From a virus, in IMG/VR virus record IMGVR_UViG_3300009537_000102, positions 1 through 31,683 of that record: a DNA stretch of 31,683 bases; one strand, written 5' to 3'. Below are positions 1-31,683 of the stretch, piece after piece. Numbering within the stretch: the stretch's first letter is position 1; each line of letters opens with the position of its first letter. Below the pieces are notes generated by a model. It was not told the origin of the DNA. It saw only the letters and a program-made list of their open reading frames with translations, and searched no databases. The translations under genes and the position numbers were made by a program.

Positions 1-1
1 G

Positions 2-241
2 TCAATCGACGCAGGCTACTATCCGTCTGGTGCAACCCACTACTCACGAGTAATCGGGATTTATGACAGAGAATGGGACAGAACCGTGGAATGGTTGTGT
101 CCTGACTGTGGCGGAAGATGGCCTTGTCGGGAGGAGGACACCCATGTTCATAAATGGACCGACGCTCGCAACGAGATAGTTGTGTCAGGTGAAGTCTGTT
201 TGGAGTGTGGAGCTATTCGGGCTTCAGAGGAGGACACATGA
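2..241 (+). CDS. Cys-pair (zinc-ribbon-like) protein, 5' partial
   Basis: An open frame runs from base 2 to TGA at 239-241 (79 codons visible); the start lies off the left edge. It carries two Cys pairs, CPDCGG near residue 34 and CLECGA near residue 67, spaced as in a small zinc ribbon, so a nucleic-acid or protein-binding role is possible. The E-E-D-T motif occurs twice, once internally and once as the last four residues, each time because the reading frame crosses the GAGGACAC repeat. The stop overlaps the next start as ATGA. No function recognised. Confidence 0.6.
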   Translation, partial: SIDAGYYPSGATHYSRVIGIYDREWDRTVEWLCPDCGGRWPCREEDTHVHKWTDARNEIVVSGEVCLECGAIRASEEDT

Positions 242-387
242 GCGAAAACCCACGAGATGTCGTAGACGAACAGGCCGAAGATGAAGGGTTGTGGTTTATC
301 GCCATGACAGCCCCTGAAGCGTATTTGCAACAGGAATTACGTCGGCTGCACGCTGCGGTCGAATCGTCTCAAGAGGACACCGAATGA
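238..387 (+). CDS. Small acidic hypothetical protein (49 aa)
   Basis: The start is ATG 238, not the in-frame ATG at 205, because GAGGAGGACAC ends directly before 238 and the ATG overlaps the upstream stop (ATGA). The protein begins MSENPRDVVDEQAEDEG, is acidic at the N-terminus with a helical C-terminal half, and ends in Q-E-D-T-E. That tail is encoded by the next copy of the RBS repeat. It overlaps the following gene by 4 nt. No family recognised; probably an accessory early microprotein. Confidence 0.6.
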   Translation: MSENPRDVVDEQAEDEGLWFIAMTAPEAYLQQELRRLHAAVESSQEDTE

Positions 388-527
388 GCCTAGAAAACTT
401 GGCAACTGCCAACTCTAATGGGCAGGCTGCGGTGAGTAAGGAGGACACCGACACTTACACGATGGTTTGCGGTGTGAACTGTGGACACGTTGGATGCATG
501 GCTGAGGAGGACACCGATGGAGACTGA
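384..527 (+). CDS. Small Cys-containing hypothetical protein (47 aa)
   Basis: ATG 384 follows AGAGGACACCGA and overlaps the previous stop by 4 nt. The protein begins MSLENLATANSNGQ and holds three Cys in a short stretch (VCGVNCGHVGC), a possible metal site. It is crossed by two copies of the RBS repeat: one in the middle (K-E-D-T, with no ATG close behind) and one at the end (E-E-D-T-D-G-D) that serves the next gene. The internal copy could be a scar of two fused microgenes. Function unknown. Confidence 0.5.
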   Translation: MSLENLATANSNGQAAVSKEDTDTYTMVCGVNCGHVGCMAEEDTDGD

Positions 528-660
528 GGCAGTTTGTGACGTGGGCCGCTTGATTGAGGTCGGTATCGAGCATTGGGTTGTTGTCTGTGTCCAAGCCCCC
601 GACCATGACGGCCCCCATGTGGGGATGATTAGCTGGGCTTCTGAGGGGGACACCGAATGA
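517..660 (+). CDS. Small hypothetical protein (47 aa)
   Basis: ATG 517 lies directly after GAGGAGGACACCG, the best-placed SD in this cluster, and starts inside the last 11 nt of the upstream gene. The product begins METEAVCDVGRLIEVGIEHW, has a beta-type pattern in the middle (HWVVVCVQAP) and ends in E-G-D-T-E from a slightly diverged repeat copy (GGGGACACC). The stop overlaps the next start as ATGA. No homologous family recognised. Confidence 0.55.
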   Translation: METEAVCDVGRLIEVGIEHWVVVCVQAPDHDGPHVGMISWASEGDTE

Positions 661-815
661 TGGTGCCCTATGTGAGATACGTTTTCTGGCGCACCATCCA
701 GAACCTTGTGGGCTACGTCGAGTGGGTGTTCGCAGAAGCCGAGCTATGGCTTGAAGAACAGACCCTTCAGGCTGGCAAGTATGTGTCAGACGAGTTTCAG
801 GAGCGTGTGTGGTGA
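657..815 (+). CDS. Small hypothetical protein (52 aa)
   Basis: ATG 657 (second ATG at 660) follows GGGGGACACCGA. The 52-residue product is rich in aromatic residues and probably helical (YVRYVFWRTIQNLVGYVEWV, then an acidic amphipathic segment). Its N-terminal half could lie on a membrane surface, but a full transmembrane segment is not clear. It ends in ERVW rather than the E-D-T tail of its neighbours. Function unknown. Confidence 0.5.
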   Translation: MMVPYVRYVFWRTIQNLVGYVEWVFAEAELWLEEQTLQAGKYVSDEFQERVW

Positions 816-831
816 GTACGGAGGACGAGAA

Positions 832-912
832 ATGAGCCTCATATTAGTAGCATGGATTTTGACTGTTCTGATTATCCTATTTTTAATTGAATGGTGGAAA
901 GATAAACACTGA
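832..912 (+). CDS. Single-pass membrane microprotein (26 aa)
   Basis: ATG 832 is preceded by CGGAGGACGAGAA, a variant of the cluster's RBS repeat. The 26-residue product is almost entirely one hydrophobic helix (ILVAWILTVLIILFLIEWW) followed by a short charged tail (KDKH). It is the last gene of the microgene cluster and is followed by the AT-rich gap. Small membrane peptides like this are common in phages, but no specific role can be assigned. Confidence 0.5.
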   Translation: MSLILVAWILTVLIILFLIEWWKDKH

Positions 913-957
913 TTTTTAGTAAAAAATTTTTATCGACCTTTTTTTTATTAGGAAAAT
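913..957 (+). other. AT-rich intergenic stretch
   Basis: This stretch holds long A and T runs, including the palindrome TAAAAAATTTTTA and a run of T before ATTAGG. It separates the microgene cluster from the promoter of the next block. It has no GC-rich hairpin, so it is not a classic intrinsic terminator. It could be an easily melted DNA segment or an UP-like element for the downstream promoter. Confidence 0.35.
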
Positions 958-1005
958 CAAGCATAGCAACAGGGGCGCGGTCTGCAAGCATAGAGACAGG
1001 CGCGC
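958..1005 (+). repeat. Diverged direct repeat upstream of promoter
   Basis: CAAGCATAG followed by an ACAGG..CGCG segment appears twice, at 958-979 and 985-1005, with a 27-nt period and small differences. The second copy ends 5 nt before the -35 box at 1011. The placement suits an activator or operator site, or an iteron pair. Which it is cannot be decided from sequence. Confidence 0.45.
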
Positions 1006-1010
1006 ACGAT

Positions 1011-1046
1011 TTGACAGCACCAAAGGGGTGTGTTATAGTATGACCA
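1011..1046 (+). promoter_or_regulatory. Sigma-70 type promoter, probably leaderless
   Basis: A consensus -35 TTGACA (1011-1016), a 17-nt spacer and a -10 TATAGT (1034-1039) are present. The expected start site, 6-8 nt after the -10, falls on or next to ATG 1046, and no SD precedes that ATG. The transcript is therefore predicted to be leaderless or nearly so. It should drive the helicase/nuclease block by host RNA polymerase. Confidence 0.75.
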
Positions 1047-1663
1047 TGAGTATCATTGATCAGCAAATGGAATTGTATTTCGCTAACGATTTTGGGAGAG
1101 TGTCCGACGCGGTGGACAAGTGGATTGGCCGCACAATTATTATGATGCAACGATGGGGTAAGGGTAGCACTTGGGTGTCGCTTGAGGGTGGCCGCGATAA
1201 CGTGCGGCTGAGCGCACTTGGATATGTCATCGAAGCGGATGATCTTGACGTGGGCTTAAAAGCCTACGGCAAGTATATTAACCGCGAGTATGGGAATCGG
1301 GACAGGCTCATAAGCCTGGATGATGAGCGTGGTCGTGATGACGACAGACCTCTAGGTGTTACGCTAGAAGCCGTCAGCCCTTTTGGGGCTTCGCCTTCTG
1401 GCGGCCTACAGGCTTTAAGTCATTTGAATCAAGAACATTTTTTAAAAGATGAGGAAGAATATGAACTTTTTTCTTTGCTGGGTGACCTTGGCCCGAACGG
1501 GCGCAACAAAGGTCCGTCCCATACCGAAGCAGCAGACCTGCTCGGCTGGGACATGAAAAGGGTGAAGCGTGTGTACGCTAGGGTTCATGCCCGTCGCCGT
1601 TATTCTGAGGATACGGACGTGCAGTCTAGGCGCAAAGCTAACGCTGCACGGTATCGTGCTTGA
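1046..1663 (+). CDS. HTH-containing putative regulator (205 aa)
   Basis: This is the first gene after the consensus promoter. ATG 1046 was chosen because it matches the predicted transcription start; in-frame ATG 1040 and GTG 1028 lie next to or inside the promoter. The N-terminal two thirds show no recognisable domain. Near residues 158-190 the segment HTEAADLLGWDMKRVKRVYA reads as a helix-turn-helix, with a following basic tail (HARRR, then QSRRKANAARYRA). Position and HTH suggest a DNA-binding regulator, possibly acting on the repeat upstream of its own promoter. That link is inference. Confidence 0.6.
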   Translation: MSIIDQQMELYFANDFGRVSDAVDKWIGRTIIMMQRWGKGSTWVSLEGGRDNVRLSALGYVIEADDLDVGLKAYGKYINREYGNRDRLISLDDERGRDDDRPLGVTLEAVSPFGASPSGGLQALSHLNQEHFLKDEEEYELFSLLGDLGPNGRNKGPSHTEAADLLGWDMKRVKRVYARVHARRRYSEDTDVQSRRKANAARYRA

Positions 1664-1682
1664 TTCGGACAACACTACTATC

Positions 1683-2570
1683 ATGAGCGTTTGGCGACAA
1701 CTGCCGTTGGGTGACCCACCAACGCTTGATAGAGAAAATGATGTTATTGTGAGACAATCAACCATCAATGCTCTGCAACTATGTGGTCAGCGAGTGGCTT
1801 TGAGAGATCACCCAGGATACCTTAAGGCAGTATCAGAGCCACTTGCTTTCGGTACACTCGTACACCATCTCATCGCCGAAGACCTCATAACAGGCGAAAG
1901 ACAGATGGGCCTACTCTCCAACATGGGTGAGTGGGTTGACCCCATACTCCAAGAACAATACGAGTGGAGTTTAAGCCAAGTACCCAACGTAGGCGATTTC
2001 TTCGGGGAAATAGCTGTCGCCTACAGGTCGTGGGTGACACGAGTGCTACCCATCATCACTAAACTGGGAGAACCAGTATCTATCGAAGAGGAAATGGTAT
2101 TATATCTTGGGGAGGGAGAAAAAGGTAAAAAAATTTTTCTGCAAGGAACTGCTGACGCAGTATACCCCTCCACTCTCGTTGATTGGAAAACGTCAGGACG
2201 GAAGTGGAAGGACAGTAAGGCACAGTTCAGTCCGCAAGCCACACTCTACCCACCTCTCGTTAAACAGCAGACGGGGTTAGACATTCGCAAGTTTACTTTT
2301 TGGGTTTTCGATAGGAGCGCCAGCCAGTGGACGAAGCACGTCACTGACCGTCGCATCAAAGACATTGACGCAGGCTTACGCATCGCCTACACTTATGGTT
2401 TACAGCTAGAGGCAGGCCACCTACCTGCGACACCATTGGACGAAAACTATTTTGATTACAAACGTGCCTGGTATTGTAGCCCCAAGTTCTGCGGAGCGTG
2501 GAACGTGTGCGACTACAAATATTTGGCCGATCACATAAGCGAAAATCAAATCGCTGAAAGGAAATGGTAA
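1683..2570 (+). CDS. PD-(D/E)XK nuclease, RecB/Cas4-like
   Basis: A 295-residue RecB-family exonuclease-like protein. Family motifs in order: GTLVHH (His 60/61), GTAD (Asp157), VDWKTS (Asp166, Lys168) and QATLY (Gln184, Tyr188). One Cys near the N-terminus (C34) and three near the C-terminus (C265, C270, C276, spaced x4 and x5) match the iron-sulfur cluster layout of Cas4/AddB-type nucleases. The likely job is end processing of DNA in phage recombination or replication, next to the helicase. No CRISPR genes are nearby, so a Cas4 role in adaptation is not implied. The start is uncertain: ATG 1683 has no clear SD, and GTG 1656 is an alternative. Confidence 0.8.
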   Translation: MSVWRQLPLGDPPTLDRENDVIVRQSTINALQLCGQRVALRDHPGYLKAVSEPLAFGTLVHHLIAEDLITGERQMGLLSNMGEWVDPILQEQYEWSLSQVPNVGDFFGEIAVAYRSWVTRVLPIITKLGEPVSIEEEMVLYLGEGEKGKKIFLQGTADAVYPSTLVDWKTSGRKWKDSKAQFSPQATLYPPLVKQQTGLDIRKFTFWVFDRSASQWTKHVTDRRIKDIDAGLRIAYTYGLQLEAGHLPATPLDENYFDYKRAWYCSPKFCGAWNVCDYKYLADHISENQIAERKW

Positions 2571-2571
2571 A

Positions 2572-2994
2572 GTGAGTAGAAATAAAAGTATACTCTTGCA
2601 AGTAGCATTCAAAGAGGCAGCCGCGAACGACGCTGCAACAACTGTTGCAGACGTTGAGGCGTTGACCTTGAAATATTATGAGACACTCATCTCCCTACAC
2701 AACTCTCTAGGCATCAGCCTAGAGGACACCAGCCGTGGAGGTCGTGACGTCCGAGGCGGTGCCCCTTCTCGTGGCCCCACTGGTGCCAGCCTAGAAGGTC
2801 AACCGTTTGAGTTGGATGGTGTGCAGTGGCGTGACTTTCGTGCCGCTAAAATAGAGGGCAGAGTCAACCCCAAGCACCCCGACTTCAAGAATAGTGGTGG
2901 CGAAAGTGTCTGGATGTACGACAAGACGGGTAGCGACAACCCGACAGCGATACCGCTAGTGGCAGCCGCTGACCTTGTTGCTGCAATGGCATAA
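2572..2994 (+). CDS. Hypothetical early protein (140 aa)
   Basis: GTG 2572 follows GAAAGGAAATGGTAAA and sits one base after the nuclease stop. The N-terminal 50 residues look helical; a Gly/Arg-rich linker (SRGGRDVRGGAPSRG) follows; the C-terminal part has Trp/Phe-rich strands (VQWRDFRAAKIEGRV, GESVWMYDKTG). The flexible linker and its place between nuclease and helicase would suit a ssDNA-binding or accessory replication protein, but no family was recognised. The GAGGACACC repeat also occurs inside the gene, encoding E-D-T. The stop overlaps the next start as TAATG. Confidence 0.6.
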   Translation: MSRNKSILLQVAFKEAAANDAATTVADVEALTLKYYETLISLHNSLGISLEDTSRGGRDVRGGAPSRGPTGASLEGQPFELDGVQWRDFRAAKIEGRVNPKHPDFKNSGGESVWMYDKTGSDNPTAIPLVAAADLVAAMA

Positions 2995-3302
2995 TGTTCA
3001 CCTTCAAAGACAAGGCGAACGCTATGCGAGTCGAGTTCGATGGGCGTCATCCGAAAGCTCGGATGACGCTCATGGCCTACTTCGCAGAAGCAGGTGTCGT
3101 GCCCGACCCCGACAATATGACCTCATATTTAGACATGATGCACCAACTCAACGATTACGTGTACGAGGGCGCTGACGAGTTCTTCACAGAAATCAGTCAG
3201 CTAGACGAGGATGAGGACGAAGGGGAACAACTATCACTTGACAGTGTACAACCCAAAGTGGACACCAACTTCGACGATGGTTTAGGAGGGGCGTACCTAT
3301 AA
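2994..3302 (+). CDS. Hypothetical protein with acidic C-terminus (102 aa)
   Basis: ATG 2994 overlaps the upstream TAA as TAATG. The first 65 residues look folded (MFTFKDKANAMRVEF, then helices); the last 35 are strongly acidic (QLDEDEDEGEQLSLD). Such tails are seen in SSB-like and replication accessory proteins that recruit partners, but homology cannot be claimed. The last codons contain AGGAGG, which would be the SD of the helicase; the TAA stop overlaps an ATA in the helicase frame. Confidence 0.6.
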   Translation: MFTFKDKANAMRVEFDGRHPKARMTLMAYFAEAGVVPDPDNMTSYLDMMHQLNDYVYEGADEFFTEISQLDEDEDEGEQLSLDSVQPKVDTNFDDGLGGAYL

Positions 3303-4207
3303 GCACCGACCTATACTATGATGTCAAACATTTATTTCAGTTCGCCGAGAACCCCACCAAAAGAGTGGGGACAGGCATGCGAGAAATAGATAGACTCATT
3401 AGAGGGCCAGCGCCAGGAGAAATCTGTATGATAATGGGACGAAGCTACTCAGGTAAGAGCATCATCGGCCAGAACATCATCTACTCCAACGCTGAACTAC
3501 CCTCCATCTTCTTCTCAATGGAGATGCCAGCCATGCAGGCAGTCATCAGACTCTACTCCATGTGGTCAGACACCCCCAGCGGTGACGTACAAATGATGGT
3601 AGAGAACGGCAACCCACCTGCAGACATGTGGGAGATGGTCGAAGCGTTCCCCCAACACGTCATAGTAGACAAGCCAGGACTCTCCATACCTGAGATGAGC
3701 GAAGAACTTTACAAGTTTGAAGGACAGTATGGTGTGCGCCCCGAGTTCGTAGTCGTAGACTACCTTGAACTCTTGGGCGGGGCCAAGGCTAGTGGCGAAG
3801 GCTACCTTGCAACAGAAATGCAGTCCACCATGCTTAAAGACTGGGCCAAAATAGAAAACATGCGTGTGTTCGTACTCCACCAAACTAACAGGCAGGAACG
3901 ACAGTGGATGCCACCCACTGAGGACAGCGCCAGGAACGCAGGCTTCACCGAAGCCGACTTTGTGATAGGATTGTGGCGACCGCACAAAGACCCAAGCCTA
4001 GACTTCCTAGAACAAATGCACAAAAAAAATATTTTTGCAGCAAACGTGCTGAAAAACCGTCCCTTCTTTCACGAAAAAGATTTAATTAACCTACGCATCA
4101 CACCATCATTAAGAGTTTGGAGAGAAGATGACACGCACAGTGACCAGGGAGGGACTGAACCAACTGTTCAAAGCAGCCCAACAGGACATACCCCTGACCC
4201 TTACTAA
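3299..4207 (+). CDS. DnaB-like replicative helicase, RecA-fold domain
   Basis: An ATP-dependent 5'-3' helicase core of the DnaB C-terminal type; the usual N-terminal DnaB domain is missing. Numbering from GTG 3365: Walker A GRSYSGKS (25-32), Walker B FVVVDYLELL (Asp132), sensor segment VLHQTNRQ (His172), and the conserved RVGTGMREIDRL entry motif. Because that motif and about 20 plausible residues (YYDVKHLFQFAENPTKR) lie at or before GTG 3365, translation must begin upstream. No ATG, GTG or TTG exists in frame there. AGGAGG at 3284-3289 is followed after 9 nt by ATA 3299, which overlaps the upstream TAA as ATAA. ATA 3299 is the proposed start. If wrong, the gene is 3365-4207. Confidence 0.8.
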   Translation: MSTDLYYDVKHLFQFAENPTKRVGTGMREIDRLIRGPAPGEICMIMGRSYSGKSIIGQNIIYSNAELPSIFFSMEMPAMQAVIRLYSMWSDTPSGDVQMMVENGNPPADMWEMVEAFPQHVIVDKPGLSIPEMSEELYKFEGQYGVRPEFVVVDYLELLGGAKASGEGYLATEMQSTMLKDWAKIENMRVFVLHQTNRQERQWMPPTEDSARNAGFTEADFVIGLWRPHKDPSLDFLEQMHKKNIFAANVLKNRPFFHEKDLINLRITPSLRVWREDDTHSDQGGTEPTVQSSPTGHTPDPY

Positions 4208-4412
4208 TGAACTAGTACACGACATGGCAGAAATCATTATAAGATTTGACGCTCTACTCAGCGCCTACTTCAACGAGTACGGCACTGACCTAGCACAAGA
4301 ACTAACAGGAGTGACAGAAACGGAGGCCGAACTTGTCGCAGCCGAGGCGGAGACACATGGATGGAGTGATGAAAGCAGCGGGCTGGACGCACCGTCAGAA
4401 GAGGAAGAGTAA
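4128..4412 (+). CDS. Hypothetical acidic protein (94 aa)
   Basis: ATG 4128 has a purine-rich SD (GGAGAGAAG) and overlaps the helicase end by 80 nt in another frame. The product starts MTRTVTREGLNQLFKAAQQD, has helical segments with a short hydrophobic patch (AEIIIRFDALLSAYF), and ends in a very acidic tail (APSEEEE). No later in-frame start with a better SD was seen. No family recognised; probably a small replication-block accessory. Confidence 0.55.
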   Translation: MTRTVTREGLNQLFKAAQQDIPLTLTNELVHDMAEIIIRFDALLSAYFNEYGTDLAQELTGVTETEAELVAAEAETHGWSDESSGLDAPSEEEE

Positions 4413-4518
4413 AGACCCTTACTTGAAGATCAAAACACGTACCAGTGACGGTGCCACGTTTGTGGATGAGGATCAGAAGTATAGGTGGATTAATTACGAA
4501 GACGTAATAGAACTGTGA
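4357..4518 (+). CDS. Small basic hypothetical protein (53 aa)
   Basis: ATG 4357 was chosen over the in-frame ATG 4333 because GGCGGAGACAC, a variant of the early RBS repeat, ends directly before it. The product begins MDGVMKAAGWTHRQKRKSKD: a basic N-terminus, then short strands ending KYRWINYEDVIEL. It overlaps the previous gene by 56 nt and the next by 4 nt (GTGA). Function unknown. Confidence 0.55.
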   Translation: MDGVMKAAGWTHRQKRKSKDPYLKIKTRTSDGATFVDEDQKYRWINYEDVIEL

Positions 4519-4730
4519 CCTTCTCAGCTACTATGACTATACAGATAACACTAGCCAAAGGTATCAGCGCAACCTTACAGCATGCGCGGACAGTATTAGG
4601 AGAATTAGAGGGAGACTGGTTTTATGAGCAAGGACTCTTAAAGGATGTACAAGCCAACGTTGACGACTACATTGCGAAACTGAAACATGAATCATTCCAA
4701 ACACAACGAAGAAACGATAGTAACGAGTGA
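4515..4730 (+). CDS. Small helical hypothetical protein (71 aa)
   Basis: GTG 4515 overlaps the upstream stop as GTGA; ATG 4533 (MTIQITLAKG) is the alternative start. The product looks mainly helical (ARTVLGELEGDWFYEQGLL, then VQANVDDYIAKLKHES). It overlaps the DUF5664 gene by 44 nt. No family was recognised. Confidence 0.5.
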   Translation: MTFSATMTIQITLAKGISATLQHARTVLGELEGDWFYEQGLLKDVQANVDDYIAKLKHESFQTQRRNDSNE

Positions 4731-5106
4731 CACTGGTGGACAGAAAGGCAGCAAACCCATACAACTACACGCTATCCCTTGGGAAGCGCTCCAAGAGGTG
4801 GGTCGCGTCTATCATTACGGGACCATCAAGTACGACGACTACAATTTCCGTAAAGGATACAAGTGGTCGCTCACGTTTGATGCGATGCAACGACATTTAT
4901 GGGCGTTCTGGTCGGGTGAAGACCGCGATGCTGAAAGTGGGTTCTACCATCTTGCTCATGCCGTATGGCATGGCTTTACACTCTTATTCTATTCCATTAC
5001 ACGAAAGGGAACCGATGACCGTCCTATTAGACTTAGAGAAAACGTTCACACGGAGCAACGGAACGACATTCTCGAAGATATACGAAAGGCTTACGAAAGC
5101 CAGTAG
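4687..5106 (+). CDS. DUF5664 dATP/dGTP diphosphohydrolase-like protein
   Basis: A 139-residue protein matching the phage DUF5664 family. Characteristic stretches: GGQKGSKPIQLHAIPWEALQ, VYHYGTIKYDDYNFRKGY, RHLWAFWSGEDRDAESGF and HLAHAVWHGFTLLFY. Family members are annotated as dATP/dGTP diphosphohydrolases with an all-helical MazG-type fold; the acidic GEDRDAESG segment and following His residues would be the metal site. The likely role is tuning the purine deoxynucleotide pool during infection, consistent with a second nucleotide-type enzyme (DUF4406) at 6501. ATG 4687 starts inside the previous gene. Confidence 0.75.
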   Translation: MNHSKHNEETIVTSDTGGQKGSKPIQLHAIPWEALQEVGRVYHYGTIKYDDYNFRKGYKWSLTFDAMQRHLWAFWSGEDRDAESGFYHLAHAVWHGFTLLFYSITRKGTDDRPIRLRENVHTEQRNDILEDIRKAYESQ

Positions 5107-5227
5107 ACGTGCCGAGCCACCCATGTTGGGGGCTATTTATGGTCACGACGACGTGCAAATTTTTTACCGCAAGGGTGTATACGACGCACTGGCTGCAGTG
5201 CGTGAGGAAATAGCTAAGACAGTATGA
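5015..5227 (+). CDS. Small hypothetical protein (70 aa)
   Basis: ATG 5015 has a good SD (AAAGGGA with 4 nt spacing) and starts 92 nt before the DUF5664 stop in a different frame; the open frame continues upstream but has no comparable start signal. The product begins MTVLLDLEKTFTRSNGTTFS and ends AALAAVREEIAKTV-like, mixed alpha/beta in appearance. Its stop overlaps the next ATG as ATGA, which supports it as a real gene. No function recognised. Confidence 0.5.
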   Translation: MTVLLDLEKTFTRSNGTTFSKIYERLTKASRRAEPPMLGAIYGHDDVQIFYRKGVYDALAAVREEIAKTV

Positions 5228-5739
5228 GCAAACCATACCGTGACCTACCATTCTCACAACGGTTCGCCACAATGGGCGACCAAGCAGAAAACGTATACCT
5301 TGCGGTTCAACCATTAGGGAACACGACACGCTACGGGTTCAGGCGACCCGAAGGCATCAAATTCTCACACCTACCAGAACGATACCGTCACATGCCAGAC
5401 TTCATCACCCCCACCTATCTGGTGGAGGTCGTGGGGCTAGGACGTGACGGTATACTCAAATCCATTAAAACCACCAAATATGAAGCACTGAAATGGTGGA
5501 ACAAGACAGCTAAAGAGGGAGGACTATTAGGACTCGTAGTATTTATATGGAATAGTGCAGCCAAAGAGTTTATTACCTTAGAGTGGTCAAATATTGTAGC
5601 CGAAGTCAAGTATTCTAAACGCAAGTACGGAGTCCAAGCATTTGAAAGCGACGGCAACACGTATTATCGTCTCGACTGGGACCGTCTACGGGGTAAGGCT
5701 GCCGTTGTAGGGGTATATGATGAACCGCAAGACACTTAA
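5224..5739 (+). CDS. Putative PD-(D/E)XK-type nuclease (171 aa)
   Basis: ATG 5224 overlaps the upstream stop as ATGA. An N-terminal segment (FATMGDQAENVYLAV) is followed by HMPDFITPTYLVEVVGLGRD. The layout resembles PD-(D/E)XK nucleases, with Asp59 and Glu68 as candidate metal ligands. The canonical Lys two residues after the Glu is Val here, so a downstream Lys (near 79) would have to substitute or the assignment is wrong. A later LGLVVFIWNS strand fits a restriction-endonuclease-like core. Likely a resolvase or DNA-processing nuclease; moderate confidence only. Confidence 0.5.
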   Translation: MSKPYRDLPFSQRFATMGDQAENVYLAVQPLGNTTRYGFRRPEGIKFSHLPERYRHMPDFITPTYLVEVVGLGRDGILKSIKTTKYEALKWWNKTAKEGGLLGLVVFIWNSAAKEFITLEWSNIVAEVKYSKRKYGVQAFESDGNTYYRLDWDRLRGKAAVVGVYDEPQDT

Positions 5740-5884
5740 CAGGTTTCTGGTCGTCCTAGACGCCATAGAATCGCTTAGAATCGATTTGCTAATCGATGAA
5801 GGGTTCCCTGACGTGGACGAAGCCATGCTACAGGTCGCAGAAGACCTCATGTGGGTGTATCGTGAACTAGTAGAACATGAGTAG
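5717..5884 (+). CDS. Small helical acidic protein (55 aa)
   Basis: Two adjacent ATGs (5717, 5720) lie inside the end of the previous gene. The product begins MMNRKTLNRFLVVLDAIESL and is predicted to be helical and acidic. It ends by overlapping the next start by 8 nt (ATGAGTAG), which keeps the tight packing of the block. No family recognised. Confidence 0.5.
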   Translation: MMNRKTLNRFLVVLDAIESLRIDLLIDEGFPDVDEAMLQVAEDLMWVYRELVEHE

Positions 5885-6200
5885 ACCAAGGTGGGAGATA
5901 CTCGTAGGGTCAGCAGCCAAACTAGATTACCTCATGCAAGACCCTCACACTGATGAGCCACCCCACCCGCTGCAAGAGGTAGTCGAAGACGTGATAGCCT
6001 CTTGTACAGAGAGGGAACGTGAAGTGTTCCTTCTCCGCTACGGAGATGAATACTCTATCCGTCAGATCGCAGAAGTGCTAGGCTATAACAGCCACCAAGT
6101 CGTACAAGTCATACTCGACAACATTAAAGAGAAAGTTAGGAGGGCAATAGAAGATGGAAGAACCACTACTCATGGCGATGCTGACAGTGTTAGCGAATGA
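5877..6200 (+). CDS. Sigma-70 region 4-like HTH protein (107 aa)
   Basis: Residues about 42-92 read as sigma-70 family region 4: TEREREVFLLRYGDEYSIRQ then IAEVLGYNSHQVVQVI, with the typical T-x-R-E-R-E-V-x-x-L-R entry and HTH. There is no region 2, so it cannot open a promoter alone. It may act as an anti-sigma/sigma-appropriation factor or a DNA-binding regulator. It could be involved in the switch from the plus-strand to the minus-strand block; that is inference. ATG 5877 lies 8 nt inside the previous gene. Confidence 0.65.
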   Translation: MSRPRWEILVGSAAKLDYLMQDPHTDEPPHPLQEVVEDVIASCTEREREVFLLRYGDEYSIRQIAEVLGYNSHQVVQVILDNIKEKVRRAIEDGRTTTHGDADSVSE

Positions 6201-6390
6201 CCAAGCCTACCTTCACGCCGAAGTGCAGGCGATCATTTTTGAACGTAAGATGGGACACGCACCCACTGAGGAAGAGTTTCACTCGTGGATGGACGAATGG
6301 AAACATGAGTCCAGTAAGCTTGTTGCTATGGCTATGAATGCTAACCTGTTGGAAGATATTGACATTGACGAGGACACCGATGATGCGTGA
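6154..6390 (+). CDS. Hypothetical acidic protein (78 aa)
   Basis: ATG 6154 overlaps the sigma-like gene by 47 nt; AGGAGG lies about 10 nt upstream, and later in-frame ATGs at 6172 and 6178 are alternatives. The product looks helical (HAEVQAIIFERKMGHAPTEE, FHSWMDEWKHESS) and ends in an acidic tail that includes D-E-D-T-D-D, again because the frame crosses the GAGGACACC repeat serving the next start. Function unknown. Confidence 0.5.
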   Translation: MEEPLLMAMLTVLANDQAYLHAEVQAIIFERKMGHAPTEEEFHSWMDEWKHESSKLVAMAMNANLLEDIDIDEDTDDA

Positions 6391-6433
6391 ATACACGGAA
6401 AACGTGAACAACGCACGAATGGGCAACCAATGA
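6380..6433 (+). CDS. Possible 17-aa microprotein
   Basis: ATG 6380 sits right after GAGGACACCG, the same arrangement as at the left end of the window. The frame encodes MMREYTENVNNARMGNQ and stops at 6431-6433, overlapping the next ATG as ATGA. It may be a true microprotein or a leader that couples translation to the next gene. Confidence 0.35.
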   Translation: MMREYTENVNNARMGNQ

Positions 6434-6504
6434 TATGGTGGATAGTGTTCGTGATGTGGCTGGTCCTAGCAGCGTTCGCCCTCTGGCACATTGGCAGAAA
6501 ATGA
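6430..6504 (+). CDS. Single-pass membrane microprotein (24 aa)
   Basis: ATG 6430 overlaps the upstream stop as ATGA. The 24 residues form one hydrophobic helix (MIWWIVFVMWLVLAAFALW) with a short basic end (HIGRK). Its stop overlaps the DUF4406 start, again as ATGA. It resembles in size and form the membrane microprotein at 832, but shared ancestry cannot be shown. Confidence 0.5.
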   Translation: MIWWIVFVMWLVLAAFALWHIGRK

Positions 6505-6911
6505 TGAGTAAAATTTTTACGCCCTTCTACCAACCATTCACAGGCACACGCCGCGTATACATTAGCGGCCCCATGAGCGGACACAAAAACAACAACTTCG
6601 ACGCCTTCGATGACGCAGCCAAAACGTTACGACGTAGAGGGTTCAGCGTATGTTCACCCTCAGACACAGACAGGTGGCTAGGCGAACTGTCTCACGCAGA
6701 GTACCTGCGGTTCGACTTCGCCAGAGTCCTTGAAGCCGACCTGCTCATCGCCCTAGAAGGGTGGGAGCAGAGCGTCGGCGCACTAGCAGAAATATTTGTT
6801 GCCCTACGCATAGGCACAGAAGTGTACGAGTGGAAAGGTGAACGGCTACGCTGGCAGATACACTTGTCAGAAGTAGAAGAAGCAATAGGGGCGCTCAATG
6901 CCAAAGAATAA
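6501..6911 (+). CDS. DUF4406 / nucleoside deoxyribosyltransferase-like protein
   Basis: The start is taken at ATG 6501 (or 6504), which overlaps the upstream stop; the in-frame ATG 6435 would run through the microprotein gene. The family signature RRVYISGPMSG (17-27), Asn/Phe in NNNFDAFDDAAKTLRRRGF and CSPSD follow the DUF4406 pattern, related to nucleoside 2-deoxyribosyltransferases. Later acidic positions (DFARVLEADLLIALEGWEQS, GALAEI) fit the family's active-site half. A role in nucleotide or base metabolism is likely; the substrate is unknown. 136 residues, a usual family length. Confidence 0.75.
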   Translation: MMSKIFTPFYQPFTGTRRVYISGPMSGHKNNNFDAFDDAAKTLRRRGFSVCSPSDTDRWLGELSHAEYLRFDFARVLEADLLIALEGWEQSVGALAEIFVALRIGTEVYEWKGERLRWQIHLSEVEEAIGALNAKE

Positions 6912-7209
6912 AAGAGACTTCCGCAACCAATACGAAAGAGTAGACAAAGGCACACTACTCACAGGCAACGTGTGGTATCGTAGCCCCCTATGGGAGTACG
7001 ACCACCTTGTAGGAGAGGACCACACATGGTATGATGATCAGATCGCATGGTGTGGTCGTGGGTTGGGTGCAGCTCGTGACGGTTGGGGTGATAAACTATT
7101 GGAAGGGTTGTGGGTGTCTACTCGTAGGGGTAACAAGTGTGCTACTTGTAAGCGTAGACAGGCGGAGTGGAACGCTGCCATGGCGTCGTCCCCCCCGTGG
7201 AGACAGTAG
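6898..7209 (+). CDS. Hypothetical protein with C-terminal Cys pair (103 aa)
   Basis: ATG 6898 lies 14 nt inside the DUF4406 gene. The product is basic at the N-terminus (MPKNKRDFRNQYERVDKGTL), rich in Trp/Gly in the middle (EDHTWYDDQIAWCGRGLG), and has CATCKRR near residue 79. One Cys pair plus C63-type single Cys could form a metal site. No function recognised. Confidence 0.5.
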   Translation: MPKNKRDFRNQYERVDKGTLLTGNVWYRSPLWEYDHLVGEDHTWYDDQIAWCGRGLGAARDGWGDKLLEGLWVSTRRGNKCATCKRRQAEWNAAMASSPPWRQ

Positions 7210-7211
7210 CT

Positions 7212-7466
7212 ATGTGGATAGCTATACTTCTGTTTACGTTGAGTGTGGGTGGTGCCTTCTGGCTAGGGTATTGGTTCGCGGGTCGTCGGGTGCCTGCCGT
7301 TATAATGGTAGACCCTCGTGCAACCCCACCGTCAGACGACCCGCAACCTAGACCTACAGAAGACCATCCCGTGCATCAACACGTTAAGTATTCAGAACCA
7401 CTCTATCGTCGCGGTCCCAATCATGAACTAAGACAAGCATGGCAGGATGCTATTGATGGCTCTTAG
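7212..7466 (+). CDS. Membrane-anchored hypothetical protein (84 aa)
   Basis: ATG 7212 was chosen because the in-frame ATG 7167 lies deep in the previous gene, while a purine stretch (GGAGACAG) precedes 7212. Residues 1-22 (MWIAILLFTLSVGGAFWLGY) form an N-terminal membrane helix, followed by Arg residues and a Pro-rich soluble tail. A phage inner-membrane protein of unknown role. Confidence 0.55.
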   Translation: MWIAILLFTLSVGGAFWLGYWFAGRRVPAVIMVDPRATPPSDDPQPRPTEDHPVHQHVKYSEPLYRRGPNHELRQAWQDAIDGS

Positions 7467-7578
7467 TAACAAACCAAAGCAAAGCCTTGGTTCATGGTGG
7501 TGCCCTGAGTGCGACCACTTGCTAACCATAGGACACAGTTGGTACTGTGAGAACTGTGGCGCTCATGGCACTTTCTAA
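7456..7578 (+). CDS. Zinc-ribbon microprotein (40 aa)
   Basis: ATG 7456 starts inside the previous gene and the frame ends at TAA 7576-7578. The 40 residues contain CPEC (16-19) and CENC (32-35) with 12 residues between, an almost minimal zinc ribbon (WWCPECDHLL, SWYCENCGAHG). Overlap with genes on both sides follows the pattern of the block. Could bind nucleic acid or a host protein; no specific role known. Confidence 0.55.
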   Translation: MALSNKPKQSLGSWWCPECDHLLTIGHSWYCENCGAHGTF

Positions 7579-7918
7579 ACGTGAAAGGAAACGACGTGCA
7601 AGAAGAAGCTCCCACAATTACCATCTACGACAGAACTATGGGATTACAATTGATGAGTATGATAGCATCCTTGCTTCCCAGTCTGGGCGATGCGCAATAT
7701 GTAAAGGTGGGACTTCCAAGAGACACTTCGCAGTTGACCATAACCATAAAACTGGGCAAGTTCGCGGGCTACTCTGCGCACGATGCAATACTGGACTGGC
7801 TAGGTTTATGGACTCCCGACGTAACGTGGGACGAGCATACAAGTACCTTGGATATGACGGAGCCAGGGTCAATGAGACGCTTGGAAGAGAAGTAAAAGTA
7901 CCAGAGTCAAATGAATAA
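7565..7918 (+). CDS. Recombination endonuclease VII (HNH)
   Basis: A 117-residue protein of the T4 endonuclease VII family, which resolves branched DNA and helps packaging. Conserved layout: YGITIDEYDSIL (25-36), zinc Cys pairs C43-x2-C46 and C71-x2-C74, and catalytic DHNH (58-61) followed by TGQVRGLLCARCN. A basic N-terminus (SKRERKRRARR) probably contacts DNA. ATG 7565 was chosen over GTG 7547; it overlaps the zinc-ribbon gene by 14 nt. Last gene of the plus-strand block. Confidence 0.85.
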   Translation: MALSKRERKRRARRSSHNYHLRQNYGITIDEYDSILASQSGRCAICKGGTSKRHFAVDHNHKTGQVRGLLCARCNTGLARFMDSRRNVGRAYKYLGYDGARVNETLGREVKVPESNE

Positions 7919-7943
7919 GTAGGGAGGTGAGGCCAGACTTACA

Positions 7944-7970
7944 GAAAGCCCCCCTTAGCGGGGGGCTTTC
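7944..7970. terminator. Hairpin terminator between convergent blocks
   Basis: An 11-bp perfect stem GAAAGCCCCCC (7944-7954) / GGGGGGCTTTC (7960-7970) with loop TTAGC, followed on the plus strand by CTTATTGT. It lies between the end of the plus-strand genes (7918) and the last minus-strand stop (7999), so it can stop transcription from both sides. The T-tract is modest on either strand. Confidence 0.85.
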
Positions 7971-7998
7971 CTTATTGTACAGTCTTATCGACTGTCAC

Positions 7999-8796
7999 TT
8001 AGGCTCCAAGCCAGTCATTCTGCGCTCCAACCAACGCATCACTTCTGTGATAACGCAAGTGGAAAGCATCAATGTCTAGTGTCTCGGCAGCAGCACCCAC
8101 GTTCTCAACAGAGAGAACAGGGCGCATACCAACAAGCGGCATGGCCGCAGGTGCAAGATGCACAGTCTCCTGAGCATCCTCACTCGTCACACGGAAATAC
8201 ACGTCCACATCAGTGGCATAGATTTCCAACAGAACCCAGTCGCCCTCTACATAACCAATCGTGAAAGCCTCTTCCACGTCAGTACCAGCAGAGTTAACCT
8301 GAGCAATGAATTGACCAGACGTATCAGCATCTTCCCAAACGATTGCCACTACATCAGCAGCAGACGAGTTAGGTGCAGCAGGAGCCTGACCTACCAGGCC
8401 AACCTCCACGTTGGCAGCATCAACATCGTTGATACGAACCACCGCAGCCATATACACGCCGTTATCGTCAAGTAGGATTGGTCCGTCAGCTTCAGCAGCA
8501 TTTTGGCCGCCAAGCATAAGACTCACAACATCACCAGTATCGCCAGCATTAGAAAGCTGAAGGATACCAGGATGGTCAGCCACTCCTGAGAGCGCCAACG
8601 CTGTAGCAGGGCCAGTTGTCACAACAGTCTCATCAGCATTCCAAGTCAACTCAGAATGGATTACTGTATCAGCAGCCACATCGGCTGCCTCACCTACACT
8701 AATGAAGTCGTCGTGCAACCAGACGTTAGCTACGTTATCGATACCGTCAAACGGGAGCGTCGAAAAAGACGATCCCACACGTTTTACTTTAGGCAT
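7999..8796 (-). CDS. Hypothetical virion-associated beta-rich protein (265 aa)
   Basis: A 265-residue acidic protein rich in Ala, Val and Asp with alternating strands (GVYMAAVVRINDVDAANVEV, DWVLLEIYATDVDVYFRV), reminiscent of jelly-roll or LamG-like surface domains. It could decorate the capsid or bind host glycans; no family is certain. ATG 8796 has a strong SD (GGAGG at 8806-8810). It has its own promoter-like element (8859-8882) and a leader of about 60 nt that begins with a hairpin, suggesting high late expression. It is the last gene of the minus-strand block. Confidence 0.7.
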   Translation of the reverse strand: MPKVKRVGSSFSTLPFDGIDNVANVWLHDDFISVGEAADVAADTVIHSELTWNADETVVTTGPATALALSGVADHPGILQLSNAGDTGDVVSLMLGGQNAAEADGPILLDDNGVYMAAVVRINDVDAANVEVGLVGQAPAAPNSSAADVVAIVWEDADTSGQFIAQVNSAGTDVEEAFTIGYVEGDWVLLEIYATDVDVYFRVTSEDAQETVHLAPAAMPLVGMRPVLSVENVGAAAETLDIDAFHLRYHRSDALVGAQNDWLGA

Positions 8797-8842
8797 ATTA
8801 TTTTACCTCCTTTACATTCGCTCCGCGCATCACGGGTTGCGT

Positions 8843-8859
8843 GGAAGAAAAACTCTTCC
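8843..8859 (-). promoter_or_regulatory. 5' leader stem-loop
   Basis: Minus-strand sequence GGAAGAGTTTTTCTTCC can fold as a 6-bp stem (GGAAGA/TCTTCC) with a 5-nt loop. It begins exactly after the TATATATA part of the promoter element, so it would be the first structure of the transcript. 5' stem-loops of this kind protect T7 gene 10 mRNA; the same use here is inference. Confidence 0.5.
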
Positions 8860-8882
8860 TATATATAGGCGAAAACGTATTA
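8859..8882 (-). promoter_or_regulatory. Late promoter-like element 1
   Basis: Minus strand from 8882: TAATACG, TTTTCGC, C, TATATATA, G. It is the copy closest to a T7-class promoter (TAATACG...CTATA..GG). The TAA is also the stop codon of the XhlA-like gene. The CCTATATATAGG part is a perfect 12-nt palindrome. It precedes the 265-residue protein gene. Confidence 0.65.
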
Positions 8883-9104
8883 TCCTACCAGATTAAGGTA
8901 GCCTACGCCCAGCGCGGCGATGGCTATGAAAGAAGTAATCACGAAGCGGCGGGTAATGCTTGCCTCTTTTTTTACTGCATCAGCTTCTTCGCGGGAAACA
9001 TATCTGGACGGCATTTTAGCAAGTTCAACTTTGATTTGTGTAATGTCCACTTGCATGGCGTCTAGTTTATCTAGGACTCGTACCTGATAGTCCATGGTAT
9101 CCAT
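8880..9104 (-). CDS. XhlA-like membrane protein, putative lysis accessory
   Basis: A 74-residue protein with a charged coiled-coil N-terminal half (VRVLDKLDAMQVDITQIKVE) and one C-terminal membrane helix (residues about 53-71, FVITSFIAIAALGVGYLNL). This layout and length match XhlA-type holin-accessory proteins. It follows a putative holin by only 3 nt; ATG 9104 has SD GAGGTG. Together they probably form the lysis membrane pair, though no endolysin was found in this window. Confidence 0.6.
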   Translation of the reverse strand: MDTMDYQVRVLDKLDAMQVDITQIKVELAKMPSRYVSREEADAVKKEASITRRFVITSFIAIAALGVGYLNLVG

Positions 9105-9107
9105 ATG

Positions 9108-9281
9108 TCACACCTCTGTGTGTGACTCGCCGTTCATGCGGGTACCAAAATAGAAGCCCAACACTAGGGTAGCTACTTCGATGTCTACAATACCACCTAT
9201 GTATGCACCCACAATTCCTAATGCAATGATGCTGCGAATTGAACCTGCGGGTAACCATAGGGGTTGATCGTTAAGTAACAT
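9108..9281 (-). CDS. Putative holin (57 aa)
   Basis: A 57-residue protein with two close hydrophobic segments (SIIALGIVGAYIGGIV and ATLVLGFYFGTR) joined by a short turn with Asp/Glu. The N-terminus has PAGSIRSIIAL and the end has FYFGTR, a pattern seen in small phage membrane proteins annotated as holin-like. ATG 9281 has SD GAAGGAG, which directly follows promoter element 2, so this is the first gene of that transcript. Probably a class II-type holin; inferred from topology and position. Confidence 0.6.
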   Translation of the reverse strand: MLLNDQPLWLPAGSIRSIIALGIVGAYIGGIVDIEVATLVLGFYFGTRMNGESHTEV

Positions 9282-9294
9282 TAAATCACTCCTT

Positions 9295-9317
9295 CATATA
9301 TACGCGAGTTTGTATTA
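9295..9317 (-). promoter_or_regulatory. Late promoter-like element 2
   Basis: Minus strand from 9317: TAATACA, AACTCGC, G, TATATAT, G, then AAGGAG, which is the SD of the holin gene. The TAA is the stop codon of the 1492-residue gene. Leader length before ATG 9281 would be about 15 nt. Confidence 0.6.
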
Positions 9318-12300
9318 TAAGTCACCCGCAATACGAAGCTCATCAATGATTTGGTTGAGCCTATCACGACTACGCGCATTCACCTGCCTCGCATCAGTAG
9401 GAGTAGACAGTTTAACACCCGCACCACGAGCCAACGTAAACAAAGTACTCTTCAACGTACTCTCCAAAAAGTCGTCACCCTCAGCGATACCCAGACGCTG
9501 TTGTCTACCTGGGTCTGTCGGCCCACCCGTCAACGGGTCAATGACCTCACGAGCATACGGCATAATAATTTCTTGCATGCTTCTAGCAATAAAAGGAATA
9601 CGCATGTCACCATCAGGTGTCAGATCAAAAAATCCAGCAGCAGCCAACCCTTTCACCACAGTACTCAACGGTGCGGGTGCGTTCACATCATTCCATTCAC
9701 GCTGGTTGTTCAAATCAAACAGCGTAGTAACATGCGGACCCGCCAACCCGTTCAACCAGTCGATCATCTGCGGTACGCTCAACGGGTTGGGTATATCTTG
9801 CAGATCGTTGATAGGGAGGTCAGGGTCAATCATGACCCTAGCCCAGAATGGAGTGTTCGGGTTCACGTAATAGTCGGTGCCCGCAGCACTCGCACTGAAA
9901 TGGTCTCCAACAGGGAACCCAGTCTCATCCCTACCCCCAAGGTTATCGTCCAAAGCTTGCATCATGTGCTGATACTTGTTGATCATACCAGGGTTCTCTG
10001 CAGCCAACGCCAACTGGCGGGGAATGTTACGTCTCGTCCACACAAAGAACGGGACGAGAGATTTCACACTACTCTCCCACGGAGTCAAATTATTGTAGTC
10101 AAAGTGGATTGCGTTCACCATGTCACGGGCCAGAATGTTAGACCCTTCAACACCCTCATCAAAATATTTCATGAACAGTCCACCACGAGCATAATCCTCA
10201 ATATTCTGCATGATATTTCCACCCCATTTAGTGAGGAAAAAGTTGTCTGTGTCCATGACATGCGCCCACCCTAGTTTACGGGGAGTAACAGCGGAGTCGA
10301 AAGACTGGCGGAACTCAGTCTGCACGAAACCAGACAACACACCCTCATCCCACATGGAACGCATCGCAGCACGTTCACCTTGAGGCACCTTACTAATAGC
10401 CCAGTCGATCATTTCCTCCACGCTGCGCACGTCACCTTCAGCGGTAATGATTTCGCCCAACCCTTCGCGGAAAGCAGAGACAGCACCGTTGAGTCTAGCA
10501 TAGTCGCGTGGGCCGACACCCATCAGACCGTTCATCCACGCCGCACCAATAGCGTTACGGATGTGGAAGGTGGGTCGAGCCAACGTGACAAGGCCACGCC
10601 AACTCTTCAAAAAATCGTTAGTAATAAGTTTAGCTGCAACAGCGCCTTCAGGGGCGTTGAGTACAGCGTTAGCTGAAGCCATGTTACGAAGGAACCTGGC
10701 CGTATTCTCCTCCACTATCATGTCATCCAAAGCTTTACCACCAATCCCCCATTTTTCAGGCTTAACATAGCCTGAAATGTTATTGTTCACAGTCATGTCT
10801 TTCACCTCCGACATGATGTCAGCAACTTCACGCACACCACCCTTCTTCAGTCGGTTGCCCAGTTCAGTCAACTCCTCTAACCTCTTGGCAGTAATGTCGT
10901 CGCCCAACACTTGTCCTGGGATGATACTCCCATCAGGTCGCCTCTTAGCAGCATAAGCGGTGTTGAAAGAGTTGACACCTCGCTCCCAGTCCTGGTACAA
11001 CATGCGCATCGAACCTATCTCCACAGGTTCAGCTCTCAAAATGTTTTCAACAAACGTGCCGTCCAACGTGTTCATCTTATGACGCAGATAGTCGTGCAAC
11101 ACGAGAGACGTAGTGTCATCCATAGTGCCAGACTGGAAGAAGGATTCTATCCCCTCATGCGTCAGCTTACCTTTCAGGTCACCCTGAGTAAAATGGTAGT
11201 CCAAACGTTTCCACAAATCCATGAACGCATCTTCAGTCTCACCACTCGTGAACGTCCCCACAGGGTTACGGCGCACATGTAGTATGTTCTGCCCAGTGTC
11301 AGGGTTGGTCAGAATGTCCAGTACGGCTGCACCGTTCGTGGAGTGGTCGCTAACTTGTTTAAAATTTTTCCAATTAGCAATGGCTTCTTGCGTTACGGTT
11401 TCCACCGCTTCAGTAGACACAGTACCCTGACCTGTGGTACGGAACAGTGTGATGTCTGTGCCCTGCATCCACTCGTAGAGACGGCCCACCTGACCGACTT
11501 TTTCTTGGCTAGTCTGTAAACCAAGTTTACCCATCTGGGCGCGCGTCGCAGGAGTGAACGAGTCAAGAGTGTCACCGAACGACAACGTTAACCTACCAGT
11601 CCCATCGTTCAGGGCTTGACCCATCTCTTTAACCTGATGAACGAGATTCTGCACCACCTGCTGAGTGTCAATCACCTTATTCTGACGCAACACAAGATTA
11701 GCAGCTTCCAGCGCTTTGATCAGCTCCCAAGACTGGATAGCATCATTCATGGACTGAGTGTATTCAACAGCAACCTCAAACGGGTTCTGAGACAAGAACC
11801 TGCCATCCCAATCCTTCGGGATAGGCACACCCACCTCGTCAGCAACATGACGGAAAACAGGTTCCAACGCATCATTAATGTCCTGGGCAGACAGGTAGCC
11901 TGTCTGCAAGGCGTCAGGGTTAATGACACCATCATCTAACAGTTGCTGCATATACTCGCGGTCGAGTTGAATGGGTCCACCATCCAAACTCATTGACTGT
12001 ACTTGGAAGCGGCCAGTTTTACGGTTAATGAACCGCATCGAACCCATAGCCTCATCAATCGCAGTGTTACCGCCATGACCTACAGCAGCAGCCACACGTG
12101 CGAAAAAACCGAGACCAGCATCGTTACCTTTCCCCCACGCCTCAATTTTAGGTGCAGCACCAGCCTGCTCCAAAATGTCGGCCATGAACTGCCTACCCGT
12201 ATCTCCTGGCAGGTGAGAAATATACCCTTCAATATGATTAGTCGCAAAATCTGGGTCAAGTGCCACCATTTTTGCATGGTAGTCGTCAAACATGGTGCGC

Positions 12301-13793
12301 ATCTCGACCGCCACTTTGTCAAGATAAGTGTCCAGTTCGGGACTGAACTCTGGACCCAACTCGCCCACCCCGTCTTGAATGTCGAGACGACGGTGCAACG
12401 ACAAAGCTACCTCTTCGGGGTCGAACCCACCAAGTTCAGCAAGACGATCAGATTCGTCCCTCAGATTAGACAACCACTTGTGGTGAGCGCCCGTAGCTGC
12501 AGAGTTATCAATACCATCACGACCAGCCATGAACATAGTCCACTGCCACGGCTCCATCGTACCATCCACAAGCGCATCAAACAAAGGCTGATCCAGGTCA
12601 GCACCCTTACGCACAGACTTCAACTTATTAGCTAACCTAGTAGACTGTCCCGCTGGAAGTTGGGCACGCATCTTCGTCACCATCTGAGAGATAGGGTTTT
12701 TCCTGATGATTCGACGGCCCAAACCACTAGTTCCAGGTATATGGAACCCGCCAGCCAACACGTCACGTGGCACGAACGGCAAGTTAGGGACACCTAGCCG
12801 AATACCACCACGCATATAGTTAGGTATCTCATGGAGGGCCAACTCATGAATGTTACCGAAATCTTTACGCAACGCAGGCTCAATCACATCCTTCCACATC
12901 TGATTCTCATACGCCATCTGCCTTGTAGCCTGAGCAATGGGGATGTCAGTCATCTCGGCCAGCTTCGCCATTGCTGCAACATTATCAGGATTATCAGTAA
13001 ACTGTCTCATAATATCATCCTGCTGGCCTACAAGAAGCTGCTCGTAGCGGGACAGTCCAGCTTCCCTGGCTGTAGCTTTCGTAGCTTTCGTGCCAGCAGC
13101 AGCCATCTCATCTAAATGGCGGAATACGTTCGTAGACGTACCATTCCTCCACACCTTCGCACCAGACGCAACCACCTTACGACCCAAACCAGCGAACCCA
13201 AACGTCACATACGTGAGCGGATCAGTCAACATGTCAAGAGTGAAATGTGCTATACCACGTTCAATGCGTCCCTGCCAGTCGTCGGCTTCAGCCTCCTCCC
13301 AACCCAACATGGTCAATAAGTTAGACCCACTAGTTGTCAAGCCCGTACGGTCAGTGAATTCTTCAGGATCGTTCAACCCACCAAACAAGGCGTCAGTCAC
13401 ATCACCAAACGAAGGGTTCTGTTTGCCTGCTGCGGGTGCCCCACCCACCACGTCTTGTAGCAGAATTTGTGCGGCCTGAAAAGGGCCGCTAATAGCCCTA
13501 AGAATGTTGGTCCCAACAGTAGCAGTCTCAGATATGAACCTGTTACTAGCAACATCACGTATCTCATCGAACTCAGGACGGTTAACGTTGTTGCCCGAAG
13601 CCATCGCCTGGTTCAACGTTCTAATAGCCTGCTTCTGTGTGGAGTCTAAACGTTTAGCAGCAGCAGCAGCCTCAAACTGGTCCTGCGAACCTTCCGCCTG
13701 CCAGTTAGGATTACCTTGTGCAAGCGGATCAAATGCCCCGCCAGGCGTTGCGCTTGACCTGCGCTCCCTCAACATGCGTTCAATGGAACCCAT
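9315..13793 (-). CDS. Large internal virion (ejection) protein, putative
   Basis: A 1492-residue protein; ATG 13793 was chosen because it overlaps the previous stop as TAATG, although GTG/ATG codons upstream are open. It is mostly helical with long amphipathic stretches. A recognisable part near residues 1070-1110 (LVTLARPTFHIRNAIGAAWM) and another near 1240 (LVPFFVWTRRNIPRQLALAA) are of a kind I associate with very large phage virion proteins. No lysozyme or transglycosylase motif was identified. Size and place after two other candidate internal proteins match T7 gp16-type ejection proteins of podoviruses. Assignment is by position and size, not by domain. Confidence 0.65.
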   Translation of the reverse strand: MGSIERMLRERRSSATPGGAFDPLAQGNPNWQAEGSQDQFEAAAAAKRLDSTQKQAIRTLNQAMASGNNVNRPEFDEIRDVASNRFISETATVGTNILRAISGPFQAAQILLQDVVGGAPAAGKQNPSFGDVTDALFGGLNDPEEFTDRTGLTTSGSNLLTMLGWEEAEADDWQGRIERGIAHFTLDMLTDPLTYVTFGFAGLGRKVVASGAKVWRNGTSTNVFRHLDEMAAAGTKATKATAREAGLSRYEQLLVGQQDDIMRQFTDNPDNVAAMAKLAEMTDIPIAQATRQMAYENQMWKDVIEPALRKDFGNIHELALHEIPNYMRGGIRLGVPNLPFVPRDVLAGGFHIPGTSGLGRRIIRKNPISQMVTKMRAQLPAGQSTRLANKLKSVRKGADLDQPLFDALVDGTMEPWQWTMFMAGRDGIDNSAATGAHHKWLSNLRDESDRLAELGGFDPEEVALSLHRRLDIQDGVGELGPEFSPELDTYLDKVAVEMRTMFDDYHAKMVALDPDFATNHIEGYISHLPGDTGRQFMADILEQAGAAPKIEAWGKGNDAGLGFFARVAAAVGHGGNTAIDEAMGSMRFINRKTGRFQVQSMSLDGGPIQLDREYMQQLLDDGVINPDALQTGYLSAQDINDALEPVFRHVADEVGVPIPKDWDGRFLSQNPFEVAVEYTQSMNDAIQSWELIKALEAANLVLRQNKVIDTQQVVQNLVHQVKEMGQALNDGTGRLTLSFGDTLDSFTPATRAQMGKLGLQTSQEKVGQVGRLYEWMQGTDITLFRTTGQGTVSTEAVETVTQEAIANWKNFKQVSDHSTNGAAVLDILTNPDTGQNILHVRRNPVGTFTSGETEDAFMDLWKRLDYHFTQGDLKGKLTHEGIESFFQSGTMDDTTSLVLHDYLRHKMNTLDGTFVENILRAEPVEIGSMRMLYQDWERGVNSFNTAYAAKRRPDGSIIPGQVLGDDITAKRLEELTELGNRLKKGGVREVADIMSEVKDMTVNNNISGYVKPEKWGIGGKALDDMIVEENTARFLRNMASANAVLNAPEGAVAAKLITNDFLKSWRGLVTLARPTFHIRNAIGAAWMNGLMGVGPRDYARLNGAVSAFREGLGEIITAEGDVRSVEEMIDWAISKVPQGERAAMRSMWDEGVLSGFVQTEFRQSFDSAVTPRKLGWAHVMDTDNFFLTKWGGNIMQNIEDYARGGLFMKYFDEGVEGSNILARDMVNAIHFDYNNLTPWESSVKSLVPFFVWTRRNIPRQLALAAENPGMINKYQHMMQALDDNLGGRDETGFPVGDHFSASAAGTDYYVNPNTPFWARVMIDPDLPINDLQDIPNPLSVPQMIDWLNGLAGPHVTTLFDLNNQREWNDVNAPAPLSTVVKGLAAAGFFDLTPDGDMRIPFIARSMQEIIMPYAREVIDPLTGGPTDPGRQQRLGIAEGDDFLESTLKSTLFTLARGAGVKLSTPTDARQVNARSRDRLNQIIDELRIAGDL

Positions 13794-15472
13794 TATGTAC
13801 CCCACTCCCCAGTATTCTTATAGTAATTCATTGCGTCAGCAGCACTACCATACTGCCCCATCCAACTAATAGCAGCAGTAATACTCACAACCACATGACC
13901 AAACTGTGCTACTGCTGAATCATAATCCATACCAAACACTTGTTCTGCAAAACGTTTATCTATACCAGCTAAACCTGCACGGTTACCTGCACCATACCAG
14001 GCTGCGTTACCGCCACTCCACATTTCAATGATCTTATGGAAGTCACGTGACCGTGCCAACCCCTCAGCCTCATTCTTAGACAATTCCATAAACTCAGTTG
14101 CTACACGGTAGATAGCAATACCCAAACGTTCACCCTCCATATGATTATAATCTATGAGAGCAGACTGATATCGGGCTACAGCGTTCTCACCTTTAGCCAT
14201 CGCCTCCCTGATCACATCTTTCACTTGTTCCATCGTCATAGCGTCCTCGTCGCCTGCGGTTCGTTCTATATATGCTTGAATGGCAGCATCGTATACCCCA
14301 AAATCTAACGCTGAAGGCTGGTCTAGGACAGAAGGAATACCCAAATCGTTGTCGCCGAAAAAGATGAGACTCCAAATTTCATCCTCCGCAGCGACAGCCC
14401 CCAGCGTGTCTGTAATAAACTTGCCACTAGTCGCAACAGAATATTCATAGGGGTTATCCACAATCGTCATATCATAAAAAATTGGGTTCACAAATTCGGC
14501 GTCAATACCCTCACGACCCAACAGGTCCACATCAGGTAAAGCCAACAGCGAATCTAACGTCGAAACCGCTTCCACCGTATCAGCAATAGCGTTATTCACA
14601 TTAGCCTGCACGTCTAAACGGTCGAACAGGAAATCGAGTTTATCCTGCTTGTCCTTCATGGACATGTCAGGATGGTTCATAATCGCAGACACAGCATCAA
14701 GCGTATCCTGCGACAGCCCCTTAGTCGTGTTACCTATTGTCATACTAGCAGCTAACCTGGCACTCAATTCAGGGTCGCCAGGAATAAAATCTTCAGTACC
14801 GAACAAGGCTATCTGTTCAGCGTCGAACAGTTGGTTAGCAAAAAACCCGTACGTCTGTTCTTCTTGCAAAAAATCTTCTACACTTTGCAGTTCCGTCGCG
14901 AGTTCAGCTCTTAACTCGGCAGCCTCTTCCTCTGATTTGACAGACAGAGTGTAGTCTGTAGGGTCTGACTGTCCCTGCGCCTGAATTTCAGACGCAATGG
15001 ACGGCATGATTAACGCTTGATCATCTATTTCACCAGTGTCCACCGCCAACCCTAGACTGGCAGCTAACACTGGGTCTACAGGAAAGTTAGTGAACTCTCG
15101 TTTCCCAAAGAGTTTACTTTCACCAGCGTCCTCGCTTCCCTCGATACCAGGAATACGAAAATCTTTATGCGGTACTGTTGGCATAAAACTAGTACCCGTC
15201 ACACCAGGAACCATAGAAATAGCGGGCGGCACACCAGTCCCACCCCTAGCAGTCACAGTATATCGGGAATTACCCAACGTGTTTCTCAAAAAACTGAGAA
15301 TACCAGCCTGACTCGCATCAGCCTGCTGCTGAACGGGAGACTGTGGGCGTTGCACCTGCTGGATGGCAGGAACATTCTCGCTGAAACGAAACCTGTCACC
15401 ATACAAACCAGATTGCAGTCTACGTTGTGGAGCTTCACGCGACGGCATGTTGCGCACACCAGGATCAGGCAT
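13793..15472 (-). CDS. Putative internal virion protein (559 aa)
   Basis: A 559-residue protein overlapping both neighbours as TAATG. The first 120 residues are low complexity with many Gln and Pro (QQVQRPQSPVQQQADASQAG); the rest is helical, with acidic segments (EEEAAELRAELATELQSVED). The C-terminal 100 residues (GAGNRAGLAGIDKRFAEQVF) are Ala/Gly rich. It lies between the Gly-rich and the very large protein, as the middle member of a three-gene internal virion group. No enzymatic motif seen. Confidence 0.6.
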   Translation of the reverse strand: MPDPGVRNMPSREAPQRRLQSGLYGDRFRFSENVPAIQQVQRPQSPVQQQADASQAGILSFLRNTLGNSRYTVTARGGTGVPPAISMVPGVTGTSFMPTVPHKDFRIPGIEGSEDAGESKLFGKREFTNFPVDPVLAASLGLAVDTGEIDDQALIMPSIASEIQAQGQSDPTDYTLSVKSEEEAAELRAELATELQSVEDFLQEEQTYGFFANQLFDAEQIALFGTEDFIPGDPELSARLAASMTIGNTTKGLSQDTLDAVSAIMNHPDMSMKDKQDKLDFLFDRLDVQANVNNAIADTVEAVSTLDSLLALPDVDLLGREGIDAEFVNPIFYDMTIVDNPYEYSVATSGKFITDTLGAVAAEDEIWSLIFFGDNDLGIPSVLDQPSALDFGVYDAAIQAYIERTAGDEDAMTMEQVKDVIREAMAKGENAVARYQSALIDYNHMEGERLGIAIYRVATEFMELSKNEAEGLARSRDFHKIIEMWSGGNAAWYGAGNRAGLAGIDKRFAEQVFGMDYDSAVAQFGHVVVSITAAISWMGQYGSAADAMNYYKNTGEWGT

Positions 15473-16284
15473 TACGCTACTCCGCCACGGTAGCCTGGTC
15501 CCAGGCTCGCCAACCCAGCCATATTATTCAAGAAACTTCTCTGCGACTGATCCAAATCACCAACCGCCACAGGGTTACTACGCGCACGGATGAGTTCAAT
15601 ACCCATCACACGCGACGCCAGACTCGGGGCAAGATTACCCTGCGTCGCCTGGTTGAGAATGTTACTAAACACGCCCTGAATCTGGTCGCGGCTAAACGAA
15701 CCTCCGCCGCCTCCGCCTCCTCCACGACCAAAGTTGGAGGCAGCATGAGCGTCAGACGCTTTCGCCAAACCCTCCTGGTTAGTGAGACGAGCCAAAGCGA
15801 TACGAATCTGCTCACGCAGGTCGCCTCCCTGTTCGTCAGCACGAGTATTCACACGCCCCACGTTACGGGTACGAATACCCGAATCAAAAATTCCACGCTG
15901 CAACGCGTTGTTACGTGCAGCCTCAGTCCCCAACCCACGAGCAGTCTCAATGTCACGCAGCCCAGAAGACTGCTGATGTTGCAACAGTTCACGTTGCAAC
16001 GCCAAATCTTTCAAAGTGAAAGGCAGACTACTAAAACGAGAGCCACCACTGCCGCCTCCACCGCCACCGCCTGAATCGTTGACGTTCACACCGAACACGT
16101 CAGCAGCAAGTAGTGTAGGGTCAGGCAACGAACCAGGGTTAGACACACGCTGCTGTATAGGTGTCGTCACCCTGCTTCTACCAAACCCTGCGCCAGGGGC
16201 ACCAGCACCCACATTACGACCAATCACGTTAGAAACGAACGGGTTGTTTTGCGGGTTAATTGAGGCTGTACTGTTCCTTGTCAT
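15472..16284 (-). CDS. Gly-rich putative internal virion protein (270 aa)
   Basis: The 270 residues are mostly helical and rich in Arg, Gln and Asn (DIETARGLGTEAARNNALQR), interrupted by two glycine tracts: DSGGGGGGGSGGS near residue 71 and GRGGGGGGGGSFS near 188. These look like flexible hinges between helical bundles, sensible for a protein that must unfold or pass the tail. ATG 16284 has a short SD (AGAAAGG) located directly behind promoter element 3, so it is the first gene of that transcript. Confidence 0.6.
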   Translation of the reverse strand: MTRNSTASINPQNNPFVSNVIGRNVGAGAPGAGFGRSRVTTPIQQRVSNPGSLPDPTLLAADVFGVNVNDSGGGGGGGSGGSRFSSLPFTLKDLALQRELLQHQQSSGLRDIETARGLGTEAARNNALQRGIFDSGIRTRNVGRVNTRADEQGGDLREQIRIALARLTNQEGLAKASDAHAASNFGRGGGGGGGGSFSRDQIQGVFSNILNQATQGNLAPSLASRVMGIELIRARSNPVAVGDLDQSQRSFLNNMAGLASLGPGYRGGVA

Positions 16285-16305
16285 TAAATACTCTTATAAA
16301 CCTTT

Positions 16306-16329
16306 CTATATATAGGCGAAATCGTATTA
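16306..16329 (-). promoter_or_regulatory. Late promoter-like element 3
   Basis: Minus strand from 16329: TAATACG, ATTTCGC, C, TATATATA, G, then AAAGG (SD). Its TAA is the stop codon of the 46-residue coiled-coil gene. It drives the internal virion group, presumably through the 1492-residue gene. Confidence 0.65.
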
Positions 16330-16467
16330 GCCTTCCTCTTCATCAGCCTCTTCAGCACGTTGAAACTCCTCAAGTTTCTCGTTTAACTGACGAATCATCT
16401 GAATGAGCTGATCTTTCTCAGCTTGTAGTTGTGCTATAACTTGTGCTTGTTCTATAATTCCTTGCAT
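16327..16467 (-). CDS. Coiled-coil microprotein (46 aa)
   Basis: ATG 16467 overlaps the tail-fibre stop as TAATG. The 46 residues form one long coiled coil (MQGIIEQAQVIAQLQAEKDQ, then LIQMIRQLNEKLEEFQRAEE) and end in an acidic tail. Its place between tail fibre and internal proteins suggests a small virion or fibre-assembly factor. Confidence 0.6.
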   Translation of the reverse strand: MQGIIEQAQVIAQLQAEKDQLIQMIRQLNEKLEEFQRAEEADEEEG

Positions 16468-19400
16468 TATTCTACCTTTCTTTCAATTGCTTCTATTCTT
16501 GCAGTTAATTCTTGTATGCCACCCCACAACACAGGTGTCATCTTACCATAATCCATCTGCCAATGTTCAATGGTTCCATCCTCAGAAGGCGGGCTGACCG
16601 CATCAGGTATAAAACGATAAACCTCCTGCGCAACAAACGCCATGTTTACATGTGCCCCATCTTCCTTCCAGTCAAACGCACGAACAGGAACCGCATTGAT
16701 CTTCTCTAAAAATCCTTCAGTAACAGCAGTAATATTATCTTTCAGAGTCTCGTCAGACGACACGTTGTAAGCAGTCGCTCCTGATGACACTGAAATGGAA
16801 CCGACTTGCGTTCCAGACCTACGGAAGTCCACTACACCGCCATCAGAAGCGTTTGACCTTCCGAAGAAGGCAGCAACATTAGAAGCCCTATTGGCTTGGA
16901 TGATATGGTTCACATGGTCAAAAGCAATATGTTCGACCGTGCTGGACGCCGAAACACCTGTGGCAGTGTTCCCCAAAAAAGAATTATTGATACGCCAACG
17001 AGTCGTGGGTGGCCCAGTGGGACTGGCGTTATCTCCCATTCTAAAGAGGATTCCATCGTCACCAATCTCGACTGAGCCGAACGTGGTGAAGGAGTTTACG
17101 GCCTTGTTGACGTAAGTGGATGACGAACCTCGTTCCCAGTTCCAGTGGATTCCATACGCATAGGAACCCTGAGTGCCGACATAGGCTTGGGTTCCTATTT
17201 CTATGCCGTTGGTTGCCCAAGGTTCAGTCCCGTAGGAAACGGACGTCGTGTGAATCCCGCGCTCATCAATACGGGCCATGAGCGCGCCACTGGCAGCAAA
17301 CCCAAGGTCATCGGCACCTACACGATACATACCAGTGTCGTTGTCGCCATCAAAAGTGTAAGTGGGGGCGGTCGGCGTGGTCGCATTAGCGATTTTGGCT
17401 TTCCCCGTTCCACCAGACCCAAAGAAGACATCTTGGTAAGGGCCACCACCGTCACCAACACGCATGGCGACGACTCCGTTGATGGCGAACCCTATCTCAT
17501 CGGCCCCGTAGCGATACATACCAGTGTTGGTGTCGCCTGAAAAAGTGTAGGCAGGCGCGGCGGCTGAACCGACAGCACCAGCAATATATGCTGACCCTGT
17601 AGACCCACCATTCCACTGGACGTTCGCACCGTGAAAACTCAGAAGACTGTCGCCATCGCCACGTAGTTCCATTTCGGTTGTGCCAGAAGTGTCATTCCAC
17701 GTCCACGCAATACGCCCTACCCCATCAGTCACGTTACGCATTCCTACTTCTAACGCAGCAAACGGGCTAGCGTCTGTACCTGCCCCCTCATTCTGGAAGG
17801 TAAGGAATGCCCGCTCATTAGTAATGCCTGTAACAGCAATACTGTTACCACGAATGGCTGATGAAGTGAAATCAACGTCCGCAGAAAACTCCCAACGGTT
17901 ATCAGTAGCATCATCATAGAGCAGTTTAGTCGTTCCCGCACCATCCTTAAGCTCTATGTTCCCATTAGTATTAAGCCAGAGTGCCGAACCTGTAGACTGT
18001 TCAAAAATCGCATTAGTACCAGTACCAGTGAGAGTGTCTATCCCGCCAATGCTGGCACCCCCCATGTCCATGTTAATGGTTCCCCATGTCATGCCTTGGG
18101 CGTCGGCTGAGTTGGCAAGCAGTGGCCGAGCATCCGTGCCAATTGGCAGCCTTGTGTCAGCAGTATCGTAAACCCAAAGATCACCCTTCGTGGTTAACGG
18201 TGAAGTAGACCCCGCATGGGCGTGGAGTGCGTCAGCGTTAGACCCATCAGTTAAAGTTTCTAGCTCTGCGCCTGTAGCTGTAGTGTCAGAGTGCGATGCT
18301 ATAGTGTGGGCGTTGGGCGGGTCGGCAGCAGCCATATAGCGGGCATCATTGTAGTCCCTGTCACCCACGTTAGACCCAGCAGTCGGGTCAAGCACACCTG
18401 TGAGAGGATTGCCCTGCAAGTCAAGAGTCCCGCCGTTCGTCAACTCCATGATGAGGGCAGCAGCTCCATCGCGGAACTCAACAGACTGACCCTGACCTGA
18501 AATAACCAGTGCTGCAACGCCGCCGCCATTCAAAGCATCAGACTCTATGGCAGTAACATTATTAATATTGTTAGTTGCCATATCAAGGTTTCCACCCATC
18601 GCGTCGCCAGCAACCTGAACGTACAAGTCGTCGGCAGCAATTTTAGCTGCAGCCTCAGCATCAGTATACTTCACATGATGGTCGTCGGGGGTGACACCAG
18701 CAATGTTATCATGATTAATCACAGCCTCTAACTCAGAGAAAAGCGTATGCTTTTTAACGTTGGCTGCAGCAGAGTCTTCTATGAGAATGAAGTCGCCTGC
18801 AGCTATCGTACTCTTGTTTGTGATAGCACTAATTTCAGACGCTACGTTATCGTGGATAGCGTCAGCGTCAGTCCCGCCAGCATGAACATGCAACGCGTCA
18901 GCGTTAGAACCGTCCGTCAACGTTTCAAGCTCAGCACCAGTCGCAGTAGTGTCGCTGTGCGATGCGACAGTATGAGCCTCGCTGTGGTGGTCGTCTACAC
19001 CTATGCCAGATAGACCAGCATGCGTATGTTCGCTATCTGGATGATCATGATCCAGGTCTGTAACCTGGGACTCTGTGACCCTGATGCCCGACATGAGCAG
19101 ATGCTTCTTAACGTTGGCTGCAGCAGAGTCTTCGATAATGAAGAAGTCTCCTGCTGCACCTGTAGCCTTATTCGTAATTGCGCTAATCTCTGACGCAACA
19201 TTGTCGTGGATTGCGTCTACATCATCATGGTCAAGGTCAGTCACGTCTACCTCGACGTGAGTATGCGAAGCAGGCGCTGCAGCAGGCAGGTCGCCTATCG
19301 TAATATGCTTCTTCACATTGGCGGCTGCCGCATCTTCAATGAGAAGAAAATCAGCAGTGGTTGGCGTACCCTTCGCCGTAATTGCACTTATCTCACTGGC

Positions 19401-21125
19401 TACATTATCATGAATGGCGTCTACATCGTCATGATCTAAATCCGTAACATCAACCTCAACATGCGTGTGGGAGGCAGGCACATGAGCATGCAGGGAGTCG
19501 GCGTTACTGCCGTCTGTTAACGTCTCCAATTCGGCACCCGTAGCGGTCGTATCATTATGACTAGCTACGCTGTGTGCCTCCGCGTGGTGGTCGTCAGTAC
19601 CCTGACCACCAACATCAGCATGCTGTAACTGAGCAAAATCGAATGCTGTAGCAGCAGACGCTCTCAGTACGTGTCCTACGGTCAGCCCCGACTGGGCGTG
19701 GGGACCAGTGGAGGCGACCGTATGGACTTCAGTATGATGGTCATCCACAGACACGTCAGCAAGGCTGTCGTGGCTATGGTCACCATCAGGATGGTCATGA
19801 TTCAAATCGCTAATATCAGCCTCAACAATGTCACGCCACGCAAGACCCTCGGCGTCAGCGGCAGTAACAAACAACACTTCACCCTCACTGCCCACAGGAA
19901 TACGATCAGTAGCAGTATTATACCCCACAAGATCACCCTTAGTAGTAAGAGGGTCAGTGTACCCGCCAGGCAAGTCACCAATCGTAATACGTTTCTTATT
20001 ATTAGAGTCGGCAGCATCCTCGATGAGGATAAAGTCTGCGCTCGTAGGTGAACCCTTAGCTGTGATCGCACTGATTTCGCTTGCCACGTTGTCGTGGATT
20101 GCGTCTACATCATCATGGTCTAAATCTGTAATGTTAGCTTCCACATGCGTGTGCGCTGCAGCCGCTAACCCAGCTTCAGCAGCCGTCTGGTTGATCCACA
20201 TGCTCGTTCCATCATCATATGCTAAGACCTCATCCTCAGTCACAGCAGTAATCACAACATCATCCAGGTCTTCAAGACTGAAACCTACAATACCGCCCTT
20301 GGAGTTGAGGCCCACCACAGTACCTTCGGGTATGTCAGTACCATTACCCTCAACAATATTACCAACAACAACCATTTCACCAGAACCATTATATTCAAAC
20401 GACTTACCAGTCGAATTCACAACCCTGTTCCCTATAAACGCCAGGTCACCTGACGTGAACGTATAGACACCAACATCGTCGGAGCCGTCCACAAGAGACG
20501 ACATCATCATACCAGCAGAATCGTTGAGGAAGTTCAGACCCGTCGCACCATCAATATTTAGGAAGTAACAGTTGTCTATAAAAAAGTTGGTGCCCGCACC
20601 AAAGTCAACACCGTTCGCCGACGTGTCGATCTTCACTCGGCTCATATAGACAAAGTGTGCGGCACCGCCGCCAGCGGCCATGAACGCGTTCCCACCGTCA
20701 GACAAGTGCCCCACATCCTCAATGACAAGGGTGGACCCGTCAGTCACATCTATGACCTGCGTGACTCCCGTGCCATCAAAAGTGGTGGCATCCATACCAG
20801 CACCAGTAATCTTCAAGTTCTGATTTACAAGTGTAAGTGTGCCCGCACCATTAATAGTACCGTCCATGAAGTGAAGCCATGACACATCACCGCCAGCAAC
20901 AACAGAAATAATTTCAGCCCAATCACCAGAACCAGTCAGACGTACATCAGCATATCCGCCGTTAGACGAGTCAGACGGTCTGACCACAATATCAGGGGCA
21001 GCGAAAGATTCTGTCTTTAACTGCACCATGTAGTCTTCAATGTAACGGAAGTTCTTATGTAACCCTACAGGGTCATCAAACTTGCGTACAGGGAAATGGA
21101 ATGATTTGCTGTTACGCAACGACAT
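16467..21125 (-). CDS. Tail fibre/spike with S74 intramolecular chaperone
   Basis: A 1552-residue receptor-binding protein. Domains in order: N-terminal virion-anchoring part (1-60); beta-helix-like strands (about 70-280, e.g. GTINGAGTLTLVNQNLKITG); a long repeat region (about 290-1000) with four D-A-I-H-D-N-V-A-S-E-I-S-A-I-T units and His/Asp-rich T-D-L-D-H-D segments; fibre repeats of the SGDTNTGMYRYGADEIGF type (about 1180-1290); and a C-terminal peptidase S74 chaperone (about 1450-1552). The self-cleavage site is at Ser1457 in SSDETLKDNI, with MAFVAQEVYRFIPDAV and a terminal coiled coil. The chaperone trimerises the fibre and then releases itself. ATG 21125 lies 14 nt inside the previous gene. 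Confidence 0.9.
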   Translation of the reverse strand: MSLRNSKSFHFPVRKFDDPVGLHKNFRYIEDYMVQLKTESFAAPDIVVRPSDSSNGGYADVRLTGSGDWAEIISVVAGGDVSWLHFMDGTINGAGTLTLVNQNLKITGAGMDATTFDGTGVTQVIDVTDGSTLVIEDVGHLSDGGNAFMAAGGGAAHFVYMSRVKIDTSANGVDFGAGTNFFIDNCYFLNIDGATGLNFLNDSAGMMMSSLVDGSDDVGVYTFTSGDLAFIGNRVVNSTGKSFEYNGSGEMVVVGNIVEGNGTDIPEGTVVGLNSKGGIVGFSLEDLDDVVITAVTEDEVLAYDDGTSMWINQTAAEAGLAAAAHTHVEANITDLDHDDVDAIHDNVASEISAITAKGSPTSADFILIEDAADSNNKKRITIGDLPGGYTDPLTTKGDLVGYNTATDRIPVGSEGEVLFVTAADAEGLAWRDIVEADISDLNHDHPDGDHSHDSLADVSVDDHHTEVHTVASTGPHAQSGLTVGHVLRASAATAFDFAQLQHADVGGQGTDDHHAEAHSVASHNDTTATGAELETLTDGSNADSLHAHVPASHTHVEVDVTDLDHDDVDAIHDNVASEISAITAKGTPTTADFLLIEDAAAANVKKHITIGDLPAAAPASHTHVEVDVTDLDHDDVDAIHDNVASEISAITNKATGAAGDFFIIEDSAAANVKKHLLMSGIRVTESQVTDLDHDHPDSEHTHAGLSGIGVDDHHSEAHTVASHSDTTATGAELETLTDGSNADALHVHAGGTDADAIHDNVASEISAITNKSTIAAGDFILIEDSAAANVKKHTLFSELEAVINHDNIAGVTPDDHHVKYTDAEAAAKIAADDLYVQVAGDAMGGNLDMATNNINNVTAIESDALNGGGVAALVISGQGQSVEFRDGAAALIMELTNGGTLDLQGNPLTGVLDPTAGSNVGDRDYNDARYMAAADPPNAHTIASHSDTTATGAELETLTDGSNADALHAHAGSTSPLTTKGDLWVYDTADTRLPIGTDARPLLANSADAQGMTWGTINMDMGGASIGGIDTLTGTGTNAIFEQSTGSALWLNTNGNIELKDGAGTTKLLYDDATDNRWEFSADVDFTSSAIRGNSIAVTGITNERAFLTFQNEGAGTDASPFAALEVGMRNVTDGVGRIAWTWNDTSGTTEMELRGDGDSLLSFHGANVQWNGGSTGSAYIAGAVGSAAAPAYTFSGDTNTGMYRYGADEIGFAINGVVAMRVGDGGGPYQDVFFGSGGTGKAKIANATTPTAPTYTFDGDNDTGMYRVGADDLGFAASGALMARIDERGIHTTSVSYGTEPWATNGIEIGTQAYVGTQGSYAYGIHWNWERGSSSTYVNKAVNSFTTFGSVEIGDDGILFRMGDNASPTGPPTTRWRINNSFLGNTATGVSASSTVEHIAFDHVNHIIQANRASNVAAFFGRSNASDGGVVDFRRSGTQVGSISVSSGATAYNVSSDETLKDNITAVTEGFLEKINAVPVRAFDWKEDGAHVNMAFVAQEVYRFIPDAVSPPSEDGTIEHWQMDYGKMTPVLWGGIQELTARIEAIERKVE
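18819..20135 (-). repeat. Protein-level repeats of the tail fibre, synonymously diverged
   Basis: Four copies of a unit containing H-D-N-V-A-S-E-I-S-A-I-T, then A-D-F-x-L-I-E-D and V-K-K-H, lie at roughly 18819-18866, 19174-19217, 19378-19423 and 20060-20106 with flanking sequence. A second unit, T-A-T-G-A-E-L-E-T-L-T-D-G-S-N-A-D, recurs near 18240, 18900 and 19500. Amino acids are nearly identical, but many third codon positions differ between copies. Confidence 0.75.
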
Positions 21126-21522
21126 GCTCTACCATCCCATAGATGAAGTCAGGCTGCCACAACTCACAGTTCCTACCACGGTAAGGTGGCCCCCACACCC
21201 AAGCCAACACAGGCCACGCCTCCTTCACAGCAGAGAACAGGCGAGGACACGTATGCCCAGGACGAGTCTCCGCATTATAAGCTGTCACAAAACCAACATG
21301 CTCAGGCAGTTCACGCGAATAGTAGAAGTCGTCCTGCATGATGATCACAGTATCATCCCAGCCCTGATCCACACCATGCTCAGCAAGCAGATGCCAGTCA
21401 CGACGCAAACTCTGCTCATGGTTGACCCCACCCGTCGCCACATATAGCGACCACGGGTAAGCGAACTCCATGTGAGCGTTCACTCTATCAGGGTAGGCAG
21501 ACACAACCACTATTCTCCTCAC
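21112..21522 (-). CDS. Putative glycosyltransferase-like protein (136 aa)
   Basis: GTG 21522 overlaps the nozzle stop as GTGA, the junction type common here; ATG 21585 would overlap the nozzle gene by 67 nt, and GTG 21510 after GAGGAG is a further option. The sequence begins with a strand (RRIVVVSAYPDRV) and has DDTVIIMQDDFYYSRELP near residue 75, similar to the strand-D-D metal site of GT-A glycosyltransferases. Other conserved-looking parts are TAYNAETRPGHTCPR and WGPPYRGRN. It is small for a glycosyltransferase, so it may be a reduced domain. It could modify the fibre or a virion protein. Confidence 0.4.
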   Translation of the reverse strand: MRRIVVVSAYPDRVNAHMEFAYPWSLYVATGGVNHEQSLRRDWHLLAEHGVDQGWDDTVIIMQDDFYYSRELPEHVGFVTAYNAETRPGHTCPRLFSAVKEAWPVLAWVWGPPYRGRNCELWQPDFIYGMVEHVVA

Positions 21523-23309
21523 GTACAACCAGGGGGTTCCCCCCCAGGGTCCACGTTCAAAGAGGGCTGCACTCCACGCTGCCAAGGGCGGCTAGACGTA
21601 CTCATCTGCCAACCATGTAAATCAGCAGCCGTATTAGCATCCTGGTTGATAGTAAACAGAAGTTGTAACCAGATAAACATTTCCTTAATGTCGTAACCCT
21701 GGTTTTGTTCATGCCACGCACGCAAGTTACCATCAGGATCATAAGTACCAGACTGCCACACAGTCGTATTGTCAAAATCACGGTACAGTGTCAAATCAAT
21801 ATCAGAAGTGTTCACAGCAGACGTCAAAATGTCCAGTCTGCGGAGACGATGCCTAAACCCTATTTCACCAGGCGTAATCCATCCCGTACGCACAGTACCA
21901 GTAATAGCAGTGTTACCACCATCTGTTTCATCGTGACCCTCCACAGCTTCCAAACGGAACAAACCTATCTGGTCGTCAGGGCTACCAAAATATGCTTGCC
22001 CTGAGCCAGCCAACCCAATACCAGTATGGCTATGGTCAGTCGTATACTCCACCAGTTCAGAAGGAATCCCATGCGTCCACTGAGTCCACTGTTGAAACCT
22101 AGTATCATAAACATACGTGCGTGCAGGATAGTCATCAGGGTCAGCCCCTTCGGGCAACGACACAAAAATACGGTTATCGAATGCCTCCACATTGACACGA
22201 AAATCAGATTCACGGTTAAACGAACTCGACAACATTCGCCCGTTAATGGGTTCACTAATATTCACAAAGTTAGCACCATCATACGACATTAACCCGTGAG
22301 ACTGGTCGAAAAAATATAGGATGCCCTGATGGTAGGTGGTAGCAGACGAAGAACGAGTCCCCATCTGAGGGTTAATCTCATGGAGAGCAAACGTGTCCTC
22401 ATCTGACCCCAACAGCAGCCAAGTAGAATCATCCTTAAAAATAGCAAGCGAATCACCCATAGGTTCCAACGCAGTAATCTCAGAACCATCATCATCACCA
22501 ACTTCAATCCACGAGTTAGCCCCCCACGTTTCAGCAGTCCCCGCCTCAGACCAATAAATACGAGTTGCATAACGGTACACGCCCTGCGAATAAATGTTCG
22601 CAGCAAAAACACGTTCCTTATAAGCTATAGCACACCTAGCTGAAGGGAACCCCGTTGCCCCACCATCCAAAGCGTGAGGCAACGGACGAGTCCACGTATC
22701 GTTCAACACATCATACTTGATAGGTTTCGACGCGCCACCCGCCATACCATTATGTGTCTCAATAGTAGACGCACCAGAATATCCACCGAAACGAAGTGCA
22801 GTCAAATAAATATCACTCCCCCACACAACACTATTAATATTAAAGGTGCGGAAATAGTTCGTCGAAGTGGAACCCCACGGCCCAATGGACTGACCTGAAT
22901 AAGCAAGGTCACTACCAGTAGCATCAAACTCCTCCTGCAACAGTTCCCCCAAAGTGTTGTACCACACCTCACCATCGTTATCGTTGTAGTATAATACCTG
23001 CTGAGTGTAGGAGGGTTGAGCTGACAGACCAGACGAAGTGAACACGTTACGAATATGACAGTGTTGAGCTACGTCCAAACCCGCCACATTAGCGGTCACC
23101 TTCTCATATCCTTTACGACGGCTCAGCCCAAGACCCTCGTTCCAAGTCATGTTCTCGATGGTTTCCAGTTCGCTACCCCTAAGCTGCGTAGACTTCTTGT
23201 CAGCCTGCCAACCACCCTCGAAACCGCTCTGCCCTGCCGACGCAATCGGAGTGCGTCGCAGGCTCGCAGGCGGTATACGACTCTGCGCCCACGCACTTAA
23301 ACGTGGCAT
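21519..23309 (-). CDS. Tail nozzle/tubular protein, beta-propeller-like
   Basis: A 596-residue beta-rich protein with a run of propeller-like blades. Motifs typical of podovirus tail nozzle or stabilisation proteins: RIYWSEAGTAETWGANSWIE followed by VGDDDGSEITALEPMGDSLA and IFKDDSTWLLLGSDED (middle), and GILYFFDQSHGLMSYDG. It follows the head-tail adaptor in the order expected for T7 gp11-gp12. ATG 23309 overlaps the adaptor stop. Confidence 0.75.
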   Translation of the reverse strand: MPRLSAWAQSRIPPASLRRTPIASAGQSGFEGGWQADKKSTQLRGSELETIENMTWNEGLGLSRRKGYEKVTANVAGLDVAQHCHIRNVFTSSGLSAQPSYTQQVLYYNDNDGEVWYNTLGELLQEEFDATGSDLAYSGQSIGPWGSTSTNYFRTFNINSVVWGSDIYLTALRFGGYSGASTIETHNGMAGGASKPIKYDVLNDTWTRPLPHALDGGATGFPSARCAIAYKERVFAANIYSQGVYRYATRIYWSEAGTAETWGANSWIEVGDDDGSEITALEPMGDSLAIFKDDSTWLLLGSDEDTFALHEINPQMGTRSSSATTYHQGILYFFDQSHGLMSYDGANFVNISEPINGRMLSSSFNRESDFRVNVEAFDNRIFVSLPEGADPDDYPARTYVYDTRFQQWTQWTHGIPSELVEYTTDHSHTGIGLAGSGQAYFGSPDDQIGLFRLEAVEGHDETDGGNTAITGTVRTGWITPGEIGFRHRLRRLDILTSAVNTSDIDLTLYRDFDNTTVWQSGTYDPDGNLRAWHEQNQGYDIKEMFIWLQLLFTINQDANTAADLHGWQMSTSSRPWQRGVQPSLNVDPGGEPPGCT

Positions 23310-23980
23310 CAGATTCGCCTCAACCAGGGGATGTTAGGGTCGCCGAGTGACTGAAGCCTCCCGTCCCCCGCAATCATGGGGTAACGTTTAACCTGTGTCG
23401 CATACCAGACACGCATATCAGAAAGATACCTAGCATACTGTATGAACGCCCGTTCCGACTGGTCAAAATACTCTTCACGGTCCCACAGCTTCCACTTACA
23501 ATACTCCACCAACACCTGATGGAACCCAGCATGAAACTCGGGGACAGCAGCCCCCGAAGCCAACGCAGTAATGGCACGATAATAGTAGAGGGTGAACTTG
23601 TCGGTCACAGCCGCAGACGGAATGGGGCTGATAAGAATCTCATTCTCCCAGATTGTCCAATACTGAGGGTCAGCAGACGTGTTACCAGTATCATTACCAA
23701 ACCTACTGAAGAATGCGGCAGGCGCAATATACTCTACCCTCTGGTCGTTCGGATCATCGACCAACGATACAGCATACTCAAAATCACCAGGCAACGCATA
23801 GTTCTGCTGGTCAGCAACAGTAGTAACAGTAGAGTTAGCCTCCAAGAAAGGCCAGAAGTCAGCGATACCAACTTCAGCCATCCCGCTATCAATCAGAGCA
23901 ACAATCTCAGCGTCAGACACGTTGATGTCTTCGATCAGCGTGACCATGCGGACTTGTGCTAGTATAGCATCCCTATCCAT
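23309..23980 (-). CDS. Head-tail adaptor (tail tubular A-like)
   Basis: A 223-residue protein whose N-terminal region (RDAILAQVRMVTLIEDINVS, then SGMAEVGIADFWPFLEANST) and following FPL-type strand-turn segments (QQNYALPGDFEYAVSLVDD) match phage head-tail connector/tail tubular A proteins. The C-terminal helix contains FHQVLVEYCKWKLWDREEYF, a conserved feature of this group. It would form the ring below the portal. ATG 23980 overlaps the previous gene by 8 nt. Confidence 0.75.
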   Translation of the reverse strand: MDRDAILAQVRMVTLIEDINVSDAEIVALIDSGMAEVGIADFWPFLEANSTVTTVADQQNYALPGDFEYAVSLVDDPNDQRVEYIAPAAFFSRFGNDTGNTSADPQYWTIWENEILISPIPSAAVTDKFTLYYYRAITALASGAAVPEFHAGFHQVLVEYCKWKLWDREEYFDQSERAFIQYARYLSDMRVWYATQVKRYPMIAGDGRLQSLGDPNIPWLRRI

Positions 23981-24263
23981 GCCACAACTTCACGCGCTTA
24001 TGCCCAATGCAAACGTCTTTCCCACGTATAGGCGCAGCCTGACATGGCTCTCCCTTTTTAGTTATATACGAACATTTAGGCTTAGGCGACTCAGCCTTCC
24101 TCTGTTTACCCGTGCCAGGAATGGGCACACCAAACTGACCCCTACCCTGATAAGTGGGGACTCCCTTAAAACCTTGTAGTGGGACACCAGTATCCTCCAT
24201 AGGATTAGTCCCTAAGTGGTCCCTTCTTGAAATACCTTGTTTGAATGTGTTACCTTTTTTCAT
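23973..24263 (-). CDS. Small Cys/His zinc-binding protein (96 aa)
   Basis: The 96-residue product has a basic, Gly/Pro-rich N-terminal part and a C-terminal zinc motif CSYITKKGEPC...DVCIGHKR (C-x9-C, then C-x2-H), known from small phage proteins near structural genes. ATG 24263 has SD AAAGGA, just behind the hairpin that follows the capsid gene. The role is unknown; it could help assemble the head-tail joint. The protein at 28300 has a similar Cys/His pattern. Confidence 0.55.
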   Translation of the reverse strand: MKKGNTFKQGISRRDHLGTNPMEDTGVPLQGFKGVPTYQGRGQFGVPIPGTGKQRKAESPKPKCSYITKKGEPCQAAPIRGKDVCIGHKRVKLWHG

Positions 24264-24277
24264 TTTTCCTTTCCCGT

Positions 24278-24303
24278 CAGGGGGTAGGTTCTACTACCCC
24301 CTG
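24278..24303 (-). terminator. Hairpin after the capsid gene
   Basis: A perfect 10-bp stem CAGGGGGTAG/CTACCCCCTG with a 6-nt loop (24288-24293), 16 nt downstream of the capsid stop. No T-tract follows on the minus strand (ACGGGAAAGGAAAA instead), so it is more likely a leaky terminator or an RNA-stabilising structure than a full stop. T7 has its terminator at the same place, after gene 10. Confidence 0.6.
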
Positions 24304-24318
24304 CGGAACTCACCACAT

Positions 24319-25266
24319 TTAGGATGTGGTTACACCATCTAGAATCCCTTGACGTTTCCTATTAGAAATTGTCAACTGACCATAGAGTAGCATTTTCTTG
24401 ATGCGAACATCTTGGTTCACAGGCTCCAACCAGTCTGACATCTTAAACCAAGTGTCACCAAGCTTATAAAGCGTAATGTACTTAAGGTTCAAGAAGTAGA
24501 TGCGGTCGGCTTGAGCGTTTCTATCAAAAGAAATCGGCGCACCGTGGAACATGATGGTTTCAAACCCTTGGTTTGCCATCGTTGGGTCCATGAAACGCTG
24601 ATTAGCTTCAAAGAAACTATCAACATGAGCATACAAGGTCTCAGTCGTAAATATGTTGGTCGGGAAGTCATTACCTTCCGACACAGCAAGATACTTCTGA
24701 CGTATTTCAGTAAAGTCGGTGATTGCACCAACACTACCTGTTACGCTTGACTGCCACCAATCATTACCAGCACCAGCGGGGTCGATTCCACCGACCACTG
24801 CTGTATCTGAAATGAGGGCGTCTAGTCCAAGGAAATCCTTGTTGCTATTACCTGATCCATCCAAGAAGAACAAAGAGTCGAGACTCTCTGCTATTGACAT
24901 TTCAGCACGCGTTACTTCGTTTTCTACGATTCGTAGAACGGCAGAAGCGCCACTGTTCTTTGCAACATCAATATTCTTCAATTTAATTGCAGCGTAATAC
25001 TGTCGCCAGTCAAACTCGGCAGCCGTTATACCCTCATCCTCGTCGGTCAAGAATGTATCAGCACCAGAGTAAGAACCCTGGTTCCCTAGCTCTGAATAGA
25101 GCAGGGGCTGTACAATGCTTGTCCCACCGTCGAGAGTCTCAACGTTGCCGAAGGTCTGAATAGCAAAGAGAAGAGGCTTGGACGTGAAGATGTTATCTTC
25201 AAGCGTCGGCTTATACTTCTCAAGTGTCGTCGCAATTAGACGATCAAAATCACTGTTTCCAGCCAT
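24319..25266 (-). CDS. Major capsid protein (HK97-like fold)
   Basis: A 315-residue protein. An N-terminal helical part (DFDRLIATTLEKYKPTLEDN) is followed by the P-loop-like capsid region (TFLTDEDEGITAAEFDWRQY, AAIKLKNIDVAKNSGASAVL) and a C-terminal beta part with FETIMFHGAPISFDR and WFKMSDWLEPVNQDVRIKKM. These are typical of HK97-fold capsid proteins of tailed phages. A very strong SD (AAGGAGGT) precedes ATG 25266, and a hairpin follows, both in keeping with the most highly expressed gene. Confidence 0.85.
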   Translation of the reverse strand: MAGNSDFDRLIATTLEKYKPTLEDNIFTSKPLLFAIQTFGNVETLDGGTSIVQPLLYSELGNQGSYSGADTFLTDEDEGITAAEFDWRQYYAAIKLKNIDVAKNSGASAVLRIVENEVTRAEMSIAESLDSLFFLDGSGNSNKDFLGLDALISDTAVVGGIDPAGAGNDWWQSSVTGSVGAITDFTEIRQKYLAVSEGNDFPTNIFTTETLYAHVDSFFEANQRFMDPTMANQGFETIMFHGAPISFDRNAQADRIYFLNLKYITLYKLGDTWFKMSDWLEPVNQDVRIKKMLLYGQLTISNRKRQGILDGVTTS

Positions 25267-25290
25267 TGCAGTACCTCCTTATTAGTTTTG

Positions 25291-26196
25291 TTAAAGGTTA
25301 CTCACGACAGCTTCAAGCCTGTCGGCTGAGATACCCTCTTCCGTAAAAGTGTCCTGCATCGCGGCTCGGAAACTATCAAAGTTCTTAACCTCAACTGAGC
25401 GTTTACCTAAACCCTGTTCACTGCCATATCCAGTAGAGGTTGAGTTAGCAACAGCATTGTCATGCTGTTTCTCACGTAACGCCTTTTGCTGCATGAGCGC
25501 ACCAAACACCAAACTGATGTCACTAGTGCCCGCCTCAAGAGCCTTGTTCAAGACAAGCGTACGATCAGACTCAGAAATAGGCGTGTCATAGACTTCCTCT
25601 AACTGTTCAAAAATCGCGTTGACTTGATCAACAGCGTTCTGTTCCTCAATTGCTCTCAACCTTGGGTCGTTAGCGAGCCTCTCGTTAAGCTTCCGCTCAA
25701 CTAGCTCGTCAATGTCCAGGTCATCTGATTCCTTTGGCGGTGCATCCTGCTGCACCAAAGGTTGACCAGCCCTGTGACTGTCCCAAAGTTTCTGAATTGT
25801 CGCAGTAGGGTTCTTCTGTAAAGCCTTGTAAAGATTAATAGCGGTTTCGCTATCCTTACGCTCCTCAGACAACTCTTGCGTTTTGCGCGTATAATCTGAC
25901 TGTCTCATATATCCCGCACGTAGCTCAGCGACGGAAACCGTCTGCCCATCTACGTCTACAGAAACTGAATCCAAATCAATTGGTTGTTCATTCTCTGGTT
26001 CCTTCTCAACGAGGTCACTGAACAGTCCAGTATTCTCCTCGTCGCTCTCAACGGCAGGTTGTTCTACTTCTGCAACATGGGGCGGCGCAGGTGATTCGTT
26101 ACCAGGCGAATCCGCTGCGGGTTCTGGAACACCCTCAGCAGCTTGCGCTTCATCCCATGCCGCTTGGAAGTTGAGTCCCGCGGCTTTCTTTGGCAT
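25291..26196 (-). CDS. Capsid scaffolding protein
   Basis: A 301-residue acidic, mostly helical protein directly upstream of the capsid gene, as usual for scaffolds. A Pro/Glu-rich N-terminal third (EPAADSPGNESPAPPHVAEV) is followed by SVAELRAGYMRQSDYTRKTQ, a motif frequent in phage scaffold proteins, then long coiled-coil stretches (DELVERKLNERLANDPRLRA). No protease motif was found, so it is probably not self-processing. ATG 26196 has SD GGAGG just behind promoter element 4. Confidence 0.8.
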   Translation of the reverse strand: MPKKAAGLNFQAAWDEAQAAEGVPEPAADSPGNESPAPPHVAEVEQPAVESDEENTGLFSDLVEKEPENEQPIDLDSVSVDVDGQTVSVAELRAGYMRQSDYTRKTQELSEERKDSETAINLYKALQKNPTATIQKLWDSHRAGQPLVQQDAPPKESDDLDIDELVERKLNERLANDPRLRAIEEQNAVDQVNAIFEQLEEVYDTPISESDRTLVLNKALEAGTSDISLVFGALMQQKALREKQHDNAVANSTSTGYGSEQGLGKRSVEVKNFDSFRAAMQDTFTEEGISADRLEAVVSNL

Positions 26197-26210
26197 ATTA
26201 TTGCCTCCTT

Positions 26211-26233
26211 CATATATATGCGAATATGTATTA
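26211..26233 (-). promoter_or_regulatory. Late promoter-like element 4
   Basis: Minus strand from 26233: TAATACA, TATTCGC, A, TATATAT, G, then AAGGAGG (SD of the scaffold). It lies 8 nt after the portal stop, the only copy that does not overlap a stop codon. It would give scaffold and capsid a transcript separate from the portal. Confidence 0.65.
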
Positions 26234-26241
26234 TATTCACA

Positions 26242-28122
26242 TCATCGACTCGGCAACATACCACTATTAGATGGATTCACCATGTCGTCAGGCGGGTTGG
26301 TGGTCTGGGGGCGCGGCTCCCCAGGTTGCGTCTGACCGCCACCGCCGAAACCTTCACCGCCAGGAGCAGCACCACCCATAGCACCCTGCGCCTGCTGCAA
26401 CATCATAAGCTGCTGAACCATCTGCTGGTTCTCATCGCTTTCAAACAGGGCGTCCACATCTTCAATACCCTCAGCCTCCAACCACAACTCCAACAGTCGT
26501 TTAATGTTAAACGGCACCTGCAATTGCATGAGCAGAGGTGTAGCCCCCAACATGATCTGCACAATCTGATTCAGTTTTTGTGCTTTGACCTGGGGGTTTC
26601 TAAGCTCAGTGGACCCGCGTTCAACCTGAACCTCATACCGACCCGCGAAAATTTCTGGGGTCGGAGTGAAAATCAGGTCAGTATTCAGTTCATCAGCACC
26701 AGTAGCACGGTTGAGCCTTTCAGCTTCACGGCCCGTAACATACTGACGCATCTCTTCAAAGTTAGTGAGGGGGAGAACATCACGTACCGTGTCGAGGAGA
26801 AGCTGGCCTAGATCACGGGCAGCCCGTTCGACTTGGAGTAGTTTGTGGCGGGTACGGATGTTCGTAGCCCCCTCAATGATCGTGGCCTCAGTCGCAGTAC
26901 GACTAATGTTCTGCGGCACACCACGAAGATACTCGTTAACACCAGTCAGCTCGTTGATGTCAGCACGAATCTGAGCGTCCAAATTATATGAGTCCTGGCC
27001 GATAGGAGCAGGAGCAATATAGTTAATCAGATAGTCGAGCGGTTCAGGCGCTTCAATAGGGATAATGTCGTTGACACGAGACGACTTCATCGCCTCCTCA
27101 GCATCATCATTCAGAGCCTGCTGGCGGATAACCCACTTACCCACGTTCCTGCGCCTATGCGTAATCATCTGCGAACGAGTCTTATTCAACTCGTGCTGCA
27201 GGGAAGAAACCTGTTCAAGTTCACCAATATGGTAGGGGGCGTTAGGAATCCTATAGTTAGTCATTTGTACGATAGGACAAGTAATCTGTTCAATATACCT
27301 TACAGGCGTTACAGCGCCAGGAGTGAACGACATCATCCACTTCTCTTTAAGATCGTAGAACTCGTAGACTGTCACCCATTCAGCAGTGTCCACGTCATCT
27401 AACCGTGAACGGTCTTCAGGTGAAATGTTCGTCGTGTCTATAGCACCCGAATCGAATGCAGTTTTCTCAGTGACCTTGTAACGTCTATCATTAATGAGTT
27501 CCCGTCTGGGAAGTATGATGCGTTGAGCCACCCAACGGGCGTTGTGGATACCATCAGAGTAGGGGTCAATCCAAATGTCCCAAGGGTTGATGCGCTCCAC
27601 AAAAAAGTGACCGACTTCCACGCGGTTCTGCACTTCGTCACCGAGGGTATCATAAATCTCTTTCATCCTAATATCGTATCCGACTTTAATATAACCGTCA
27701 CCGTAGAGCAGATAGTCGAACGTCGTGTCAGACAAGTGTGTCTGCCCACGAACATCAACAGACGACCAGAGACGATTCAAGAATGATTGTAGGAGAACAG
27801 CGTTATCCTGCTGGGCATCCCCCGACAGGGGTGACACCATAAACGAAGGGTCTTCGTCAGCTACGAAAGGAACCAGCGTGTTGATTGTAGAAAACGAAAT
27901 ATTGACGCTAACTAGGTCAGCAGTGGGGTCTTCAGGGTTCATCTGCCACTGTGTACCAGCATACAGGGCATACGAGTCGTTCCAAACGCTTTCACGTTGT
28001 TTCTGCCTGTAAGCCTGGCCCAATTCCAGGCGTTCCATAGCACCAGTGAGTCGCTCCTCTGTCTCTTTAGACAGGCGGCTGCGAATCTTAGCGTTACGGT
28101 TATAACCTATTACGTCAGGCAC
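26242..28122 (-). CDS. Portal protein
   Basis: A 626-residue portal-type protein. Typical parts: N-terminal WNDSYALYAGTQWQMNPEDP, SFSTINTLVPFVADEDPSFM, TTFDYLLYGDGYIKVGYDIR (wing/clip region), then PAPIGQDSYNLDAQIRADIN and LTGVNEYLRGVPQNISRTAT, a common portal motif. The end is Gly/Gln-rich and flexible (GGAAPGGEGFGGGGQTQPGE). It forms the packaging ring and joins head to tail. The start is GTG 28122, overlapping the upstream stop by 8 nt, with SD GAGGAG about 11 nt upstream. Confidence 0.85.
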   Translation of the reverse strand: MPDVIGYNRNAKIRSRLSKETEERLTGAMERLELGQAYRQKQRESVWNDSYALYAGTQWQMNPEDPTADLVSVNISFSTINTLVPFVADEDPSFMVSPLSGDAQQDNAVLLQSFLNRLWSSVDVRGQTHLSDTTFDYLLYGDGYIKVGYDIRMKEIYDTLGDEVQNRVEVGHFFVERINPWDIWIDPYSDGIHNARWVAQRIILPRRELINDRRYKVTEKTAFDSGAIDTTNISPEDRSRLDDVDTAEWVTVYEFYDLKEKWMMSFTPGAVTPVRYIEQITCPIVQMTNYRIPNAPYHIGELEQVSSLQHELNKTRSQMITHRRRNVGKWVIRQQALNDDAEEAMKSSRVNDIIPIEAPEPLDYLINYIAPAPIGQDSYNLDAQIRADINELTGVNEYLRGVPQNISRTATEATIIEGATNIRTRHKLLQVERAARDLGQLLLDTVRDVLPLTNFEEMRQYVTGREAERLNRATGADELNTDLIFTPTPEIFAGRYEVQVERGSTELRNPQVKAQKLNQIVQIMLGATPLLMQLQVPFNIKRLLELWLEAEGIEDVDALFESDENQQMVQQLMMLQQAQGAMGGAAPGGEGFGGGGQTQPGEPRPQTTNPPDDMVNPSNSGMLPSR

Positions 28123-28300
28123 TAGAATCTTTACTCCTCATATCAGACAGTTTTTTACGTTTCTGCCCACGAATAGAAAGCCCACTTGCAGCCTGATAAC
28201 CGTGTAACACACGTTCAGCTTCTTCTTGTGTAGCATAGGAGGCGCGACCTCGGCCAACACGCCAACGACCATTCTTGTCTTGTTGGACTATATCAGCCAT
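28115..28300 (-). CDS. Small hypothetical protein (61 aa)
   Basis: ATG 28300 overlaps the previous stop as TAATG. The 61-residue product starts with a strand-like piece (MADIVQQDKNGRWRVGRGRA), then has helix ASYATQEEAERVLHGYQAAS and a basic tail. The KNGRWRVGRG / YATQEEAERVL order recalls small AP2/integrase-arm-like DNA-binding folds, but this is weak. Just upstream of the portal gene. Confidence 0.5.
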   Translation of the reverse strand: MADIVQQDKNGRWRVGRGRASYATQEEAERVLHGYQAASGLSIRGQKRKKLSDMRSKDSSA

Positions 28301-28578
28301 TAAATCACTCCACCTTCACTCAGTTTTCGGCGCGGCGCAAAACGAGCCGACGCCTTATTCTCAGGAATCGGATCAGGGAGTCCCTGACGCCTCTTCTGGG
28401 CGTACATGTCCTCCACATATTTACGTGTGCCTTGCCCGCCAGTCACGTCGCGGCCTTCCCTTTCACGTTTGAGACCTTCGGTACTAGACCGAATGGTCTG
28501 AATTTTGTGCTTAAAACATAGGCCGTCACGATTCAACGGGCGCTCGCACCCGTCTAGGGTGCAAACCTCGTCAGACAT
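28300..28578 (-). CDS. Cys/His zinc-binding protein (92 aa)
   Basis: ATG 28578 overlaps the previous stop as TAATG. The N-terminal motif CTLDGCERPLNRDGLCFKHK (C6, C11, C21, H24) is a compact zinc-binding module. The rest is basic and helical (EGLKREREGRDVTGGQGTRK, YVEDMYAQKRRQG). A DNA or nucleoprotein role near packaging/portal is possible. No specific function recognised. Confidence 0.55.
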   Translation of the reverse strand: MSDEVCTLDGCERPLNRDGLCFKHKIQTIRSSTEGLKREREGRDVTGGQGTRKYVEDMYAQKRRQGLPDPIPENKASARFAPRRKLSEGGVI

Positions 28579-28919
28579 TATCGTTTCGCTTTGCGGTTAT
28601 TAGGGTGTTGTGCAAACTTAGAGCCAGACTTCGACTTACCCGCATTCGGGTTAGTACGGTCATGGCCTCTACGCGTCCCACCACCACGAACAGACGTTTT
28701 GTCTGATAGTGCTGGATGTGGTTCTAAATGCGAACCGCCACTATTGGCGGCACGCGGTTTAGCTCCACCCTCACCCTGGTCAAGATGAGAGCCGCTAGCC
28801 TTACGGCCACCGCGCAGTCTTCCTTCACCCTTTGGATCTAAATGAGAACCGCTACCTTTAGCACCAATGGCTCTACCTTCACCTTGTTTCAGGTGATCTT
28901 CATGAGCATATTTTGGCAT
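28578..28919 (-). CDS. Basic Gly/His-rich repeat protein (113 aa)
   Basis: ATG 28919 overlaps the previous stop as TAATG and has SD GGAAAGGAG. Three G-S-H-L-(D/E) units (near residues 24, 43 and 63) alternate with G-E-G-(R/G) pieces, giving a low-complexity, strongly basic protein ending SGSKFAQHPNNRKAKR. It is probably disordered in isolation. Together with the next gene it looks like a pair of DNA-condensing or capsid-internal proteins. No known family. Confidence 0.55.
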   Translation of the reverse strand: MPKYAHEDHLKQGEGRAIGAKGSGSHLDPKGEGRLRGGRKASGSHLDQGEGGAKPRAANSGGSHLEPHPALSDKTSVRGGGTRRGHDRTNPNAGKSKSGSKFAQHPNNRKAKR

Positions 28920-29131
28920 TAACTTTTCTCTCCTTTCCTCGCTCGGCCTACAACGCCGAATGGATTCTTGAATTGGGGTGGTTTCGTACTCAACTCTCTA
29001 GAGACAGACACTCCCCGTGGACTGTGACGCCTGCGGTTTCCATGACCTGACCCCAAGCCTGCCTTGCCGACAGCTTGACGCTTACGTGCGCGCCGTCTAC
29101 GCGACTTACGCGCCTTACTTAGTTTAGGCAT
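28919..29131 (-). CDS. Very basic protamine-like protein (70 aa)
   Basis: The 70-residue product starts MPKLSKARKSRRRRARKRQA: its first half is dominated by Arg and Lys, and it has a Gly/Pro/Ser-rich second half (SPRGVSVSRELSTKPPQFKN). The composition resembles nucleic-acid condensing peptides. It is the first gene behind promoter element 5, with SD GAGGAGG directly after TATATATG. It could be packaged with DNA or help the portal/terminase step. Confidence 0.6.
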   Translation of the reverse strand: MPKLSKARKSRRRRARKRQAVGKAGLGSGHGNRRRHSPRGVSVSRELSTKPPQFKNPFGVVGRARKGEKS

Positions 29132-29141
29132 AAAACCTCCT

Positions 29142-29164
29142 CATATATATGCGAGAACGTATCA
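29142..29164 (-). promoter_or_regulatory. Late promoter-like element 5
   Basis: Minus strand from 29164: TGATACG, TTCTCGC, A, TATATAT, G, then AGGAGG (SD). It has TGATACG instead of TAATACG, and TGA is the stop codon of the 80-residue gene upstream. It stands before the basic protein/portal group. Confidence 0.6.
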
Positions 29165-29404
29165 TTTAAAATCAGTCAACCTGGGGCGACGATTATGATA
29201 CTCCCCTTTTAACAAAGGATCAGGTTTGATACGACGCTCCTCATGGATGAACGCACGCGGCTGCCACATGTGCCGCCTCGTACTACGATCCCCACGACCA
29301 GGCGTCACCCAGCCGCCACGAACCAACACTCCCTCCACGTCATCACCCCACGGGCCAAGACCCCGCAACAAGAATAATCCTACACGACCCAGTAACGCAG
29401 CCAT
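29162..29404 (-). CDS. Hypothetical protein (80 aa)
   Basis: ATG 29404 lies at the junction with the previous stop. The 80-residue product has a hydrophobic start (MAALLGRVGLFLLRGLGPWG), which could be a weak membrane or signal segment, then Gly/Val/Arg-rich sequence and a basic C-terminal half (HEERRIKPDPLLKGEYHNRR). The gene ends inside promoter element 5. Function unknown. Confidence 0.5.
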   Translation of the reverse strand: MAALLGRVGLFLLRGLGPWGDDVEGVLVRGGWVTPGRGDRSTRRHMWQPRAFIHEERRIKPDPLLKGEYHNRRPRLTDFK

Positions 29405-29934
29405 TAGTCAATCAGCCTCGCAGCAGGATCACCCACACGCAGATCAATAGGATTACCATCCTTATCCTCAAGATCCCACTCCTTAAAAACGGTAGTCCCA
29501 TCCTCCTCATAAATCGTTTCCTTAACAGTAGTGATGCGACGATTATTGCGCAGATACTTGATGATTTCAGTCTGCGACACTAGCCCTGCAGAGTTGTTGG
29601 CAACGACCGACACCTGATTTTCCACGCGGAAAGCAGGGTCGCCCACGTTCGTGTTCCCACCAACCACGTTCACAGTATACGCACCATCCTCAAACTCCAA
29701 CGACCACGGAGCAATGATTTCAACGAAACGAGCATACGTCACACCAGACAACGTAATTTCACTAGTATGAATATGAGTGTCAGATTTGGGCATATGCTCC
29801 TCACTGTCCTCCAAGTCCTTCAACCAGTCATGCAGGTCACCCGCATCCAACTCGTAAAGGGTGCCCGAAACAAGCGTCAAATCCGCCTGCGGAATAGTCA
29901 GCACACTCGTAACATAATTAGCCGATATCGCCAT
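29404..29934 (-). CDS. Virion structural-type protein (176 aa)
   Basis: A 176-residue protein with VTSVLTIPQADLTLVSGTLY, LKDLEDSEEHMPKSDTHIHT, EITLSGVTYARFVEIIAPWS, FEDGAYTVNVVGGNTNVGDP and VSVVANNSAGLVSQTEI. This ordered pattern is typical of small beta-sandwich phage structural proteins, which often lie next to fibre or tail genes. The last 40 residues (TVKETIYEEDGTTVFKEWDL) look like a beta hairpin for trimer or collar contact. ATG 29934 lies 17 nt inside the previous gene. Confidence 0.65.
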   Translation of the reverse strand: MAISANYVTSVLTIPQADLTLVSGTLYELDAGDLHDWLKDLEDSEEHMPKSDTHIHTSEITLSGVTYARFVEIIAPWSLEFEDGAYTVNVVGGNTNVGDPAFRVENQVSVVANNSAGLVSQTEIIKYLRNNRRITTVKETIYEEDGTTVFKEWDLEDKDGNPIDLRVGDPAARLID

Positions 29935-30181
29935 CTATCTCATGCCTCATTTCTCTCACTTCGCTTTGCAAATCCTCCATTTGTTGAAGAACCATACCGA
30001 ACGTTTCCTGCATCTTATAGAACACATTGTTCAGATTCGCAGTCGCATTAGCCAGACGAACCAGACGTTTTTCCAGATCACCCAACTGGTCGTTCACCCA
30101 TTCCTCACGTTCATGCCACGCATTAAAATTTGCATCCAACATGTCAGTCGTATATTTTCTTGTTTTACTCGGTGTTGCCAT
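29918..30181 (-). CDS. Coiled-coil protein (87 aa)
   Basis: ATG 30181 overlaps the upstream stop. Almost the whole product is helical with heptad-like spacing (WVNDQLGDLEKRLVRLANAT, then ETFGMVLQQMEDLQSEVREM). It is probably a small oligomeric virion or assembly protein working with the beta-rich proteins on either side. Confidence 0.6.
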   Translation of the reverse strand: MATPSKTRKYTTDMLDANFNAWHEREEWVNDQLGDLEKRLVRLANATANLNNVFYKMQETFGMVLQQMEDLQSEVREMRHEIDGDIG

Positions 30182-31683
30182 TACTCATCATCCACTAGGA
30201 TCACAGTCTGCGAGAAGCCTGTGCTTTCAATAGTACCCGTTAATATTGCTGTTTTATAAAGGGGAGTGGCCGTGGAGTATCTCGCTCTCCCACGAACATC
30301 CTGGTCGGAAGTGTACACATATGCCGTATTATCGGCAATCCCGCTTGCATTTGTAAGCTCATCAATAATCACATAGGTTGCATTCGGTGACCCAGTGGCA
30401 GGCGACGACGTACCCGAATCCACAGTATACTCATAAGCGTTAGTCGTCTGATTAGCTACTGTCCCAATAATATTATAACCATCCTCATTACAGCCCCTAA
30501 TCTTCACCTTATCACCATTAACCATACCATGCGCCGTATGCGTCACAGTAGCCGTCCCACCAGTCTGCGTGATGGACACTGTGTCCTCGGCTGCGCCAGG
30601 ACCAGTACCAGCAGGATCACATTCTAAGAACACTCGCGCATTCTGCCTGGCCGTCAGGTCGGGCTGCAACACTTCCACAATAGCACTCTTAGTGTTCTGC
30701 ACAATGGTCGTCGCACCCGAACCGTTCCTCACAGAAGGAGTGTCACCGCCGCTAATACTAATCGTAACCAAACCACCAGTATCATTCAAAATGGCTGCAG
30801 CAGCCGAACCCGACGCAGCCACAAGGTTAGACCCTGGTGTCCCACTATACCCAGTAAAATCAATGTTCGTGAAAGTAGCGTCACCCGTCACCTCAATTGC
30901 ATGCCCAGCACCCTCCTGAATGAATTCAACATCGTGCAGGTCAGTGGTCGTCCCGAAAGTCGGGTCGTCCAAGGTCGCCACGTTAGTCAATGAAGTAGTG
31001 CGAATAGTCGTCCCATTATCAATATCGGCAGACGACTGGGTTAGTTCTTGACATGAAATGTCAGCACCAGTAATGGAAAACGCGCTGGTCAAAACGATGC
31101 GGTTAAAGTTTTTGATCTTGCCAGTCAGGTCGCCAGACCCCGACGTGCCAGTAACCGTAAAATCTGCACGAGTATCTTCAGTGCCATCAGCACCCTCACT
31201 AATCAGATCAGAGTTGATGTCTACGACTGTGGACGCATTCCCCAAGTCAATAAGCAAACCAAACGAACCGTCAGAATGGTAGCCGTCAGGCCACGTCACA
31301 ACTTCCCCGTCAGAAGTAAAAGTAGTCGCCTGTGCAGTAGACCCGTCAGTACCAATCTCCCAGATACCACGAGCCACAATAATCGAACCATTATAGTTCG
31401 CATAACCCCACCTGTTAGAAGTATTCCCCTCATCAGTATCAGCAACATCAGCAAACGTCGCATCAGGGGAACTGCCATGAATGGCGATACCAGAACCCAC
31501 GTCAATGGAGTCGAGAGCAAGGTTCTCATTTTTAGCTAAACCGTTAATGAGTTCAGTCTGTGCGCCGAACCAGTCAACAGCAGTCAACGAAGGGGAACCC
31601 ACAGTGTTCTCCCGCCACCCCGCAATTTCGGGGTCAATAGCAACAATCAAGTAACCACCACGAGCAGGATAAACGTTAAACAC
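30181..31683 (-). CDS. Beta-rich virion protein, 5' partial (at least 500 aa)
   Basis: The open frame runs off the right edge; 500 codons are visible. Many short strands with Thr, Asp, Gly and Asn (VDINSDLISEGADGTEDTRA, NIDFTGYSGTPGSNLVAASG) suggest a right-handed beta-helix. An Ig-like or small beta domain follows (SITQTGGTATVTHTAHGMVN). The C-terminal part (ARYSTATPLYKTAILTGTIE) is beta too. Likely a tail spike, collar or head fibre protein in an operon with the next two small structural genes. It is unusual that it lies upstream of the portal. Confidence 0.65.
   Translation of the reverse strand: MFNVYPARGGYLIVAIDPEIAGWRENTVGSPSLTAVDWFGAQTELINGLAKNENLALDSIDVGSGIAIHGSSPDATFADVADTDEGNTSNRWGYANYNGSIIVARGIWEIGTDGSTAQATTFTSDGEVVTWPDGYHSDGSFGLLIDLGNASTVVDINSDLISEGADGTEDTRADFTVTGTSGSGDLTGKIKNFNRIVLTSAFSITGADISCQELTQSSADIDNGTTIRTTSLTNVATLDDPTFGTTTDLHDVEFIQEGAGHAIEVTGDATFTNIDFTGYSGTPGSNLVAASGSAAAAILNDTGGLVTISISGGDTPSVRNGSGATTIVQNTKSAIVEVLQPDLTARQNARVFLECDPAGTGPGAAEDTVSITQTGGTATVTHTAHGMVNGDKVKIRGCNEDGYNIIGTVANQTTNAYEYTVDSGTSSPATGSPNATYVIIDELTNASGIADNTAYVYTSDQDVRGRARYSTATPLYKTAILTGTIESTGFSQTVILVDDE

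Follow-up and report, generated by a model that had tools for sequence, protein, structure and literature searches.

A repeated gene-junction sequence in a run of overlapping early phage microgenes, and its possible part in microgene exchange

The DNA analysed here is IMG/VR record IMGVR_UViG_3300009537_000102, and the whole of that record, 31,683 bases, is what we call the window. The record is classed as linear, so the window is probably a fragment; moreover, no terminase is seen in its 31,683 bases, and part of the genome, at least, is therefore probably missing. Early genes occupy the plus strand at 1–7918, and the structural genes lie on the minus strand. The portal of the window phage is P22/SU10-like, the capsid protein is distant kin of podoviral and other phage capsids, and the DnaB-like helicase matches mainly phages of Mycobacterium, Acinetobacter and Streptomyces at less than 60% identity. 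No DNA relative of the first 20 kb was found in the annotated phage collection, and searches with the helicase, scaffold-like, portal and capsid proteins returned no or merely distant relatives. A small sigma-70 region 4-like protein is encoded amid the early genes (5877–6200), and a strong terminator-like hairpin (7944–7970) stands between the converging early and structural blocks.

The left end of the window carries a run of very small genes, at whose junctions a short repeat recurs. The genes, junctions and outlying copies are as follows.

2..241, plus strand: gene A, open at the record's left end, at least 79 aa, with two Cys knuckles (CPDC..., CLEC...), ending ...ASEEDT-stop
131..144, plus strand: copy 1, GAGGAGGACACCCA, within the zinc-ribbon-like gene A, encoding EEDTH; the ATG at 143 opens 11 codons, and the copy is excluded as a gene start
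227..240, plus strand: junction A/B, GAGGAGGACACATG; A ends EEDT-stop, B starts at 238, 4-nt overlap
238..387, plus strand: microgene B, 49 aa, ending ...SSQEDTE-stop
371..386, plus strand: junction B/C, AAGAGGACACCGAATG, 4-nt overlap
384..527, plus strand: microgene C, 47 aa, ending ...AEEDTDGD-stop, with an internal copy at 441
428..451, plus strand: internal copy, TGCGGTGAGTAAGGAGGACACCGA, in microgene C, with no start codon at ribosome-binding-site (RBS) distance
504..519, plus strand: junction C/D, GAGGAGGACACCGATG, 11-nt overlap
517..660, plus strand: microgene D, 47 aa, ending ...ASEGDTE-stop
643..659, plus strand: junction D/E, GAGGGGGACACCGAATG, a one-mismatch copy, 4-nt overlap
657..815, plus strand: microgene E, 52 aa, ending ...QERVW-stop, without an E-D-T tail
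808..839, plus strand: junction E/F, TGTGGTGAGTACGGAGGACGAGAAATGAGCCT; only GGAGGAC in common, no ACACC, genes non-overlapping
832..912, plus strand: microgene F, 26 aa, hydrophobic
2722..2730, plus strand: internal copy inside ORF 2572–2994, encoding LEDTS, with no gene start
6370..6382, plus strand: junction, GAGGACACCGATG; upstream ORF 6154–6390 ending ...DEDTDDA-stop, downstream ORF 6380–6433 of 17 aa, 11-nt overlap

Family searches gave weak zinc-ribbon hits, below the cut-offs, for gene A and no family hit for microgenes B, C, D and E. Downstream of the run, at 1011–1048, is a near-perfect promoter (TTGACA-17-TATAGT, with TG before the −10). The ATG at 1046 falls at about the transcription start expected from it, so that the next gene's transcript may lack a leader. 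A scan of 1–8000 found no promoter-like site on the plus strand before 1011.

The core of the repeat, GAGGACACC, occurs in exact form six times in the entire window (134, 373, 441, 507, 2722 and 6370), and two further copies, at 230 and 646, deviate by one mismatch; all eight are on the plus strand. A longer 11-nt word, GAGGACACCGA, is confined to 373, 441, 507 and 6370. Five copies (230, 373, 507, 646 and 6370) are followed 8–11 nt later by the ATG of an ORF that overlaps the upstream gene; at the same time they encode the E-D-T or G-D-T end of the upstream protein. The overlaps measure 4 nt (238/241, 384/387 and 657/660) or 11 nt (517/527 and 6380/6390), and the five protein ends, each followed by the stop codon, read EEDT, QEDTE, EEDTDGD, EGDTE and DEDTDDA. 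This bears out the initial annotation of the locus, which had seen the repeat as the last residues (E-D-T or E-D-T-E) of several small overlapping proteins. Its tally of seven copies or variants within 700 bp, with further ones at 4349 and 6370 and an internal one at 2722, fares less evenly: the repeat is real and the copy at 6370 is linked to a start, but the copies at 134 and 441, like that at 2722, are internal to ORFs and have no associated gene start. The site at about 820 reads GAGGACGAG, where GGAGGAC is kept and ACACC is absent, and that at 4349 is a weak match (GGAGACACATG). In total, the motif stands at five starts, with one partial instance.

The internal copy in microgene C has an unusual flank. 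Bases 428–446 are identical to 808–826, at junction E/F, at 17 of 19 positions, and 0.009 such pairs are expected by chance. The shared 19 bases end in copy 441 and include a TGA that serves gene E as its stop codon but at 441 falls outside the reading frame. Going by its sequence, 428–451 is probably what remains of a former gene boundary, now enclosed in a fused ORF, and the fossil-looking pair hints at microgene exchange in the window phage. Between most copies the similarity of the flanks ends past about 14 nt, and descent by duplication therefore rests chiefly on this one pair. We also observe that ORF C as a whole (384–527) looks like two microgenes fused across a former junction at about 433–451, where the out-of-frame TGA and a Shine–Dalgarno (SD) sequence lie.

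There are several ways in which such a pattern could have arisen. Chance clustering in a coding region rich in Glu and Asp is the least credible of them: allowing one mismatch, the word is only modestly over-represented in the window (15 matches, against 7.8 in shuffles), but the exact and start-proximal counts are far above codon-shuffle, synonymous and dinucleotide nulls. The start-proximal form was observed seven times, whereas dinucleotide shuffles give 0.16 and at most 2. The seven include a site at 21243, antisense in a tail gene, which when ignored leaves six, and the copy at 134, which opens 11 codons. Over the window as a whole the word is thus in excess near starts; the later plus-strand genes mostly lack the motif. 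Selection on the acidic C-terminal peptide itself, for example as a targeting or stability tag of the microproteins, is very improbable. Every in-gene copy in the window does read in the E-D-T frame, as this idea would have it; yet six of the eight E-D-T tripeptides in plus-strand genes are spelled exactly GAG GAC ACC, an identity of codons that selection on a peptide would not lead one to expect. Permutation of synonymous codons gives a mean of 0.56 such tripeptides, none of 2000 permutations reaches six, and a whole-codon shuffle gives 0.07. It is therefore the bases that are conserved, not the peptide, and the earlier claim of conservation past the SD core is borne out by the ACACC(GA) common to the copies. 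In addition, gene E has no such tail, gene D has G-D-T, and in other contigs the word encodes QRTP, RGHQ or nothing. Selection on the protein tail is accordingly disfavoured.

The main rival is a favoured ribosome-binding sequence and nothing more, in which each gene, on its own, would have come under selection for a strong SD followed by an A/C-rich spacer free of structure, with no duplication or exchange; we regard this as a possible but distinctly less probable account. The flanks that diverge past about 14 nt speak for it, as does the moderate enrichment of the word before ATG in bacteria of two phyla relative to a permuted spacer: GAGGACACC stands before ATG in 80 of 100 Actinomycetota genomes, where the permuted spacer reaches 45 of 100, and in 79 of 100 Pseudomonadota genomes. 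Ordinary RBS preference may therefore cover part of the recurrence of the word. The enrichment in the host genomes is real, but it is weak as a sole cause. Against this account, the phage's own structural genes start from AGGAGG with other spacers, which are A/T-rich, junction E/F retains the SD while losing the spacer, the identity of ACACCGA in several copies goes beyond what pairing needs, and the internal copies serve no start, one of them (441) having its flank in common with another junction. RBS preference covers the core and its position; it does not cover the fossil junction or the contrast with the other genes of the phage. A trans-acting factor, either a phage protein or a small RNA, that reads the repeat and controls translation of the microgenes is an improbable further alternative. 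Such a factor has been proposed, unproven, for the start-associated sequences (SAS) of cluster K mycobacteriophages, and the conservation of bases past the SD is the same argument as was made there (PMC3203893); a phage protein has been speculated for SAS (PMC11373665). Against it stand the existence of internal copies and the folding of the junctions, where we found no unusual RNA structure (z-scores of −0.6 to 1.1).

We favour, with some confidence, a reading in which GAGGACACCGA serves again and again as the junction between coupled microgenes, the E-D-T(E) tails are its by-product and the copies came most likely from local duplication or recombination. The element consists of an SD core (GGAGG/GAGGA) and a fixed A/C-rich spacer, which together set the next ATG 8–11 nt from the start of the motif. 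It lies inside the final codons of the gene before it, and these early genes, of 47–52 residues, would form a translationally coupled run, such that a ribosome ending one microgene may re-initiate on the next; an RBS so embedded in the upstream frame would leave the E-D-T(E) tails. Rather than have separate origins, the copies would descend from one another, by local duplication or by recombination where genes meet, and these events may leave fossil copies within fused ORFs. The three internal copies without a gene start count against this reading.

The initial annotation had likened the repeat to SAS, as an analogous system with an unrelated sequence. The likeness in position at the RBS and in conservation beyond the SD stands, and there are start-associated arrays of the word elsewhere; the kind is already known, since phages of Microbacterium cluster EF carry an SAS of different sequence, GGGAAAGGACCCC, with ten intergenic copies upstream of starts and a linked ESAS (PMC7302621), and an SAS of unrelated sequence is therefore not new in kind. 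The SAS of cluster K mycobacteriophages is GGGATAGGAGCCC, in 11–19 copies (PMC3203893). Like it, the window motif is short and asymmetric and recurs before starts at the RBS position. Both have an SD core, together with conserved bases that take no part in pairing with rRNA; both belong mostly to non-structural genes, and in both the stop codon of the upstream gene can fall within the repeat. The window motif differs in sequence from both GGGATAGGAGCCC and GGGAAAGGACCCC, it has five start-associated copies and several internal ones, and so falls short of near-total start association. Nor was an ESAS-like or promoter-like upstream element seen in the window, and the junctions lie within overlapping genes, unlike the intergenic sites of cluster EF. 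The copies are grouped at 227–659, plus 6370, in a fragment of 31.7 kb, rather than dispersed in about ten or more copies over the non-structural genes. The later plus-strand genes mostly show no clear SD. As they are also mostly free of the motif, and the minus-strand structural genes use AGGAGG, the motif in this fragment is local, apart from the copy at 6370, and not a genome-wide system. The motif thus works like an SAS, small and local. The function of SAS is itself still unknown (PMC11373665).

A second parallel is with the boundaries of lambdoid phage modules, where it has been suggested that modules are exchanged at short conserved boundary sequences (Clark et al. 2001; Susskind and Botstein 1978, cited in PMC3029335); in Island3, the neighbouring small genes gp67 and gp68 have 18 C-terminal residues in common (PMC3029335). 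As in those cases, the window repeat is short and spans the end of one gene, with its C-terminal codons, and the start of the next, an arrangement proposed there to mediate the gain or loss of a small gene. The window differs in that several junctions in one genome share the repeat, and in that the shared part contains the SD.

We also searched for the word in other genomes. IMG/VR scans yielded at least about 120 matches each, and among the matches listed most were due to chance; the remainder were contigs with clear start-associated arrays. Contigs with a two-copy pattern were mainly cases of coding repeats or chance. Among the 120 contigs listed per scan, GAGGACACC gave four clear start-associated arrays and the permuted spacer no clear array, although the numbers are too small for a firm conclusion. 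In the permuted-spacer control, 2 of 120 listed loci passed a count of three; one of them is explained by a tandem repeat in coding sequence, and its fellow has three scattered sites on both strands. A 42-bp coding tandem repeat in one contig (L531, 2371–2505) mimics a start-associated array, which is a warning for automated motif counts. In IMGVR_UViG_3300036804_000165 (L368, here G009), 23 copies of CAGAGGACAC, preceded by T or A, are associated with starts; they fall almost entirely on a single strand within the first 15 kb. The terminase of G009 shares 59% identity with those of Rhizobium phages, and in its nearest annotated relative, Rhizobium phage RHph_N28_2, the word is absent as a repeated start element. 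Another contig (G012) has 8–9 start-associated copies of the core, and a third (G007) has five or six copies of GAGAGGACACCATG. The copies in G009 and G012 are mostly intergenic, in varied frames and with no bias to the E-D-T frame, which indicates that the tail is not the conserved thing. The same counting method recovers the known SAS in TM4 (nine copies) and finds no strong word in phiC31; by this count, the G009 array is larger than the SAS of TM4. Since the contigs were retrieved by this very word, their sharing of it is no evidence of common descent. Contigs that align with the window MCP, at 41–44% identity, are fragments and do not carry the word, and two relatives of the dGTP-diphosphohydrolase (L005 and L006) were found through that single protein. 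In the collections searched there was no relative of the window phage close enough to show gain or loss at the motif sites.

Exchange at junctions can be followed in phages and phage-plasmids of Streptomyces. Two of these (G010 and G011) have in common junctions of 27–35 bases of the form (GACCGCG)CCACCGAGAAG TGA GGACACCGANC ATG, made up in order of the codons of an ATEK tail, the stop, an SD, a spacer and the start. The microgenes that flank the junction in G010 and G011 are often unrelated, and one stretch of 302 bases with 90% identity covers one gene and stops at the junction. The Y protein of G010, which is 87,893 bases in length, matches plasmid NZ_CP058980. A survey of 393 Streptomyces genomes turned up the junction in 8 of them. 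Over 15 junctions and 19 gene families, the three families present in several genomes (3/3) change neighbours every time. The gene that follows the Y family differs among G010, G011, G311, G128, S. chartreusis, S. leeuwenhoekii pSLE1, S. anulatus, NBC_01435 and ZL12. Annotated plasmids show a constant gap of 11 bases from stop to start at these junctions. Seven Streptomyces phage-plasmids (L374, L375, L480, L478, L485, L607 and L612) contain microgene arrays with 11-nt joints, TGA GGACACCGACC ATG, and shared ATEK tails ending in a stop. In its fuller form the joint between microgenes reads GAGAAG TGA GGACACCGACC ATG, and the neighbours differ in every relative examined. Neighbours also differ at joints without the repeat (ZL12 and NBC_01435), and the repeat therefore accompanies switching rather than demonstrably causing it.

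The window junctions resemble the Streptomyces joints (ZL12/pSLE1 type) in having an upstream tail, an SD with a CACCGA spacer, a start and the same 11-nt word, GAGGACACCGA. The Streptomyces joints are longer (27–35 bp), have the ATEK tail and the upstream stop inside the SD region, and separate non-overlapping genes by the constant 11-nt gap, with neighbours switched. They too were retrieved through this word, and the likeness therefore does not imply a shared origin. Microgene swapping at joints, which the initial annotation had suggested for the window, is supported by analogy, through the neighbour switch at the TGAGGACACCGACCATG junction of the Streptomyces phage-plasmids, and by extension we infer that microgenes may have been exchanged at the junction in the window phage. 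We found no description of the window motif or of the Streptomyces joints in the literature covered, which lay mostly outside subscription journals.

Finally, we suggest as a tentative and rather doubtful generalization that phages of different groups have independently fixed one word that combines upstream C-terminal codons, an RBS and a downstream start, as a standard joint at which microgenes could be inserted, lost or swapped without loss of expression. On this view the window is a single case, and the arrays of the Streptomyces phage-plasmids are a second, one where the switching can be seen. Phages carry numerous small genes to which no function is assigned, and it is still to be understood why these come and go so freely; a standard joint with its own RBS would, if real, explain how new microgenes can be expressed at once. 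Such a joint would also let accessory genes be found by their junction rather than by homology, much as regulatory sequences have served to find archaeal anti-defence genes (PMC11065993). The arrays of the Streptomyces phage-plasmids make the idea of a joint directly testable.

Follow-up and report, generated by a model that had tools for sequence, protein, structure and literature searches.

Where does translation of a phage helicase gene begin when no canonical start codon lies in frame at its junction with the gene before it? The question is raised by the replication block on the + strand of a record of 31,683 bases from an uncultured phage (the window, that is, the whole stretch of DNA that was analysed). 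The best explanation, to which we give a probability of about two in three, is that the helicase starts at AUA 3299 by re-initiation backed by a strong Shine-Dalgarno sequence.

The helicase gene and the codons available for its start

The product of the gene matched Pfam DnaB_C at 73.7 bits (cut-off 27), this match beginning near the residue encoded by GTG 3365, and PHROG 19 with an E value of 3e-30. The helicase motifs were intact and comprised GRSYSGKS and VVVDYLE, which we take to be Walker A and Walker B, with HQTNR and KNR alongside. A structural model of the protein (pLDDT 85.1 overall, 73 and 70 in the first two blocks of ten residues) matched the fold of E. coli DnaB (9oa1_D) with a Z score of 28.1 and an rmsd of 3.2 over 267 residues, and its residue 1 aligned with E. 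coli DnaB 176-178 onward, ahead of the ATPase core. The N-terminal domain of full-length DnaB was absent: 22 residues precede the core when counted from ATA, and similarly few do so in the related loci L012, L007, L008 and L009. The protein was filed as a DnaB C-terminal-domain-type helicase and not as a full-length DnaB. Coordinates of the gene, of its neighbours and of the elements at the junction are presented in Table 1; the 102-aa upstream gene had no Pfam or PHROG match.

Table 1. Features of the replication block around the start of the helicase gene.
Feature	Position	Strand	Basis or remark
PD-(D/E)XK exonuclease	1569-2570	+	ORF
140-aa gene	2572-2994	+	
Upstream gene, 102 aa, C-terminal part acidic, ends -GAYL	2994-3302	+	ORF; stop TAA 3300-3302 overlaps putative helicase start
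AGGAGG, strong Shine-Dalgarno (within UAGGAGGG)	3284-3289	+	Sequence; 9 nt before ATA; -10.7 kcal/mol to 16S tail
ATA, proposed helicase start codon	3299-3301	+	Overlaps TAA 3300-3302 as ATAA; putative use as start
DnaB-type helicase gene, 302 codons and stop from ATA	3299-4207	+	Pfam DnaB_C, PHROG 19, motifs, model
Predicted N-terminal helix, codons 5-17, corresponding to the linker helix that precedes the DnaB ATPase core	3311-3349	+	Model, structure alignment, conservation
GTG, first canonical in-frame codon	3365-3367	+	Val of conserved RVGTG motif; start there unlikely

Other genes of the window were recorded in passing. Two are related to nucleotide metabolism, one at 4687-5106 with a match to PF18909 (dATP/dGTP diphosphohydrolase N-terminal family) and one at 6435-6911 which is nucleoside 2-deoxyribosyltransferase-like (PHROG 355, DUF4406). 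A 107-aa gene at 5877-6200 matched sigma-70 region 4 (PF08281, PF04545) and is possibly a small phage transcription factor, a gene of the recombination endonuclease VII family (PF02945) lies at 7547-7918, and an open frame of 500 aa at 30181-31683, which runs off the right end, matched nothing in Pfam or PHROG at E 0.01.

The open stretch of the helicase frame extends from 3242 to 4207. Scanning of it agreed with the statement in an earlier note on this DNA that no ATG, GTG or TTG stands in frame before GTG 3365, and CTG was absent from 3242-3364 as well. A run of 41 codons without a canonical codon is not rare in itself, longer gaps being found in other, mostly non-coding, open frames. When codons one base from ATG were counted together with the canonical ones, the helicase frame between 3242 and 3367 contained only AGG 3284, AGG 3287, ATA 3299 and GTG 3365, and ATA 3299 was the sole near-cognate codon at a usable distance from AGGAGG. 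The spacing of 9 nt between AGGAGG and ATA given in the same note was found to be correct, as was the overlap of ATA with the upstream TAA as ATAA, a junction set beside those of the type GTGA (4515) and ATGA (5224) in the same block, where TAATG (2992) also occurs. Just past the junction, ATGATG opens an out-of-frame reading frame of 23 codons (3318-3389, found by eye), which could divert re-initiating ribosomes from the helicase frame.

Four other accounts of the junction were tried and set aside. An altered genetic code was rejected, TGA ending eight of the 30 listed genes, and a phage tRNA for AUA was rejected when no tRNA was found in the window. An indel artefact was rejected on two observations, namely that there is no canonical codon in any frame in 3280-3317 and that homology in the helicase frame is already present from about 3311, whereas the ATG at 3318 is out of frame and comes later. 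A hairpin in the RNA across the junction had a predicted energy of -17.4 kcal/mol, a stability equalled by 12 of 200 shuffles, the z values in relatives were -0.89 and +0.39, and no such structure is claimed.

Of 9,046 sampled positions, 0.75% are preceded by a match to the 16S tail as good as or better than the -10.7 kcal/mol found ahead of ATA 3299. Among 33 listed positions of the window, which include GTG 3365 and two placed one base off, four had a stronger site and one an equal site. ATA was counted 4-10 nt after AGGAGG in 92 sequences (253 sites) and was seen 24 times against 23.2 expected, compared with 74 against 31.8 for ATG, so AUA starts do not appear to be common in these phages; GTG (27 against 27.8) and TTG (19 against 38.6) were not enriched either, which makes the test for ATA a weak one.

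Relatives and the conservation of the junction

An alignment-based scan of IMG/VR returned 387 helicase relatives, of which 80 were kept; a single-protein scan of IMG/VR with the helicase returned no relative. A scan with the portal gave one relative and a scan with the capsid gave two short contigs, in which the helicase was not found, and scans with two other alignments added no closer helicase relative. The genome_contigs set contained 13 helicase matches only, at 25-29% identity, and the phage collection contained 260 matching records, those listed all being at 25-29%; the best-covered one (L003) carries a bacterial-type DnaB. Two close relatives were obtained, L012 (47,922 bases) and L007 (45,738 bases), with helicase identities of 62% and 60%, respectively. 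Both also encode the window portal at 61-62% identity, and the order exonuclease, gene of ~140 aa, gene of ~100 aa, helicase is common to L012, L007 and the window.

Two other loci differed in gene structure. The helicase gene of L013 (2333-4279) has a long in-frame insert between SAKGSGY and ADVIIG, which is intein-like by its ends (by eye) and gave a LAGLIDADG_3 match of 21.1 bits, just below the Pfam cut-off of 22.5. In a more distant relative, G001 (L004 1077-1426), the helicase follows three tRNA genes (Trp, Tyr, Met), which replace the small upstream gene.

Homologues of the 102-aa gene precede the helicase in L012 and L007 with identities of 26 and 33% and ends -GQYM and -GYYL, similar to that of the window gene, and the three junctions were therefore taken as the same site. 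The window junction, CTATAAGC, has ATA overlapping TAA; that of L012, ATGTAGTGACG, has a GTG which shares the G of TAG (TAGTG); and that of L007, CTGTAAATGAGT, has an ATG which immediately follows TAA (TAAATG). From the shared FA in front of the core back to their first residue, the helicases have 16 (window), 15 (L012) and 18 (L007) residues, so ATA 3299 stands at the expected place. The AUA codon itself is not conserved, the two close relatives having a canonical codon at the same junction, although these GTG and ATG starts are predictions too. The strength of the Shine-Dalgarno match varied oppositely, at -5.7 kcal/mol in L012 and -2.5 kcal/mol in L007: the weak codon is paired with the strong site and the relatives show the reverse, in a set of three junctions that is too small for a significance test.

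A survey anchored on the RVGTG motif was made with 94 loci, of which 91 had a helicase match. A canonical codon was present in frame before the anchor in all 91, and at least 8 codons before it in 90, the remaining one (L070) being cut by a contig end. The 91 include duplicate contigs and one bacterial-type DnaB record, and many distant loci have a longer N-terminus, for which reason the canonical codon is trivial there and the argument is carried by the two close relatives.

The canonical codons in the relatives also bear on whether the A at 3301 is real. A base error or an artefact of the assembly consensus at this position would conceal an ATGA junction with an ordinary AUG start; one substitution restores it with the right spacing, and ATGA is used at 5224. 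However, nothing else suggests poor sequence, all 302 codons and the motifs of the gene being otherwise intact, and a consensus error falling on a particular start codon is a less frequent event than the rare bacterial starts, which are of the order of 0.1-0.3%. We consider such an error unlikely. No other copy of the exact junction, with either A or G at 3301, was present in viral_contigs, a set which may omit near-identical records.

The same lack of conservation would be expected if the codon were a private G-to-A variant, neutral or harmful and without a regulatory role, which reduces helicase synthesis, or all but stops it, in a single phage or in some of its population. Such changes arise spontaneously, as in laboratory cultivation of E. 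coli, where an ATG-to-ATA change in rpoS was reported to give up to 5-fold less protein (PMC12864459); that report also cites, from another study, an ATA efficiency of up to 1%. The intact frame and motifs of the window helicase argue against a private variant, and so does the unusually strong Shine-Dalgarno, as expected of a working start, which makes this reading improbable.

We also weighed whether the internal AGGAGG stimulates a minus-one shift of ribosomes finishing the upstream gene, so that this gene and the helicase would be made as a fusion. The helicase frame is indeed minus one relative to the upstream gene, and in E. coli dnaX a minus-one shift is stimulated by an internal Shine-Dalgarno. 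But no X XXY YYZ slippery run was seen by eye at GGA GGG GCG TAC CTA TAA, the frame relation is not conserved (L007 has the same frame with a stop between, L012 another offset), and there is a separate start in both relatives, so that a frameshift is scarcely credible.

The earlier note had held that coding homology extends upstream of GTG 3365, and this was borne out. In-frame homology with a coding signature begins about 5 codons after ATA (about 3311), the nearest relative aligns with the window helicase from residue 1, and PHROG 19 matches from residue 9 onward, with ATA as residue 1. Over residues 5-22 (3311-3364), 12 of 18 residues were identical to L012, with 6, 1 and 12 differences at codon positions 1, 2 and 3, and 6 of 18 were identical to L007, with 12, 7 and 9 differences; none of 20,000 shuffles of the window segment scored as well against either relative. 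For residues 5-16 alone the corresponding counts were 0 of 20,000 (L012) and 31 of 20,000 (L007). When a profile of the three helicases was compared with solved DnaB sequences, eight of 13 hits matched from profile positions 5-9 on. Such conservation is a record of the past and would still be visible had the start codon been lost recently.

These data bear most directly on a true start at GTG 3365, with the conserved codons before it no longer translated. GTG 3365 is the first canonical in-frame codon and the choice of a standard gene finder, and the DnaB_C match begins about there. Its Shine-Dalgarno is poor, however, the best match to the 16S tail being -3.0 kcal/mol and ending 14 nt upstream. 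The codon encodes the Val of RVGTG; L012 has GTG there too despite a start farther upstream, and L007 has GTA. All 15 aligned helicases begin earlier, and a start at GTG 3365 would lose the predicted linker helix, a helix which at the same place in T7 gp4 is reported to be required for oligomer and activity (PMC7231222). Initiation at GTG 3365 therefore has little to recommend it.

Proposed mechanism and its standing

The ATAA junction appears to be the right site for the helicase start. The start at ATA 3299 proposed earlier is favoured because the relatives appear to start at the same junction, the Shine-Dalgarno is strong, the N-terminal codons are conserved and no other near-cognate codon is available. 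We propose that ribosomes terminating the 102-aa upstream gene at UAA 3300-3302 would be held by AGGAGG 3284-3289 and would re-initiate one base back at the overlapping AUA, which would be decoded by the ordinary initiator tRNA so that the protein would carry Met at its N-terminus; initiation at AUA by free 30S subunits may occur as well. A single transition at 3301 in an ATGA-type junction most likely gave rise to the AUA on the lineage of the window phage; its sole effect on the upstream gene would be a stop changed from TGA to TAA, and the strong Shine-Dalgarno would make the weak codon tolerable at a reduced rate. We infer the use of AUA, the coupling, the reduced rate and the direction of the codon change alike. 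Translational coupling of the upstream gene and the helicase is plausible, given that stop and start are in contact at each of the three junctions.

A built-in low rate of helicase synthesis, which the earlier note had suggested, is possible for the window phage. As a conserved trait it was not supported, the two close relatives having GTG and ATG, and a base error at 3301, or a private variant, would be an equally simple account of the codon. It is quite unlikely that AUA is a selected throttle, in which an IF3-sensitive start with a compensating strong Shine-Dalgarno would let the phage meter replication by its choice of start codon and would tie helicase output to the small upstream protein (perhaps a loader) and to the level of host initiation factor. 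We judge that the window helicase probably uses AUA; the rival readings are a base error, a private variant and a late GTG start. If AUA is used, gene finders restricted to the usual codons would shorten this replication enzyme by 22 residues, placing its start at GTG 3365, and would overlook comparable genes elsewhere among phages. The three related phages would then also form a natural test set, since one junction carries ATA, GTG or ATG and the strength of its Shine-Dalgarno runs the other way.

Comparison with known systems

Among the papers listed in a literature search there was no phage gene with an ATA start, which does not imply that none is in print. In Listeria, rare or flexible starts are reported for less than 0.3% of core genes, and L. 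monocytogenes rsbW variants with ATA in the rsbV overlap are translated at a lowered but detectable level (PMC13068326). Like the change proposed here, these are single-base changes of an overlapping operon start to ATA; they differ in being selected in a bacterium, in having a 17-bp overlap and in having been measured by reporter and blot. Streptomyces sigR (PMC5472188) has a non-canonical start in a translationally coupled pair, as the earlier note proposed for the helicase, but its codon is GTC, it is the first gene of its pair and IF3 repression has been shown there.

The stop-start contact has a counterpart in phage operons with ATGA/GTGA overlaps, SPP1 genes 1 and 2 (PMC6316719) among them, where a start overlapping the upstream stop is thought to couple translation. 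These use AUG, and SPP1 gene 2 is without a ribosome site, unlike the window helicase with its strong site. In an M13-based two-gene reporter in E. coli, re-initiation rose more than 3-fold when a Shine-Dalgarno was added 9 nt ahead of the second start, and fell with extra IF3 (PMC2268962).

The nearest precedents for the codon are infC, ccpN and citZ of S. aureus, which are reported to have AUA starts (PMC13009471). In reporters, AUA reached about 10% of the AUG level in poor medium and, for ccpN, up to 30% in rich medium, extended Shine-Dalgarno motifs were predicted for infC and ccpN, and the citZ AUA is confined to one S. aureus lineage, a case of use without conservation (PMC13009471). 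The window helicase shares with these genes the AUA start, putative in its case, and the lowered rate expected from it, and with infC and ccpN the extended Shine-Dalgarno. The S. aureus genes are chromosomal and supported by ribosome profiling and reporters, and ccpN is conserved from S. aureus to B. subtilis, whereas the helicase is a phage gene with a stop-start overlap and a codon that is not conserved. A phage replication gene that putatively starts at AUA behind a strong Shine-Dalgarno is unusual, but it is not unprecedented.
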